Shown: piece after piece, positions 1 to 64,000 of the stretch | Layout of the letters: each line of letters starts with the position of its first letter | Position numbering within the stretch: position 1 is the first letter of the stretch | Source: Candidatus Methanosphaera massiliense | Lineage (GTDB): Archaea > Methanobacteriota > Methanobacteria > Methanobacteriales > Methanobacteriaceae | NCBI RefSeq assembly: GCF_028890305.1 | Contig: NZ_JARBXM010000001.1 | Span: forward strand, 1,158,501-1,222,500 | Direction of reading: 5' to 3' | DNA: 64,000 bases | Translations under genes and position numbers: made by a program | Notes under the pieces: model-generated | Told to the model about the DNA's origin: nothing | The model's database searches: none | The model's input: only the letters and a program-made list of their open reading frames with translations

Positions 1-5
1 TTAAA

Positions 6-287
6 ATGATAACTCCACAGAACATATTTCGACATGAATTTATTGGTCTAACTGTTGAAATCACAGACAGTAACCATAAAGAATTCATAGGAATAAAAGG
101 GAAAATTATCGATGAAACTCGTAATATAATCACAATTGATACGAGTACAGGCGAAAAAAAAATACCTAAAAAAGAGGTAACATTTTTATTCACATTACCT
201 CAAGGTGAAAAAGTTTCTATTAAAGGAGAAATTATTGTAGCCCGCCCTGAAGACCGGATAAAGAAAAAATATAAGAAAATTAGGTGA
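6..287 (+). CDS. rnp1: Ribonuclease P protein component 1 (Rpp29/Pop4)
   Basis: Protein subunit of archaeal RNase P, which removes the 5' leader of pre-tRNAs together with the catalytic RNA. The 93-residue product has the family pattern: an N-terminal helix ([10 protein letters not shown]), then a small beta barrel with [11 protein letters not shown] and a basic C-terminal tail (RIKKKYKK). It is the first gene visible, and rps17 follows after 4 bases, so it lies inside the operon and its upstream partners fall outside the window. Length is normal for the family. Confidence 0.93.
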
Positions 288-291
288 AAAT

Positions 292-612
292 ATGGTAGGC
301 ATTAATGTAAAGCAACCTGAAAAAGAATGTCACGATCCTAACTGTCCATTTCACGGTGAACTCTCTGTAAGAGGTCAAGTTATAGAAGGAACAGTTACTA
401 GTGATAAGGCAGATCGTACAATTACCGTAGAAAGAAGTTTCTATGAGTATATTGACAAATATGAAAGATACGAAAAAAGAAATTCTAAAATAAAAGCACA
501 TAAACCAGATTGTCTTGACGTTAAAGTTGGAGATTCTGTAAAAATTGCTGAATGCAGACAACTTAGTAAAACTAAACATTTTGTGCTAGTAGAAGTTAAA
601 GAAGGAGAATAA
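292..612 (+). CDS. rps17: 30S ribosomal protein S17 (uS17, archaeal)
   Basis: Small-subunit protein that binds 16S rRNA near the 5' domain. The 106-residue protein carries the archaeal S17 opening [12 protein letters not shown] and the OB-fold segment [20 protein letters not shown], followed by the [16 protein letters not shown] turn. It sits 4 bases after rnp1 and 5 bases before rpl14, so all three are translated from one mRNA. Confidence 0.97.
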
Positions 613-617
613 ATAAA

Positions 618-1016
618 ATGAAAGCAATTACATCAAAAGTCTCCAAATCTCTTCCTATCGGTGCTAATCTAAAATGTATAGACAATACCGGAGCACGTGA
701 AGTAGAAATTATTTCAGTAAAAGGATTTAAAGGAGTAAGAAGAAGACTTGCTGCAGCTGGAGTAGGTGACATGGTAGTAGTTTCAGTTAAAAAAGGAACA
801 GCTGACATGAGAAGAGAAGTTACAACAGCAGTAGTAGTACGTCAAAAGAAAGAATACAGACGTGCAGATGGTCTAAGAGTTAAATTTGAAGACAATGCAG
901 CTGTAATCATTACCGAAGATGGCGTATTAAAAGGTTCAGAAATCAGAGGTCCTATTGCTAAGGAAGCAGCAGATCTTTGGCCAGCAATTGGTAGTGCTGC
1001 AAGTATAATAGTATAG
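618..1016 (+). CDS. rpl14: 50S ribosomal protein L14 (uL14)
   Basis: Large-subunit protein at the intersubunit face. The 132 residues include [19 protein letters not shown] and the conserved [14 protein letters not shown], and end in [20 protein letters not shown], the archaeal/eukaryotic-type C-terminus. Its place between rps17 and rpl24 is the standard archaeal order. Confidence 0.98.
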
Positions 1017-1024
1017 GTGGAATT

Positions 1025-1378
1025 ATGTCAAAACAACCAAGAAAACAACGTAAAGCATTATATACAGCACCACTACACAAACGTCACAATTCAATGAGTG
1101 TACATCTTTCCGATGAACTCAGAGAAGAATTCAACAGAAGATCCTTCCCTGTAAGAAAAGGAGACGATGTTGAAATAGTACGTGGTGACTTTAAAGGAAC
1201 TGAAGGAAAAGTTGAAGGTGTAGATCTTAAAAATTACCGTGTTCTTGTTGACGGTGCATCCAGTCAGAAACAAGATGGATCAAAATTATACCAACCAATT
1301 CACCCATCAAACTTAGTTCTAATAGATGTATACTTAGATGATGAAAGAAGAAATGAAGCATTAAATAGGAAGGTATAA
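1025..1378 (+). CDS. rpl24: 50S ribosomal protein L24 (uL24)
   Basis: Assembly-initiating large-subunit protein. The 117-residue sequence has the archaeal N-terminus (SKQPRKQRKALYTAPLHKR) and a KOW motif around residues 44-70 (GDDVEIVRGDFKGTEGKV). A GGTGGAATT site precedes the ATG, and rps4e starts 2 bases after the stop. Confidence 0.97.
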   Translation: MSKQPRKQRKALYTAPLHKRHNSMSVHLSDELREEFNRRSFPVRKGDDVEIVRGDFKGTEGKVEGVDLKNYRVLVDGASSQKQDGSKLYQPIHPSNLVLIDVYLDDERRNEALNRKV

Positions 1379-1380
1379 TC

Positions 1381-2106
1381 ATGGCAAATATGGGATCAAG
1401 AAAACACTTAAAAAGATTCAAAGCACCAAAAACATGGCCTATCCACACTAAAGAAGAAGTATGGACTACAAAAACAAGTGCAGGACCACACGCTATAACT
1501 GAATCAATACCTCTTGTAATGGTTTTAAGAGAAATTTTAGGATTAGCAGAAAATACACGTGAAGCTAAAATTATCTTAAACAATGGTGACGTATTAGTTG
1601 ATGGTGTACCAAGAAAAGACCACAGATTCCCTGTAGGTTTCATGGATGTTATATCAATACCAAAAATCAACAAATACTACAGAATCTTACAAGATAACAA
1701 AGGAGCATTAGTACTACACGAAATTGAAGAAAAAGATTCAACTTTCAAATTAGTAACTATTAAAAACAAAACCACAGTTAAAGGTGGAAAAACTCAGTTA
1801 AACTTAGAAGATGGTAGAAACGTTATCACTGAAGAAGATTACAAAACTGGTGATGTTTTATTATTAAACATACCTGACCAAACAGTATCTGATTCAATTA
1901 AATTTGAAGAAGGAGCAATTGGTTTAATCACTGGTGGTAAACACATTGGTGAAACAGGTAAAATTGATAGTATTAATATAACCAAATCTTCTAAATCAAA
2001 TACAGTACTAATGGAAACAGAAGAAGGTTCATTCTTAACCTTAACAAAATATGTTTTCGTAATAGGTCAAGATAAACCAGTCATATCATTATTAGGAGAT
2101 GACTAA
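1381..2106 (+). CDS. rps4e: 30S ribosomal protein S4e (eS4)
   Basis: Small-subunit protein of archaea and eukaryotes, absent from bacteria. At 241 residues it shows the N-terminal block ([16 protein letters not shown]), an S4-like RNA-binding segment near residues 43-75 ([20 protein letters not shown]) and a C-terminal KOW region ([18 protein letters not shown]). It is tightly packed between rpl24 and rpl5 with 2-base gaps. Confidence 0.97.
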
Positions 2107-2108
2107 AC

Positions 2109-2615
2109 ATGAATGTAATGGAAAAACCTTACATTGCAAAAGCTACTGTAAATATTGGTGTAGGTGAAGGTGGAGAAAAATTAACAAGAGCAGAAAAATT
2201 AATCGAATCTCTTGTTGATCAAAAACCTGTAAGAACATACTCAAAAGTTACAAACCCTGAATTTGGAATTAGGAAAAAACAACCTATTGCATGTAAAGTA
2301 ACTTTAAGAGGAGAAAAAGCTGATAAAATCATATCTATGGTATTAGCAGGATTAGAAAACAAAATCAAAGCTTCTCAATTTGACCAAGAAGGTAACGTAT
2401 CCTTCGGTATCAGAGAACACATTGATATTCCTGGAGTAAGATATGACCCAGATATAGGAATTTTTGGTATGGATGTTTCTGTAACATTCCAAAAACCAGG
2501 TCACAGAATCAAAGAAAGAAGATTAAGACCTAAAAAATTACCACAAGCACAAAGAGTTACAAAAGAAGAATCTATGGAATTAATGAAAGAAAAATTCCAA
2601 GTTACAATAGAATAG
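2109..2615 (+). CDS. rpl5: 50S ribosomal protein L5 (uL5)
   Basis: Central-protuberance protein that binds 5S rRNA and contacts P-site tRNA. The 168-residue sequence contains [33 protein letters not shown] and the [20 protein letters not shown] block typical of archaeal L5. It starts 2 bases after rps4e. Confidence 0.97.
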
Positions 2616-2627
2616 AAGGTGAATATT

Positions 2628-2771
2628 GTGGCAAAAAAATACGGGAAAGCAGCAAGAAAATGTAGTCGATGTGGAGATCATTCTGCTATTGTAAGAAGAT
2701 ACGGTTTAAATCTTTGCCGTCAATGCTTTAGAGAAATAGCTCCAAAAATCGGATTTAAAAAATATAATTAA
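2628..2771 (+). CDS. rps14: 30S ribosomal protein S14, zinc-binding type (uS14)
   Basis: A very short gene of 47 codons plus stop, read here directly from the sequence. Translation begins at GTG (position 2628) after GAAGGTGA and gives [20 protein letters not shown] and so on. Cysteines 12, 15, 30 and 33 form two CxxC knuckles, the zinc ribbon of the C+ form of S14. It lies between rpl5 and rps8, the standard archaeal position. The GTG start is supported by the spacing to the GGTGA site and by the normal family length. Confidence 0.95.
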
Positions 2772-2787
2772 AAGGAGTGTTTAAAGA

Positions 2788-3180
2788 ATGTCTCTTATGG
2801 ATCCTCTTGCAGATGCATTAACAAACATTAGAAACAATGAGTTACAAGGTAATGACAAATGTGTCATTTCACCTGCATCAAAACTTATTGGTCATGTATT
2901 AAGCACAATGCAGAAGGAAGATTATATAGGAAATTTTGAATTAGTTGATGATGGAAAAGCTGGAAAATTCAATGTTGAATTAGTTGGTAACATAAACAAA
3001 TGTGGAGTTATCAAACCACGTCACGCTGTAAAAAATACAGAATTTGAAGATTATGAAAAAAGATACTTACCAGCAAAAAACTTTGGTATATTAATTGTAA
3101 CAACACCTCAAGGTGTAATGACTCACCATGAAGCTAAAGAAGCTGGACTTGGTGGAAGATTATTAGTATACGTATATTAA
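2788..3180 (+). CDS. rps8: 30S ribosomal protein S8 (uS8)
   Basis: 16S rRNA-binding assembly protein. The 130 residues open with [14 protein letters not shown] and end in the S8 signature [20 protein letters not shown]. An AAGGAG site lies ahead of the ATG. Confidence 0.97.
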
Positions 3181-3194
3181 AATTAGGTGAAAAA

Positions 3195-3749
3195 ATGGTT
3201 AAATTAGCAAATATAACAGAGACAATCCCTATTCCTGAAGATGTTACTGTTAACGTAGAAAATTCTGAAGTAACAGTTAAAGGAAATGGTGGAGAAATTA
3301 AGAGAAACTTCAACCATAATAACATTACCATATCTAATGATGATGAAAATGTTACAATAAGTGTAGCATTTCCAAATAAAAAAGATAAAGCTATGGTTGG
3401 AACTATAAAATCACATGTATCAAACATGATTTATGGTGTAAAACATGGTTTTACTTACAAAATGAAAATAGTATACGCACACTTTCCAATGACTGTGAAA
3501 GTAAAAGGAAATATTGTATCAATAGACAACTTCCTTGGAGAAAGAAGTCCACGTACAGCTAAAATCATTGGTGATGTAAAAGTGTCAGTAAAAGGTGACG
3601 ATGTAACAATCACTGGTATTAACAAAGAACATGTTGGTCAAACAATGGCAAACATTGAACAAGCAACCAAGATTAAAGGTAGGGACCCTCGTATATTCCA
3701 AGATGGAATTTACTTAGTGGACAAAACTCAGGAAGAATTAGAAGAATAA
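3195..3749 (+). CDS. rpl6: 50S ribosomal protein L6 (uL6)
   Basis: Large-subunit protein near the factor-binding site. The 184 residues contain two L6 repeats. The first covers roughly residues 8-85; the second includes YAHFPMTVKVKGN and the archaeal signature NFLGERSPRTAKI. The C-terminus IKGRDPRIFQDGIYLVDK is typical of archaeal L6. A GGTGA site precedes the ATG. Confidence 0.97.
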   Translation: MVKLANITETIPIPEDVTVNVENSEVTVKGNGGEIKRNFNHNNITISNDDENVTISVAFPNKKDKAMVGTIKSHVSNMIYGVKHGFTYKMKIVYAHFPMTVKVKGNIVSIDNFLGERSPRTAKIIGDVKVSVKGDDVTITGINKEHVGQTMANIEQATKIKGRDPRIFQDGIYLVDKTQEELEE

Positions 3750-3773
3750 AAATTTTATTAAGAGGAAGTTATC

Positions 3774-4103
3774 ATGACAAAAAAACCATCCTTCAAAAGA
3801 CAAGAACATTGGAGATACAAAAAACTTGGTGATAGTTACCGTAGACCTAGAGGTAAACTAAGTAAAAGACGACGATACCAAGCAAGAAAACCTGCAATGG
3901 CAAGAGTTGGATTCCGTAGTCCTAAAGCAACCAGAGGATTACATCCATCAGGTTTCAAAGACATATTAGTAGAAAATGTCGAACAAATCAAAGCTTTAAA
4001 TCCAGAAACTGATGCAGCAAGAATTAGTGCAACAGTTGGAAAAAGAAAAAGACAGTTAATTGAAGCAGAAGCTAAAGAAATAGGGGTAAAACTATTAAAT
4101 TAA
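3774..4103 (+). CDS. rpl32e: 50S ribosomal protein L32e (eL32)
   Basis: Archaeal/eukaryotic large-subunit protein. The 109-residue, strongly basic product has FKRQEHWRYKKLGDSYRRPR, the eL32 core, and the GLHPSGF turn. It is followed by a 76-base spacer, the longest in this part of the operon, before rpl19e. Confidence 0.96.
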   Translation: MTKKPSFKRQEHWRYKKLGDSYRRPRGKLSKRRRYQARKPAMARVGFRSPKATRGLHPSGFKDILVENVEQIKALNPETDAARISATVGKRKRQLIEAEAKEIGVKLLN

Positions 4104-4179
4104 GATTGCCTGATGTAATGATTCGTTTTTGAATACATTATACAATAATCTTAATAATGATATAACTAGGAGGATTTTT

Positions 4180-4638
4180 ATGAATCTTACCACACAGAAA
4201 AAATTAGCTGCAAAAATCCTAAAAGTAGGAGTAAACAGGGTATGGATTGATCCAGAACACATGGAAGAAGTATCCAGAGCAATAACAAGAAATAGTGTAA
4301 AAGCTTTGATTAATGATGGCGTTATCAAAGCAAAACCTGTTAAAGGAATAAGCAGTTACAGAAGCAAAAAGAACGCTCAACAAAAAGGTAAAGGAAAAAG
4401 AAAAGGTCAAGGTAGTAGAAAAGGGGCAAAAAGAGCAAGAACTCCTAAAAAACAAGCATGGATGAGTACAATCCGTTCTTTAAGAGTTGTTCTTAAAGAT
4501 ATGCGTGCTAACGATGAAATTGATAGAACTACCTACCGTAAATTATATAACATGGCAAAAGGTGGATCATTCAGAAGTAAATCATACATGAAAACTTATG
4601 CTAAAGACCACGGAATGCTTAAAGAAACGGGGGAATAG
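4180..4638 (+). CDS. rpl19e: 50S ribosomal protein L19e (eL19)
   Basis: Archaeal/eukaryotic large-subunit protein of 152 residues. The start is placed at the ATG at 4180 because it follows a strong AGGAGG site (4169-4174) and gives the family N-terminus MNLTTQKKLAAKILKVGVNR. An in-frame ATG at 4129 would add 17 residues with no family match. Basic linker repeats (GKGKRKGQGSRKGAKRAR) and the LRVVLKDMRANDEI helix are visible. rpl18 begins 3 bases after the stop. Confidence 0.96.
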   Translation: MNLTTQKKLAAKILKVGVNRVWIDPEHMEEVSRAITRNSVKALINDGVIKAKPVKGISSYRSKKNAQQKGKGKRKGQGSRKGAKRARTPKKQAWMSTIRSLRVVLKDMRANDEIDRTTYRKLYNMAKGGSFRSKSYMKTYAKDHGMLKETGE

Positions 4639-4641
4639 AAA

Positions 4642-5223
4642 GTGGCACGAGGAGCAACATATAAAGTACAATTCAAAAGAAGACGTGAAGGAAAAACTAA
4701 TTACAACAAAAGATATAAATTAGTTGATCTAGACAAAACAAGAATGGTTGTTAGAATTACTTCAAATCATACCATAACTCAATTAGTTAAAATTGGAGAA
4801 AACGGTGATGAAACATTAGTTTCAGCTACTTCCAAACAATTAAAAGATTATGGATGGTTAGGAAACGGTAAAAACACATCTGCTGCTTACCTTACTGGTT
4901 ATTTATTCGGTAAAAAAGCATTAAATGAAGATTACACCGAAACAATCTTAGACATAGGACTTCAACATTCCATCGCAGGTACAAAAATCTACGCTGTATT
5001 AAAAGGAGCATTAGATGCAGGTTTAGAAATACCTCATAACGATTCTGTATTACCTGATGAATCAAGAATCAGAGGAGAACACATAGCACAATATGCTGAA
5101 AGTATGGATGAAGATGAGAAAAACACTAAATTCTCAAACTATATAAGATGTGGATTATCTCCTGAAGAATTACCAGATCATTTCGAAAGCGTTAAAAATA
5201 AAATAGATGAGGCAACACAATGA
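4642..5223 (+). CDS. rpl18: 50S ribosomal protein L18 (uL18)
   Basis: 5S rRNA-binding protein of 193 residues, the long archaeal form. Translation starts at GTG and gives [40 protein letters not shown] and the [12 protein letters not shown] segment are characteristic. Its stop overlaps the rps5 start by 4 bases (ATGA), indicating coupled translation. Confidence 0.97.
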
Positions 5224-5903
5224 GCAAAAGATCAAATAGATCAAACAACAAGAACAATTCTAACAAGTTCAACATAGAAAACTGGGAACCTAAAACTGAA
5301 CTTGGAAGAAAAGTTAAAGAAGGCGAAATAACTGATATTGACCAAATATTAGATAAAGGTCTTCCAATTATGGAATTAGAAATTGTTGACGCACTATTAC
5401 CAGATCTTGAAGAAGAAGTTATGGATGTTAACCTTGTTCAAAGAATGCATAAATCTGGTAGAAAAGTTAACTTTAGAGTAATTGTAGCAGTAGGAAATAG
5501 AAACGGATATGTAGGACTAGGACAAGGTAAATCCCAAGAAGTAGGACCTGCAATCAGAAAAGCTGTAGACCAAGCAAAATACAATCTCATAAAAGTTCGA
5601 AGAGGCTGTGGAGATTGGGGTTGTGGTTGTGGAAGACAACACACAGTACCTTACAAAGTAGAAGGTAAAATGAGCAGTGTAAAAGTAACACTCATCCCGG
5701 CACCAGCTGGAGTAAACCTTGCTATTGGTAACGTAGGCAAAACCATTCTCTCATTAGCAGGTATTGATGATGTATGGTCAATGACTAGTGGACAAACACA
5801 AACTACATTAAATTTTGCAGGTGCAGTATTTGATGCACTTAAAGCATTATCTAGTGTAAAATCAAGTGAAAAAGACCTTAAAGCTCTTGGAGTTATAGAT
5901 TAA
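5220..5903 (+). CDS. rps5: 30S ribosomal protein S5 (uS5)
   Basis: Decoding-fidelity protein. The 227 residues show [20 protein letters not shown] in the double-stranded RNA-binding-like fold, followed by the archaeal cysteine-rich insertion [12 protein letters not shown] and the [11 protein letters not shown] block. It overlaps rpl18 by 4 bases. Confidence 0.97.
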
Positions 5904-5919
5904 ACATAGAGGTGTAATT

Positions 5920-6378
5920 ATGTATGCAGTTATAAGAATTCGAGGAAGAACTGGAATTAAAAGAAACCTTGCAGATACACTTGACATGCTTAATCTCACA
6001 AGAATTAGTCATGCTGTAGTAATTCCAGAAACACCAAGTTACAAAGGAATGTTACAAAAAGCTAAAGATTACATAACCTGGGGAGAAATCTCAGAAGATA
6101 CCTTCAAAGAATTAGTATCTGAAAGAGGAAGATTACCAGGAAATAAAAGAGTAACTGATGAATACGTTAAAGAAAACACAGACTATGATTCAGTTGACGC
6201 ATTAGCAGTAGCAATATACAACCAAGAAACAACTCTAAAAGAAGTTGGATTAAAACCAATATTCCGTTTAAACCCACCTAGAAAAGGATATGAAAGCACT
6301 AAAAAACCATATCATGAAGGAGGATCTCTTGGTTACAGATCTGAAAAAATTAATGAATTACTTGAAAAAATGATTTAA
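5920..6378 (+). CDS. rpl30: 50S ribosomal protein L30 (uL30)
   Basis: Large-subunit protein in the long archaeal form (152 residues). It opens with YAVIRIRGRTGIKRNLADTL, the ferredoxin-like L30 fold, and ends with RLNPPRKGYESTKKPYHEGG, typical of archaeal L7/L30. It lies between rps5 and rpl15, the standard order. Confidence 0.97.
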   Translation: MYAVIRIRGRTGIKRNLADTLDMLNLTRISHAVVIPETPSYKGMLQKAKDYITWGEISEDTFKELVSERGRLPGNKRVTDEYVKENTDYDSVDALAVAIYNQETTLKEVGLKPIFRLNPPRKGYESTKKPYHEGGSLGYRSEKINELLEKMI

Positions 6379-6392
6379 ATAAGGTGTCATGA

Positions 6393-6830
6393 ATGATTAG
6401 AAAAACTAAAAAAATCAGAAAACAAAGAGGTTCAAGATCTGTTGGTGGAGGTTGTACTAAAAAACGAAGAGGTGCAGGACACCGCGGAGGACGTGGACAA
6501 GCTGGAGGAAATAAACACCACTGGACTTGGATGGTAATCAACGATCCAAAACACTTTGGTAAATATGGATTCAAACGTCCACAAAAAACCATACAACAGT
6601 TTAAGCCAATCAATCTCTCTGTTATCGATGATAAAATTGATAAATTTTTAGATGAAGAAATAGCTGTTAAAGAAGATGGACAAATTGTATTAGATGTAAC
6701 TGACTTAGGTTACAACAAAGTATTAGGAAAAGGAAAATTATCCACTGCAATGACTATCAAAGCACCTAAATTCTCACAAAGTGCCATTGCTAAAATCGAA
6801 GATGCTGGCGGTATTGCTGAAATTATATAA
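6393..6830 (+). CDS. rpl15: 50S ribosomal protein L15 (uL15)
   Basis: Large-subunit protein of 145 residues. The N-terminus is glycine- and arginine-rich (GGGCTKKRRGAGHRGGRGQ), and the end TIKAPKFSQSAIAKIEDAGG is the L15 signature. It is followed by a 55-base spacer and secY. Confidence 0.97.
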   Translation: MIRKTKKIRKQRGSRSVGGGCTKKRRGAGHRGGRGQAGGNKHHWTWMVINDPKHFGKYGFKRPQKTIQQFKPINLSVIDDKIDKFLDEEIAVKEDGQIVLDVTDLGYNKVLGKGKLSTAMTIKAPKFSQSAIAKIEDAGGIAEII

Positions 6831-6885
6831 ATTTAATTTCAGAGGGCGTAATTTTATAAATAGAATTATGTCAGGAGAATAAAAT

Positions 6886-8235
6886 ATGTCATCACTAGAT
6901 AGTATTAAACCATTTTATTCTCTTTTACCACAAGTTGTTAACCCTGATAAACAACTAGGATTTAGAGAGAAAATTAAATGGACAGGAATAATCTTAATAT
7001 TATACTTCATATTAACAGAAGTATCTTTATATGGTCTTAGTCCAACAGCTATAGACCAATTTGCTCAGTTAAGATCAGTAATGGCAGGAAGTTTTGGTTC
7101 AATATTAACCTTAGGTATTGGTCCAATCGTAACTGCTTCAATCGTAATGCAATTATTAGTCGGTGGTAAGCTGATTGATCTAGACTTGTCAAAGCCAGAA
7201 GATAAGTCTGCATTCCAAGGAACACAGAAACTATTAGCTATAATATTTACACTATTTGAAGGAGCGGTACTTGTAATAACAGGTTCATTACCTCCAATTA
7301 GTGGTGATTACACATTAGTACTTATATTACAAATGGTTCTTGGTGGTATATTAATAATCTATATGGATGAAGTTGTAAGTAAATGGGGATTCGGTAGTGG
7401 TATTGGTTTATTCATTGCTGCAGGTGTAGCTCAGCAGATACTTGTAGGAGCATTTAACTTTTTACCATCAGCAGGATCATCAGAACCTGCAGGTAAAATA
7501 CCAGCATTCATATATTCATTAACAAGTGGACAACCAAACTTTGGTTTACTACTTCCAGTAATAGCAACTATAATTGTATTCTTAGTTGTTGTATATGCTG
7601 AATGTATGAGAGTTGAAATACCATTATCATATGGTGGAGTAAAAGGAGCTCGTTCCAAATACCCATTAAAATTTGTATATGCTAGTAACATGCCTGTTAT
7701 ATTAGTAAGTGCATTATTCTTAAATGTACAATTATTTGCAGGTATCTTCCAAAGTGCTGGATTCCCAATACTTGGTGAAGTATCACAGGGTCAAGCAATA
7801 AGTGGTATAGCTTATTACTTAACAACACCTACTAGTATATCAGTATTATTTACAGATCCATTAAAAGTAATAATTTATGCAATAGTATTCATAGGACTTG
7901 CAGTTGTATTTGCATTACTATGGGTTGAAATCAGTGGTATAGGCTCAAAACAAGTTTCAAAACAACTCTCAAATATGGGAGTTCAAGTACCTGGTTTCAG
8001 AAGTAGTAAAGTACAATTCAAAAGAATCATGGATAAATACATTCCAACAATCACAGTATTAGGTGGTGCATTTGTAGGATTACTTGCATTTGCAGCTGAT
8101 TTAACCGGTGCACTCGGTGGAGGTACTGGTGTACTATTGACTGTTGGTGTTGTATACAGATTATATGAAGAAATGGCTAAAGAACAATTAATGGATATGC
8201 ATCCAATGATGAGAAGATTCTTAGGTGAAGAATAA
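6886..8235 (+). CDS. secY: Protein translocase subunit SecY
   Basis: Channel subunit of the Sec61/SecYEG translocon, an integral membrane protein of 449 residues with about ten hydrophobic segments. The plug-region motif GSFGSILTLGIGPIVTASIV (residues 67-86) and the cytoplasmic loops YAECMRVEIPLSYGGVKGAR and FKRIMDKYIPTIT are characteristic of archaeal SecY. A GGAG site lies just ahead of the ATG. It closes the ribosomal block, and adk follows after 89 bases. Confidence 0.97.
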   Translation: MSSLDSIKPFYSLLPQVVNPDKQLGFREKIKWTGIILILYFILTEVSLYGLSPTAIDQFAQLRSVMAGSFGSILTLGIGPIVTASIVMQLLVGGKLIDLDLSKPEDKSAFQGTQKLLAIIFTLFEGAVLVITGSLPPISGDYTLVLILQMVLGGILIIYMDEVVSKWGFGSGIGLFIAAGVAQQILVGAFNFLPSAGSSEPAGKIPAFIYSLTSGQPNFGLLLPVIATIIVFLVVVYAECMRVEIPLSYGGVKGARSKYPLKFVYASNMPVILVSALFLNVQLFAGIFQSAGFPILGEVSQGQAISGIAYYLTTPTSISVLFTDPLKVIIYAIVFIGLAVVFALLWVEISGIGSKQVSKQLSNMGVQVPGFRSSKVQFKRIMDKYIPTITVLGGAFVGLLAFAADLTGALGGGTGVLLTVGVVYRLYEEMAKEQLMDMHPMMRRFLGEE

Positions 8236-8324
8236 TAAAATATTAAATTGATAATATCTATCTATTCAATTTATTATTTTTTAAAATAAAGTAGAAAATA
8301 AAGTAAATAAATAAAGTGATTATT

Positions 8325-8882
8325 ATGAATATAGTAGTACTTGCAGGAATCCCTGGTACTGGTAGTACAACAGTATTAAACAAAGTATTAGAAGAAGTTG
8401 ATTATGTAAATATTAACTATGGAAATGTAATGTTTGATATTGCCCATGAAAGAGGATTAGTAGATTCACGTGATGAAATGCGTAAATTAAATCCTGAAAT
8501 ACAAAAAGATGTACAAAAAAAAGCAGCTGAAAGAATTCATGAAATGGCACAAGATGACGATGTAATCATTGATACTCACTGTACTATTAAAACTCCTAAA
8601 GGATTTTTACCAGGATTACCAAAATGGGTTTTAGAAGAGTTACAACCAACTCAATTTATATTAATTGAAGCTAAACCTAGTGAAATTATATACAGAAGAA
8701 TGAATGATGATACTCGTGAACGTGATGCAGAACATGCTGATGCAATAGACTTACATCAAAGAATGTCAAGAGCAACAGCAATGAGTTATGCAGTATTAAC
8801 TGGTTGTACCGTAGCAACAGTACAAAATAATGATGATGGTTTAGATAAAGCAGTATCTGAAATAGTTGATATCTTATCCTAG
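8325..8882 (+). CDS. adkA: Adenylate kinase, archaeal type
   Basis: Converts AMP and ATP to two ADP in the cytoplasm. The 185-residue protein begins MNIVVLAGIPGTGSTTVLNK. This P-loop lacks the usual lysine, as is common in archaeal adenylate kinases. A second motif, DTHCTIKTPKGFLPGLPKWV, matches the archaeal AMP-binding region. The ATG at 8325 is preferred over the in-frame GTG at 8316 because GTGATT there looks like the ribosome-binding site used by many genes here. Its position between secY and the insertase gene is conserved in Methanobacteriales. Confidence 0.93.
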   Translation: MNIVVLAGIPGTGSTTVLNKVLEEVDYVNINYGNVMFDIAHERGLVDSRDEMRKLNPEIQKDVQKKAAERIHEMAQDDDVIIDTHCTIKTPKGFLPGLPKWVLEELQPTQFILIEAKPSEIIYRRMNDDTRERDAEHADAIDLHQRMSRATAMSYAVLTGCTVATVQNNDDGLDKAVSEIVDILS

Positions 8883-8896
8883 AATGAGGATTAGTT

Positions 8897-9433
8897 ATGA
8901 GTTATTTAGATTTTCTATTAGATCCATTGATAAGCATGGATCCAACACCATCTAATCCAGTATTCACAATATTTTTTATAGCTGCACTAATAGCATTATT
9001 TATTGTGGTTTTACAAAAATGGTTGATTGATTACGATAAGATGCATGAGCTTCAAGCTGAAATGAAGGAATTACAAAACGATATGAGAGCAGCTCAACAA
9101 TCAGGTGATCCAAAAGCTTTAGCAAAAGTTCAGAAAAGACAAAAAGAACTTTTACCTAAAAACAATGAACTAATGAAAATGCAAATGAAACCAACAATCA
9201 TTACCATGATACCTATTATGATTATTTATTATGGTATGATTGGAAACCATGCGATTAGTCATGTAATAATCAATATTACATCATCACAATATTTCCTATT
9301 ATTAATACCAATATGGAATATATTTTGGACTCAATCAAATCCATTGACAATAAACTTCTTTGGATGGTATATTTTATGTTCATTTGCAATGAGCTTTTTA
9401 TTCCGTAGAATATTCGGATTAAATTCAATGTAA
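8897..9433 (+). CDS. DUF106/EMC3-family membrane protein (YidC/Oxa1-like insertase)
   Basis: A 178-residue membrane protein with an N-terminal membrane segment (about 22-43), a charged coiled-coil hairpin (about 48-90, DKMHELQAEMKELQND and onward), then three hydrophobic segments (about 98-115, 128-145, 153-170). This architecture and the position next to secY and adk match archaeal DUF106, placed in the Oxa1/YidC/EMC3/TMCO1 superfamily of membrane-protein insertases. It would assist SecY in inserting short membrane segments. The family role is established; the function of this copy is inferred. Confidence 0.85.
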   Translation: MSYLDFLLDPLISMDPTPSNPVFTIFFIAALIALFIVVLQKWLIDYDKMHELQAEMKELQNDMRAAQQSGDPKALAKVQKRQKELLPKNNELMKMQMKPTIITMIPIMIIYYGMIGNHAISHVIINITSSQYFLLLIPIWNIFWTQSNPLTINFFGWYILCSFAMSFLFRRIFGLNSM

Positions 9434-9560
9434 TTTCAATCGATAATAATTTAAATTATCATATATAAAGTAAATATATAACTTAAATATTTTATTAAGT
9501 TCAAAGGGAAATTTAATATAAACTTAATAAAAACCAATAAAATGAAAAGGAGGATACACA

Positions 9561-9830
9561 ATGTCTGCACCTAGATTTAGAACAAAAACATTCAAAAGAT
9601 CTTTGAAAACAGTTCCAGGTGGAAGAAAAGTAGAACACTATAAGAAGAAAAAACCTTCTAAACATGTATGTGCAAAATGTGGAAAAGTATTAGATGCTGT
9701 ACCACGAGGAAGACCATACGAAATTAGAAAACTATCTAAAAACCAGAGAAGGCCAAACAGACCTTATGGTGGAAAATATTGTACAAACTGTACTAAAAAA
9801 TTAATCAAAGAAGAGGCAAGATCATTATGA
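9561..9830 (+). CDS. rpl34e: 50S ribosomal protein L34e (eL34)
   Basis: Archaeal/eukaryotic large-subunit protein of 89 residues. It has two CxxC knuckles (CAKCG near residue 38 and CTNC near residue 77) and the [20 protein letters not shown] core. A strong AAGGAGG site precedes the ATG. Its end overlaps cmk by 4 bases. The 127-base spacer upstream is AT-rich and probably holds its own promoter. Confidence 0.96.
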
Positions 9831-10351
9831 TTATTACTATTGGTGGGCTCGCAGGTACTGGTACAACAACCGCTACCAAAAAGCTATCACAATATTTAGA
9901 TATCCCCTATATATCAGCGGGTGATGTATTTAGACAGATGGCTATAGAAAACAATATGGATTTATTGGAATTCAGTGAGCTTGCTGAGGGTAATGATGAT
10001 ATTGATAAAGCATTAGATAAACGACAAGCTGAAATAGCTAATGAAGCTGAAAATTTAATTGTTGAAGGTAGAATTTCCGCATTCTTTGTTAATGCTGATT
10101 ACAGAATCTGGCTTATGGCTCCAGATAACATAAGAGCAGAACGCATCAGTTACAGAGAAGGCAAAAGTTTAGATACTGTAAACTATGAAATCAAGGAAAG
10201 AACAGCAAGTGAAAGAAAAAGATATCAGGAAATTCATGATATAGATATTGATGATTTAAGTATCTATGACTTAGTTATCAATACTGGTACCTTCGATACT
10301 GAAACTACAGTTAACATTATATTAAATTGTATAGAAGAAAAAAATAAATAG
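9827..10351 (+). CDS. cmk: Cytidylate kinase, archaeal type
   Basis: Phosphorylates CMP/dCMP. The 174-residue protein starts [20 protein letters not shown], the archaeal P-loop variant, followed by [12 protein letters not shown] and a lid-like region ([18 protein letters not shown]). It is translationally coupled to rpl34e by an ATGA overlap and lies 9 bases before rpl14e. Confidence 0.94.
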
Positions 10352-10360
10352 GTGAAAAAT

Positions 10361-10582
10361 ATGCCAGCAATAGAAAAAGGAAGAGTATGTGTTAAAATCG
10401 CAGGAAGAGAAACTGGGAAAAAATGTGTAATAGTTGATGTTATTGATGAAAACTTTGTTGAAATCGTAGGAAACGAAGTTAAAAACAAAAGATGTAATAT
10501 TAAACACTTAGAACCAGTGGATGAAACTGTTGAAGTATCTGATGATATAGAAGCAGTTAAAGAAGCTTTAGCAAATTTATAA
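10361..10582 (+). CDS. rpl14e: 50S ribosomal protein L14e (eL14)
   Basis: Archaeal/eukaryotic large-subunit protein of 73 residues: MPAIEKGRVCVKIAGRETGK, a KOW-like barrel, with RRCNIKHLEP-type ending (RCNIKHLEPVDETVEV). The ATG at 10361 is chosen over GTG at 10352 because GGTGA there acts as the ribosome-binding site. It is the last gene of the first ribosomal block. In related methanogens I recall cbf5 following directly; here cbf5 lies almost 10 kb away. Confidence 0.95.
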   Translation: MPAIEKGRVCVKIAGRETGKKCVIVDVIDENFVEIVGNEVKNKRCNIKHLEPVDETVEVSDDIEAVKEALANL

Positions 10583-10589
10583 GTTAAAG

Positions 10590-10640
10590 TTTTTTTTTAT
10601 CACTTACTTATTTTTTAACCTCCCAAATTAACTTTTTTTT
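10590..10640 (+). terminator. Oligo-T transcription terminator after rpl14e
   Basis: Immediately downstream of rpl14e is a run of nine T (10590-10598). Further T-runs follow at about 10609 and 10632. No GC-rich stem precedes them, which fits archaeal intrinsic termination by oligo-T. This would end the first ribosomal operon. Confidence 0.5.
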
Positions 10641-10762
10641 TATTTTTCTTAACTTTGAATTTTTATCTTATTTTATCTAGAATTATTATTTATTTTAATT
10701 ATACTTATTATCTAAATAAAAAAAGAATTATATTATATAATAAATTAATATAGGTGATTATT

Positions 10763-11317
10763 ATGAAGATAGTAGGTATAAATACAAGTCCTAGAAAGGG
10801 AAGTAATTCTAGAATAGCACTTGTTAAAGCATTAGAAACAGCAAAGTCTAAGGGTGCTGATACTGTTATTTATGATTTGAATGATATGAATATTAGAACT
10901 TGTCAAGCTGATAATTATTGTGTTGATAATAATGGTAAATGTATTCTTGATGATGATTTACAGGATGTATATAAGAGTATTGATGAAGCATATGGTGTTA
11001 TATTAGCTACTCCTATTTATATGGGTAATATATCTTCTCTTGCTAAGATATTTATTGATAGATTACATTGTTTACTTAGAGTTGATAATCTTCGTGATAA
11101 AAAATTTTCCATAATAGCAAGTCAAGCTGCTATTGAGCCACCACTGTATGAATATATAAAAAATAATCTGGATATAACATCTGATATATTTCAGGGTATA
11201 GGCTTTGAGTTAGAAGATGTTGTATTACTTATTGGTAATGAGAATGAGGAAGCTATTCTTAATAAAAAAGATCAATTAGATAAAGCTGTTATGGTTGGTA
11301 ATAAAATAACTCGATAG
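10763..11317 (+). CDS. NADPH-dependent FMN reductase family flavoprotein
   Basis: A flavodoxin-fold protein of 184 residues with the FMN phosphate loop INTSPRKGSNSR near the N-terminus and ATPIYMGNISSLAKIFIDR around the flavin ring. Cysteines 47, 53 and 60 lie where iron-sulfur flavoproteins hold their cluster, but the compact C-x2-C-x2-C-x4-C motif is absent. It is therefore probably a plain FMN oxidoreductase with an unknown electron partner. ATG 10763 follows GGTGATT. It begins the accessory block between rpl14e and cbf5. Confidence 0.82.
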   Translation: MKIVGINTSPRKGSNSRIALVKALETAKSKGADTVIYDLNDMNIRTCQADNYCVDNNGKCILDDDLQDVYKSIDEAYGVILATPIYMGNISSLAKIFIDRLHCLLRVDNLRDKKFSIIASQAAIEPPLYEYIKNNLDITSDIFQGIGFELEDVVLLIGNENEEAILNKKDQLDKAVMVGNKITR

Positions 11318-11355
11318 AATAAATTTTATACTAAAAAAAGAGAAGGAATTGGAGA

Positions 11356-12240
11356 TTAGAAATCAATTTGATTTAATTGTTCTATTTGATTAAATTGATT
11401 ATTTTGGTCTTCATCATTTCTATATATTAATCCTATACTCCTAGCAAAGAATATTAATAATAATGATTGTATTACTAGTGCTTCTATTAAAGAACCAACT
11501 ACCGGGATCATTAGAATTATTCCTCCAATTATACCGATTCCAATACTTGTTAATATTAGAAGTATAATAAATGAGAGATATCTTCCCCATCCAATGCTAT
11601 TAATTTTTTCTATTACAGCTTTCAGATTTAATGCTGCTGATATACTGTCTGTTTCTGCTAGACGAGCATTACCAATTACTTCGAATATACTAAATATTAT
11701 AAGTAATATTATTCCTATGAGTATAGTTATCATTAAACTTGACATGAATGATGATACTATATTAGATGGAATTACTGTTGAATTTCCAGATATTACACTT
11801 ATAAATGCATCAACGTTACTAGTTCCATTAGCTACTAATGTTGAATAATTTGCATCATATGCGTTGATTAAATTATATGTATTACTGTATAATCCTAATG
11901 GATATGCTATTATTAGTGTTATAATCAGTGGTATGATAGTATATACTATTGTTACAAAAATAGTTTTTACTCCATCCACCAGATTTTTTGTAAAGTTCAG
12001 TTTTGGTAATTCATTTATTCCATGAATAGTATTTCTTTTAATGTCTAATGAGTATCCATATATCATTATGAATATTATCATGGATATTATTCCGAATATA
12101 AAACCTATTCCACCATTAATATAATCTAGAGACATTGATAATAATGTTGCAATTAAGTATAGAGCTCCTAAGATTAGCCACGATTTATAGTCATCTATTG
12201 GAAAATGAATAGCATCACTTATTATTTCTCTTACTTTCAT
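11356..12240 (-). CDS. DUF4013-type integral membrane protein
   Basis: A 294-residue membrane protein with about six hydrophobic segments: near residues 24-40, 44-66, 95-115, 168-190, 217-238 and 243-268. The pattern of N-terminal amphipathic helix (VREIISDAIHFPIDDYKSW), the GYSLDIKRNTIHGINELPKL cytoplasmic loop, and an ESISAALNLKAVIEKI-like helix (here DSISAALNLKAVIEKINSIG) is that of the DUF4013 family, common in Methanobacteriales. Function is unknown. It is convergent with the flavoprotein gene and divergent from the first Nudix gene. Confidence 0.75.
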   Translation of the reverse strand: MKVREIISDAIHFPIDDYKSWLILGALYLIATLLSMSLDYINGGIGFIFGIISMIIFIMIYGYSLDIKRNTIHGINELPKLNFTKNLVDGVKTIFVTIVYTIIPLIITLIIAYPLGLYSNTYNLINAYDANYSTLVANGTSNVDAFISVISGNSTVIPSNIVSSFMSSLMITILIGIILLIIFSIFEVIGNARLAETDSISAALNLKAVIEKINSIGWGRYLSFIILLILTSIGIGIIGGIILMIPVVGSLIEALVIQSLLLIFFARSIGLIYRNDEDQNNQFNQIEQLNQIDF

Positions 12241-12462
12241 TTCATTTCACCTCTTCAAAAATACATTTTTAAATATTTAGTTATATATTGGTATTAGATT
12301 TAATGGGATATATAGTTTTCTAGAATCTCCTTCATTTTTTCAGTTATTTTATCCATTAATTTAGTAATGAGTGTCATAGTTTGTATACCTGCATTTTTTC
12401 ATTATATTATCGGGATTATTTTATAGAATATTTTAAGAATGATTATTAATAGAAGTATAGTT

Positions 12463-13269
12463 ATGATAGAGAAATCACTTTATAATAATTATACTATTGA
12501 TTTTAGTTTAGAATATAGGACCGTGGAAGAAGCATACTATTTTATCTTTAATTCAAAACGACATGTTTATTTAACAGAAGATAAAAGTATTCCATTAGTT
12601 ACTCTGGATACTTTAGAAAATTTTGATAAGAATTTTATTTTATACATAGGCACCTTCAAAAATAAGGCATGTTTTGTAGTTAATATAGATACCGACGATG
12701 AATTAACACCATTACCACAATTATATGATATTGATCAAGAAGCATATCAGATGGCAACAAGAGCAATATTAGTAAATGACTGGTATAAAATGCATCAATA
12801 CTGTGGAAATTGTGGTACAAAAACAGTACTAGATAAGAAAGACATGATGATGTTATGTCCTAAATGTGGACAAATGCATTATTCAAGAATAGCACCAGCA
12901 ATCATAGTAGCTATAAACAATAATGGAAAACTATTAATGGCAAAACATAGTTATCATAAATTTCATAATTATTCCTTAATTGCTGGATTTGTAGAAGCTG
13001 GAGAAACTATTGAAGAAGCTGTTCATAGAGAAGTATCCGAGGAAATAGGTATCAAAATAAAAAATCTGAAATATATGAGAAGTCAATCATGGCCATTTCC
13101 AAACTCATTAATGTTAGGATTCACTGCTGATTATGATTCAGGTGAAATAAATGTTGATGGAAATGAGATACTAAAGGCTAAATGGTTTGATAAAGATGAA
13201 ATTGACAAGCCAACATCTGATATAAGTATTTCTTCATGGTTAATTAATAACTTCATTGAAACACATTAA
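12463..13269 (+). CDS. nudC: NudC-like NAD(H)/NAD-RNA diphosphatase (Nudix), copy 1
   Basis: Hydrolyses the pyrophosphate of NAD(H), and in some family members removes NAD caps from RNA. The 268-residue protein has an N-terminal domain, a zinc ribbon with C114, C117, C132 and C135, and a Nudix box (about 175-197, with ETIEEAVHREVSEEIG). The NudC hallmark SQSWPFPNS follows at 207-215. The ATG at 12463 is chosen by alignment with the second copy at 19462; an in-frame ATG at 12439 adds eight residues. No clear ribosome-binding site is visible, so translation may be leaderless. Confidence 0.88.
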   Translation: MIEKSLYNNYTIDFSLEYRTVEEAYYFIFNSKRHVYLTEDKSIPLVTLDTLENFDKNFILYIGTFKNKACFVVNIDTDDELTPLPQLYDIDQEAYQMATRAILVNDWYKMHQYCGNCGTKTVLDKKDMMMLCPKCGQMHYSRIAPAIIVAINNNGKLLMAKHSYHKFHNYSLIAGFVEAGETIEEAVHREVSEEIGIKIKNLKYMRSQSWPFPNSLMLGFTADYDSGEINVDGNEILKAKWFDKDEIDKPTSDISISSWLINNFIETH

Positions 13270-13331
13270 TCTATTTTTTTCTACTTTTTTTATTAGTAAA
13301 CTAAGATTTCTTTTTTTTAATTAATTATTAC

Positions 13332-13405
13332 AAAATAGCTATTTTTTATCCAAAATGTAATACAAAATAAACTATTTATATTACTTGTTACATAATAACT
13401 TGTAA
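13332..13405. promoter_or_regulatory. Palindrome and 15-base-period direct repeat upstream of the GNAT gene
   Basis: The spacer between nudC copy 1 and the GNAT gene contains a perfect 14-base palindrome AAAATAGCTATTTT (13332-13345). It also contains two near-identical octamers ACTTGTTA (13383-13390) and ACTTGTAA (13398-13405), 15 bases apart. Either could be a regulator binding site. This is sequence pattern only; no regulator is identified. Confidence 0.3.
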
Positions 13406-13449
13406 TAACAAAATATAACTTAGTATTATACTTGGGAGTTCAAATAAAA

Positions 13450-13962
13450 ATGAAAACAGACATCATAGAATTAAATGAAGATTTAATGAAAGAATTTGAT
13501 GTAGAAGAATTTATTTTTGATATGATAAAAAAATGTTATCATATGGAGTATGTACCACAATACCACTATGATATAATAAATCTGGAAGACTACTACGTAA
13601 CTCCAGAAAAAAACACATTATTTGTAGCAATAGATACAGATAAACGAAAAATAATAGCAACCGCGGCAGTAAGAGAATATGATAAAGACTATCATATTAA
13701 AGGTAAACATTATACACCTCAAACGACAGCAAGTATATACAGAGTATTTGTACATCCAGATTACAGAAGATCTAAACTAGCAACAAAAATGGTTAAGAAA
13801 ATTGAAGAATTCTGTATACGTGAAGGATATCATGAAATATATTTACACACCCAGAAAGATAGTATAGGAGCTTTACCATTTTGGCTAAATAATAATTATG
13901 AAATAACAGAAGTAACAAATGATTCCTTTGGAACAATACACATGGAAAAATGTTTAATTTAA
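13450..13962 (+). CDS. GNAT-family N-acetyltransferase
   Basis: A 170-residue acetyl-CoA-dependent acyltransferase. The central strand and acetyl-CoA loop are visible as IYRVFVHPDYRRSKLATKMV (residues 97-116; the Q/RxxGxG/A motif appears in the divergent form RRSKLA). IREGYHEIYLHTQKDSIGALPFW follows. The substrate cannot be told. ATG 13450 is preferred over TTG 13432 because TTGGGAG between them is the likely ribosome-binding site. Confidence 0.8.
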   Translation: MKTDIIELNEDLMKEFDVEEFIFDMIKKCYHMEYVPQYHYDIINLEDYYVTPEKNTLFVAIDTDKRKIIATAAVREYDKDYHIKGKHYTPQTTASIYRVFVHPDYRRSKLATKMVKKIEEFCIREGYHEIYLHTQKDSIGALPFWLNNNYEITEVTNDSFGTIHMEKCLI

Positions 13963-14416
13963 TCTTCTTCCAATCCTTTTTTTAGATTTTTCACTTCTTG
14001 TATAAATTTGTATTATTCGTAGACTTTTTTTTATAAGTTAGTTTTCTTTTATGAGATTTTGAATTTATTTTTTATACTTTTTTTATTAGATGTATTTTTC
14101 TTTTTTCTGTAAGTACTTTTATATTATTATGATTTTTCTATTAATTTTTATTAATTTTTATTTTTTTTAAATTATACTTATTATGTATTCAGTATTTTTG
14201 TTATTTTTTATTTTTTTTAAGGTTTGTTTAATTTTTAGTTAAGTTACTTAGATTTTATTATATAGTTGTTTTTTCATATTATTAAATACCTATAGGGGTA
14301 TAGGTATATTTCTCATATCAACCAACAATCAAAAAATCATTAAAATAAATTAAAAAGATCTTGAGAAATTATGCTTACTACAACATTACAATAATTAAAC
14401 TTTATAGGTGAAAAAA
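13963..14416. other. 454-base intergenic region ahead of the metal ATPase
   Basis: Very T-rich, with several T-runs that would terminate the upstream GNAT transcript and no open reading frame that I would call a gene. Its only strong structure is the inverted repeat at 14286-14307, described separately. The last 110 bases probably form the promoter and leader of the P-type ATPase gene. Confidence 0.6.
14286..14307. promoter_or_regulatory. Perfect inverted repeat, CsoR-like operator candidate
   Basis: Two perfect 9-base arms, ATACCTATA (14286-14294) and TATAGGTAT (14299-14307), flank GGGG. The ATACC...GGTAT frame with an inner G-run resembles operators of the CsoR/RcnR metal- and persulfide-sensing repressors. 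It sits about 110 bases ahead of a metal-transporting P-type ATPase, the usual place for such an operator. No CsoR gene is seen in the window, so the assignment is inference from the pattern. Confidence 0.5.
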
Positions 14417-16291
14417 ATGAATGAAAAAATAAAAGAATATAAATATGATATAACAAGAATAACAATCTCAGCAATAGCATTGATACTCAGCTTCATAAAT
14501 ATAAAAATATACAGCATTGATCTATCTTGGATAGCCATATTACTATGTGCAATACCAATAATATACAATTCAATATTAGCTCTAATATATGAACATGACA
14601 TCAAAGCAGACATATTAATATCAATTGCAATAATAGCATCAATCTTCACAGGTGAAATATTTGCAGCTGGGGAAATAGCAGTGATAATGGAAATAGGTGG
14701 ATTACTAGAAGAAATAACAGTATCCACAACACAATTACGAATAGAAAAACTAATAGAATTACAGCCAACTACCGCAACAATAATTAATAAAAATAATGAA
14801 GAAAAAATAAACGCATTAAATTTAAAAGAAAACAACATAATAAAAATACGTCCAGGAGAAATAGTACCAGCAGATGGTATAATAATAAAAGGTATAAGTA
14901 CAATAGACCAATCAATAATTACAGGAGAATCAATACCAGTTGACAAAACAATCAATGATGAAGTATACGCAGGAATAATCAACAACCAGGGAACACTAAT
15001 TGTAAAAGTAACCAAAGATGGAAAAGAAAACTCACTTCAAAAATTAATTAAAATGATTGAAGACATAAACACAGACGACAGTAAAATAGTAAGACAAGCA
15101 GATAAATGGGCAAATTATATAGTAGTAATGTCATTAACCATAGCAATATTAACATACATATTCACAGGAAGAATAACAAACGCTGTAACAGTACTTGTAG
15201 TATTCTGTCCATGTGCATTAATACTTGCAACACCAACAGCAATAGTAGCAGCAATAGGTAATCTTTCAAAATATGGAATATTACTGAAAAATGCTGAAAA
15301 ACTAGAATCAATTCATACAATAGAACATATAATATTCGATAAAACAGGAACCATAACAACAGGAATACCTAAAGTAACAGAAGAAGTAACATTATTAAAT
15401 GATACAGAAGAATTTTTAAAAATTACAGCATCACTAGAATCATACTCAGAGCATCCTTTAGCAAAAACAATAGTAAATCATTATCATGAAAAATATCCAG
15501 ACAAAGAATTATATGAAGTAGATGATTTCAACATGGAAATATCTATGGGAATTAGTGGAAATATTAACAATAAGCCTTGCATAGTAGGAAATGAAAAATT
15601 ATTCAAAAAACATAATATTAAAATTCCAATCATAAAAGATATTGATAAAAATCAGATATTAAGTTCAACCATTACATATACATACTATGATAATCAATTC
15701 TTAGGAATACTATTAATTCAAGACACACCACGTGAAAATGTAAAATATACAATGAATAACTTAAAATCTAATGGATATGATCCAATTTTATTAACTGGAG
15801 ATAATGAAAATGTTGCTAAATATATTGCTAGTCCAGTTGGTATTAATACAGTAGAATCCAATTGTATTCCTGAAACAAAACTAAATTATGTAGAAAAAAT
15901 ACAGGACAATGGTGAACAAGTTTTAATGGTGGGTGATGGTGTAAATGATGTACTTGCAATGAGTAAATCAGACGTTGGAATTGCAATGGGTGATGTTGGC
16001 AGTGATATAACCATTAGTTCTGCGGGTGCTGTATTCATTAATGATGAAATAAAATTTTTACCCTACTTATTACACATTTCTAAGAAAACATTAAAAACAA
16101 TAAACAGAGGAATATCATTTGCAATGACATTAAATATTATTGCTGTAATATTTGGAATTATAGGAATATTAACTCCAATTACAGGAGCATTAGTACATAA
16201 TGTTGGTTCTGTGATTGTAATTATATTTGCTGCTTTAATATTTAAAGAAAAACCTGATAAATTTTTATCAAATAATTTAGAAAGAATATAG
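14417..16291 (+). CDS. Heavy-metal P1B-type ATPase
   Basis: An ATP-driven metal exporter of 624 residues. It has no N-terminal metal-binding domain. It has the membrane metal site CPC (C264-P265-C266), the phosphorylation motif DKTGT (D308), the HP locus SEHPLA, and the hinge MVGDGVNDVLAMSKSDVGIAMG. The final membrane segment HNVGSVIVIIFAALIF resembles Zn/Cd/Co-type rather than Cu-type transporters, but the upstream CsoR-like repeat would suggest copper or another thiophilic metal. I leave the metal open. ATG 14417 follows GGTGA at 14407. Confidence 0.9.
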   Translation: MNEKIKEYKYDITRITISAIALILSFINIKIYSIDLSWIAILLCAIPIIYNSILALIYEHDIKADILISIAIIASIFTGEIFAAGEIAVIMEIGGLLEEITVSTTQLRIEKLIELQPTTATIINKNNEEKINALNLKENNIIKIRPGEIVPADGIIIKGISTIDQSIITGESIPVDKTINDEVYAGIINNQGTLIVKVTKDGKENSLQKLIKMIEDINTDDSKIVRQADKWANYIVVMSLTIAILTYIFTGRITNAVTVLVVFCPCALILATPTAIVAAIGNLSKYGILLKNAEKLESIHTIEHIIFDKTGTITTGIPKVTEEVTLLNDTEEFLKITASLESYSEHPLAKTIVNHYHEKYPDKELYEVDDFNMEISMGISGNINNKPCIVGNEKLFKKHNIKIPIIKDIDKNQILSSTITYTYYDNQFLGILLIQDTPRENVKYTMNNLKSNGYDPILLTGDNENVAKYIASPVGINTVESNCIPETKLNYVEKIQDNGEQVLMVGDGVNDVLAMSKSDVGIAMGDVGSDITISSAGAVFINDEIKFLPYLLHISKKTLKTINRGISFAMTLNIIAVIFGIIGILTPITGALVHNVGSVIVIIFAALIFKEKPDKFLSNNLERI

Positions 16292-16429
16292 GAAGTTATG
16301 TTAATAGGAGTGGTTTAACCTTTCCTTTTTTTTAGATTAATCATCATTCTAAAACTTTAATAAATAAAATAAGTTAGGTGAGGAGTTATACTTTTTTTTA
16401 ATTATTAGTGATATCTAATTTTTAGTTAA

Positions 16430-17620
16430 TTACAAGAACATTTTAAATAATTTTGTAAATTTAAGTGAAAGTCTTGGTGGTAGTTTAAGAAATACTTTTA
16501 TAACATCTTTAGTGCCAACATTAGTTAAATCAAGTTTATTAGCTGCTTCTACTAATTTATTAAAATCTTTATCTTTTAGTTCAAGTACTAAATCTCTAGC
16601 TACAGGTAGTTTAGGTACTACATTAAATGTTGACTCATTAAATTTATCAGGATATTCTTTTAGTTTATTTGCAGAGTAATCTCCTTCCTTTATTGCACTT
16701 GCTGCTACTTGACCGGCAGCCATACCACCCATCATACCAAGTATAATACCTCCACCTTCTATAGGGTCAACTTGGCCAGCTGCATCTCCACATAACATTA
16801 TATTATCATCATATATTTTATCTAAGAGACCAGATATAGGGTCACCACCTACATTGAATTCTACAGGCTGTGCGTTCTGGGTATGTGGACATGTTTTTAC
16901 AAATTTATCAAGGCATTCTTTTGCTGTTTTTTCTGAAAGATCACCAGCAATACCTAATCCTACATTTGCTACACCATTACCTTTAGGGAATATCCATGCA
17001 TATCCTCCACTTGCATATTCTTCACCTAGATAGAATTCTATTAATTCATCACGTACACAATCAACATTACACATCTCATACGGTACACAGGACATCATAT
17101 ATTTTGGTGGTGTAGTTGTGTCAAGTCCGGCCATTTTACCAATAATAGATTCTGGACCATCAGCTGCAATTAATATTTTAGTACTAATTTCATATGTTTC
17201 ATCCATAGACTCACATGTTGCTATAAATCCATTATCTGAACGTCTTATATTAGAAATTAATGTTTTTATTTTTATCTCTGCTCCTGCACGTGCTGCGTCC
17301 ATTGCCATGTGTTTATCAAATACTTTTCTTTCAAGAACATATCCATGTTCAGGTAGAGCCGTTTCATCTACAGTGAGACTATCACCGTTAGGGGCATATA
17401 TAACGCCACCATAGATAGTTTGTGCAATCCATCGTTCATCTGGTTCTATACCTAACCATTGAAGTCCTCTGTCATATATTCCCTCTGCACAACGTTTAGG
17501 ACTACCAATTTCAGATTTTCTATCAACTACTATAACTTTTGCTCCTCCTTTAGCAGCATGTTTTGCTGCTGTAGATCCTACAGGTCCTGCACCTACAACT
17601 AATACGTCTGTCTCTATCAT
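16430..17620 (-). CDS. Digeranylgeranylglycerophospholipid reductase (GGR)
   Basis: FAD-dependent reductase that saturates the geranylgeranyl chains of archaeal ether lipids at the membrane. The 396-residue protein starts with the dinucleotide-binding loop MIETDVLVVGAGPVGSTAAK. It has KRCAEGIYDRGLQWLGIEP (conserved cysteine-containing GGR segment), the ADGPES motif, and GDAAGQVDPIEGGGI in the FAD pyrophosphate site. The ATG at 17620 is chosen because the upstream GTG overlaps a GAGTGATT ribosome-binding site. It acts downstream of idsA, which is 17 kb away in this window. Confidence 0.92.
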   Translation of the reverse strand: MIETDVLVVGAGPVGSTAAKHAAKGGAKVIVVDRKSEIGSPKRCAEGIYDRGLQWLGIEPDERWIAQTIYGGVIYAPNGDSLTVDETALPEHGYVLERKVFDKHMAMDAARAGAEIKIKTLISNIRRSDNGFIATCESMDETYEISTKILIAADGPESIIGKMAGLDTTTPPKYMMSCVPYEMCNVDCVRDELIEFYLGEEYASGGYAWIFPKGNGVANVGLGIAGDLSEKTAKECLDKFVKTCPHTQNAQPVEFNVGGDPISGLLDKIYDDNIMLCGDAAGQVDPIEGGGIILGMMGGMAAGQVAASAIKEGDYSANKLKEYPDKFNESTFNVVPKLPVARDLVLELKDKDFNKLVEAANKLDLTNVGTKDVIKVFLKLPPRLSLKFTKLFKMFL

Positions 17621-17983
17621 GTTAATCACTCAATAATATAATATAATTTAAATTCATATTTTAAATTTTAGTATAAAAGATTTAGTAAATTAATATTGAA
17701 TATTTTATAATTCATAGATTATATAGACAATTAGATAAAATACAATTATATTAAATAGAAAATTAGTATAAAAATTTAATTATATTCCCTAGTATCATGT
17801 TTTATTATTATTCTATATGATGTTTTTAATTTTCATTAGTTTGATTTAATTCTATCCTTTTTTTATCTAAGAATATCAATCAATATTAAAATATTTGGGA
17901 AAATAATAGCTTATTAGACTAAATATTTATATATATTAAAGATAATATAAAAAAATAATAAACTTAAAGGAGAATGATAAAAA
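17621..17983. other. 363-base divergent promoter region between GGR and the histone gene
   Basis: AT-rich with no credible open reading frame. The only recognisable elements are on the histone side: a TATA-like stretch at about 17926-17936 and an AAAGGAG ribosome-binding site. The GGR side carries the GAGTGATT site just ahead of its ATG. Confidence 0.6.
17922..17972 (+). promoter_or_regulatory. Histone gene promoter (TATA box) and ribosome-binding site
   Basis: TTTATATATA (about 17926-17935) matches the archaeal TATA box. AAAGGAG (17966-17972) is a strong Shine-Dalgarno site 11 bases ahead of the histone ATG. Distances predict a transcript start near 17960 and a very short leader. Confidence 0.6.
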
Positions 17984-18184
17984 ATGACAGAATTACCAAT
18001 AGCACCAGTAGGAAGACTATTAAAAAATGCAGGAGCAGCAAGAATTAGTGATGATGCTAAAGTTGAATTAGCAGAAGTATTAGAAAATATCGGTACAGAA
18101 ATCGCTGAAGATGCTGTAAAACTTGCACAACACGCAGGAAGAAAAACAGTAAAAGCTGAAGATATTAAATTAGCAATGCGTTAA
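17984..18184 (+). CDS. hmtB: Archaeal histone (HMf/HMt family)
   Basis: A 66-residue single histone fold with no tails: [20 protein letters not shown] (helix 1 and loop), [20 protein letters not shown] (helix 2), and [16 protein letters not shown] (loop and helix 3). It dimerises and wraps DNA into hypernucleosomes. Length and sequence match Methanobacteriales histones; the symbol follows Methanothermobacter naming and which paralogue this is cannot be decided. It stands alone with its own promoter and terminator. Confidence 0.95.
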
Positions 18185-18189
18185 ATAAA

Positions 18190-18214
18190 CTATCTCTTTT
18201 TTTCTTTTTTTTAT
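18190..18214 (+). terminator. Oligo-T terminator of the histone gene
   Basis: Two T-runs, separated by a single C, cover about 18196-18212 within 30 bases of the histone stop codon. No stem is needed in archaea for such a signal. Confidence 0.55.
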
Positions 18215-18343
18215 AACATCAACACTTTCAATTCATAATTAATAGACTACTTTTATAAATTCCGCAATAAACATGAATTGAATACTTTATTAAGTTATTT
18301 TTAACATAAAGTAATATAACAGTTAAATTTAGGGGTCTTATCA

Positions 18344-19411
18344 TTGTTTAACAAAATTAAACAACTAATTCTACAGAAAAGTGATTCATATAATTTTTAC
18401 AAGAATCAATACACAATTCTAAATAATGAATTAGAAAATAAAATAGACGAACTTGAAACTAGTAATAAAAAGTTACAGGAAGATGTAAAAAAATTAACAA
18501 ATAAAAATATTGAACTATCAGATCAATTAAAAGAAAATACAAAAAAGAATTCACAGATACTAGATTCATATAATAATAGTTTTAATACAATATTTTTAGA
18601 TTATAATCTAGAACCAAAGGGAGCATTGAAAAATACACATCTATTATGTATTGAACTATTAAATTTAATTGTAAACATATGCGAGAAATATAATCTATCA
18701 TACTGGTTGGATTATGGTAATTTATTAGGAGCAGTTCGTCATGATGGCTTTATTCCATGGGATGATGATATGGATGTTGGTATGATGAGAAAAGATTTTA
18801 ATAAACTGCTAGAAGTATTACCCAATGAAATAAAGATAAATAATCTAGAGAATTATCTTGATATACAAATAGATGAAAAATTATCAGAGAATAGTATTTT
18901 TACTTTTCTTCAGATTCGTTGTTTGAAAGGAAAGAAATTTTATGGTGGAATAGATATTTTTGCATATGATTTTTTAGTATCACCATTTGATGGTATTGAT
19001 GAGAAATTTAACAGTGAAAGAAAAAGTTTTTTATTAAAACTGTTAAAAGGAACACCACGTAGTATTGCAATAGATGAATACTATGATTCATTCAACCTTA
19101 GTTATGATAAACAGGATTATATGATACCCGGTATTGATGGAGTACGAAGTAAGTGGAACACATATGATTTTGTTGTAATGGATACTAATATGATTTTTCC
19201 ACTGAAAACAATAACATTTTGTGGAGTTGAGTATAATTGTCCACGTAATCCTGATTATTATCTAAAATGTATATATGGTGAATATTATGATATACCTAAG
19301 ATTATTGACAGACATAAAAGAATTAGAGGTATACGTAGAATAAGTGATGTTGACGGAGCATATAAACCATATTTTGACAAGTTAAGAGAAGTGAATAATA
19401 ATAATTATTAA
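18344..19411 (+). CDS. LicD-family protein with N-terminal coiled coil
   Basis: A 355-residue protein. Residues about 24-75 form a charged coiled coil (ENKIDELETSNKKLQEDVKK and onward). The rest is a LicD/nucleotidyltransferase-fold domain with the signature YWLDYGNLLGAVRHDGFIPW and DDDMDVGMM (about 120-148). LicD proteins transfer phosphocholine or similar groups onto cell-surface glycans, so a role in decorating pseudomurein-associated glycans or glycolipids is possible. The start is TTG with AGGGG upstream (18331-18335). There are no membrane segments. Its neighbours give no pathway context. Confidence 0.82.
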   Translation: MFNKIKQLILQKSDSYNFYKNQYTILNNELENKIDELETSNKKLQEDVKKLTNKNIELSDQLKENTKKNSQILDSYNNSFNTIFLDYNLEPKGALKNTHLLCIELLNLIVNICEKYNLSYWLDYGNLLGAVRHDGFIPWDDDMDVGMMRKDFNKLLEVLPNEIKINNLENYLDIQIDEKLSENSIFTFLQIRCLKGKKFYGGIDIFAYDFLVSPFDGIDEKFNSERKSFLLKLLKGTPRSIAIDEYYDSFNLSYDKQDYMIPGIDGVRSKWNTYDFVVMDTNMIFPLKTITFCGVEYNCPRNPDYYLKCIYGEYYDIPKIIDRHKRIRGIRRISDVDGAYKPYFDKLREVNNNNY

Positions 19412-19461
19412 TTTTACTTTTTTTTTAAATTATAAATTTTTTATCTTACATAATATAGTAT

Positions 19462-20265
19462 ATGTATAATAAATCGATTTATGAAAATTATACTCTTGAC
19501 TTTAAAGAGAATTATGATACTGATGATGAAGCATACTACTTAATTGTTAATAAAGAACGTCAAGTATTCTTAACAGAAGATAAGGAAATACCACTAGTTA
19601 CTAAATCATATCTGAATAAATTCAAAGTAAATTTCAAATTCTATATAGGCATCTATAAAAATAGACCATGTCACGTGGTTAATGTAGATAGTCATGGTAA
19701 TTTTTATCAATTACATGAGATATACTGTATTAATCCGGAAACATATCAGATAGCTGGAAGAGCAGTACTAGTAAATGACTGGTATATAAATCATCAATAC
19801 TGCGGAAGATGTGGGACAAAAACACAACTTCAACAAAAACATATGAATCTCAAATGTCCAAACTGTGGAAAATCACATCATGCAACAATAGAACCAGCAG
19901 TAATAATAGGAATACATAAAGATGATAAATTACTAATGGCAAGACATAGCTATGATACCAAGGTAGAATATGCACTGATAGCAGGATTTGTAGAACCTGG
20001 AGAATCAATAGAGGATGCGGTACATAGAGAAATAAAAGAAGAAGTAGGAATAAAAGTTAAAAATCTAGAATATCTGGGTAGTCAATCATGGCCATTTCCA
20101 AATTCATTAATGTGTGCATATAAGGCAGAATATGATTCTGGAAAAATTAAAGTAGACCATGATGAAATACTAAAAGCAAGATGGTTTACAAAAGATGAAA
20201 TAGAATATCCAGAATCAGATATCAGCATATATACATTAATAATAGATGATTTTCTATCCCAATAA
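19462..20265 (+). CDS. nudC: NudC-like NAD(H)/NAD-RNA diphosphatase (Nudix), copy 2
   Basis: A 267-residue paralogue of the gene at 12463, with the same domain order and spacing. The zinc ribbon cysteines are C114, C117, C132 and C135; the Nudix box contains ESIEDAVHREIKEEVG, and SQSWPFPNS follows. The two proteins also share an N-terminal block (KSxYxNYTxDF, then LTEDKxIPLVT), so the duplication covers the whole gene. No Shine-Dalgarno site is visible before the ATG. It lies just ahead of cbf5. Confidence 0.88.
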   Translation: MYNKSIYENYTLDFKENYDTDDEAYYLIVNKERQVFLTEDKEIPLVTKSYLNKFKVNFKFYIGIYKNRPCHVVNVDSHGNFYQLHEIYCINPETYQIAGRAVLVNDWYINHQYCGRCGTKTQLQQKHMNLKCPNCGKSHHATIEPAVIIGIHKDDKLLMARHSYDTKVEYALIAGFVEPGESIEDAVHREIKEEVGIKVKNLEYLGSQSWPFPNSLMCAYKAEYDSGKIKVDHDEILKARWFTKDEIEYPESDISIYTLIIDDFLSQ

Positions 20266-20358
20266 AAAAAGGGTGGGATAGACTTTACCTAAAATAGTAC
20301 ATTAACTAGAAAAATAAAATATAACATAATAAGAGTAAAATTAAGAGTTTGATATGCC

Positions 20359-21324
20359 ATGACAGAATATGAATATAAATGTGACGCAGAAACTGATTAT
20401 GATTATGGATGTTCACCAGATCAGAGAAGTATAGAAGAACACATTAACAAAGGTATAATAAATATAGATAAACCCTCAGGTCCAACTTCACATGAAATAG
20501 ATATATGGGTCAAAGATATAATGCATGTAACAAAAACAGGTCATGGAGGAACATTAGACCCTAAGGTAACAGGAGTACTACCAGTAGCATTGAATACTGC
20601 AACAAAAGCATTACAATTACTACTACTATCACCAAAAGAATATGTATGTTTAATGAGATTACATAAACCAGTAGATGAAGACAGAATAATAGAAATACTT
20701 GATGAATTCACAGGAAAAATATACCAAATACCACCAATAAAATCAGCAGTAAAACGTGAACTAAGAGTACGGAAAATATATGAAATTAAACTACTAGAAA
20801 TACGAGACAACCAAGATGTACTATTTAGAATAAAATGTGAAGCAGGAACATACATACGTAAGTACTGTCATGATATAGGTGAAGCATTAGGATGTGGAGC
20901 ACATATGGCAGAACTACGAAGAACCATGGCAGGATCATTCAAGGAAGATGAAACATTAACAACATTACAGGATGTAACAGATGCATACATATTCTACAAA
21001 GAAGATTCAAATGAAGATATATTGAGACAATTAATACAGCCAATGGAATATACCACAAAATATGTTAAAAAAATATATGTTAAAGATTCAGCAGTAGATG
21101 CAATATGTCATGGGGCAAACCTTGCAAGTAGTGGTATTGTAAAAATAGATAAACAAATACATAAAAATAACATAATAGCAGTAATGACTCTAAAAGATGA
21201 ATTACTAGCAATAGGAAAATGTCTATATTCTATTGATGACATAATCAATAGTGATACAAAAATAGTAGTAGATATTCAAAAAGTATTTATACTACCAAAT
21301 ACATATCCTATGATGTGGAAGTAA
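20359..21324 (+). CDS. cbf5: tRNA/rRNA pseudouridine synthase Cbf5
   Basis: Catalytic subunit of H/ACA ribonucleoprotein and a tRNA U55 pseudouridine synthase. The 321 residues contain GIINIDKPSGPTSHEIDIWV, the catalytic HGGTLDPKVTGVLPVAL (the aspartate of LDP is catalytic), CEAGTYIRKYCHDIGEALG and a C-terminal PUA domain (about 235-315). In related methanogens I recall it directly after rpl14e, whereas here it is separated by the accessory block. Confidence 0.95.
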   Translation: MTEYEYKCDAETDYDYGCSPDQRSIEEHINKGIINIDKPSGPTSHEIDIWVKDIMHVTKTGHGGTLDPKVTGVLPVALNTATKALQLLLLSPKEYVCLMRLHKPVDEDRIIEILDEFTGKIYQIPPIKSAVKRELRVRKIYEIKLLEIRDNQDVLFRIKCEAGTYIRKYCHDIGEALGCGAHMAELRRTMAGSFKEDETLTTLQDVTDAYIFYKEDSNEDILRQLIQPMEYTTKYVKKIYVKDSAVDAICHGANLASSGIVKIDKQIHKNNIIAVMTLKDELLAIGKCLYSIDDIINSDTKIVVDIQKVFILPNTYPMMWK

Positions 21325-21676
21325 TAACGTAGGAAAAAAATAATAAAAAATATTATTTTTAATATGATTATTCTTCAATTAACAAATTAACAATTTTTTT
21401 ATTAACTGTAGAACCTTTAATATGCGTATTAGGGGCGAGGTCAATATTATAAAATATTATCATCAAAAATGGTGTAATATTAACAATTTACATAGATTAA
21501 CTTTGGCTATGTAAAAATGTGCAAAAATATAAGAGAATGTACTCTCTAAAATTTGAAATATTAATCTTTATCTATAGTTATGAAAAAATAGCTATTGAAG
21601 AAGATTTATATTAAGAATGAAGATATTATTATTGTAAGACATAATGTCTTATTCTGATTAATTATAAGGTAGAGAT
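21325..21676. other. 352-base intergenic region with several small hairpins, upstream of tRNA-Ser
   Basis: No open reading frame is convincing. Inverted repeats are visible: TTTACATAG/CTATGTAAA (21487-21495 and 21507-21515), AGAGA/TCTCT (21532-21547), and the near-perfect palindrome AAGACAT-A-ATGTCTT (21636-21650). They could belong to a cbf5 3' end, a small RNA, or tRNA promoter control. I see no match to a known RNA family. Confidence 0.45.
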
Positions 21677-21760
<84 letters not shown>

Positions 21761-22038
21761 CTTATAATTATTTAGAACAAAAAATGATATCATGAATTTC
21801 ATTAAAAAAAATGACTTTTTTTAACATTATTTATTATTTTTTAATCAATTAACATAAACAGGGTATTCCCGTTTTGACTAGATTATTTCTGAAAAAGATT
21901 ACAAAAATAAATAAATATCCATGATATTCCATCTAATATAATTATAACATAAACAAAGCTTATTTTTTCTTATAAAGAAATTACTTCTAACACATTAGAG
22001 TAATCTAGTCTTTTTTATTAAAACAAAGGAGAATTAAC

Positions 22039-22503
22039 ATGGCTGAAGAAGAATTTAGACATATGGTTCGTGTAACTCGTAAAGACGTTGACGGAAATAA
22101 ACCAACAGTTTCAGCTTTAACCGAAATTAAAGGTATTGGAAAAGCATTTGCTGTTGCTATATGTAAAGTTGCAGATTTAGACCAAGAAAAACAAATAGGT
22201 TATCTTGATGAAGCATCTGTAAAAAAAATCGAAGACGTTCTTGAGAATCCTCAAGAATTCGGAATTCCTGAATGGTTCTTAAACAGAAGAAACGATTATG
22301 AAACTGGTGAAACAAAACACTTAATCGAATCTGACTTAAAAATGACCCAACGTGACGATCTTAACAGAATGAAAATGATTAGAAGTTACAAAGGTAAAAG
22401 ACATGAAGTTGGTCTTCCAGTACGTGGTCAAAGAACAAAATCAACATTCAGACACGGATCTTCTGTTGGTGTAAGCAGAACAAGACCAGGTTCAGTGGAA
22501 TAA
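22039..22503 (+). CDS. rps13: 30S ribosomal protein S13 (uS13)
   Basis: Small-subunit head protein. The 154 residues contain [20 protein letters not shown], the helix-two-turn-helix [17 protein letters not shown] and the C-terminal [29 protein letters not shown] site is present. It opens the second ribosomal operon (S13-S4-S11-RpoD). Confidence 0.97.
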
Positions 22504-22554
22504 GTAGGATAAAAAATTTTTTTGAAATAAATACAATTTGAAGGAGATTTGATT

Positions 22555-23103
22555 ATGGGACATCCAAAAAAACCACGAAAACAGTACGACACTCCATCAC
22601 ATCCATGGAATGCAGAACGTATTAAAGAAGAAAACAGATTAGCTAATAAATACGGATTAAAAAATAAAAAAGAAATCTGGAAAGCTGAATCTAGAGTAAA
22701 AAGATACCGAAGAGATGCTCGTATTATCTTAGGTATGGATATTGACGAGAGACAAGAAAAAGAAAAAGAATTATTAGATCATCTAGTAAGAGCAGGTTTC
22801 ATATCACCTAATGCTAAACTTGAAGAAGTATTAGATCTTAACATTGAAGATGTATTAAGAAGAAGATTACAAAGTTTAGTATACAAAAAAGGTTTAAGTC
22901 ACACTGCTAAAGAAGCAAGACTCTTTGTTGTACATGGTCATATTACACTTAATGGTAAAAAAATCAATGCACCAGGACACTTAGTAGAAAAAGCTGACGA
23001 AGATAATATAGATTTCTATCCAGGTTCATCAGTTGCAAAACAGTTTGAAAGTGAAAATAACACTGAAGAAGTAGCAGCAGAAGAAGAACCAAGTGATGAC
23101 TAA
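22555..23103 (+). CDS. rps4: 30S ribosomal protein S4 (uS4)
   Basis: Primary 16S rRNA-binding protein. The 182 residues start [20 protein letters not shown] and include an S4 domain ([20 protein letters not shown], then [20 protein letters not shown]). An acidic tail follows. ATG 22555 follows AAGGAG (22541-22546); the TTG six bases upstream is less likely. Confidence 0.96.
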
Positions 23104-23147
23104 TAAAATTGAATATTTAATAATAAATTTGAATTATAGGTGATAAA

Positions 23148-23540
23148 ATGGCAGAAAAAGATAAATGGGGTGTAGCTCACGTTTACTCATCATTTAATAA
23201 TACTATCATAACTGTTACTGATATAACTGGTGCTGAAACCATAACTCAATGGTCTGGTGGAAAAGTAGTAAGATCAGACAGACAGGAATCATCACCATTT
23301 GCAGCTATGGAAGCAGCTAACAGAGTTGCTGATGATATTAAAGAGAAAGGTATTGCTGGACTTCATATTAAAGTACGAGCTTCTGGAGGTAACGGTCCTA
23401 GAACACCTGGACCTGGTGCTCAAGCTACTATTAGGGCTTTAGCAAGAGCTGGTATTAAAATTGGTAAGATAGAAGATGTAACTCCTATACCTCACGATGG
23501 TACTGGTAGACCTGGTGGTAAAAGAGGTAGAAGAGTATAA
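23148..23540 (+). CDS. rps11: 30S ribosomal protein S11 (uS11)
   Basis: Platform protein of the small subunit. The 130 residues contain [20 protein letters not shown], the [20 protein letters not shown] signature and the basic end [12 protein letters not shown]. It is preceded by GGTGA, and rpoD follows 22 bases later. Confidence 0.97.
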
Positions 23541-23562
23541 TCATGTTTGAAAGGGTCATATT

Positions 23563-24360
23563 ATGAATATAGAAATTAGAGAACAGAATGATGAAAGAGC
23601 TGTATTTATAGTCGATGGTGTAGATGACACATTTATAAATACAATCAGAAGGATATGTCTTGTAGAAATTCCTACATTTGCAATAGAGGATGTTAATATT
23701 TATAAAAATGATGCTAAGATGTTTGATGAAGTATTGGCTCACAGATTAGGTTTAATTCCTATTGTAACTGATCTTGATTCTTATGTTATGCCATCTGAAT
23801 GTGATTGTGATTCTCATTGTTCTAATTGTAGTGTTTCATTTCTTTTAAAAGAGAAAGGTCCTAAAATAGTATATTCAAAAGATCTTAAATCTGACGACCC
23901 AGCTATAAAACCAGTTTATGATACAATTCCAATTGTTAGACTTCGTGAAGATGAAGAAATTGAATTAGAAGCTATCGCAGAACTTGGATTAGGATCCGAG
24001 CATGCTAAATGGCAAGCTACTACTACTTGTGGATATAAGTATTATCCTAAAATTGAGATTGACAATGATAAACTCACTGATTTAGAGGAATATGTCAAGG
24101 AATGTCCTAGAAATGTTTTACAAATTGAGGATGATAAATTAGTAGTTAATGATATTGAAAATTGTTCCACTTGTAGGACTTGTCAGAGAATATCTGAAAG
24201 GGATGATAATGCTATTATTGTAGATTTCGAGGAAGGTAAGTATATTTTTAAACTCGAGACTGACGGATCTTTAACACCTAGAGAAGTTCTTACAATAGCT
24301 TGCGATATTTTAACGGAAAAAGCAGATAATATCATAAATTTTGTGAATGAGGAGGAATAG
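23563..24360 (+). CDS. rpoD: DNA-directed RNA polymerase subunit D, with iron-sulfur cluster motif
   Basis: Archaeal counterpart of bacterial alpha and eukaryotic Rpb3; with RpoL it nucleates polymerase assembly. The 265 residues have the dimerisation segment DDTFINTIRRICLVEIPTFA and the AHRLGLIPIVTD block. In the inserted domain, C181, C201, C204 and C207 (CPRN...CSTCRTC) are placed like the ligands of the 4Fe-4S cluster known in some archaeal RpoD subunits. A second cysteine group (C80, C82, C86, C89) is also present. Confidence 0.95.
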   Translation: MNIEIREQNDERAVFIVDGVDDTFINTIRRICLVEIPTFAIEDVNIYKNDAKMFDEVLAHRLGLIPIVTDLDSYVMPSECDCDSHCSNCSVSFLLKEKGPKIVYSKDLKSDDPAIKPVYDTIPIVRLREDEEIELEAIAELGLGSEHAKWQATTTCGYKYYPKIEIDNDKLTDLEEYVKECPRNVLQIEDDKLVVNDIENCSTCRTCQRISERDDNAIIVDFEEGKYIFKLETDGSLTPREVLTIACDILTEKADNIINFVNEEE

Positions 24361-24365
24361 TAAAA

Positions 24366-24725
24366 ATGAAATTAACAAAAACTAACCCAAATACTGTAAA
24401 TTTAATAGAATCCCTCACTAAACAATCATCTGCAGAAGATGCTCCTATATGGAAAGCTGTTGCTAACGACTTAAAAAGGGCTAATAGAAAGAACAAAGAA
24501 GTTAATGTTTACCATATAGATAAGTTTTCTAATGATGATGAGACTATCCTTGTACCGGGTAAGGTTTTAGGTGAAGGTAGTATATCAACTAAAGTTACTG
24601 TAGCTGCATTTAAATTTTCTCAAGAGGCAGAACGTAAGATTACAGCTGCAGGTGGAAAATGCCTAAAGATTGATGAGCTAATGGCTGAGAATCCTAAAGG
24701 TTCTAATGTTAAAATCATAAAGTAG
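24366..24725 (+). CDS. rpl18e: 50S ribosomal protein L18e (eL18)
   Basis: Archaeal/eukaryotic large-subunit protein with an L15-like fold. The 119 residues include KTNPNTVNLIESLTKQSSAE, VPGKVLGEGSISTKVTVAAF and ITAAGGKCLKIDELMAENPK. It starts 5 bases after rpoD. Confidence 0.96.
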   Translation: MKLTKTNPNTVNLIESLTKQSSAEDAPIWKAVANDLKRANRKNKEVNVYHIDKFSNDDETILVPGKVLGEGSISTKVTVAAFKFSQEAERKITAAGGKCLKIDELMAENPKGSNVKIIK

Positions 24726-24734
24726 GTGAATAGA

Positions 24735-25163
24735 ATGGCAACAATTATTGACGGAGAAGGACTTGTACTTGGTAGACTTGCTAGTACAGTCAGTAAAAGA
24801 CTTTTAAATGGAGAAGAAATAACTGTCATCAATGCTGAGAAAATTATTATCTCTGGTAATAAGGATTTTATCTACGCTAAATACAAACAACGAGTAGACA
24901 GAGCAAGTATCTCAAATCCTAGAGATTTAGGTCCTAAATACCCACGTAGACCAGATGATATTTTCAGAAGAACTGTTAGAGGAATGATTCCTTACAGGAA
25001 ACCTCATGGAAGAACTGCTTACAAAAACTTAAAAGTTAACGTAGGTGTTCCTAAAGAGTTAGAAGGACAGGAAGTTGTAGAAGTTAAACAAGCACAGCCT
25101 AAAAACATTACTAAAAGTATGGAATTAGGTACAGTTTCAAAATTATTAGGTGCTAAATTTTAA
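24735..25163 (+). CDS. rpl13: 50S ribosomal protein L13 (uL13)
   Basis: Large-subunit protein of 142 residues starting [20 protein letters not shown], with the L13 signature around [23 protein letters not shown] 24735 is preferred over GTG 24726 because GGTGA there serves as the ribosome-binding site. Confidence 0.96.
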
Positions 25164-25190
25164 ATTAATTTATTCAGAAGGTAGTTAATT

Positions 25191-25595
25191 ATGAGTAAAA
25201 CAGTACATACTAGTGGTAAAAGGAAAACCGCTATTGCTAGAGGTACCGTTAAAGAGGGTACCGGTAGAGTTAAGGTTAACCGTAAACCAGTTGAGTTATA
25301 TGAACCTGAGTTAGCTAGACTTAAATTATTTGAGCCTTTAGAATTAGCTGGCGATGACCTTGTAAATTCTGTTGACATTAATATCAGAGTTGTTGGCGGT
25401 GGAATTATGGGTCAAGCTGAGGCTGCTCGTATGGTTATTGCTAAAGGTTTAGTTGAGTATACTGGTGATATGAATCTTAAGGATAGATATGTTCAATATG
25501 ATAGAACAATGTTAGTTGGAGATCCACGTCGTTCTGAGTCTAAAAAATTTGGTGGACCAGGTGCTAGAGCAAGAAAACAAAAAAGTTACAGGTAA
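25191..25595 (+). CDS. rps9: 30S ribosomal protein S9 (uS9)
   Basis: Small-subunit protein whose C-terminal tail reaches P-site tRNA. The 134 residues start [20 protein letters not shown], have [20 protein letters not shown], and end in [14 protein letters not shown], the conserved tail. rpoN begins 6 bases later. Confidence 0.97.
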
Positions 25596-25601
25596 ATTTT
25601 T

Positions 25602-25769
25602 ATGTTACTCGTAAGATGTTTTACATGTGGGAAGGTTATTTCAGCAAGTTTTGATGAGTTTAAGGAGAGAACTGAGAATGGTGAGGATCCAGGCGAGGTT
25701 CTTGATGATTTAGGTATTACAAAATATTGTTGTAGAAGGATGTTCATTTCACACGTTGATGTGTGGTAA
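25602..25769 (+). CDS. rpoN: DNA-directed RNA polymerase subunit N (Rpb10 homologue)
   Basis: A short gene of 55 codons plus stop, translated here directly from the sequence. The product begins [20 protein letters not shown] and ends in [15 protein letters not shown]. The zinc ligands are the CFTCG pair and the adjacent cysteines of YCCRRM, an exact Rpb10 pattern. It lies between rps9 and rpoK, as in related methanogens. Confidence 0.95.
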
Positions 25770-25931
25770 GTGAATGTCGAACTAAAATATAGGGAGTATT
25801 ATATAGGAAGTTTATTACTTCTTTTTTAAGGTCTCCTCTCCATTCATTCCTATTATTAAGGTTTGTCTTGGAGTATTACTTTAGTTATGTTGTTGAATAA
25901 GAATTATACTGTTAAGGAGCATTTAAAATTT

Positions 25932-26123
25932 ATGGAATCTAGAGGTAATACAAGATTTGAACGTGCTAGACTTATTGGGTCTCGTGCTTTACAAATTTCT
26001 ATGGGTGCTAAGCCATTAGTTGATTTTACACCTGATATGGATCCAATTAAGATAGCAATTAATGAATATGAGGAAGGTGTACTTCCATTAGATGCAGTTG
26101 TTAAGGATGAATATAAGGATTAA
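25932..26123 (+). CDS. rpoK: DNA-directed RNA polymerase subunit K (Rpb6 homologue)
   Basis: Small polymerase assembly subunit. The core [20 protein letters not shown] and the [16 protein letters not shown] segment are diagnostic. The start is uncertain. ATG 25932 gives 63 residues, close to family length, and follows AAGGAG (25914-25919). In-frame alternatives are ATG 25887 and TTG 25863, which would add 15 or 23 residues unlike other RpoK. The 162-base gap after rpoN suggests a separate leader or promoter. Confidence 0.88.
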
Positions 26124-26174
26124 ATTTTCTTATTATTTTATTTTTAATTCCGAGTATAGAACAATTTAACTTTC

Positions 26175-26183
26175 TTATTTATA
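26175..26183 (+). promoter_or_regulatory. TATA-like box upstream of enolase
   Basis: TTATTTATA lies about 75 bases ahead of the enolase ATG. It follows the rpoK stop and predicts a transcript starting near 26208 with a 50-base leader. An AAAAGAGGTG ribosome-binding site sits just before the ATG. Confidence 0.35.
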
Positions 26184-26257
26184 CACTTATAAGGAAAATA
26201 AAACATAGCCCTTTAATTAAACAACTATTTCTACATTGATAAAAGAGGTGTTTTTTT

Positions 26258-27502
26258 ATGGATAGTGTAATAGAAGACGTAAGATTAAGAAAAATTATAG
26301 ATAGTAGAGGAAATCCAACTGTTGAGGCTGATGTTTTAACATGGAATGGATTTGGTAGAGCTGCAGCACCTAGTGGAGCTAGTACTGGAGTTAATGAGGT
26401 TACTTCATTTCCTGATGGTGGAGTGGACCAAGTTGTGAATGATATTGAGGATTTAATTTCTTCTGAAATTATTGGTATGGAAGCTGAAGATATTAGGGAA
26501 ATTGATAATGTACTTAAAGAGATTGATGGTACTGATAACTTTTCTAATATAGGTGGTAATACTGCTGTGGCTGTTTCTATGGCTACTGCTAAGGCTGCTG
26601 CTTCTAGTTATAATCTTCCATTGTATAAGTTTTTAGGTGGTATTATGCCTACATCTATTCCTTATCCATTAGGGAATATGATTAATGGTGGTGCTCATGC
26701 TGGTAAGAATGCACCTGATATTCAGGAGTTTTTAGTTATTCCTGTTGGTGCTTCTAATATTACTGAGGCAATTACTACTAATATTAATGTTCACAGAAGG
26801 ATTAAGGCTAAGATTCAGGATAAGGATTCTACTTTTACTGGTGGTAAAGGTGATGAAGGTGGATGGGCTCCTAACCTTACTAATGAGGAAGCTCTTGAAA
26901 TTCAAACATCTGCTTGTGAGGAAATCAGTGATGAGACTGGTGTTCTTGTAAGACCTGGTTTAGATGTTGCATCTAGTGAGTTCTGGAATGAGGATGAACA
27001 GAAATACATCTATGAACGTGAGGGTACTTCCAGAACTGTTGAGGAACAAATCGATTATATTGCTGATTTAATTAGTACATATAAGTTCTTCTATGTTGAG
27101 GATCCTATACAAGAGAATGATTTCTCTGCATTTGCTGAGATTACTAAGAAATCTGGTGATGACTGTCTAATATGTGGTGACGATCTTTTTGTTACTAATG
27201 CTAAGATATTAGCTAAGGGTATTGAGGCTGGTGCTGGTAATTCATTAATTATTAAACCTAACCAGATTGGTACTTTAACTGATACATATAATACTATTAA
27301 GTTAGCTAAGGCTAATCAGTATGTTCCAATTGTATCTCACAGATCTGGTGAAACTACTGATGAGACTATTGCTCATTTAGCTGTTGCATTTAATGCACCT
27401 ATTATTAAGACTGGTGCTGCTGGTGGAGAAAGAATTGCTAAACTTAATGAGTTAGTTAGAATAGAAGAGGAATTATTAAATCCTAAGATGGCTGATTTAT
27501 AA
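26258..27502 (+). CDS. eno: Enolase
   Basis: Interconverts 2-phosphoglycerate and phosphoenolpyruvate. The 414 residues contain [20 protein letters not shown], the [20 protein letters not shown] loop, the magnesium and catalytic region ([12 protein letters not shown]-type, here [13 protein letters not shown]), [11 protein letters not shown], the lysine loop [15 protein letters not shown], and [18 protein letters not shown]. Codon choice is strongly T-ending, unlike several neighbours. Confidence 0.97.
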
Positions 27503-27512
27503 GTCGGAGTTT

Positions 27513-27695
27513 ATGATGAATATAATTGTTGATTACATGCAGTGTATTGGCTTTGGTTGTCTTGAATGCCTGGATATTTGTCCTATGAATGTGTTTGACT
27601 TTACTGATGTTTTAGTTGTCAGTAGGCCGGATGATTGTTGTAGGTGTGATGCCTGCCTGGATGTATGTCCACGAAGTGCTATTAGCTTTGAATAG
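27513..27695 (+). CDS. 2[4Fe-4S] ferredoxin
   Basis: A 60-residue soluble electron carrier with two cysteine groups. The second is regular (C-x2-C-x2-C-x3-C-P in CCRCDACLDVCP). The first reads CIGFGCLECLDICP, with four residues between its first two cysteines instead of two. ATG 27513 and ATG 27516 are both possible; GGAG at 27506-27509 is slightly better spaced for the second. It lies 10 bases after eno and probably shares its transcript. Confidence 0.88.
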   Translation: MMNIIVDYMQCIGFGCLECLDICPMNVFDFTDVLVVSRPDDCCRCDACLDVCPRSAISFE

Positions 27696-27853
27696 TATGT
27701 ATGATTATATCATCTTTAGGGTTATACTATGATGTGGAATTTTTTGGTTATGTTTTATTAAATTTTCACACATTTTTGAGTATATAAAGATAAAGTTTAT
27801 TAATTTAATATTAAGAGAATTATAGATGAATTTAATGATTAAGAGGTAAAAAC

Positions 27854-28450
27854 ATGTCAGAATTATTAATACCATTAGATAAGTACCTAGCTGCAGGTTT
27901 ACATATAGGTACTCAACAGAAAACAAAAGATATGGAAAAATATATTTACAGAGTAAGAGCAGACGGTCTTCATGTATTAGATGTTAAAAGTAGTAATGAT
28001 AAAATAATTGTTGCTGCAAAATTATTATCTAAATATGATCCTGATGATGTTCTTGTTGTATCTACAAGACAGTATGGTCAGGCTCCTGTAAAGAAATTTG
28101 GTGAAGTTACTGGTACAAAAACTATTCCTGGTAGATTTATACCTGGTACATTAACAAACCCACAGTACTCCAAATTTATTGAACCTAAAATATTAGTTGT
28201 TACAGATCCAAGATCAGACTCTCAAGCTGTATTTGAAGCAAAACAAAATGGAATTCCTGTAGTAGCTTTATGTGATACAGAAAATTTATTATCTAATGTT
28301 GACCTTGTAATTCCAGTTAACAATAAAGGTAGAAAAGCTATTGCATTAGTTTACTGGTTATTAGCTAGACAAATTTTAAGAGAAAGAGGAGTTTTATCTT
28401 CTGACGAAGAATTTGATTTAGAACCTACTGATTTCGAGTTAAAAATATAA
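27854..28450 (+). CDS. rps2: 30S ribosomal protein S2 (uS2)
   Basis: Small-subunit protein of 198 residues. It has [40 protein letters not shown] and the [20 protein letters not shown] signature. An AGAGGT site precedes the ATG. It is the last ribosomal gene of the window. Confidence 0.97.
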
Positions 28451-28555
28451 GATTATAATTAAATATAATCTTTTCTTGGGAAACTTTATGATTTCTAGAA
28501 GTATATTCTAGTATTCATAATTTTTATTACTTTTTTTGAAAACTATTATTTATTC

Positions 28556-29398
28556 TTATTTTGTGATTATTGCTGAAGTGTATCCTACTACTGAATCATA
28601 ATCTCCGAAGGCATCTCCACTATTGGAGTAGTCTAGTATTCTAGCATTTTTTGCATTGGCTAGTTTGGAGTATGTTATTGCTGTTATTGTTGGACCATAT
28701 CCACACATTGTTATCTGATAGTTTGTTACATTGTTGTATAATTCTTGTTCATCCATGTTTTCTATTGACTTCATTACTTTTTCATCTTTTGTTCTTGCAT
28801 TTTCGCTGTTTTCGTAGTGTGTTAGGTCTGTGCTTGCGATTATTATAATATCACGTCCTAGTTTTTCTGCGGATTCATATATTGTTCTTGCTAGTTGCTG
28901 GGATAGTTCCAGTGTCTGATTACTAATTACTATTGGTACTATCATTGCATTCTTGTCTTCTTGTTCTGTTATGTATTGTATGAATGGCAGTTCTACTTCT
29001 GTTCCATGTTCTTTAAGATGTGCTCTGTCATCATATTTTATGTTTGGATTACGTTGCTGTAATTCATTGTTTAATTCTGTGTCTACTGTGATATCTCCTA
29101 GTGGAGTATTCCATTTACTGGCAGTTGTTAATGCTATGCTACTATTTCCATATCCTGTATGATTTGGTCCTATTATTATGAATGTTTCTGGTATTCTGTT
29201 TTTCCTTATCTGGTTATATGTGTAGCATGCAGTTTTACCCGAGTATACATATCCTGCGTGTGGTGCTACTCCTGCTGTTATTTGTCCTGTTATGGGGTCC
29301 TCTGTATTAATATTATCCAGTGTTTTTTCTATGTTTTCTTTTAGTATGCTCTTTTTTGATGGATAAAATATTCCTGATACACATGGTTCTCTTATCAT
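28556..29398 (-). CDS. MEMO1 family protein
   Basis: A 280-residue member of the MEMO/extradiol-dioxygenase-like fold found in all archaea. Visible motifs are REPCVSGIFYPS, GVAPHAGYVYSGKTACYTYN (conserved metal-site histidine), IIGPNHTGYG, and IASTDLTHY. Biochemical function is unsettled; in archaea it often neighbours the mevalonate pathway genes, as here. The ATG at 29398 follows AAGGTGATT; an upstream in-frame TTG is less likely. It is divergent from mvk. Confidence 0.88.
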   Translation of the reverse strand: MIREPCVSGIFYPSKKSILKENIEKTLDNINTEDPITGQITAGVAPHAGYVYSGKTACYTYNQIRKNRIPETFIIIGPNHTGYGNSSIALTTASKWNTPLGDITVDTELNNELQQRNPNIKYDDRAHLKEHGTEVELPFIQYITEQEDKNAMIVPIVISNQTLELSQQLARTIYESAEKLGRDIIIIASTDLTHYENSENARTKDEKVMKSIENMDEQELYNNVTNYQITMCGYGPTITAITYSKLANAKNARILDYSNSGDAFGDYDSVVGYTSAIITK

Positions 29399-29964
29399 TT
29401 TAATCACCTTCAATTTATTTGTTTTATTAATCTAATTATTTTTTTTATTTTCTTTTTTTATATCTTTTTTCTCTGATGATTTTCATAGTAATGTTTATAA
29501 TGAAGTTTAGCTATATATAATAATTAATAGATTCTCTGTGAGATGAAAGTAAACTAGTCTGTTTGACCATAAGTTTTTTTTACTTGGTTAGATTTGTTTT
29601 ATTTTCTGGTATAATAGGCTTTTATACTTGAGAATCAATTTTTAGGGGATTTATCTAACTTTTTAGGTAAATATATGTATTTGTAATAAAAGGATTAGTA
29701 GATTAAAAATAGAATCTAGTCGTAGTATGTATACTAGATTTAGTATGGATAGATAACACTTTAAATCATTATTACATGTTGACAGGTTGTAGTATTACTA
29801 GTTAGTAGTCTAATTAGTATATACTTGTCATATGGTTATTATAAAATTATTTAATGTTATTTTTTTACTATAACTATTTTAGTATTACTCATTTTTTATC
29901 TAATAACTCTTTTTTTTATAACTGCATTAACCTTAGTAATAAATTAGTAGGAGATTTAGACTTA
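29399..29964. other. 566-base divergent intergenic region with inverted repeats (MEMO1 to mvk)
   Basis: The longest unexplained spacer in the housekeeping half. It contains a perfect inverted repeat AATCTAGT (29713-29720) / ACTAGATT (29733-29740). There is also a looser pair near 29777-29833 (TGACAGGT and ACTTGTCA, one mismatch). An open frame runs through 29854-29964 into mvk but looks like leader rather than protein. It must hold two promoters; a small RNA is possible but I cannot assign one. Confidence 0.45.
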
Positions 29965-30930
29965 ATGAAAATCAGATCTTTTGCACCGGGAAAGGTTATA
30001 CTCTTTGGTGAGCATTCTGTTGTTCATGGTAGGCCTGCTATTGCTGTAGCAATCAGTGAGGGTGTGCAGGTAGAGTTAGTGCCACGTGATGATAACAGTA
30101 TCAAAGTCTGTGTTCCTAGTATTGATTATGAAATGAATACAGAATTGAATGAGGGAAAACTAGACTATGATGCAGCACATGGTAAAATGATTACTGACTA
30201 TATCTACGAGGTTATCAGCTTGTTTGAATTTGATAAGGGATTTGACTTAAATGTTGATATCAGAATGTATCTTGGTGTTGGTCTTGGTTCATCAGCAGCT
30301 GTAACAGTATCTACTCTTAAGGCTGTGTCAATCTATGCTGGAAAAGAGTATAGTAAGGAAGACATTGCAGATATAGCACGTGATGTTGAAGTTACAGTAC
30401 AGGGATCTGCTAGTCCTCTTGATACTTCTATGAGTACTTATGGTGGTATGATTTACATTGATGAGAATTCCGAACGTAACCGTGTGGAATGTAATTGTCA
30501 GTTACCATTAGTTGTAGTAAATAGTGGTATTAGTGCTAATACTGGTGTATTAGTTGAAAATGTCAGAAAAAGATATGAGAAGTATCCATTAATTGTAGGA
30601 GATATATTTTCTTCAATGGAGGCAGTTGCCAACACGGCTAGAAATGCATTTATAGAGGGTGACCTTGATGTTATCGGTGATTTAATGAATATAAATCAGG
30701 GCTTACTTGATTCATTAGGAGTTAATACTGATATCTTATCACAGATGGTTTATGATGCCAGACTATATGGTGCACAGGGTTCCAAACTCACAGGTAGTGG
30801 GGGAGGTGGCTGTATTATAGCTGTCTGCCCAGATAATATTGATGAAGTATATGATAAATTAAGCCAGAAGTATGCTACATTTAAGTGTGAAATATCTGAT
30901 GAAGGTGTTCACGCAGAAATTATTGAATAA
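29965..30930 (+). CDS. mvk: Mevalonate kinase
   Basis: GHMP-family kinase making 5-phosphomevalonate for isoprenoid lipids. The 321-residue protein starts MKIRSFAPGKVILFGEHSVV, has the ATP loop YLGVGLGSSAAVTVSTLKAV and the C-terminal KLTGSGGGGCIIAV. ATG 29965 follows TAGGAG (29949-29953) and matches the family N-terminus; the in-frame ATG at 29854 would add 37 unrelated residues. The next gene, ipk, begins 42 bases after the stop. Confidence 0.95.
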   Translation: MKIRSFAPGKVILFGEHSVVHGRPAIAVAISEGVQVELVPRDDNSIKVCVPSIDYEMNTELNEGKLDYDAAHGKMITDYIYEVISLFEFDKGFDLNVDIRMYLGVGLGSSAAVTVSTLKAVSIYAGKEYSKEDIADIARDVEVTVQGSASPLDTSMSTYGGMIYIDENSERNRVECNCQLPLVVVNSGISANTGVLVENVRKRYEKYPLIVGDIFSSMEAVANTARNAFIEGDLDVIGDLMNINQGLLDSLGVNTDILSQMVYDARLYGAQGSKLTGSGGGGCIIAVCPDNIDEVYDKLSQKYATFKCEISDEGVHAEIIE

Positions 30931-30972
30931 ATAAACACTTTAATAAAAATATTAATCGGATAAGTAGTAATT

Positions 30973-31761
30973 ATGATTATAATAAAGATTGGTGGTAGTG
31001 CATTAACAGTAAAAGATGCTGATAAGCCTACCCTAGATGAAGATAACCTTGAAAGAATTGCAGGAGAACTATCAGCATACAATGATGATATGATAATAGT
31101 TCATGGTGCAGGCTCATATGGCCATATATATGCAAAGAAGTATGGAATAGGAGATGTAATTTCTAACGTTAACGACCATTTATATAAACTGGAGGGAGTA
31201 TGCAGAACACAGGCATCAGTACAACTACTAAACTACATGGTCTGTGAAAAATTACAGGAAAAAGGAATTCCAGCAATAGGAATGAAGCCGTCAGCATACA
31301 TGACTACAAACAATAAAAGAATAGACATGTGTGACACAGGGCTGATAAGAAAATACTTGGATAATGGCTTTGTACCTGTACTATACGGCGATGCAGTACT
31401 GGATAATAATGATTACATGAAGTATGCAATAATATCCGGAGATCAGATAATAACATATCTGGCCGAGGATTTAAATGCAGATAGAGTAATACTCTCCTCA
31501 GATGTTGATGGAATATACACTGATAATCCAAAAACTAATCCTGATGCAGAACTATTAGAGGTAGTAACAAGAGACACTGATTTAAAAACAACAGAGAATG
31601 AAAATCAGGCAGATGTCACTGGTGGAATGTATGGAAAAATAAGGGAACTGCTAGACTTGGCAGATCATGGTATAGAATCCCTGATAATAAATGCTGATAA
31701 GCCAGGAAACATACGTCTGGCAGTGTCAGGACAGAAAGTTAAAGGAACACTTATCAAGTAA
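30973..31761 (+). CDS. ipk: Isopentenyl phosphate kinase
   Basis: Amino-acid-kinase-fold enzyme that phosphorylates isopentenyl phosphate to isopentenyl diphosphate in the archaeal mevalonate route. The 262 residues show IIIKIGGSALTVKDADKPTL, the catalytic-histidine segment VHGAGSYGHIYAKKYGI, and SSDVDGIYTDNPKTNPDAEL with TGGMYGKIRELLDLA. It sits between mvk and fni, as in Methanothermobacter. Confidence 0.94.
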   Translation: MIIIKIGGSALTVKDADKPTLDEDNLERIAGELSAYNDDMIIVHGAGSYGHIYAKKYGIGDVISNVNDHLYKLEGVCRTQASVQLLNYMVCEKLQEKGIPAIGMKPSAYMTTNNKRIDMCDTGLIRKYLDNGFVPVLYGDAVLDNNDYMKYAIISGDQIITYLAEDLNADRVILSSDVDGIYTDNPKTNPDAELLEVVTRDTDLKTTENENQADVTGGMYGKIRELLDLADHGIESLIINADKPGNIRLAVSGQKVKGTLIK

Positions 31762-31830
31762 AATAATGAATCTAATCATATAAATACTCATTAGAATTAT
31801 TGAATAAAGAAAACGGAGGTCAGAAACAAT

Positions 31831-32880
31831 ATGATATCAGACAGGAAACTAGAACACCTAGAAATCTGTAAGAATTATGATGTAGAACATCATGAAACAA
31901 CAGGATTTGAAGATATTAGCCTAATACATAGGTCTCTACCAGAAGTAGACTATGATAAAATAGATACTACTGTAAAGTTTCTAGATAAAAAAATGGACTC
32001 GCCATTAATTATATCTGCAATAACTGGTGGTCACCCTGAAAGTACTAAGATTAATGAGAAACTAGCATTAGCAGTGGAAAATACTAATATTGCAATGGGT
32101 GTTGGAAGTCAGCGTGCAGGTATAACAAATCCTGAACTAAAAGATACTTTCACAGTTGTAAGAGATAATGCACCAAATGCAGTGATAATAGGAAATATTG
32201 GTGCACCACAAGTAGAATATGCACCCGATGCAATAGCAATGCTGGATACTGATGCACTAGCAATACATCTTAACCCTCTACAGGAAATCATACAGCCCGA
32301 GGGAGACAGAAACGCAGTAGGCTACATTGAAAACATAAAGAAAATCTGTGAAACAACAGACATACCTATAATAGCCAAGGAAACAGGTGCAGGTATAAGT
32401 ATTGATGATGCTAAAATACTAGAAAAGATAGGTATTGACATAATAGATGTAGAAGGTGTAGGCGGAACAAGCTGGGCAGCAGTTGAAACATACCGTGCAG
32501 ATAATTCAAGCCTAGGAAATCTCTTCTGGGATTGGGGTATATCCACAGCAGTAAGTACAGTAGGTGTACTTGAATCAACAAATCTACCAGTAATATCATC
32601 TGGTGGAATACGTAATGGACTAGAAGCAGCAAAAGCCATAGCACTAGGAGCATCATGTGTAGGTATGGCATTGCCATTCTTGAAACATGCATATCTAGGA
32701 CATACATTCATAGAAGAAAAAATAGAACAGTTCACAAGAGAACTAAAAACAGCAATGTTCCTTGTAGGAGCACAGAATATAGAGGAACTACAAGAGAAAA
32801 AGCTTGTGATAACTGGAAAAACCAGAGAAATATTAAATGAAATGAACATAGACACAAAAAAATATGCAAGGAGGATATAA
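31831..32880 (+). CDS. fni: Isopentenyl-diphosphate delta-isomerase, type 2
   Basis: FMN-dependent isomerase producing dimethylallyl diphosphate. The 349-residue protein has a TIM-barrel pattern: [53 protein letters not shown], and the phosphate-binding [29 protein letters not shown] precedes the ATG. The stop lies one base before the TTG start of RNase J. Confidence 0.95.
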
Positions 32881-32881
32881 T

Positions 32882-34225
32882 TTGACAATAGAAGTTATCG
32901 CAGTCGGAGGATATGAGGAAATAGGAAAAAACATGACTGCAGTAAAAGTAAATGATGACGTAGTAATATTCGATATGGGAATACACTTAGACAGATTACA
33001 CATACATGAAGATACGGATATAGCCAGAATGCATAGTCTGGATCTAATTGAAAGAGGAGTAATACCTGACGATACTCTAATGAGAGAAGTAGATGGTAAA
33101 GTAAGAGCAATAGTATGTACCCACGGTCACCTCGACCACATAGGAGCAATAGCAAAACTAGCACACAGATACGAAGCACCAATCATTGCAACACCATATA
33201 CACTAGCATTAATAGAGAAAACAATCAAAAGTGAACGTAAATTCAAAGTAAACAATCCTCTAAAAACATTAAATCCTGGAGAAAAACTACAAATATCACC
33301 AAACATAACACTGGAATTTGTAAGAACAACACACAGTATACCACAGACAATAACAGCAGCATTACACACACCAGAAGGTGTAGTAATATATGCTAACGAC
33401 TTTAAATTTGACAACCATCAAATGGTATCACCACCACCTGACTACAGAAGATTCAGAGAACTAGGAAAGAAGGGTGTAAAAGCAGTAATCCTAGATACAA
33501 CCAATGTTAAAGAAAAACAGGAAGGAAAAACACACTCCGAGAAAATTGCAAGAGATTTATTAAAAGATGTTCTAAAAGGACCACTAGAAGAAAGAAAAGG
33601 ACTTATAGTAACAACATTCTCCAGTCACATTGAAAGAATCCAGGCAATAACCAAGATTGCAGAAAGAAGCAGAAGAAAAATAATGATTTTAGGTCGTTCA
33701 ATGGAGAGATACTGTTCACTAGCAGAATCAATGGGAATACTAAACTTACCACGTAATGTAAGCTTATACGGTAATTTCAAATCTATTAATAAAGCATTAG
33801 CAAGAGCAAATGATAACCGTTCTAAGTACATGCTAATAGTTACTGGTCACCAGGGAGAACCAGATGCACTACTACCAAGAATAGCTAATAACAAAACCAA
33901 CTTTGAAATTAGGCCAGGGGATAATGTTATATTTTCAGCTTCAACTATACCTAATCCAATAAACCTTGCTAACCGTGACTTACTAAACAGAAGACTTAAA
34001 GAAAGAGGAGCAAGAATATATAATAATATACATGTTTCTGGACACGCAGGACCAGAAGATTTAAGAGACTTTATTAGAATGTTAAAACCACAACACTTAA
34101 TTCCTGCACACGGAGACCTAAGCCACTTAGCAGCATTTGTAGAGTTAGCTGAGGAAGAAGGATATAAGTTAGGAAATGATGTACACATACTAAGAAATGG
34201 ACAAGCTCAAGTATTTAACAGGTGA
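32882..34225 (+). CDS. rnj: Archaeal ribonuclease J (beta-CASP)
   Basis: 5'-3' exoribonuclease of the metallo-beta-lactamase/beta-CASP family. The 447 residues contain VGGYEEIGKNMTAV, the zinc motif CTHGHLDHIGAI, FVRTTHSIPQT, VIYANDFKFD, the beta-CASP segment, and VSGHAGPEDLRDFIRMLKP with PAHGDLSHL at the end. The start is TTG at 32882, five bases after the strong AAGGAGGAT site that overlaps the end of fni. Its place between fni and idsA is conserved in Methanobacteriales. Confidence 0.94.
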   Translation: MTIEVIAVGGYEEIGKNMTAVKVNDDVVIFDMGIHLDRLHIHEDTDIARMHSLDLIERGVIPDDTLMREVDGKVRAIVCTHGHLDHIGAIAKLAHRYEAPIIATPYTLALIEKTIKSERKFKVNNPLKTLNPGEKLQISPNITLEFVRTTHSIPQTITAALHTPEGVVIYANDFKFDNHQMVSPPPDYRRFRELGKKGVKAVILDTTNVKEKQEGKTHSEKIARDLLKDVLKGPLEERKGLIVTTFSSHIERIQAITKIAERSRRKIMILGRSMERYCSLAESMGILNLPRNVSLYGNFKSINKALARANDNRSKYMLIVTGHQGEPDALLPRIANNKTNFEIRPGDNVIFSASTIPNPINLANRDLLNRRLKERGARIYNNIHVSGHAGPEDLRDFIRMLKPQHLIPAHGDLSHLAAFVELAEEEGYKLGNDVHILRNGQAQVFNR

Positions 34226-34231
34226 TTAAAA

Positions 34232-35215
34232 ATGGAAGTTACAGATATATTAAAAGCATATTCTGAAGAAGTAGATAAGGAAATAGAACAAGCACTAAGT
34301 ACATTAGAACCAGAGGATTTAAAAGATTCCTCTGCACATCTAATAAAAGCAGGTGGAAAAAAATTTAGACCAGCACTAGCAGTACTAAGCTGTCAGGCAG
34401 TAGGCGGATCAACAGAAAAAGCATACAAAACAGCTGCAGCACTGGAACTAGTACATACCTTCAGCCTAATACATGATGATATCATGGATAATGATGATAC
34501 AAGAAGAGGCATGAAAGCAGTGCATAAAGTATGGGGAGAACCACTAGCAATACTAGCAGGAGACACACTATTTGCAAAAGCATATGAAACAATCATCAAA
34601 ACAGCTGATGAAAACATAGCATATGAAAGAGTAATAGATGCTCTAAGAGTACTAGTAGACTCATGTATAAAAATATGTGAAGGACAGGCACTGGACATGG
34701 CATTCGAGGACACCTACGAGGTAACAAAAGATGCATACATGAACATGATATACAAAAAAACAGGTGCTCTTATAACAGCAGCAACAACAGCAGGTGCAAT
34801 TATTGGTGGAGCAACATCTGCACAGATTGAAGCACTAAGAAGCTATGGTAAAAATGTAGGATTAGCATTCCAAATACAGGATGACTACATAGACCTTACA
34901 GGTGATGAATCTATTGGTAAACCAGTAGGAAGTGACCTGGTAGAAGGTAAAAAAACATTAATGGTAGTATATGCACTGGAAAAAGCAAGTAAAGAAGATC
35001 ATGATAGACTCATAGAATTACTAGAGGCACATGAAGAAGAAATTATCCCTGAAGCAATGGATATACTAAACAAGTATGGTGCAATAAATTATGCAAGAAG
35101 TGTAGCATATGATTGTGTAATAGAGGCAAAACAATCCCTTGCTATCATACCCGATTCAGATGCAAAAGATGCATTATTCAAACTAGCAGACTTTGTATTT
35201 AGTAGAAAAGCATAG
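34232..35215 (+). CDS. idsA: Short-chain isoprenyl (geranylgeranyl/farnesyl) diphosphate synthase
   Basis: Prenyltransferase building the C20 chains of archaeal lipids. The 327 residues hold the two aspartate-rich motifs [13 protein letters not shown] (about 90) and [13 protein letters not shown] (about 225), plus [19 protein letters not shown]. It begins 6 bases after RNase J, closing the mvk-ipk-fni-rnj-idsA operon. Confidence 0.95.
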
Positions 35216-35369
35216 AATAACCATCAACATAATCATCACCCCTCTTTTTTATAACCTTTTTTAGAATATTATTTTAATTATCTGTCTATCCATTTTTCAT
35301 AATTATTTATCAAAAAATATTTAAGAAAAAAAATTATAATATCACATAACTAAGTTAGGAGAATAAATT

Positions 35370-35885
35370 ATGTTAGATGAAAAAATGGAACAAGCATTAA
35401 ATGATCAACTAAACGCAGAAATGGCATCAGGATATTTATACCTTTCTATGGCAACATATCTTGAAGATAAAGAATTACCTGGATTTGCAAACTCACTAAG
35501 AGTTCATGCGGAAGAAGAATTAGAACATGCAATGAAATTCTATGATTACATTCTAAGAAAAGATGGAAGTGTAGTATTACAGGCAATTGACACTCCAAAA
35601 AGAGAATGGGATACCATAGTAGACATATACAAGGAAATCTTAGAACACGAAGAATTAGTGACTTCTCTCATACATGAACTAGTGGATTTAAGTATTGAAT
35701 TAAAAGACCATGCAACAAATCAATTCCTACAATGGTTTGTAGAGGAACAAGTTGAAGAAGAAGAACTTGCACATGATGATTTAAGAAAAGTTAAAATGTC
35801 TGTTGATTCACCACAACTATTATACTTATTAGATGAAGAATATGGACAAGTGACTAATAACTCTGAAAATGCTAGTGAAGAATAA
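35370..35885 (+). CDS. Ferritin (FtnA type)
   Basis: Iron-storage and ferroxidase protein of 171 residues. The four-helix bundle has ferroxidase-centre glutamates in NAEMASGYLYLSMATYLEDK and the EELEHAMKFYDYI helix, and the QLEEEE-like block as VEEQVEEEELAHDDLRKV. A GGAGAATAA site precedes the ATG. In a strict anaerobe it would detoxify iron and oxygen. It is transcribed alone. Confidence 0.92.
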   Translation: MLDEKMEQALNDQLNAEMASGYLYLSMATYLEDKELPGFANSLRVHAEEELEHAMKFYDYILRKDGSVVLQAIDTPKREWDTIVDIYKEILEHEELVTSLIHELVDLSIELKDHATNQFLQWFVEEQVEEEELAHDDLRKVKMSVDSPQLLYLLDEEYGQVTNNSENASEE

Positions 35886-36137
35886 TCATATATAGTAACT
35901 GATTATTCAATAATCACTCACTTCAACTCACCCCCTAAACCCTTTTTTTCATATAACCTTCTTAATTTTATAATAAAGCATTCTATACAAGCTCTCTTTT
36001 CATGATAAAATTTAACAAGTATTTTTGATATTATTTAAAAATCACTAGATAATATTATAAATATCTTTTAATAAACCTAATACTTGATTAATTAATTCTT
36101 AATATCCATATGACAATAATATGGATATACATAGTTA

Positions 36138-39032
36138 ATGGAGGAATATTTTATTTATAATAAGAAAACAATCTTATTAGCTTCATTATTTATAGTATTT
36201 ATAATAGCATCTATGGGCGTATTATCAGCTGCAGATACTAACAATACACATACAAATACACATATAGATAAAAAATTAGTAAATACAACAGATAACACAA
36301 ATACTGAAGTTAACAAGATACAATCTAAAAATAAAATAAACATACAAAAAGATAAGATAAAAAATATTAAATCTGAGAATACAATCACAGCTAACACAAG
36401 TTCCACAACAACAAAAAAAGATGCAAACATAACACTAGATAACTACACTGCAAAAACTAACAGTAACATAACAATATCTCCAAACATATCCTCTGATGTT
36501 ACAGGAAATGTTGTTTACAAATTAAATGGTAAAACAATCAGCCCAAAAATCAGTATAACCAATGGTACAGCAGTATATAATTATAAAATACCAATGTACA
36601 CTGCAAATAAATACAATCTGACAATGGTATACAGCGGTAATGATGTATATCAACCAGCAACTGTCACATCAGAACTAACATTAACAAAGCTTAATACAAA
36701 TGTAAAAGTAACAACAACCACAGCAAAACAATCAAAAACAACACAAATTCATGCAATAGTTACAGATGAAAACGGGTTACCAGTAAACAATACAAAAGTA
36801 GTATTTAAGGTAAATGGTAAAACATTAGGACAGAACACTACAATAAACGGTTTAGTAGACTACTACTATAACTTTAACAATCAATACACAAACACATCCT
36901 ATAAATTAGAAGTAACATCCGGTGAAAACAATTACTACAATACATCAAAATCAACAACTAATTTAAAAATAGTACAAAACACTAAGACAACAATAAAACC
37001 TATTAAATCAGAGACAGGTAAAGTAGTTACATTTAACAGCACTGTAAAAGATATGAATGGTAGAAATGTAAATACTGGAATTGTTCAGTTTAAGTTAAAT
37101 GGTAAAACTATGGGAAATGCTACTGTCAGAAATGGTGTAGCAGTACTATCTAACAGAATAGATTTATTAAATGCAGGTGTATATAAAATAACAGCCACCT
37201 ATCTTAACAATAACAACTACCAGACTAGTACTGGTACAAATAACATTACATTAAGTAAGATAGCTACAAAGACAAGTGCATCTAAATTTAATATTACCAT
37301 AGATCAGTCAGGTAATATTACAATCACTACATTAGACCATTATAATAAACCAGTTACTAAAGGTACAGTATATGTAGAAATTGATAAGAAGAATTGGGGT
37401 AACCATACTTTAAGAAATGGTACCTATAAATTTACTTGCAAGTTACCGTACCGGTACTCTAATACTAACACGTCAATAAAAGTATTATACTATGAGAATG
37501 GTGTATATAAATCATCAACTTATAATGGAAGATTAACAATTAATCCACTAAAAGTTGTATATGTAGGACCAAAAGGTAGTGATAGTAACAGCGGACGAAT
37601 AGGATATCCATTCAAAACAATAAAATATGCAGTAGCACACGTAGCAAACAATGGAGTAGTATACGTATTGCCAGGCGTATACAAAGAAACAGGAATATTA
37701 GTAAAAAACTCAATGAACATAACAGGACTAACAAAAAATCCTAATAATGTAGTAATATCTGGAAATAACACTAAATGGCATTTAATGAACATAACCTCAG
37801 CTAACAATACAGTAATTATAAGTAACATGGCATTTAAAAATGCTACAGTAACAAAAACCGGTGATGGAGTAATAACATCTAAAGGAGTATTATCAGTAAA
37901 TAATTGTATATTTGATAATGATAAAAGTAATGCAATAAGAGCTGCATCTGCTATATACTCCGAGGGATACCTATACATAATAAATTCAACAATATCAAAC
38001 AACAAAGTATACAAAACAGCATCATCAGCAATAATCAACATAAACAATGAAGTAATACTAAACAAGGTAAACTTCAATAATAACCAGGCATATGGTAACA
38101 ATCCGGGAAGTCCAGCATTATACTTATTTAATACGAACAGTACAATATACGGATCTAAATTCATAAATAACAAAGCAAACGGTGCAAATGCAACTGGTGG
38201 AGCAGTAAAATTAGCATATGGAAATGCAACATTCAACAAAGTAACATTCACAAACAACATAGCAACAGGAACAGGCCTTGTAGTAGGAGGAGCAATAGCA
38301 AACCTAAATGCAAGATTAATCATACTAAACTCATCAATAACAAACAATACAGCACAAAACACTAAAAACATAGCATACGGTGGAGCATTATTCAACCAAA
38401 ACTCAATACTGCTCATAATAAATACAACATTTTCACTAAATAAGATAACCGGACAAAGTGGTTCAGGCGGAGCAGTATATGGATATGATACATTTTCATC
38501 TATTGTAAACTCAAGATTCACATACAACAAAATAACAGCAAAGACAAAAGATGCACTAGGTGGAGCAATAAGCATATACACAGGAACAATAAACGCACAA
38601 AACAATACATTCAACAGAAACACAATAACTGGTAACATAACTTATGGAGCAGGAATATACTTCATAGGAAGCACATTCAACATGTCCAAAAACACATTCA
38701 CAAACAACAATGCACAAGCAAAATCAGCATCAGCAGGAGGAGCAATATTCACCTATGGAAATACAACAATAACAAAATCCAACTTCCAGTCAAACAAAGC
38801 AACAGGAAGAGCAAATGGTGGAGGAGCAATAGCAAACATTGGAAACCTAACAGTACATACAACAAACATAATAAACAATGTAGCATCAGCAGCAGGTAGT
38901 GCAATGTCAAATGGTGGAACAATAAAATCAATAACTGGAAACTACTGGGGATCAAGAAGTCCATCATGGAAAAAACTATTATACAGAATCAGTAAACCAT
39001 CCAGCTACTCAAAAACAAAAATAAATAATTAA
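36138..39032 (+). CDS. Adhesin-like surface protein with Ig-like repeats and beta-helix domain
   Basis: A 964-residue secreted or surface protein. An N-terminal signal or anchor segment (about 10-32, TILLASLFIVFIIASMGVLS followed by AAD) leads into a Thr/Asn-rich linker. About four Ig-like Big-type repeats of roughly 90 residues follow (about 95-470, each with a variant of VxFKLNGKTxGNxTxxNGxA). A right-handed beta-helix starts near 475 (VYVGPKGSDSNSGRIGYPFK) and runs to the end with repeated NNTFxNN and GGAI turns. No C-terminal anchor is visible. GGAGG overlaps the ATG itself, so the true start may be the ATT at 36153. Confidence 0.88.
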   Translation: MEEYFIYNKKTILLASLFIVFIIASMGVLSAADTNNTHTNTHIDKKLVNTTDNTNTEVNKIQSKNKINIQKDKIKNIKSENTITANTSSTTTKKDANITLDNYTAKTNSNITISPNISSDVTGNVVYKLNGKTISPKISITNGTAVYNYKIPMYTANKYNLTMVYSGNDVYQPATVTSELTLTKLNTNVKVTTTTAKQSKTTQIHAIVTDENGLPVNNTKVVFKVNGKTLGQNTTINGLVDYYYNFNNQYTNTSYKLEVTSGENNYYNTSKSTTNLKIVQNTKTTIKPIKSETGKVVTFNSTVKDMNGRNVNTGIVQFKLNGKTMGNATVRNGVAVLSNRIDLLNAGVYKITATYLNNNNYQTSTGTNNITLSKIATKTSASKFNITIDQSGNITITTLDHYNKPVTKGTVYVEIDKKNWGNHTLRNGTYKFTCKLPYRYSNTNTSIKVLYYENGVYKSSTYNGRLTINPLKVVYVGPKGSDSNSGRIGYPFKTIKYAVAHVANNGVVYVLPGVYKETGILVKNSMNITGLTKNPNNVVISGNNTKWHLMNITSANNTVIISNMAFKNATVTKTGDGVITSKGVLSVNNCIFDNDKSNAIRAASAIYSEGYLYIINSTISNNKVYKTASSAIININNEVILNKVNFNNNQAYGNNPGSPALYLFNTNSTIYGSKFINNKANGANATGGAVKLAYGNATFNKVTFTNNIATGTGLVVGGAIANLNARLIILNSSITNNTAQNTKNIAYGGALFNQNSILLIINTTFSLNKITGQSGSGGAVYGYDTFSSIVNSRFTYNKITAKTKDALGGAISIYTGTINAQNNTFNRNTITGNITYGAGIYFIGSTFNMSKNTFTNNNAQAKSASAGGAIFTYGNTTITKSNFQSNKATGRANGGGAIANIGNLTVHTTNIINNVASAAGSAMSNGGTIKSITGNYWGSRSPSWKKLLYRISKPSSYSKTKINN

Positions 39033-39348
39033 AATGAATATATTTATTTAACTTAACCTCCTCCTATTCATTTTTTGAATTAATTTAATAATTCGATCTT
39101 AATCATAAATCATCCTATTTTTTTTAAATATATTGAAAAATAATTTCTCACATTTTCTCGTAATTAATAATTCTTTAGAATAAAATCTATTTCTATCCAT
39201 CTTGATAATCCTTTCAGAATAATAAGCGGTATTGTAATTTATTAATTCTAACGGGTAATTGAGAACTTTTCTCTTCATATTTAGAATAATGTTATAAATA
39301 GTGTTTAATATAATTAATAAATAAAAATTTAGTTTATAGGTGATTAGA
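39033..39348. other. 316-base intergenic region after the adhesin-like gene
   Basis: AT-rich. A minus-strand frame of about 58 codons (39099-39278 region) starts with a basic sequence, but no ribosome-binding site or family match supports it. The rest probably holds the adhesin terminator (T-rich stretches near 39069 and 39119) and the promoter of the marker-8 gene (TTATAAATA at about 39293). Confidence 0.45.
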
Positions 39349-40200
39349 TTGGTTAAAGATAGACATGTCATTGAAGCATTAGGTAAAACAAGGATTGTTA
39401 TAGAAGATGGGGAGGTTATAGATGTAGGAGATATTCAGGTAGATTACTGTCCAATGTTTAAGGATATGCATGGTGTAGATAAGCTTAATAAGGAATTTAT
39501 TAAAAAGAATATAGAGTTTAGAATAGATGATTTTGGTATGTGTACTCCTGATAGAGTAATTAAGATGAATGATGCTGTTACTGTTGGTATTTCCGAGATT
39601 CTCAGAACTAATGTTGAGAATGGTGATATTGATTGTGTTGTAGGAGCATGTGATGGAGTAGGAACATTACTGATGGAAGACCCTGCTATTATCCAGGGTG
39701 TTGGTGGCCGTGTTTCAGGTCTTATTAGTACTACTCCTATTGATAGTTTAATTAAAAGACTTGAAGATGAAGGATGTATTGTATTAAATCCTGAAACTGC
39801 CGAGTTAGATCCACTTGCTGGTTTAAAGCTTGCCATTGAAAAGGGTTATAAGAATATTGCTATTACAGTTATTCCGGGTATGATTGTTAAAGAATTGCGT
39901 GATTATCCAGTTCCTGATGACGTTAATGTGTATATTTTTGTTGCTCATACAACTCTTTGTTCTGATGAGCTTGCAGAGGTTTTATTTGATAATGCTGATA
40001 TCATAACTGCCTGTGCTTCTAAAGCATTGTTTGATTATGCTGATGAACATAAACCATATTATTATGGTAAAAAGATTCCAATTTTCTGCGGTACTAGTGA
40101 CGGACGCAGATTTTTAGATGCTCGTCTTGAATATCTAGGTAAGCCTTTAACTACTAATGAGCCAATGGACAGGAGTAATAATCCACGTCCTCTTATATAA
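39349..40200 (+). CDS. Methanogenesis marker protein 8 (DUF2099)
   Basis: A 283-residue protein of the DUF2099 family, present across methanogens and used as a methanogenesis marker; its reaction is unknown. Notable segments are CPMFKDMHGVDKL, MCTPDRVIKMNDAVTVGISE, VVGACDGVGTLLMEDPAIIQ, GGRVSGLISTTPI and FVAHTTLCSDELAEVLFDNA. Conserved cysteines (VGACDG, ITACASK, IFCGTSDGRR) could bind metal or a cluster. The start is probably TTG 39349 after GGTGATTAG; GTG 39340 is the alternative. It is not next to other methanogenesis genes here. Confidence 0.85.
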   Translation: MVKDRHVIEALGKTRIVIEDGEVIDVGDIQVDYCPMFKDMHGVDKLNKEFIKKNIEFRIDDFGMCTPDRVIKMNDAVTVGISEILRTNVENGDIDCVVGACDGVGTLLMEDPAIIQGVGGRVSGLISTTPIDSLIKRLEDEGCIVLNPETAELDPLAGLKLAIEKGYKNIAITVIPGMIVKELRDYPVPDDVNVYIFVAHTTLCSDELAEVLFDNADIITACASKALFDYADEHKPYYYGKKIPIFCGTSDGRRFLDARLEYLGKPLTTNEPMDRSNNPRPLI

Positions 40201-40339
40201 TTCCTCTTTTTCGTATTCCTTTTTTTATTTTATTGATTTATTTAAATTTGTAAATAACTATAAATATATTAATTAACAAAATCAGTAATATATATGATAA
40301 TAGTAAAAAAATTTTATATATATGAACCGATGTGATAAA

Positions 40340-41098
40340 ATGGAAATAACTCAAACAGCAAAAGAAAACAAAGAAAAAATACTGCCAAACCAGAAAACAT
40401 CACTAGAAGAAACAGATCCTGAACTACTAGAAATCATGGACAATTTCATATTCGATGAAACACAGCAACACAACACACTAACATACAGAACAACAACACT
40501 AATAACCCTAGCAGCACTAATAACAAACCAATCACAGCAACTATACATGAAAATACTAGAAGGAGCAATAGACAATGGAATAAAACCAATAGAGATAAAA
40601 GAAGTACTATACCAGACAATACCATACGCAGGATTATCAAAAGTATACGACTTCATAGACCTAACAAACCAGGTACTAGATGAAAAAGGAGTAGATGTAC
40701 CATTACCTGGACAATCAACAACAAACAGAAACAACAGAAAAGAAAAAGGATACCAAATACAAACACAATACTTCGGAAAAGAAAATATAGATGCAATGAA
40801 AGAAAATGCACCAAAAAACCAAGAACACTTATATGACTTCCTAGAAAGTTACTGTTTCGGTGATTTCTATACAAGAACAGGACTAGACGACAAGGATAGA
40901 GAAATTATAACATTCTCAATAATAGCATCACTAAGAGGATGTGAAAACCAGCTAAGAGGACATACTGGTGGAAATCTTTCTGTAGGAAATACAAAAGAAG
41001 ACTTGATTAGTGCAGTTACAGTACTGTTACCATACAATGGATTCCCAAGAACATTAAATGCACTAGCAATTATAAATGAGATATGTGATGCACAATAA
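40340..41098 (+). CDS. Carboxymuconolactone decarboxylase-like (AhpD-fold) protein, two-domain
   Basis: A 252-residue protein with two tandem CMD domains. The first (about 22-100) contains YRTTTLITLAALITNQSQQL and lacks cysteines. The second (about 150-245) has REIITFSIIASLRGCENQLR followed by GHTGG, so it keeps one cysteine and the histidine but not the CxxC pair of AhpD. A peroxidase-reductase or small-molecule decarboxylase role is possible. ATG 40340 is preferred over ATG 40322 because GTGATA precedes it. Codons are strikingly A-rich. Confidence 0.82.
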   Translation: MEITQTAKENKEKILPNQKTSLEETDPELLEIMDNFIFDETQQHNTLTYRTTTLITLAALITNQSQQLYMKILEGAIDNGIKPIEIKEVLYQTIPYAGLSKVYDFIDLTNQVLDEKGVDVPLPGQSTTNRNNRKEKGYQIQTQYFGKENIDAMKENAPKNQEHLYDFLESYCFGDFYTRTGLDDKDREIITFSIIASLRGCENQLRGHTGGNLSVGNTKEDLISAVTVLLPYNGFPRTLNALAIINEICDAQ

Positions 41099-41319
41099 AT
41101 AAATATAATATAAATTAGGATGTAAAAAATTAGAATAAAACAGCTACTTCATATAGCTTACATGATTGAGAAAATAGAATTACACATACTACTTTAATAA
41201 TCTAAACGATGCTTATAATTATAATTAAAGTTTTTAATAAAACAGTTTAAAAAAATATAGGTTATTCTAAAATAAATTAAAATTATTATAATTAAATTAA
41301 TTAATAGGAGATGGAAGAA

Positions 41320-41724
41320 ATGAGTAATGATGAAATATTATTTGGAAAAGGTGAAGTAAACCCATACGGGGAGTTCTTCAGTGGAAAAAGTTATCTAAAA
41401 ATGTTAACAACAGAAGGAGTGCCAATAGGAAACGTAACATTTGAACCAGGATGCAGAAACAACTGGCACATCCACCACGCAGACAAAGGTGGAGGACAAA
41501 TACTACTAGCAACACATGGTGAAGGATGGTATCAAGCAGAAGGTGAAGAAGCACAAAAACTAACACCGGGATCAGTAGTAGTAATACCAGCAGGTGTAAA
41601 ACACTGGCATGGAGCCACAAAGGATAGTGAATTTACCCACCTAGCAGTAGAAGTACCTGGTGAGAACTGTTCCAATGAATGGTTAGAACCGGTAAGTGAT
41701 GAAGACTACGATAAACTAGAATAA
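41320..41724 (+). CDS. Cupin-domain protein
   Basis: A 134-residue single-domain cupin. Motif 1 is visible as GCRNNWHIHHADKGGGQILL and motif 2 as PGSVVVIPAGVKHWHGA, giving the usual histidine/glutamate metal site. It resembles the cupins often fused to or paired with carboxymuconolactone decarboxylase proteins, and one lies directly upstream. ATG 41320 is preferred over ATG 41311 because AGGAG at 41306-41310 touches the latter. Confidence 0.88.
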   Translation: MSNDEILFGKGEVNPYGEFFSGKSYLKMLTTEGVPIGNVTFEPGCRNNWHIHHADKGGGQILLATHGEGWYQAEGEEAQKLTPGSVVVIPAGVKHWHGATKDSEFTHLAVEVPGENCSNEWLEPVSDEDYDKLE

Positions 41725-41853
41725 AATAATATTATAATCATCACCCACTCTTTTTTTTTAAAAATATACAATTTTTTCATTATACTTCACTTAATTTATT
41801 ACACTTAAACTAAATAATATAATAATATAAAACTATTTCAAGAGTAGGTAAGG

Positions 41854-42600
41854 ATGATAAAAGAAGCAACTTGTTATATTAATGATGAATCTATTTATAT
41901 GAAAATTTATCAACCAGACAAAATAGAAGGTAAATATCCAACAGTAATATTATCACATGGATTATCCCTAAATCATACATTTATGATACCTTATGCAGAG
42001 AAATTATTAAAAAAGAACATTGTCAGTGTAGTATTTGATTTTAGAGGTGGTGGATATGACTCTAAAAGTGATGGAAATATAAGTGACATGACCTTAAATA
42101 GTGAAATGGATGATTTAAACCAGGTACTTGATTTTGTAAGGACATTAGATTATGTGGATAAAGATAACATATATCTAGCAGGTCATAGTCAGGGTGGATT
42201 AATAAGTAGTCTCATTGCACCGACAAGAAGTAATGATATAAGAGGTTTATTCCTATTTGCACCAGCATATGTCATACCATTTGATGTAAAGGAATATCCG
42301 GATAATATGCGAGAAAAGAATGTTATGAGATTAATGCCAGAATATCTTGGTACTACCTATGTGGAATCTGTAAATAATATTGATGTGTATAATACTATTA
42401 GTAGATATGATGGTGATGTTTATATCTTTCAAGGAAAAAAGGATACACGTGTTCCAGTTAGATATGTAATTAAGGCAAGTGATGTTCTTAGTAATTCCCA
42501 TTTAATACTATTTGATGAGGAGGAACATAGATTCACAGATGAAACTAAGGATGTAGTTGTTGACAAGATTAGTGAAGTTATAGCAGACAATAGATTATAA
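41854..42600 (+). CDS. Alpha/beta hydrolase
   Basis: A 248-residue cytoplasmic serine hydrolase with a complete triad: nucleophile S112 in GHSQGG, D197 in GKKDTRVP and H225 in EEEHRF. The oxyanion segment LSHGLSLN is at 34-41. The layout resembles acyl esterases/peptidases of the dienelactone or feruloyl esterase-like group, but the substrate is unknown. Confidence 0.86.
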   Translation: MIKEATCYINDESIYMKIYQPDKIEGKYPTVILSHGLSLNHTFMIPYAEKLLKKNIVSVVFDFRGGGYDSKSDGNISDMTLNSEMDDLNQVLDFVRTLDYVDKDNIYLAGHSQGGLISSLIAPTRSNDIRGLFLFAPAYVIPFDVKEYPDNMREKNVMRLMPEYLGTTYVESVNNIDVYNTISRYDGDVYIFQGKKDTRVPVRYVIKASDVLSNSHLILFDEEEHRFTDETKDVVVDKISEVIADNRL

Positions 42601-42839
42601 GAATACTCTCTTATTATAATCATATTTCCTATTAGATTTACCTGTAAATGGAAGCTATCTCTTTTTTACTATTTTTTATCATATTTTTAGAGAATTATTT
42701 TATATTACATGTATATTTCAAAGACTAATTTACCCTATTTAATATTTGTGTATGAAAATCTTATTATTATAGATAAAACATAATATAATAATAGAATAAA
42801 AGAAAATAATAATAAATTTATTAGGGAGACAGTAATACA

Positions 42840-43664
42840 ATGGTAAATCCAAACAAAAAAGTAAAAAGACCCGATGGATTAGGTAAAATCTACAGATACA
42901 AGACAGATGAAGATAATAAAATATTAACATTACCTATAAAACAATTACTAAAAGATAACTATATTTACATATACAGAGCAGTAAACAATGAAAACTTCTA
43001 CATTAATCCAGAGGATTCATGCTTCTTTTTTAAGGAGATATTATATGACAATGAAGTAGTAGGCTTTGCAGCATACAGGGGAAGTGACATAAATAATCAA
43101 TCACTTGTAATGCAATACATATATATCTTACCAGAATACAGGGGAAACGGATTACTGATAGAAGAAATAGATGAAGCATCAACATTATTTGAATCTAGCA
43201 TTCTCATAGAATATCCAAATAAATACATTGTAAATTCATTATTAAAACATAAAATGGCAAGAGTATTAAATGACAGATATGTAGTATCAAGAATTCCATT
43301 TATTGTACCGATGATGTCTCTAGAAGATGCAACTAGTGGTATTGTAAGGGAAGATTATGACATGACCGATAAAAAAGGATACAGTAAATTATCATTGATT
43401 TATGATTTAGATTTATGTGCAGTAGTAGGACTAGCATCAACTGATGCTGAAAACATGTTTGATGAAGATAAAGTTACAGAAGAAGATGACTTAAACAACT
43501 ATAACACAATGAGCCTACCATTAAAAATAGATAATGATAAATTTGACTGCATAAACAAAAGAAGTAACGACCCTCTAATAAATAATGGAACATACTTTGA
43601 TGAAGTTCGTAAAATAATAGATGATAAAAACGATGTTATACAGAACTGGTTAACCATTTTATAA
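42840..43664 (+). CDS. GNAT-like acetyltransferase domain protein
   Basis: A 274-residue protein. Residues about 40-135 form a GNAT-like fold with FAAYRGSDINNQSLVMQYIY and the cofactor loop LPEYRGNGLLIEEI. The C-terminal 130 residues (after SRIPFIVPMMSLEDATSG) are acidic and not recognised. The substrate is unknown. A GGGAGAC site precedes the ATG. Confidence 0.68.
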   Translation: MVNPNKKVKRPDGLGKIYRYKTDEDNKILTLPIKQLLKDNYIYIYRAVNNENFYINPEDSCFFFKEILYDNEVVGFAAYRGSDINNQSLVMQYIYILPEYRGNGLLIEEIDEASTLFESSILIEYPNKYIVNSLLKHKMARVLNDRYVVSRIPFIVPMMSLEDATSGIVREDYDMTDKKGYSKLSLIYDLDLCAVVGLASTDAENMFDEDKVTEEDDLNNYNTMSLPLKIDNDKFDCINKRSNDPLINNGTYFDEVRKIIDDKNDVIQNWLTIL

Positions 43665-43726
43665 CCACATTAACCTTAACCACCATTCTTTTTCATATAA
43701 TAAACAAATACTTTTCAGGTGAGCCA

Positions 43727-44485
43727 ATGATAATATATTTTACAAGCACAGGTAACTGTGAATATGTATCAAAAAGAATAGCAGAACGTACGCATGACTA
43801 CACAGTATCAATGATAGAAAGTAATAAAAATAAGCAATTTGAATTTCACTTAGAAAAACAAGAACCATTAGGTATAGTAATACCAACATATTTCTGGGGA
43901 CTACCAACATTTGTAGAAGACTATATGTCACAAATAAAAATAACATCTGAAAACAATAATCCATACATATACATAATAACAACCTATGGAACAACACCTG
44001 GCTACTCAGCAGGATATCTAGAAGAATATATTACAGATATAAACCTAGAAGTATCATTTAAAGCTAGTGTAAAAATGCCTGATGACTGGACAGTACGCTT
44101 TGATTTATCAGATCCTGAAAAAATCAGCAAACAAATACTAGAAGCGGACAAACAAATCAATAACATTATTCCACGAATAGTAAATAAGGAATCAGGAAAC
44201 TATGTAAAACGTGAAATACCACGATTTATATCAAATATGGCAAGAGGTCCCTATGATAAAGGCAGAAAAACAAGTCACTTGCATGTTGAAAATAACTGCA
44301 CTGGATGTGGTATATGTGCTAATAACTGTCCAATAGATGCAATTGAATTAATAGATAATAGGCCACATTGGAAAACAGAGTATTGTGTGATGTGTTTACG
44401 TTGTTTACATCATTGTCCTACCTTTTCTATTCAATATGATAATAAAACACAAAATCATGGACAATATATACATCCAAAGATATAA
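43727..44485 (+). CDS. EFR1-family flavodoxin-ferredoxin fusion
   Basis: A 252-residue fusion. The N-terminal flavodoxin domain (about 1-150) starts MIIYFTSTGNCEYVSKRIAE with the FMN loop STGNC. The C-terminal part carries two 4Fe-4S groups, CTGCGICANNCP and CVMCLRCLHHCP (about 199-235). It would shuttle electrons between flavin and clusters. GGTGA lies ahead of the ATG. It precedes the macrodomain gene by 185 bases. Confidence 0.9.
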   Translation: MIIYFTSTGNCEYVSKRIAERTHDYTVSMIESNKNKQFEFHLEKQEPLGIVIPTYFWGLPTFVEDYMSQIKITSENNNPYIYIITTYGTTPGYSAGYLEEYITDINLEVSFKASVKMPDDWTVRFDLSDPEKISKQILEADKQINNIIPRIVNKESGNYVKREIPRFISNMARGPYDKGRKTSHLHVENNCTGCGICANNCPIDAIELIDNRPHWKTEYCVMCLRCLHHCPTFSIQYDNKTQNHGQYIHPKI

Positions 44486-44670
44486 TGATCTTCCGTTCAT
44501 AATATATCCCCTCCCATTTTCACTACTTTTTATACTATTTCTTTTTATATGTAACTAAAAAGTAACTCTTTACTTTAATAACTACTAACATATAACGTTA
44601 ATAATAAATAAGAATATACGAAGTTTGCAATGATAACATAATTAAAATATTAAAAGGAGGGAGCTAGTAA

Positions 44671-45468
44671 ATGGATACAATAGATTATCTAATAGATTAC
44701 CTTTTAAAGGAAAATCCTAAAATAAGAGTTACTCATAATCCTGAAAATGATGAGGAAAAATTCAGATTATATCGTAGTTTATGTAATATAAGACAACCTA
44801 ATCCTATAAATGAAAAATACTTAGAAAAAGAAGATGAATTACTGAGTAAAATAACAGAAAATAAGAATCTAACAGATTACAGGAATATACAATTATTAGA
44901 GGACAGGATACCAGAAAACAATGTTAATAATGATGATATTATAGCTATATGGAAGGGTGATATCACATCAATAAAAGTTGGAGCAATAGTTAATGCTGCT
45001 AATTCACAGGGACTGGGATGTTTTTCTCCATGTCATAATTGTATAGATAATCAGATACATACATATGCAGGCGTATCATTGAGATTAGAATGTAATAAAA
45101 TAATGAAAGATAGGGATTATAATTTACCTACTGGTGAAGCATTTATTACTAAGGCATATAATCTACCAGCAGATTATGTGATTCATACTGTAGGACCAAT
45201 ACTAAGAGATAAAGTATATGATGAACAAATACAGCAGTTATCTGATTGTTATACAAATTCATTACGTTTAGCTCAGGAAAATAATATTAGAAGTATATCT
45301 ATTCCTTGTATCTCTACAGGAGTATTTAGATTTCCTGCAGATTTAGCATCACAGGTTGCATTGAAAGCTGTGGATGACTACTTAGATACTAATAATGATG
45401 CATTTGATAAGGTAATATTTAATTTATATAATGATAAGGATGTGAATGTATATGAAAGAACTATTTGA
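44671..45468 (+). CDS. Zinc-type macrodomain, protein-ADP-ribose hydrolase (SirTM-linked)
   Basis: Removes ADP-ribose from protein, opposing the sirtuin encoded next. The 265-residue product has an N-terminal helical extension (1-85), then the macro fold: IWKGDITSIKVGAIVNAANS (93-112), and the zinc motif GCFSPCHNCIDNQIH with C117, H122 and C124. IHTVGP (171-176) and the STGVFRFP loop (215-222) follow. This Cys/His set defines the zinc-dependent macrodomains found beside class-M sirtuins. A strong AAAGGAGGG site precedes the ATG. The 3' end overlaps the sirtuin gene by 23 bases. Confidence 0.9.
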   Translation: MDTIDYLIDYLLKENPKIRVTHNPENDEEKFRLYRSLCNIRQPNPINEKYLEKEDELLSKITENKNLTDYRNIQLLEDRIPENNVNNDDIIAIWKGDITSIKVGAIVNAANSQGLGCFSPCHNCIDNQIHTYAGVSLRLECNKIMKDRDYNLPTGEAFITKAYNLPADYVIHTVGPILRDKVYDEQIQQLSDCYTNSLRLAQENNIRSISIPCISTGVFRFPADLASQVALKAVDDYLDTNNDAFDKVIFNLYNDKDVNVYERTI

Positions 45469-46360
45469 GCGTATTAATCAATTACAGAACTTATTAGGAG
45501 AATCTGATTATGTGATAATCGGTGGTGGTGCTGGTTTATCAACAGCAGCTGGCATAGATTATGGTGGTGAAAGATTTACAAGTAACTTTAAGGAATTTAT
45601 TGAAAAATATAATTTCACAGACATGTATACTGCTGGTTTTTATCCATTCAAATCACAGGAGGAGAAATGGGCTTACTGGGCTAAGCATGTATATATGAAT
45701 AATGTAGGTATGGGTTCTACTGAGTTGTATAAGAAGTTATATGATCTTGTAAAAGATAAAAATTATTTTGTTATAACTACAAATGTTGATGATCAATTTG
45801 TTAAGTCAGGCTTTGATGATGAAAAGGTTTTTGCAACACAGGGAAGTTACAGACTCATACAATGTAAGAATGCTTGTCATGATAAATTATACGATGATAC
45901 AGAAATTGTTAAAGAAATGATGGCTATTACTGATTCAGAATTAAAGATTCCCTCTGATTTAGTTCCAAAGTGTCCAGTCTGTGGTAAAGATATGGAATTA
46001 AACTTGCGTATAGATAATAACTTTGTAGAGGATGAAACATGGCAAAAACATAATAATGATTATCGTGATTTTGTGAATAATGCAAAGAAGGGTAAAACAC
46101 TATTATTAGAGTTTGGTGTAGGATTTAATACGCCTGCAATAATAAGATTTCCATTTGAATCAATTGCAGCACAGTATGATGACTGGAATCTTGTCAGATT
46201 TAATAAGGATAATCTGGAATTAGTTGTTGTTCAGAATAATCAAGCTAGTTTACTACCAGTTTCAAAGTTGGATGATATTAAGTTATCTAATAATTTTCAG
46301 GATAGATATATTCCATTTTCAGAAGATATTGAATTAGTTATAGATGAATTATTATCTTAA
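45446..46360 (+). CDS. Class-M sirtuin (SirTM), protein ADP-ribosyltransferase
   Basis: Uses NAD to ADP-ribosylate proteins; in bacterial pathogens the known target is lipoylated GcvH-L. The 304 residues contain GGGAGLSTAAG (26-36), TTNVDDQF (111-118) and TQGSY (131-135). In TQGSY the catalytic histidine of deacetylating sirtuins is replaced by Q132, the SirTM hallmark. C140, C144, C176 and C179 form a likely zinc site. It overlaps the macrodomain gene, so the two are translated together. No gcvH, lplA or lipoate gene is visible nearby, so the target here is unknown. Confidence 0.9.
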   Translation: MYMKELFERINQLQNLLGESDYVIIGGGAGLSTAAGIDYGGERFTSNFKEFIEKYNFTDMYTAGFYPFKSQEEKWAYWAKHVYMNNVGMGSTELYKKLYDLVKDKNYFVITTNVDDQFVKSGFDDEKVFATQGSYRLIQCKNACHDKLYDDTEIVKEMMAITDSELKIPSDLVPKCPVCGKDMELNLRIDNNFVEDETWQKHNNDYRDFVNNAKKGKTLLLEFGVGFNTPAIIRFPFESIAAQYDDWNLVRFNKDNLELVVVQNNQASLLPVSKLDDIKLSNNFQDRYIPFSEDIELVIDELLS

Positions 46361-46514
46361 TTACTTATTTTTTTTAATAGAACTTTGATTAGTTTTATAT
46401 TTTATTAGAAGGTGTATTATATTAATTATATCTTGAAAAAAAGTAAGTATTATTAATTACTTGAAATATAATATTATGAAGATAACAGTAATAATTAATA
46501 TGATGATTACATGG

Positions 46515-46549
46515 TTATGTTAAATATTATAGTATAAACATTAACATAA
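46515..46549. promoter_or_regulatory. Inverted repeat upstream of glutathione peroxidase
   Basis: TTATGTTAA (46515-46523) and TTAACATAA (46541-46549) form a perfect 9-base inverted repeat about 70-100 bases ahead of the peroxidase start. Related half-sites (CATAACA) recur just downstream. It may be an operator for a redox regulator. The regulator is not identified. Confidence 0.35.
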
Positions 46550-46618
46550 TATTATAAACATAACATTTGTTTAGATTATTTTTTGTAAAATACAATTTAA
46601 TCAAGAGGTATGATTAAT

Positions 46619-47164
46619 ATGTCTGTATATGATTACGAAGTAAAAGATGATAAAGGAGAATTAGTATCCTTAAAGAAATATGAAGGTAAGGTTTTATTAA
46701 TTGTTAATTCTGCAACAGAATGCGGATTTACTCCTCAGTATAACGAACTAACAAGCATATATAATGAATTTAAGGATGATGGATTTGTAATTCTTGATTT
46801 CCCATGTAATCAATTTGGAGGTCAAGCACCTGGTACGACTGCTGAAATTAAGGAAACATGCAGACTTAAATTTTTAGTAGAATATCCTATATTTGATAAA
46901 ATAGAAGTAAATGGAGATAATGAGATTCCATTATACACTTATCTTAAACAGGAAAAGGGTTTTGAAGGCTTTGATGAAGAACATGAATTAACACCTATTA
47001 TTAAGGATATTGTTAGTAAGATAGACCCTGATTATGAAAATAATAGTGATATTAAATGGAATTTCACTAAGTTTTTAATAGACAGGGAAGGTAATGTTGT
47101 TAAAAGATTTGAGCCTACTAAGGATTTAAAAGTTGTAAAAAGTGAGATAAAAGAGTTATTATAA
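46619..47164 (+). CDS. Glutathione peroxidase-family thiol peroxidase
   Basis: A 181-residue peroxidase reducing hydroperoxides, most likely with thioredoxin-type donors since methanogens lack glutathione. C35 in NSATECGFTPQ is the peroxidatic cysteine (cysteine, not selenocysteine). C63 lies in DFPCNQFGGQ and C81 in ETCRLKF. The tryptophan-asparagine pair appears in KWNFTKFL. ATG 46619 is preferred over ATG 46610 because the AGAGG site ends one base ahead of the latter. It overlaps the flavodoxin gene by one base. Confidence 0.9.
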   Translation: MSVYDYEVKDDKGELVSLKKYEGKVLLIVNSATECGFTPQYNELTSIYNEFKDDGFVILDFPCNQFGGQAPGTTAEIKETCRLKFLVEYPIFDKIEVNGDNEIPLYTYLKQEKGFEGFDEEHELTPIIKDIVSKIDPDYENNSDIKWNFTKFLIDREGNVVKRFEPTKDLKVVKSEIKELL

Positions 47165-47571
47165 TGAATGTTGCAATTAGATATTATTCAAAATCGGGGC
47201 ATACTGAAACATTAGCTAATGCTATCTCAGAGGAGATGGACGTTCCAGCTAAACCTATATCTGAGGGTCTCGATGAGGATGTGGATGTTTTATTTTTAGG
47301 TAGTAGTATTTATGGTAATTCTATTGATCCGGCAGTTGTTGAATTTTTCAATAACCTTGATGTAAATATTGGCTGTATTGTGAGTTTCAGTACTGCGGGT
47401 ATTATGGAATCTACTTATGATCAGATTAAAGAATTAACCGACTTATTTGACATTAAGTTATCCCTTGATGAATTTCATTGTCCTGGTGAATTTGCTGGTA
47501 TTAATGCGGGCAGACCTAACAAGGATGATGTTGAGGATGTTAAGGCTTTTGTCAAAGGTTTGTTTGATTAA
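47164..47571 (+). CDS. Flavodoxin-like protein
   Basis: A 135-residue flavodoxin-fold protein with the FMN phosphate loop YYSKSGHTET at residues 7-16 and the GSSIYGNSIDP ring loop near residue 50. It starts on the last base of the peroxidase stop codon, so the two are coupled. It may deliver electrons to the peroxidase pathway. The partner is inferred only from gene order. Confidence 0.85.
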   Translation: MNVAIRYYSKSGHTETLANAISEEMDVPAKPISEGLDEDVDVLFLGSSIYGNSIDPAVVEFFNNLDVNIGCIVSFSTAGIMESTYDQIKELTDLFDIKLSLDEFHCPGEFAGINAGRPNKDDVEDVKAFVKGLFD

Positions 47572-47815
47572 ATCTATTTTTTATTTTATTTTTTTTGTAG
47601 TGTTATGTTTATATAGGAGGTTTAATAAATTATTAATTAACAATGTTATATTTTATTTTGTATAATAAATAATAAAAAAATTATAATAAACAATAAAAAA
47701 ATATGAAAAATAAACCAATAAAAAAGAAAAAATAAAGAAAAACAAACAAAATATAAAAAGATGAAAAGATAAAATATTAATATATAATAACGTCTAAAAA
47801 GAAGGAGGTGACAAA

Positions 47816-48664
47816 ATGTGTGAATTATTCGGTGTCAGTAGTAATAAGAAAACACAAATAAATGAGTATCTAGAAGCTTTTTATAAACACTCAAACCAAC
47901 ATCCGGATGGATGGGGATTAGCATTAATGCGAAACAAAGAATCAAAAATAGAAAAAGAACCAATAAAAGCATCCGACTCAAAAAAATTAAGAAGAATACT
48001 AGACAATCCAATAATAACAAAAAACGCATTCGCACATATAAGACTAGCAACAACAGGACAGATGGAACCAAAAAACTGTCACCCTTTCAAAAAAATAGAC
48101 AATAACAATCGAACATGGACATTAATGCATAACGGAACAATATTCAACAATACGAAAATAGAACAATACAAAACCATACAAGAAGGAGACACAGACTCAG
48201 AAAGAGTACTACTATACCTAGTAGATGAAATAAACAAAACAGAAAACAAAATAAAAAGACAACTAACAAGCAAAGAACGATTCGAATTATTAGACAAACT
48301 AGTTACAGACCTAGCAAAAGACAATAAACTAAATTTGATGTTATATGATGGATCATTAATGTATTTCCATACAAACAGTGAAGGTGGACTACATTACCTA
48401 AAAAAAGAGAATACTATCTACGTTACAACAAACAAACTAAACAATGAAAACTGGGAAGTATTTCCATTAAACACATTAATAGCAGTTAAAGATGGAAAAA
48501 TAGTACACCAAGGAAAAACACATAACAATGAATACAGAATCACATTAGAAAACTTCAAATTCATCATGAACAACCTAACACCTACAATGAAAGAAAATCT
48601 AATAAAAAACTTTGGAGAAATAACACCCGAAAGATTCTTGGAATCTCAACAACCCGAAGTATAA
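47816..48664 (+). CDS. Class II glutamine amidotransferase (stand-alone GATase)
   Basis: A 282-residue N-terminal-nucleophile amidotransferase. C2 is the nucleophile (MCELFGVSSN). Further motifs are HPDGWGLAL, FAHIRLATTGQ, CHPF and MHNGTIFNN. This is the YafJ/GATase_4 arrangement without a synthase domain, so ammonia acceptor and pathway are unknown. A strong GAAGGAGGTGA site precedes the ATG. The gene is strongly A-rich in codon choice. Confidence 0.88.
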   Translation: MCELFGVSSNKKTQINEYLEAFYKHSNQHPDGWGLALMRNKESKIEKEPIKASDSKKLRRILDNPIITKNAFAHIRLATTGQMEPKNCHPFKKIDNNNRTWTLMHNGTIFNNTKIEQYKTIQEGDTDSERVLLYLVDEINKTENKIKRQLTSKERFELLDKLVTDLAKDNKLNLMLYDGSLMYFHTNSEGGLHYLKKENTIYVTTNKLNNENWEVFPLNTLIAVKDGKIVHQGKTHNNEYRITLENFKFIMNNLTPTMKENLIKNFGEITPERFLESQQPEV

Positions 48665-48804
48665 GAATATGATTTCTTATCTCTCTTTCCCTCCCTATAT
48701 TTATTCTTTTTCTATAAAATCCTTGTTAACTATTTACAGTATTAGATACATATATAATAATTAGTTTTTTTATTTTAATATGTAATAATAAGGAGTATAT
48801 AAAA

Positions 48805-49335
48805 ATGAAAGTATTAGGAATTGTAGGAAGTCCTAGAAAGGATGGTAATAGTGATGTTTTAGTAAAAGAATTCTTAGATGCAGTTGATGCAGATACAGAA
48901 TATATTTTCCTAAATCATAAAAAATTATTCGGATGTAATGCATGTATGGCATGTGAAGAAGGAGACTGTGTAATAGATGATGATGGAAACGATATTATTA
49001 AATCATTATTAGATGCAGATGTACTAGTATTCTCATCACCTATATACTATGGACAAATAACAGCACAAGCAAAAACATTCATAGACAGATTCTATCAAAT
49101 ATCTAGAAATGAAAACAAATCATTAGAAGGTAAAAAAGTAGTTACCATATTCACACAAGCACAACCAGAAAATGTATTTGGAGAATACATAGATTCATTC
49201 AAAAAAATGCCATTTGGATATATGGGAATGGAAGTTATAGGTAATGTAACAGCTATGGGAACTCAGGGAAAAGGAGATAAAGACGAACTACAAAAATATA
49301 TTGATGAAGTAAAAGAAATTGCTTCAAAAATATAA
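48805..49335 (+). CDS. Iron-sulfur flavoprotein (Isf-like)
   Basis: A 176-residue flavodoxin-fold protein with the FMN loop GSPRKDGNSD. Its compact cysteine motif C44-x2-C47-x2-C50-x4-C55 is the 4Fe-4S signature of the methanogen Isf family, whose members can reduce oxygen and peroxide. FSSPIYYGQITAQAKTFIDR forms the flavin ring pocket. A TAAGGAG site precedes the ATG. It follows peroxidase and flavodoxin genes, which fits an oxidative-stress role. Confidence 0.87.
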   Translation: MKVLGIVGSPRKDGNSDVLVKEFLDAVDADTEYIFLNHKKLFGCNACMACEEGDCVIDDDGNDIIKSLLDADVLVFSSPIYYGQITAQAKTFIDRFYQISRNENKSLEGKKVVTIFTQAQPENVFGEYIDSFKKMPFGYMGMEVIGNVTAMGTQGKGDKDELQKYIDEVKEIASKI

Positions 49336-49704
49336 AATTCAATATCTTCTTTCTTTTTCAACCCTTCTTATTTTTTTATATGTTTGTAAAAACCCCATAA
49401 ATTTTTACAATCTACTTATGAAAAACCTTTGTAAACTTAAGAAATAAATAATATTTTTATAATAGTTGTTTTTTAGAAATTATTATTACTCAGAAATTAT
49501 ATAATTTAAACATGTTAATTTTATAAATAAGCTTATTTGGACTATAGACTTGTTATGATTGATAAATCTTAATAAAAAAGAAATAAGTTGTATAGTAATA
49601 TAGCTTTTTTTTTAACTAGAAATATATTATGAATATAAAAAGATTTCAATTTAAATTAAAAAAATATGCAGTTGAATATGAAGTAATATGGGGGAGTTGA
49701 TAGA
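49336..49704. other. 369-base intergenic region with an inverted repeat
   Basis: AT-rich, no gene. It contains TTGTAAAAA (49384-49392) / TTTTTACAA (49402-49410), a perfect 9-base inverted repeat, and a further TTTGTAAA about 20 bases on. The repeat could serve the upstream gene as a terminator stem or be a binding site. The end holds the GGGGGAG ribosome-binding site of the methylase. Confidence 0.45.
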
Positions 49705-50565
49705 ATGACTTTAAAGACGAGCCCCTTTGTTAAATGGGCTGGTGGCAAAAAACAGTTACTTAGTAAACTAAAAGAAAGAATGCCTAACTCCTACCTTAAT
49801 TATTATGAACCTTTCATTGGTGGTGGAGCTTTATTATTTGATGTACAACCAGAACATGCTGTTATTAATGATACAAATAGTCAATTATTAAATTGTTATA
49901 GACAACTTAAAAATAACTATAATAATGTTATTAATGAAGTAAAACTGCTTGACTCAGTATCTTGTGATAAAGAGAGATATTATATTATAAGAGATAAGTA
50001 TAACAAGAAAATATTAGATAACCAATTAGATGCTGAATGTGCAGCACTTATGATTTGGATTAATAAACATTGTTTTAATGGATTATACAGAGTTAATAAG
50101 AAAGGATTGTTTAATGTACCTTATAATAATAAAGTAAATGGTCCATCAATAAATGAAGATAATTTGAGAGATATAGGACTTTATTTAAATAATTATAATG
50201 TGGATATACGAGAAGGTGATTTTGAGGATGCATGTGTTGATGTTAAAAAGGATGATTTTGTATATTTTGACTCACCATATGTACCTGTAACAGAAACAGC
50301 AAATTTCACAGATTATACTAAAGATGGATTCACTTATGAAGACCATGTACGTTTATCTAAGTTATATAAAAAATTAGATAAAAAAGGTGCAAAAATAATG
50401 TTAAGTAACAATGATGTACCATTAGTATATGAATTATATGGTGAATTTAACATAGATAGATTCAACGTAAGACGTGCAATTAATAGAAATGCTAATAAAC
50501 GTAAGGGCAAAGAAGTAATTATCACAAATTATAGTGGGAATAGTTTAGACACATGGTTTAATTAA
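49705..50565 (+). CDS. dam: DNA adenine methylase (Dam/DpnM type, GATC)
   Basis: N6-adenine methyltransferase of the D12 class, protecting GATC from the adjacent nuclease. The 286 residues have SPFVKWAGGKKQLLSKL (motif X and binding of S-adenosylmethionine), YYEPFIGGGALLF (motif I), and catalytic motif IV as D189-S-P-Y192 followed by VPVTETANFTDYTKDGF. The usual residue here is proline (DPPY); serine is a variant. ITNY is at the end. The GATC specificity is inferred from the DpnII-like neighbour. Confidence 0.9.
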   Translation: MTLKTSPFVKWAGGKKQLLSKLKERMPNSYLNYYEPFIGGGALLFDVQPEHAVINDTNSQLLNCYRQLKNNYNNVINEVKLLDSVSCDKERYYIIRDKYNKKILDNQLDAECAALMIWINKHCFNGLYRVNKKGLFNVPYNNKVNGPSINEDNLRDIGLYLNNYNVDIREGDFEDACVDVKKDDFVYFDSPYVPVTETANFTDYTKDGFTYEDHVRLSKLYKKLDKKGAKIMLSNNDVPLVYELYGEFNIDRFNVRRAINRNANKRKGKEVIITNYSGNSLDTWFN

Positions 50566-50677
50566 AAGAATTAACATAAATTTCTATAAAAATACAAAAA
50601 GAATAATTAGAGGTTAAATAAATATTATGTAGAAATATGTTCAACTGTTAAAAATATTAACATAAGAGGAATAATAT

Positions 50678-51523
50678 ATGAGGGACTTTGATAAATGGTT
50701 TAATGAAATGAGATATAGCATAAATCAATACAACTATTATGTGAATTTTGAAAAAGTCTATGAAAATATAGAAAAATTAAAAATAGAACTTAACATCATG
50801 AATTCATTGATAGGTTCTAATAATATTAAACAAGATATGACAGATTTATTTGAAAAATATCCTGAAATATTAAAATGTATACCTATCTTACTAGCAGTTC
50901 GTAAAAAAGAAATATATGTTAGAGATGAAGAGGGTGAATTTAATTTTAATTTTGAATCTAGGAATTACTCTATAGAACAATACATTTATTTCATGGAAAA
51001 AACAGGATTAGTAGACTTGATAGAAAACCATATTGTCAATAACCTCATAGACTACTGTTTAGGCGTGGAAACAGGATTAGACAGTAATGGACGTAAGAAC
51101 AGGGGAGGACACCAAATGGAAAATTTGGTAGAATCATACATAAAAAAAACGGGCTTAGAATACTATAAAGAGATGTATCTCAGAGATATTGAATCAAAGT
51201 GGAATATGGACTTATCTCAAATATCTGCAGGAGGAACATCGTCAAAAAGATGGGATTTTGTAGTGAAAACAGAAAATAATATCTACGTTATAGAAACAAA
51301 TTTTTATACAAGTGGTGGTTCTAAACTAAATGAAACAGCACGAAGTTATAAAATGATATCAAGGGAATCAAAAGATATACCAAACTTTGAATTTGTATGG
51401 GTAACCGATGGAGCAGGATGGAAAGGTGCAAGAGGGAACTTAGAAGAAACGTTCAATGAAATGGAACATTTATATAATATTACAGATCTGGAAAAAGGAA
51501 TATTTACTGAGGTGTTTAAATAA
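50678..51523 (+). CDS. Type II restriction endonuclease, DpnII/MboI family
   Basis: A 281-residue nuclease matching the DpnII family. It has the conserved block GLDSNGRKNRGG (133-144) with QMENLVESYI, SAGGTSSKRWDFVV (D193) and VIETNFYTSGGSKL (E206), giving a PD-(D/E)xK-like site, and the terminal WVTDGAGW. It would cut unmethylated GATC. It lies 112 bases downstream of the methylase, forming a complete type II pair. The ATG follows AGAGGAA. Confidence 0.9.
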   Translation: MRDFDKWFNEMRYSINQYNYYVNFEKVYENIEKLKIELNIMNSLIGSNNIKQDMTDLFEKYPEILKCIPILLAVRKKEIYVRDEEGEFNFNFESRNYSIEQYIYFMEKTGLVDLIENHIVNNLIDYCLGVETGLDSNGRKNRGGHQMENLVESYIKKTGLEYYKEMYLRDIESKWNMDLSQISAGGTSSKRWDFVVKTENNIYVIETNFYTSGGSKLNETARSYKMISRESKDIPNFEFVWVTDGAGWKGARGNLEETFNEMEHLYNITDLEKGIFTEVFK

Positions 51524-51905
51524 AATATAACACAGTAGTTAGTTCTTAAAATAATTTATAAAAATCCAATTAAATCTTTTTATAATATGAATATTTTATT
51601 TATTCTTCTATTTTTATCTAGGTTTTAGAACATTTTTTCTAATATTTAAACAAAACATACGAACCTTTTTTAATTAAATAAAGAAAAGATTTTATAATTT
51701 ACTGATTAATCTACTTCTAAAAAATAGGATTTCTACATAGCCTAAAAAAAACTAATCTGAAAATTTCAAATTGAAGAAAAAAATCAAAATATATTTTATA
51801 ATATTTTCATATTAATCCATGGTCAAAAAATGGATGGGGATTGCCGTAAAATTTATTTTTTACTTTTAAGATATCTTATTATTAGTAGTAACTAAGGTAA
51901 CATAA
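51524..51905. other. 382-base intergenic region before the channel operon
   Basis: AT-rich. Nothing gene-like was found on either strand. A short inverted pair ATCCAT/ATGGAT lies near 51818-51836. Several T-runs after the nuclease gene could stop its transcript. The final part should hold the promoter of the potassium-channel operon; AAGGT at 51895 is a weak ribosome-binding site. Confidence 0.45.
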
Positions 51906-52757
51906 ATGACTGATAATAATCATTTCTCTAATATAAGACGTTACAAGAAATTAATTCAAGTAAAAAATGCTTCGTTATTTTCATTGATTGTTCTTGATTT
52001 AATTTTTATAGTCATGCATTTTACAATGAATTTAAATCAACAAGCAGTTAGATTTATGACATTGTTTGATTATTTCACATGTCTTTGTCTATTGTTAGAT
52101 ATGATATTTGATTATTATAGGTCTGATGAAGATTTAAAAACTTTTATAAAAAATAATTATCTAGAAATTATTGCTATGCTACCGATTAATGTCAGTTTTA
52201 TAAGATTTTTTGCAGTGTTTAGATTATTAAGAATATTACATATTTATCGGAAGGTACGACATGTATCAAATAATATGGATGATGATTTAACTGGCCGAGA
52301 TTTTATTAAAGAAAATATATTAATAATCACAAGTATATTTACTGTAGTATACATGATTGGCTTATCAATTTCCTTTAGATACTTTGATTCAAGTATTAAT
52401 AATGTATTTGATGCTCTCTGGTTTAATATAGTAACTATTTCCACTGTGGGTTATGGTGATGTTGTACCACTACATTTAGCTGGTAAGTTAACAACAGTTT
52501 TAACAGTAATTGTTGGTTCATTTTTTGTTTCAATATTTACTGCTTATTTATCAGCTTTGTATAATGATAAACCTGAATCTGAGCGTAGAGAACTACTTAA
52601 GAAAGATATGAAAGAATTAAATTTACATGATAATGATCTTCAAACTGATGTGGATAAACTGGATAAGAATATTAGTAGATTAGAAAAGAATGTTAATGAT
52701 TTAGAGGATAGTATGGATAATATTATTACTATTCTTAAAAAACAACAGAAAAAATAA
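51906..52757 (+). CDS. Voltage-sensor type potassium channel, copy 1
   Basis: A 283-residue ion channel. Four sensor-domain segments (about 22-42, 50-70, 80-96, 98-120) are followed by a pore domain: inner helices at about 137-158 and 193-218 around the filter T180-V-G-Y-G-D185. S4 carries R100, R106, R109, R115 and R118 spaced like a voltage sensor. The last 50 residues form a heptad-rich coiled coil (about 235-283) for tetramer assembly. It is followed 25 bases later by a paralogue. Confidence 0.92.
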   Translation: MTDNNHFSNIRRYKKLIQVKNASLFSLIVLDLIFIVMHFTMNLNQQAVRFMTLFDYFTCLCLLLDMIFDYYRSDEDLKTFIKNNYLEIIAMLPINVSFIRFFAVFRLLRILHIYRKVRHVSNNMDDDLTGRDFIKENILIITSIFTVVYMIGLSISFRYFDSSINNVFDALWFNIVTISTVGYGDVVPLHLAGKLTTVLTVIVGSFFVSIFTAYLSALYNDKPESERRELLKKDMKELNLHDNDLQTDVDKLDKNISRLEKNVNDLEDSMDNIITILKKQQKK

Positions 52758-52782
52758 TTATTGTATATGGTAGGCTATACTA

Positions 52783-53688
52783 ATGAAATTAAAATCATAT
52801 GAGTTTAAGGTATCAGAGGATACACGTTTATTATTAAGTGAACTTAAGGATATTTTCTTAGTATTACTTACATTAATAGATTTTTTATTTATATTTATAA
52901 TAACATTCTTTAATGTTTCAGTTAATGTATTATATTTCATGTCGATTTTTGACTTGATGGTGTGTTTTTTATTATTTTTAAACTTAGTATCTATCTACAT
53001 GAATTCAACAAAATCATTATGGGAATTTGTAAAGACTCATATTATTGATATTATATCGATAATTCCTTTTAATTTCATATTCCTAAGATATTTTGCTGTT
53101 TTCAGGGTAATTAAATTGCTTAGATTATTACAGGTAGTTCAGTTAACTAAAGTAGTTACTCTTAGAAATATTCATCTGGGAGCATTAAAGTATTTTATAC
53201 AGAATAGATTATTAAAGGTATTGGCTGTTATAATTGTATTTTATGTTATCTTATCATCAGTTATATTATCTCAGATTGACCCAGCATTTACGTCAATATT
53301 TGATTCCTTTTGGTATAATATTGTTACATTAACTGGTGTTGGATATGGGGATATTACTCCAATTTCATATCCTGGAAAGATAATGGGTATTTTCACAATT
53401 ATTATGGGAGTATTATTCATTAGTATTTTCACTGCAGCAATGTCTGCACTCTATATGGAGAAGCCGGAGGAAGAAACTAGACGTACAATGAAGGTGTATA
53501 TTAAGCAGTTAAAGGGAAGAAATAGGATTCTTCAGAATCAAGTGGATAAATTAGATCAAGATATTTCCGATTTACATGTTAAATTAGATGTTATAACTCA
53601 GTTACTTGAGGAACATCTGGAAAAAGAGGAAATAGAGGATGCATTGAATAAGGCAGAGGTGGAATCAGATGAAACCAGAAGAAGTTAG
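52783..53688 (+). CDS. Voltage-sensor type potassium channel, copy 2
   Basis: A 301-residue paralogue of the upstream channel with the same layout. S1 is about 24-44, S2 50-70, S4 about 100-120 (R102, R108, K111, R114), and the pore helices are about 145-163 and 200-222. The filter is G185-V-G-Y-G-D190, with glycine replacing the usual threonine at the first position. A C-terminal coiled coil covers about 236-285. Its end overlaps the next gene by 20 bases. Confidence 0.91.
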   Translation: MKLKSYEFKVSEDTRLLLSELKDIFLVLLTLIDFLFIFIITFFNVSVNVLYFMSIFDLMVCFLLFLNLVSIYMNSTKSLWEFVKTHIIDIISIIPFNFIFLRYFAVFRVIKLLRLLQVVQLTKVVTLRNIHLGALKYFIQNRLLKVLAVIIVFYVILSSVILSQIDPAFTSIFDSFWYNIVTLTGVGYGDITPISYPGKIMGIFTIIMGVLFISIFTAAMSALYMEKPEEETRRTMKVYIKQLKGRNRILQNQVDKLDQDISDLHVKLDVITQLLEEHLEKEEIEDALNKAEVESDETRRS

Positions 53689-54178
53689 AAGAATGGAAGA
53701 AGAAGATGAAGATGAGGAGTTTGTAGGATTAAATATTGAACAAAATCTATTAGAAGTTGTACAAAAACTTTTTAAAACGGAACCAGAAGTTGAAGTATTC
53801 TATGATGGCTTTCTTGAAAGAGTACATAATGATAAAAAGTTACGAAAACATCAGGATGATAGAAGACGTATGAATGAAGCATTTCTAGATGAATTATTGA
53901 AATATCATGATTTAGATACTATTAATAATGCATTGAATAATGTTGAAGTTGATACTGATGGTGATGTTGTTGATGATGAAATTAAATATGTTGATAAACT
54001 TTTAAGAAAAACTTTTAAGGATAAGATGGAGTTCAGAATGTTTATGACTTATATTAGTCAGTTTATGATGGAGTCAAATGATACACCAGTTGAAGCTGCA
54101 GCTAAATCAATGAAACGTTTAGGTAAAGCAGATAATGAAATTCTAAAGGTAACTAGTGTAATAGATAAAATATTTTAA
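53669..54178 (+). CDS. Acidic helical protein of unknown function, channel-operon member
   Basis: A 169-residue soluble, mostly helical protein. It opens with an acidic run (RRMEEEDEDEEFVGLN). The middle includes FYDGFLERVHNDKKLRKHQD and a long helix EFRMFMTYISQFMMESNDTP. I recognise no family. It overlaps the second channel gene by 20 bases and precedes the Cas8b-tail-like gene by 14 bases, so its translation is tied to the channels. GAGGTGG lies upstream of its ATG. Confidence 0.8.
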   Translation: MKPEEVRRMEEEDEDEEFVGLNIEQNLLEVVQKLFKTEPEVEVFYDGFLERVHNDKKLRKHQDDRRRMNEAFLDELLKYHDLDTINNALNNVEVDTDGDVVDDEIKYVDKLLRKTFKDKMEFRMFMTYISQFMMESNDTPVEAAAKSMKRLGKADNEILKVTSVIDKIF

Positions 54179-54192
54179 GAGGGTGACATGTG

Positions 54193-54588
54193 ATGAATGA
54201 TAATTTAGTAATAGAACATAGATATGTCTTAGATGAAATATTAGTAAGTGATGATAAAAAGGCATCATTCTTGTTAGGTTTTTTAACACGAAAATTAACA
54301 CATATTGAATATAAGGAATTAAAGGCTACACCATTTCTTAACAAAATATATAACATACAGTTAAGTCATGATAGAATTAAAGCATTATATCCTGTAATGA
54401 TTAATGAAATACGTAAATATGATGCAATATTTAAAGAATTAGAAGAAGAAGCATCAATTTCCTTACTTAAATCTGATAAAAATTGGAATATTTCTGATGA
54501 TGAAACAAGCTTCTATTTTACATTAGGTTATACTCTTGGAAGTGCACCTAATTATCATAGAGAAGTTAAAGATAAAGAAATAACATAA
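54193..54588 (+). CDS. Small helical protein resembling the C-terminal domain of Cas8b (Cas11-like)
   Basis: A 131-residue protein in the channel operon. The segments KKASFLLGFLTRKL, ATPFLNKIYNIQLSHDRIKA and NISDDETSFYFTLGYTLG resemble, in order and spacing, the C-terminal helical region of type I-B Cas8b/Csh1 proteins. That region can be made separately as the small subunit Cas11b. No CRISPR array or other cas gene is visible here. The resemblance is from memory of the family and needs a profile search. ATG 54193 follows GGTGA (54182-54186). Confidence 0.6.
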   Translation: MNDNLVIEHRYVLDEILVSDDKKASFLLGFLTRKLTHIEYKELKATPFLNKIYNIQLSHDRIKALYPVMINEIRKYDAIFKELEEEASISLLKSDKNWNISDDETSFYFTLGYTLGSAPNYHREVKDKEIT

Positions 54589-54629
54589 AAAATTTTTTAA
54601 AAAAAAGATTTGTATGGCTTAGGAGGATT

Positions 54630-56132
54630 TTATTCTCCAAATTCATCTATTTTTCCTTGAACCATACTAACTCCATATACTATTAGTAATAATAGTGGCC
54701 ATACACCAATCCTGCCAACCCAGAAGTCAATAATCATAATTATTTTTATTGGAAGTGGCATTGTTATTGAGAAATAATCTGGTCCAACGCCTGTGTTTCC
54801 AAGTGATGATGCAGCTAATGAATAAGCTATTTCTAGGTTATTACAGAACAATAATATAATCATTGAACTTATAAGGAATATTAGGATATATGCTATGATA
54901 TATATGAGTATTGTTCTGATATTATCATTTGACACATCCCTATACTTATTATCATGGTATATTTTTTTAACAATAATAGTATTTTTTGGTAGTAGCATTG
55001 TCTGTACTTCCCACCAAATAGATTTAATCATTACTACAATGTTATAAATTTTTAATCCACCACTAGTTGAACATACTGATCCACCTATAAACATTAATAT
55101 TATTAATATATGATAACAAAAGGATGGCCAGGGAGTTATATCTGTTGTAGTAAAACCTGTTGAAGACATTACTGATACTACTTGGAATAATGAGTGTGAG
55201 AATATTTTTACTATATCCTGATGGTAGTATCCTCCAAAGTAGAGTGATAATGCAATAAGTACTGTTCCAAATATGATAATTATTGCCATTGCTTTTACTT
55301 CTTCATCTTTGAAGAGTTGTTTTGTATTACCTTTAAATAATCTGTAAAGTAGTACAAAGTTTGTACTTCCAAGTATCATTATTATAATAGTAACAAGTTG
55401 CATTAAAGGTTGACTAAAATGTTCAACATGATTTGCATCAACTGAAAATCCACCTGTTGCTATTCCACAAAAACAATAGCATATTGCATCAAATAAATCT
55501 AATCCTATTAATAGATAGAGTACAATTCCAATTGCTGTTAATAATAAATATAATTTAATAAATATCATTATAGTATGCTTTATATTAGGAGTCATTTGCT
55601 CTGTTTTACCTTCAGCGAAGTATAAACGTTTTAAACTAACGGATGATGGTACTACTACCAGTAATAAAACAATTATTCCTAATCCACCAAACCATTGAGT
55701 TAATGCTTCCCATAAGCATATAGAAAAAGAGGTTTCTTCAGCAGGAATTAAAGAAAATCCTGTTGTTGTTATACCAGACATTCCTTGAAATATTGAGTCA
55801 ATAAATCCTAAATCACCTGATACAAAATATGGTAATCCTGCAAGTAATGCAGTAATTCCCCAAATACTCAATACAAAAATTAATGATCCCTTTAAGGACA
55901 ATTGAGTTAATTGTCTACTCCTGAAACTAGTAAATAAGATAATACCTATAGCAATTGATATTGCTGATGAAATAATAAATGCATTTAAGTATGTCGGTGC
56001 ATCATGATATGCTAAAGCAGTTATGATAGGAGCTAACATGAATAAGCCTATTAATATGCATACATATCCACTATAGTGACCAATTGTTTTTAATTCGTCT
56101 TGTTTTAGTTTATTTACTATAAATGAGTTCAT
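54630..56132 (-). CDS. trkH: Potassium uptake protein TrkH
   Basis: Membrane pore subunit of the Trk potassium uptake system, 500 residues with about ten membrane segments. Four pore loops can be located: MSGITTTGFSLI, FCGIATGGFSVDANH, MSSTGFTTTDITPW and SLGNTGVGPDYF, each with the selectivity-filter glycine. Its usual regulator TrkA is not in the window. It is convergent with the potassium-channel operon, making a potassium-handling cluster. Confidence 0.94.
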   Translation of the reverse strand: MNSFIVNKLKQDELKTIGHYSGYVCILIGLFMLAPIITALAYHDAPTYLNAFIISSAISIAIGIILFTSFRSRQLTQLSLKGSLIFVLSIWGITALLAGLPYFVSGDLGFIDSIFQGMSGITTTGFSLIPAEETSFSICLWEALTQWFGGLGIIVLLLVVVPSSVSLKRLYFAEGKTEQMTPNIKHTIMIFIKLYLLLTAIGIVLYLLIGLDLFDAICYCFCGIATGGFSVDANHVEHFSQPLMQLVTIIIMILGSTNFVLLYRLFKGNTKQLFKDEEVKAMAIIIIFGTVLIALSLYFGGYYHQDIVKIFSHSLFQVVSVMSSTGFTTTDITPWPSFCYHILIILMFIGGSVCSTSGGLKIYNIVVMIKSIWWEVQTMLLPKNTIIVKKIYHDNKYRDVSNDNIRTILIYIIAYILIFLISSMIILLFCNNLEIAYSLAASSLGNTGVGPDYFSITMPLPIKIIMIIDFWVGRIGVWPLLLLIVYGVSMVQGKIDEFGE

Positions 56133-56259
56133 AATTGATTACCTTATTTATTTACATATCTATTTTGTTAATGGTGATATTTAAAAATTTATATGAAAAT
56201 GTTTAAGTTGATTTTAAAAAAGTTAAATAAAAGAGGGTTAAAACGTTCTTATTATAATT

Positions 56260-56682
56260 CTATTTTCTTTCAAAGGTTATTACAGATACTAAGTCTCTGA
56301 ATGTTGAACCTATACTTCCACCAAGAGAACCTATTACTATTCCGCCAATAATAGTGAATAATAATATGATTCCAATAGATAAACTTATTGATAAGTCAGC
56401 AGTACCAAGAACACTACTAAACCGTGGAACATAGTATATTGTTAGAATTATACTGAAAATAAAACATAATAAGAAGCTTGACGTTGCACCTCTTAAAGCT
56501 CTATGTTTAGGATTTTTTTTATTGGATGGATTATATAAAAATGATGCAAATAATGCTGAACAGATAATTGCTAGTAATGTACCTGTTATAGGATAGCTTA
56601 GTATTCTTCCCATGAATAATATAACACTTCCTAAAAATAATCCTATAATAATTGATGTTTCATAGTCCATATTAAAATTCAT
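56260..56682 (-). CDS. Small four-helix membrane protein of unknown function
   Basis: A 140-residue membrane protein with hydrophobic segments at about 10-27, 30-48, 66-86 and 98-125. The last ends in GGIVIGSLGGSIGS, a glycine-zipper pattern similar to DUF5518-type proteins of Methanobacteriales. The assignment to that family is tentative. It lies upstream of trkH on the same strand. Confidence 0.68.
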   Translation of the reverse strand: MNFNMDYETSIIIGLFLGSVILFMGRILSYPITGTLLAIICSALFASFLYNPSNKKNPKHRALRGATSSFLLCFIFSIILTIYYVPRFSSVLGTADLSISLSIGIILLFTIIGGIVIGSLGGSIGSTFRDLVSVITFERK

Positions 56683-56768
56683 ATTAATCTAATATTTTCT
56701 TTATTATTATAAGTATTAAATATTTTCTAAAAAAAAAGGGAGAGGATAAGAGGATTTAGAATAGATTT

Positions 56769-57236
56769 TCATGTATTTCGTAGGTAGTCTCCTTTTAGTA
56801 ATTCCATATTCAATCCATGTCCTTTAAGGATATATGTTTCATGGGGTGTTATAAGTATTAATAATTCATTCATGGAATCTTCAATGAAATAAACGTTATC
56901 TGATAAAACCTTTGAAATTATCGTGTTTTTGTCAATCAACTGTTCTATATCTTCTGTATTATCGACGTCATTGCCTATAACTATTAAATCGGCTACTGGC
57001 ACATAGTTTAGTTTACTGTAGTTTTCATCATATAATTTATCTTTGTTATTCAAAATGTTATAATCAATCATTCTGAATAGTTCATTGCTATTTTTTGTTA
57101 TTATTATTTTATCTTTTAATATTTGTTTGTTAATTTTTGTAGTTTTTGTTATATTTCTGTCTATATAAATATATTCGATTGAATGCCATTCAGGGTAGTT
57201 ACTCAATATATTTATAATATCATTTCGTGAGCTCAT
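56769..57236 (-). CDS. Unrecognised 155-residue protein
   Basis: A soluble protein with no family that I recognise. It starts SSRNDIINILSNYPEWHSIE and includes a hydrophobic strand pattern PVADLIVIGND and LLILITPHETYILKGHGL, suggesting an alpha/beta fold. Lysine, isoleucine and asparagine dominate. AGGAGGA lies ahead of its ATG (read on the minus strand), which supports it as a real gene. It is on the same strand as the neighbouring membrane protein and trkH. Confidence 0.65.
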   Translation of the reverse strand: MSSRNDIINILSNYPEWHSIEYIYIDRNITKTTKINKQILKDKIIITKNSNELFRMIDYNILNNKDKLYDENYSKLNYVPVADLIVIGNDVDNTEDIEQLIDKNTIISKVLSDNVYFIEDSMNELLILITPHETYILKGHGLNMELLKGDYLRNT

Positions 57237-57509
57237 TATGTCCTCCTAAAAAATTAAATATAATAAGTCTATTTTTATTATAATAGACTTACAATAATTA
57301 TTTTATAATTAATAGTATTTAAATAATTCTATTTTAGAAATAACTAATTTAAAATTAATTTTAAGATATTTAAATCTATTAAAATAAATATTTCATATAT
57401 TGATTATTGAAAAAAATTAGGAAAATATTATATAAAAAAAGATAATTTTGTAAAAAAAATAATAATAATTGAAACTAAAAAAAAAATAAAAGAAAAAAAA
57501 TTTATTTAA

Positions 57510-57836
57510 TTAATTTGATGAAGAGGATTCACTTCCACCTTCACTTCCACTAGAATGACTACTGGATTCCTGACTAGAAGAACTTGAACTTTCACTAGCT
57601 TGTTGTTGATAACTTGATGATTCTTGAGGTTGATTATTGTCACTTGGATTTGTAGCTTGATCTACATGTTGGCTATTGTCATGTGATTGATTCATAGAAC
57701 TATTACTAGTTGTATTATTTGTGTCATTTGTAGTATTATTATGTGAGAAATCAAAATTAGTAAAACCATTACTAATAATAAGTAATGCAACTAATATAAT
57801 TCCTACAATAATAATTATAACATTATTCTTTCTCAT
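57510..57836 (-). CDS. Membrane-anchored serine-rich extracellular protein
   Basis: A 108-residue protein. One N-terminal membrane segment (about 5-22, NNVIIIIVGIILVALLII) is followed by a wholly low-complexity tail. The first half is rich in Asn/Thr with many N-glycosylation sequons (NNTT, NDTNNTT, NSS). The second half is Ser/Gln/Gly (SESSSSSSQESSSHSSGS). It should sit on the outside of the cell as a flexible, possibly glycosylated stalk. ATG 57836 is chosen as it starts the MRKNN charged end; 57854 is an alternative. Confidence 0.7.
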   Translation of the reverse strand: MRKNNVIIIIVGIILVALLIISNGFTNFDFSHNNTTNDTNNTTSNSSMNQSHDNSQHVDQATNPSDNNQPQESSSYQQQASESSSSSSQESSSHSSGSEGGSESSSSN

Positions 57837-58100
57837 GATACATATTTTTATCAAACACAGTATATAATAATATCAAATTAATTAATATCTAAAAATAACA
57901 AACTAATACAATTATATGTACATGACATAATCTAATAAAGAAAGAATAGATTATATATTTAATTATATTAAAAATAGCTATAAAAATTTAGTATTAATAT
58001 TGATATATTTGTTTATTTAATTAGTTTAATTAGAATATTTTAAATTAAATATTTTACTTTAAAATATTTTTTTTTTAAAAAAGAAAAGTGTGGAAGGAAT

Positions 58101-60221
58101 TTATTCTTCCACTGTTGCTTCGAATGTTTCTACATGTTTATAGTTTTTAGATCTTGCACTGTCTAGACTTATAAGCATGGTTGAACCGTTATGGAATACG
58201 GATGTTAATGATGGTGTGATTACTCCTGTTAATCCTAGGCCCATGAAGAATGTGTTTAGTACAAGTATTAATCCATAGTTTCTGTGGATTAATTCTAGCA
58301 TTCTTTGGCTTATTAATCTCATAGTTACGAGATCGTTTAGGTTTGGTCTGAGTAATGTGATATCTGCAACTTCTCTTGCTAGGTCAGATGAATCTTTCAT
58401 TGCTACAGATACATCTGCTGCGGATAGTGCTGGTGAATCATTTATACCGTCACCAACCATGATTACTTGTTTTCCTTCTGCTTTAATTTCCTCTACTATT
58501 CTTGCTTTGTCTTCTGGTAGTACTTGTGATCTGTATTCATTTACTCCTAGTAGTTCTGCTGTTGTTGCTGCAGCGTTTTCACTGTCACCAGTAAGCATTA
58601 TGATATCAGCTATGCCTAAGTTTCTTAGTTCGCTGAGCACTTGTTGAGCTTCTTTTCTAGGTGGGTCGTATATGCAGATTATTCCTTCTAATTTACTGTC
58701 AATAGCAAAGTAGATTATTGAATATTTATCTGCATTTTCATCTATGATTTTTTCTTGTTCTTTTGTTATTTCTACACCTTCATCTTCAAGAACGAAGTGT
58801 CTGCTACCTAGCACTGTACGTTTGTTAAATAGTTTTGTAGCAATACCGTGGGCTACAATGTATTCTACTTCGGAGTGTAATTCTTCTCCGTGTGTTAATC
58901 CTTGTTCAATTGCTTCTTCCACTATTGCTGTTGCAACACTATGTGGGAAGTGTTCTTCAAGGCATGCAGCTTGTCTTAGTAATTCGTCGTCAGATAAACT
59001 ACCTAATGATACTACTTTTGCTACTTTTGGTTTGGATTCTGTTAGTGTTCCTGTTTTATCAAAGATTATTGTGTCTGCATTAGCAAATGCTTCTAAGTAT
59101 CTTCCACCTTTTACCACAATTTCTCTTTCTGATGCTTCTCTCATAGCTGAGATAATTGTTATTGGTGTTGCAAGTTTTATTGCGCATGAATAATCTACTG
59201 TTAGTGCTGATATTGCTTTTATTGTACTTCCTGTTAAGATGTATGTTAGTATTGTTACAGCGAAGTTCCATGGTACTATTGAATCTGCTAAATCTTCTGC
59301 TTTACTTTCAATTCCTGCTTTTGCTTTATCTGAACTTTCAATTAAATCAATAATTTGATTTATTCTTGTTGATTCATTTATTGCATCGACTTCTATGGTT
59401 ATTGAACCGTTTTCAACAATGGTTCCTGCGAATACTGCTGTTCCTTCATTTTTATGGACTGCTAGTGATTCTCCAGTCATGGTTGCTTCGTTTATTTCAG
59501 CATCTCCTGATAGAATTATACCATCAGCAGGGATTATTGTTCCTGTTCTTACTATTACTTTGTCGCCTTTTTTGAGCTGTGAGAATGGTATTTGTATTTC
59601 TTCTCCAGTTTCTGTTTTTATCCATACTTTGTTGATGTTTAGCATTAGACTGTTTTCTAGTGAGTGTTTTGTTTTTTCTATTGTGTATTCTTCTAGTATT
59701 TCTGATAATCCTAGTAAGAATGCTATTGAGCTTGCTGGTCCAAACATTCCCTGAGATATTGTCACAAATAGGGATGTTGCATCAAGTAGGTCTACGTCTA
59801 GTCTTAGGTGTATTAAACTGTCAGCACCTTTTAATATAAATGGTATTGATTCATATAATACTTTTGCTATGTTTAGTGGTGCAGGTAGGAAGAATTTGAA
59901 GAAGTATCTGGTTACTATTTTTTTTATTATCTTGTTTATGTATCTGCTATCTGTTTCGTTAGCTAGTTGTAATGTTGTTGGGTCAGCTTCGAATAAGTCT
60001 GATTTTTTTATATCAGCTATATATTTAAATACTCGTTTTTTGCTTCCAGTGTATTCAACATATATACTACCATTTGTTGATGAAACTTTAACAGATTCAA
60101 TGCCCTTTTTTTCTGTTAATAATTGGGCTATTCCATATCCTTCTTCTGTTGTAAATGCAGCTCTTCCAGCGCGAACACGTAATCTGTTTTTATCATTATC
60201 ATAAACTATTTTAAATTTCAT
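58101..60221 (-). CDS. Metal P1B-type ATPase with SCA membrane motif (CtpC-like)
   Basis: A 706-residue ATP-driven metal transporter. The N-terminal 70 residues form a divergent metal-binding-like fold without CxxC. The membrane ion site reads D343-Y-S345-C346-A in place of CPC or SPC. DKTGT (D388), HFPHSVA (HP-like locus) and MVGDGINDSPALSAADVSVA are intact. Family members with this SCA motif are related to mycobacterial CtpC-type exporters (Mn/Zn). A small PacL-like membrane protein is encoded 66 bases upstream. Metal specificity is inferred only. Confidence 0.88.
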   Translation of the reverse strand: MKFKIVYDNDKNRLRVRAGRAAFTTEEGYGIAQLLTEKKGIESVKVSSTNGSIYVEYTGSKKRVFKYIADIKKSDLFEADPTTLQLANETDSRYINKIIKKIVTRYFFKFFLPAPLNIAKVLYESIPFILKGADSLIHLRLDVDLLDATSLFVTISQGMFGPASSIAFLLGLSEILEEYTIEKTKHSLENSLMLNINKVWIKTETGEEIQIPFSQLKKGDKVIVRTGTIIPADGIILSGDAEINEATMTGESLAVHKNEGTAVFAGTIVENGSITIEVDAINESTRINQIIDLIESSDKAKAGIESKAEDLADSIVPWNFAVTILTYILTGSTIKAISALTVDYSCAIKLATPITIISAMREASEREIVVKGGRYLEAFANADTIIFDKTGTLTESKPKVAKVVSLGSLSDDELLRQAACLEEHFPHSVATAIVEEAIEQGLTHGEELHSEVEYIVAHGIATKLFNKRTVLGSRHFVLEDEGVEITKEQEKIIDENADKYSIIYFAIDSKLEGIICIYDPPRKEAQQVLSELRNLGIADIIMLTGDSENAAATTAELLGVNEYRSQVLPEDKARIVEEIKAEGKQVIMVGDGINDSPALSAADVSVAMKDSSDLAREVADITLLRPNLNDLVTMRLISQRMLELIHRNYGLILVLNTFFMGLGLTGVITPSLTSVFHNGSTMLISLDSARSKNYKHVETFEATVEE

Positions 60222-60287
60222 TTTAGTCCCTTATTTAAGTTATTTTATTAAAAAAAATGTAGGGTGGAGTTGATAATGTTTTTGTGT

Positions 60288-60602
60288 TTATTCTTCAGAT
60301 TCGTCTTCTTCATCTATGTCTTCAGGACCATATATTTCTATTTTTTGTTTTTCTTGTGCTTCTGCGTGGATATCTTCTGCATCTTCTTTGATGTTTTCGA
60401 TTCCTTCTTCTACAGAGTCTTTTAAATTTAGGAATCCTGCGGTTGCTGATACAGCTGCGTTGTGTGCTGCGTCTGTTTGTGCTATTTTTCTAATTGCATA
60501 TGCTGCAACCATTCCGCCGATGAAGTATTTTACTTTTGTTTGTCCAAAAAATTTTCTTGCTTTTGTTCCAAATCCATCGTCATTATTATTATTGTTTGCC
60601 AT
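60288..60602 (-). CDS. PacL/DUF6110-like small membrane protein, ATPase partner
   Basis: A 104-residue protein: Asn-rich basic N-terminus, one membrane segment (about 26-41, YFIGGMVAAYAIRKIA), then a helical charged region (GFLNLKDSVEEGIENIKEDA) and an acidic tail (GPEDIDEEDESEE) with a histidine at 79. This layout matches small single-pass proteins (DUF6110, DUF1490/PacL) that stand beside P1B ATPases and, in mycobacteria, act as metal chaperones or scaffolds for them. AAGGTGATA precedes the ATG. It is the first gene of a two-gene unit with the ATPase. Confidence 0.75.
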   Translation of the reverse strand: MANNNNNDDGFGTKARKFFGQTKVKYFIGGMVAAYAIRKIAQTDAAHNAAVSATAGFLNLKDSVEEGIENIKEDAEDIHAEAQEKQKIEIYGPEDIDEEDESEE

Positions 60603-60880
60603 ATTATCACCTTTTGAATTATATTTTAATTAATTTTCTATTTTCAAAGAATAGTTTTTTTTATTCTTTATTTGATTATTATATTTTTATCTTATTTAAA
60701 GTTATTATTTATTTTTGTTGATTAATGTTTATTTTTACTTTATTTTGAGTATAACCTAATATTATCTATTATTTTTTTTTAGTGTGCCTAAATTTTAATC
60801 AAAAATTGTATATTCGTCTTATTTTGTGTTTTATTTGTTTATTTTCTGTTTTTTAGAAGGTTGAATTTTTTATCATTTTA

Positions 60881-61061
60881 TTTATCATGATAAATAATGA
60901 TAATTTTTAATTTAATTAATATATTCTTTTTTTAATTTAAACGTTTAATTTTTCTTTTTCGGACTGTATAACTATAAATAAATTATTTTTGATTATTAAG
61001 TCAATAATCTTTTTTCTTATCTAAAATAACTGTCATATTGCTAATTAAATTATCATGATAA
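60881..61061. promoter_or_regulatory. Paired palindromes TTATCATGATAA
   Basis: TTTATCATGATAAA (60881-60894) is a perfect 14-base palindrome. Its 12-base core TTATCATGATAA recurs at 61050-61061, 168 bases away. Two identical palindromes in a divergent promoter region suggest a dimeric repressor that may loop the DNA. The regulator is not identified. Confidence 0.5.
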
Positions 61062-61083
61062 ATCATTACAAATAAACCATTAC

Positions 61084-61138
61084 TTTAAATACTACCACCC
61101 TCATAATTAAGAGTAACAATCATAAGTAGTTATGATTG
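61084..61138 (+). promoter_or_regulatory. Alcohol dehydrogenase promoter with overlapping operator-like repeat
   Basis: TTTAAATA (61084-61091) is the likely TATA box. CAATCATAA (61117-61125) and TTATGATTG (61130-61138) form a perfect 9-base inverted repeat around GTAG, centred about where transcription should start. A protein bound there would block initiation, so the gene pair is probably repressible. The half-site TTATGAT shares ATCAT/ATGAT with the nearby palindromes. Confidence 0.5.
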
Positions 61139-61241
61139 GCATTAATATTTTTAGGAAAATGGTTCTACAAAATACAGGGATGGAAGGATTTTTCTAAAAA
61201 GATTAAAATATTTAAAATAACATATAATGGAGAAATCACAA

Positions 61242-62414
61242 ATGCAAAGATTTACTTTACCACGAGACGTATATTTTGGAGAAAACGCATTAGACTACCT
61301 TAAAGAATTAGAAGGAGAAAAAGCAGTAATAGTAATAGGTGGAGGATCACTAAAAAGATCAGGAGTATTAGACATAGTACTCAACAACCTAAAAGAAGCT
61401 AACATAGAAACAAAATTAATTGAAGGAATATCACCAGACCCATCCGTAGAAAGTGCAATGGAAGGAGCAAAAATAATGGAAGAATTTGGTCCTGACTGGA
61501 TTATTGCAATGGGTGGAGGATCACCTATCGACGCTGCAAAAGCAATGTGGATTTTCTATGAACATCCAGATGCAACCTTCGAACAGATATCTTCAAATGA
61601 AAACTTCCCAAAAATGAGAAACAAAGCTAAATTCCTAGCAATCTCTTCAACAAGTGGAACAGCTACAGAAGTAACTGCATTCTCTGTAATAACTGATTAT
61701 GATACAGGTATAAAATACCCAATTGCAAACTTTGAAATTACACCCGACGTAGCAATTGTAGACCCACTACTTCCTAAAACAATGCCACAAAAACTAACAG
61801 CTTACACAGGAATGGATGCATTAACACACGCAATAGAAGCATATGTAGGATTAGTACATCAACCATTCACGGACGCACTAGCATTACATGCAATAAAACA
61901 CATATTCGAAGATCTTATAGACTCATATAATGAAGATATGGATGCAAGAGAAAGAATGCACTACTATCAATGTGAAGCAGGTATGGCATTCTCAAATGCA
62001 TTACTAGGTATTGTACACTCTTTAGCACACAAAACAGGAGCAGCATTCAGTACAGGACACATACCTCACGGATGTGCAAACGCAATCTACTTACCATACG
62101 TAATTAAATTTAACTCAAAAGCAGATGCAAGTAGATATGGAGATATTGGTAGATTCATAGGAATGCAGGGTACAGACGAAGAAATTGTAAGACAATTATG
62201 TGTAAAAATTGATTACTACAATGAACAAATGGGAATTCCAAAAACACTTAAAGAATTTGGTGTAAACGAAGAAGAATTCCTCGAGAAAAAAGCAGAAATT
62301 GCTAAACATGCACAAGAAGACGCATGTACTCCAACCAACCCAAGAAAAACAAATCCAGAATTACTCGAAAAATTATTAGAATACATCTACTATGGAAAAC
62401 AAGTAGACTTCTAA
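61242..62414 (+). CDS. Iron-containing alcohol dehydrogenase
   Basis: Group III (Fe-type) NAD(P)-dependent alcohol dehydrogenase of 390 residues. The N-terminus reads MQRFTLPRDVYFGENALDYL. GGGSPIDAAKAMW binds the nucleotide. The metal site is visible in GMDALTHAIEAYVG and HSLAHKTGAAFSTGHIPHGC (histidines and aspartate). ATG 61242 is preferred over ATG 61227 because GGAGA at 61229-61233 is then well placed. An aldehyde dehydrogenase follows, so the substrate is likely ethanol or another primary alcohol. Confidence 0.92.
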   Translation: MQRFTLPRDVYFGENALDYLKELEGEKAVIVIGGGSLKRSGVLDIVLNNLKEANIETKLIEGISPDPSVESAMEGAKIMEEFGPDWIIAMGGGSPIDAAKAMWIFYEHPDATFEQISSNENFPKMRNKAKFLAISSTSGTATEVTAFSVITDYDTGIKYPIANFEITPDVAIVDPLLPKTMPQKLTAYTGMDALTHAIEAYVGLVHQPFTDALALHAIKHIFEDLIDSYNEDMDARERMHYYQCEAGMAFSNALLGIVHSLAHKTGAAFSTGHIPHGCANAIYLPYVIKFNSKADASRYGDIGRFIGMQGTDEEIVRQLCVKIDYYNEQMGIPKTLKEFGVNEEEFLEKKAEIAKHAQEDACTPTNPRKTNPELLEKLLEYIYYGKQVDF

Positions 62415-62509
62415 GAGGAGTAAATATCACTTAACCTCCTTTATATTTTTAATAAAAAATATTGATTATCCCACAAAAAACATGTAAATAATAATTGGAG
62501 AAGATTAAA

Positions 62510-63994
62510 ATGGAAAATCCAGCAGATTCAGAATACAAATTATATATAGATGGAAAATGGTGTGATGCATCAGACAAACAAACCTTCGAAACAACATGCC
62601 CAGGAAATGGAGAAGTATTATCAACATGTGCAGAGGCAACAAAAGAAGATGTAGATAAAGCAGTAAAAGCTGCATGGAATGCATTCCCTGAATGGAAACA
62701 AGTAGAACCAATAGAAAGACAAGAAATTCTACTAAAAATAGCAGACATCATAGATGAAAATGCAGAAAAACTAGCATTAATAGAATCACTAGATAATGGT
62801 AAAGCATTACGTGAAACAACTTCAATTGATATACCATTCTCATCAGATCATTTCAGATACTTTGCAGCAGCAGTAAGAACAGAGGAAGGAAGTGCAACAA
62901 AACTTGATAATAACACATTAAGCTTAATATTAAGAGAACCTATAGGAGTAGTTGGTCAAATTGTACCATGGAACTTCCCATTCTTAATGGCTGCATGGAA
63001 ACTAGCACCAGTACTAGCAGCAGGATGCTGTACAGTATTCAAACCATCAAGTTCAACACCATTAAGTGTACTTGAATTTGCAAAACTAATTGATGGAGTA
63101 TTACCAGACGGTGTATTTAACATAGTAACAGGTAAAGGTTCCAAGTCAGGACAATACCTTCTTGACCATCCAGATTTAAGAAAACTCGCATTCACAGGAT
63201 CTACAGAAGTAGGTTCCAATGTAGCAGACGCTGCAGCAAAAAAACTTATTCCAGCAACACTAGAATTAGGTGGTAAATCAGCTAACATTTATTTTGAGGA
63301 TTGTAAATGGGACATGGCAATGGATGGATTACAATTAGGTATATTATTTAACCAAGGACAAGTATGCTGTGCAGGTTCTAGAGTATTCGTACAAGAATCA
63401 ATCTATGATAAATTTGTAAAAGAAGCAGTAGATGCATTTAAGAAAATAGATGTTGGAATGCCATGGGATCCTAATGCACAAATGGGTGCACAAATTAACG
63501 AAAGACAAGTAGAAAAAATACTTTCATGTATAGAAAAAGGTAAAGAAGAAGGGGCAACAGTAGCTGTTGGTGGTAAAAGAATGACTGATGGAGACTTTGC
63601 TAATGGTTGTTATGTAGAACCAACATTACTAACAGATGTAACAAATGATATGTCTGTTGCTCAAGATGAAATATTTGGTCCAGTTGCAGTAGTAATGCCA
63701 TTTGAAACTGAGGAAGAAGTAGTAGATCTTGCAAATGACAGTTACTATGGATTAGGGGGAGCAGTTTGGACTAGAGATATTAACAGAGCTATAAGAGTAG
63801 CAAGTAACATTGAAACAGGTAGAATGTGGATAAATACATACAACTCCATACCAGCAGGAGCACCATTTGGTGGATACAAAGCTTCAGGTATTGGCCGTGA
63901 AACCCATAAAATGATTTTAAATCATTATACACAAGCTAAAAACATAATGATCAATCTTTCAGAAGAACCAAGTGGATTCTATCCAAAAAAATAA
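62510..63994 (+). CDS. Aldehyde dehydrogenase (NAD(P)-dependent)
   Basis: Oxidises the aldehyde from the upstream alcohol dehydrogenase to the acid, e.g. acetaldehyde to acetate. The 494-residue protein has GVVGQIVPWNFPFLMAAWKL, the cofactor loop FTGSTEVGS, catalytic glutamate in LELGGKSANIYFED and catalytic cysteine in NQGQVCCAGSRVF, and ends with PFGGYKASGIGRE. The length is that of a full ALDH. ATG 62510 follows GGAG at 62497. It lies 95 bases after the alcohol dehydrogenase, and the window ends just past its stop. Confidence 0.94.
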   Translation: MENPADSEYKLYIDGKWCDASDKQTFETTCPGNGEVLSTCAEATKEDVDKAVKAAWNAFPEWKQVEPIERQEILLKIADIIDENAEKLALIESLDNGKALRETTSIDIPFSSDHFRYFAAAVRTEEGSATKLDNNTLSLILREPIGVVGQIVPWNFPFLMAAWKLAPVLAAGCCTVFKPSSSTPLSVLEFAKLIDGVLPDGVFNIVTGKGSKSGQYLLDHPDLRKLAFTGSTEVGSNVADAAAKKLIPATLELGGKSANIYFEDCKWDMAMDGLQLGILFNQGQVCCAGSRVFVQESIYDKFVKEAVDAFKKIDVGMPWDPNAQMGAQINERQVEKILSCIEKGKEEGATVAVGGKRMTDGDFANGCYVEPTLLTDVTNDMSVAQDEIFGPVAVVMPFETEEEVVDLANDSYYGLGGAVWTRDINRAIRVASNIETGRMWINTYNSIPAGAPFGGYKASGIGRETHKMILNHYTQAKNIMINLSEEPSGFYPKK

Positions 63995-64000
63995 GTTGAA

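Follow-up and report, generated by a model that had tools for sequence, protein, structure and literature searches.

Two overlapping genes of Candidatus Methanosphaera massiliense encode a zinc-dependent macrodomain (Zn-Macro) and a class-M sirtuin (SirTM). We propose, with a probability of roughly 0.8, that they are a minimal example of the published SirTM/Zn-Macro systems: a switch for reversible mono-ADP-ribosylation whose target is a protein other than a lipoylated GcvH-like carrier, and which probably serves a response to oxidants or electrophiles. This reading is based on matches to solved and assayed proteins, conserved catalytic and zinc residues, the lack of matches to the lipoylation genes searched for, and the HxlR regulators found beside related pairs. 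In the proposed mechanism, stress would raise expression of the pair, SirTM would spend NAD+ to ADP-ribosylate an acidic residue of that target, and Zn-Macro would reverse the modification. The switch would probably serve the response to oxidants or thiol-reactive electrophiles, and in Methanosphaera the pair's own regulator would not be situated beside it. We infer the enzymatic activity, target and inducer of this particular pair; the chemistry is likely, by analogy with relatives whose activity has been measured.

Layout of the macrodomain and sirtuin genes

The window, meaning the whole 64,000-nucleotide stretch that was analysed, spans positions 1158501-1222500 of contig C1 in a host genome of 1.786 Mb on two contigs. 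Both reading frames of the pair (44671-45468 and 45446-46360) were found where the first-pass annotation had placed them. The features of the locus are as follows.

42840..43664, + strand: GNAT-like protein (PF00583, 26.1 bits, cut-off 20.7; its L040 relative matches no family)
43727..44485, + strand: EFR1-type flavodoxin-ferredoxin fusion (NF038196, 230 bits, cut-off 75)
44655..44661, + strand: Shine-Dalgarno-like AGGAGGG ahead of the macrodomain gene (from the sequence)
44671..45468, + strand: Zn-dependent macrodomain (predicted ADP-ribose hydrolase, eraser), 265 aa (PRK04143, MorMacro 8rsi match, conservation)
45436..45444, + strand: Shine-Dalgarno-like AAGGATGTG within the macrodomain gene, 7 bases 5' of the sirtuin ATG at 45452 (from the sequence)
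45446..46360, + strand: class-M sirtuin (SirTM, predicted writer), 304 aa from the first ATG (SpySirTM 5a3a match, PF02146, alignments)
46610..47164, + strand: glutathione-peroxidase-family thiol peroxidase (PF00255, E 3.9e-40)
47164..47571, + strand: short flavodoxin-like protein (weak flavodoxin matches below cut-offs)

The sirtuin frame holds a second in-frame ATG at 45452, for which the ribosome site AAGGATGTG is better spaced than for the first ATG, and three of seven aligned sirtuin relatives start at that column (with starts chosen by the ORF script). Because of this spacing and these relatives, 45452 is more likely to be the true start, which would make the overlap 17 bases. The overlap had originally been put at 23 bases; the genes do overlap, but that figure needs the first ATG. 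Residue Q132, numbered here from the first ATG, becomes Q130 if the sirtuin starts at 45452. The overlap suggests that eraser and writer are co-translated. The macrodomain gene came first in all 63 adjacent archaeal gene pairs (some loci counted twice). The two domains also match those of the fungal Mfs1 macrodomain-sirtuin fusions (8RSN), but here they are encoded by two overlapping genes and are not fused.

Both proteins belong to the SirTM/Zn-Macro class

The hallmarks of class M are QG instead of HG and a genetic linkage with a macrodomain gene; in bacteria the two genes form either a stand-alone pair or part of an extended operon (PMC4518038, accessible text). The linkage is present here in the overlap of the two genes. 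The sirtuin ORF scored 25.9 bits against PF02146, just above the cut-off of 24, and gave the only match to that family in the host genome. Its closest solved structure is SpySirTM (5a3a, E 4.5e-51). Sequence alignment to this structure placed Q132-G133 on its QG, so that glutamine occupies the position at which a catalytic histidine would have contradicted the class-M assignment made earlier from the glutamine. N113 and R188 likewise aligned with 5a3a, and all of these residues were invariant in 20 aligned sequences. By chain spacing (offset 10), N113, Q132 and R188 would be equivalent to Asn118, Gln137 and Arg192 of SpySirTM. Zinc-ribbon-like cysteines are located at C140, C144, C176 and C179. 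Q132 was retained in 61 of 67 archaeal SirTM ORFs, the exceptions being two fragments and four tandem paralogues with Asn.

These paralogues were found in genus g9 (loci L043, L049, L052 and L056), where a second tandem sirtuin carries A29E, G30Y, Q132N and R188T. This copy is probably inactive, judging from its substitutions, and may be a pseudoenzyme. In the same genus a nicotinamide-phosphoribosyltransferase-like gene (family checked for L051 only) was observed 3' of the sirtuin, directly in L043, L049 and L051 and three genes on in L057; in L043 and L049 it comes after the second sirtuin copy. Such a neighbour fits a nicotinamide-releasing enzyme.

The macrodomain ORF matched PF01661 (E 5.7e-38) and the NCBIfam model PRK04143, 'protein-ADP-ribose hydrolase' (302 bits, cut-off 272). 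Its closest solved structure is MorMacro of Methanobrevibacter oralis (8rsi, E 2.9e-63). The Zn-loop Cx4HxC, which replaces the glycine-rich catalytic loop in Zn-Macro proteins, was present as C117-x4-H122-x-C124, together with the NAAN motif (108-111) and the catalytic Asp (D126). C117, H122, C124 and D126 were each conserved in 57 of 58 archaeal macrodomain ORFs, the remaining row being a contig-end fragment. About 90 residues precede the macro core and residues 3-263 align with 8rsi, indicating by alignment the N-terminal extension (three-helix bundle) of Zn-Macro proteins. The zinc macrodomain with C117, H122 and C124 described in the first reading of this DNA is thus supported by the family model, the MorMacro match and residue conservation.

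An alternative is that the substrate is a small molecule or a nucleic acid, the sirtuin being mainly an NAD+ glycohydrolase or a maker of an ADP-ribosyl metabolite and the macrodomain clearing the product. Apart from regulators and redox enzymes, no single protein accompanied the pair throughout the archaeal lineages examined, and an NAD-recycling gene adjoins some pairs. Against this, SpySirTM is a protein ADP-ribosyltransferase (PMC4518038, accessible text) and MorMacro removes ADP-ribose from protein Glu/Asp (PMC11490716, accessible text). We consider this alternative unlikely and favour a protein target.

Lipoylation genes and the probable target

The first-pass annotation had seen no GcvH-like gene or lipoate ligase gene within 15 kb of the pair and proposed a search of the genome for gcvH and lplA. 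That search extends the absence to the whole genome. The LplA family PF21948 gave no match in the genome-wide profile search, and GcvH gave none above its cut-off, the single sub-cut-off match lying inside a 568-aa frame. This frame holds a strong PF00364 domain, the sole match to that family in the host genome, and its product reads as a biotin-type carboxylase subunit. A lipoyl-like motif scan of short frames returned six matches by a rough regular expression rather than a profile, none of them recognised as GcvH. Among 18 pair-bearing methanogens spanning four genera, GcvH matches were found in six (three above cut-off), all in frames of 568-597 aa, and LplA matches in four (one above cut-off), in frames of 307-317 aa. 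By their length and family kinship these are presumably biotin enzymes and biotin ligase.

The structures of MorMacro come from an archaeal minimal operon, and the Zn-Macro tree has an archaeal branch; MorMacro was active on PARP1 E988Q and failed on GcvH-L (PMC11490716, accessible text). The host genome yields no GcvH or LplA above cut-off, and GcvH-L is not processed by the archaeal Zn-Macro described in print, which makes a non-lipoyl target the most plausible reading, as had been supposed at the outset. It is very improbable that a lipoyl or biotinyl carrier, here the 568-aa protein, is nonetheless the target: no other biotin-lipoyl domain (PF00364) turned up in the genome and this protein has a weak GcvH score, but it is encoded about 1 Mb from the pair with no genomic link seen, and the failure of MorMacro on GcvH-L also argues against it. 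Methanogens without lipoylation genes offer a clean background for finding a non-lipoyl target.

A methanogen pair without a lipoyl partner had been framed as new, but the 'minimal operon' pair of M. oralis is already published (8RSI/8RSJ/8RSK; PMC11490716, accessible text), and the window's pair is a newcomer at the level of the genus. The two share the same two gene families, a methanogen host and an operon with no GcvH-L. They differ in genus, and the window's pair is flanked by the EFR1 gene and the peroxidase and flavodoxin genes. The extended GcvH-L/Zn-Macro/SirTM/LplA2 operon of Staphylococcaceae and Lactobacillales (PMC4518038, accessible text) has the same writer and eraser families, Gln for His and Cx4HxC. 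In contrast, no GcvH-L, LplA2, luciferase-like or OYE gene adjoins the window's pair, and neither GcvH-L nor LplA2 was found in its neighbourhood.

Distribution of the pair

Of 150 genomes searched in the order, 75 had SirTM matches, and these lie in 4 of 19 genera. No match was found in 9 of 20 Methanosphaera genomes, G126 among them, so the genus can do without the pair. One or more of these absences are false: the G118 contig (L195) breaks off within the macrodomain gene, and fragmentary genomes therefore overstate how often the pair is missing.

A quick SirTM tree combined 30 of the 61 archaeal stretches, the window among them, with 70 rows drawn from 74 bacterial loci, leaving out ORFs shorter than 200 aa and six named archaeal loci. 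It did not recover the archaea as one clade; the archaeal rows were scattered among the bacterial ones (five label changes in 103 rows). Once six divergent archaeal rows and 38 of the 70 bacterial rows had been removed, archaeal monophyly could not be rejected (p-AU 0.199), and we therefore claim no number of transfers.

HxlR/DUF24 regulators beside related pairs

Neighbouring genes were clustered for 60 archaeal stretches, drawn from 57 of the 75 SirTM-positive genomes, and for 80 loci of named genomes. The latter are the best 80 of at least 592 confirmed stretches matching the archaeal sirtuins, and thus near relatives rather than a random sample. Of the 74 bacterial loci in this best 80 of at least 592, an all-frame profile scan showed 38 to have an HxlR/DUF24-type regulator no more than 6 kb from the pair, one broken by a stop (L097) and one cut by a contig end (L135). 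The scan profile was built from the neighbours themselves; in a Pfam check of 36 of the 38 regulators, all 36 matched PF01638. In archaea, 35 of 49 fetched non-Methanosphaera stretches had an HxlR gene within 2 kb (27/31 in g10, 5/15 in g9 and 3/3 in g6), and in 26 of the 27 from g10 it was less than 400 bases from the pair. The archaeal stretches are not independent, as a single gene order prevails in most of g10.

For 64 bacterial loci the chance expectation was 0.47, calculated from the genomes' HxlR counts on the assumption of random placement and ignoring kinship among genomes, compared to 28 observed by ORF clustering and 34 by the profile scan. The 64 comprise 14 genomes chosen with a leaning to HxlR-positive loci and 50 of the remaining 60; 34 of the 38 profile-scan loci fall among them. 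The lower count reflects a greedy ORF choice that missed regulators hidden by antisense ORFs. Where a genome had exactly one HxlR gene, ORF clustering found one in the 4-13 kb locus in 17 of 31 cases.

By a loose regular expression that counted a few loci twice, the N-terminal place held a cysteine in 41 of 42 HxlR hits from archaea and 37 of 40 from bacteria. HypR, YodB and CatR sense HOCl, quinones and diamide through N-terminal cysteines (PMC6943732, accessible text), while B. subtilis HxlR requires Cys11 and Lys13 (PMC7835342, accessible text). Formaldehyde was rejected as the signal: the neighbours carry CPV- or CPI-type motifs with no Lys two places on, which fits electrophile or disulfide sensing better. 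The sole Cys-x-Lys match (CRKE) came from a frame upstream of the L131 gene, and the L131 regulator itself has CPIR. Because an HxlR gene recurs beside the pair and its product mostly has this cysteine, it points to a concrete candidate class of inducer.

No HxlR gene was found in the 11 fetched Methanosphaera-type loci (ten from g1 and L036 from the g9 bin) or beside the window's pair between window positions 36000 and 56000, so the inducer reading rests on relatives. L036 (G022:C61) has the gene order and spacing of Methanosphaera L037, with a sequence that is not identical, and its contig is possibly misbinned. We tentatively suggest, at somewhat less than even odds, that minimal pairs of gut archaea and bacteria are triggered by thiol or electrophile stress through HxlR/DUF24 cysteine sensors and act on a non-lipoylated target, and that the Methanosphaera pair has been relocated to a peroxidase-flavodoxin cluster and no longer has its sensor nearby.

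As far as we searched, the association of related pairs with HxlR is not generally described: no statement of a general link was found in the literature searched, most subscription papers lying outside it. A single-organism operon is already in print. In Bifidobacterium thermophilum, the HxlR-family gene D805_1658 stands with the operon D805_1659-1660 (NADH-flavin reductase, macro domain), which was raised in co-culture with another bacterium (PMC4797131, accessible text). This resembles the HxlR gene beside a macrodomain gene in relatives of the window's pair; however, the window's pair has no HxlR neighbour, and the accessible text of PMC4797131 names neither a sirtuin there nor the type of macro domain. 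A Treponema denticola mutant showed raised expression of both HxlR-like TDE_0814 and a Sir2-family gene (PMC7586716, accessible text). The accessible text of PMC12710355 mentions the Staphylococcus sirTM operon without an HxlR link.

Other repeated neighbours were PNPOx-like (13/76), Rrf2 (12/76) and DUF1848 (10/76; e.g. L109, L132, L135, L114) genes, counted over loci with a sirtuin ORF among the best 80 of at least 592 and each cluster named from one member. DUF5131 genes occurred near the pair in 3/76 of the same loci (e.g. L161).

The Methanosphaera neighbourhood

The usual order in Methanosphaera is alpha/beta hydrolase, GNAT-like gene, EFR1 gene (in some), macrodomain, sirtuin, peroxidase and flavodoxin, with other genes intervening in some species. 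Six Methanosphaera loci kept the GNAT-like gene with no pair beside it. In five of these (L196, L197, L198, L199 and L200) a peroxidase and/or flavodoxin gene follows the GNAT-like gene by less than 400 bases, and in L194 a flavodoxin is located elsewhere in the stretch. The pair therefore acts like a cassette that a single site may either have or lack. The GNAT-like gene was matched in 19 of 20 Methanosphaera genomes (weakly in G128); with these matches and the six loci, it was rejected as an obligate partner or target.

The first-pass annotation had linked the pair to oxidative stress through its redox neighbours. These are weak evidence, because the same genes occur without the pair in five loci. 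The link to thiol or electrophile stress is independently supported by HxlR in relatives, not by the window's own neighbours.

A DpnII-type restriction-modification pair (D12 methyltransferase and DpnII endonuclease) lies downstream of the redox genes at window positions 49705-51523. With the cassette-like behaviour at one place, it could hint at an anti-phage or toxin-antitoxin-like module in which the sirtuin would be toxic or use up NAD and the macrodomain would counteract it, but we regard this as highly unlikely: neither protein had a hit among 5027 PADLOC defence models, the catalytic residues match SirTM, the association with HxlR speaks for stress regulation, and the two restriction-gene clusters were confined to the window and L034 (same species) among the clustered archaeal loci.

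Further downstream (window 51906-53688), two adjoining, related ion-channel-like proteins (Ion_trans_2) are encoded, and relatives of these share this neighbourhood in several other Methanosphaera loci.
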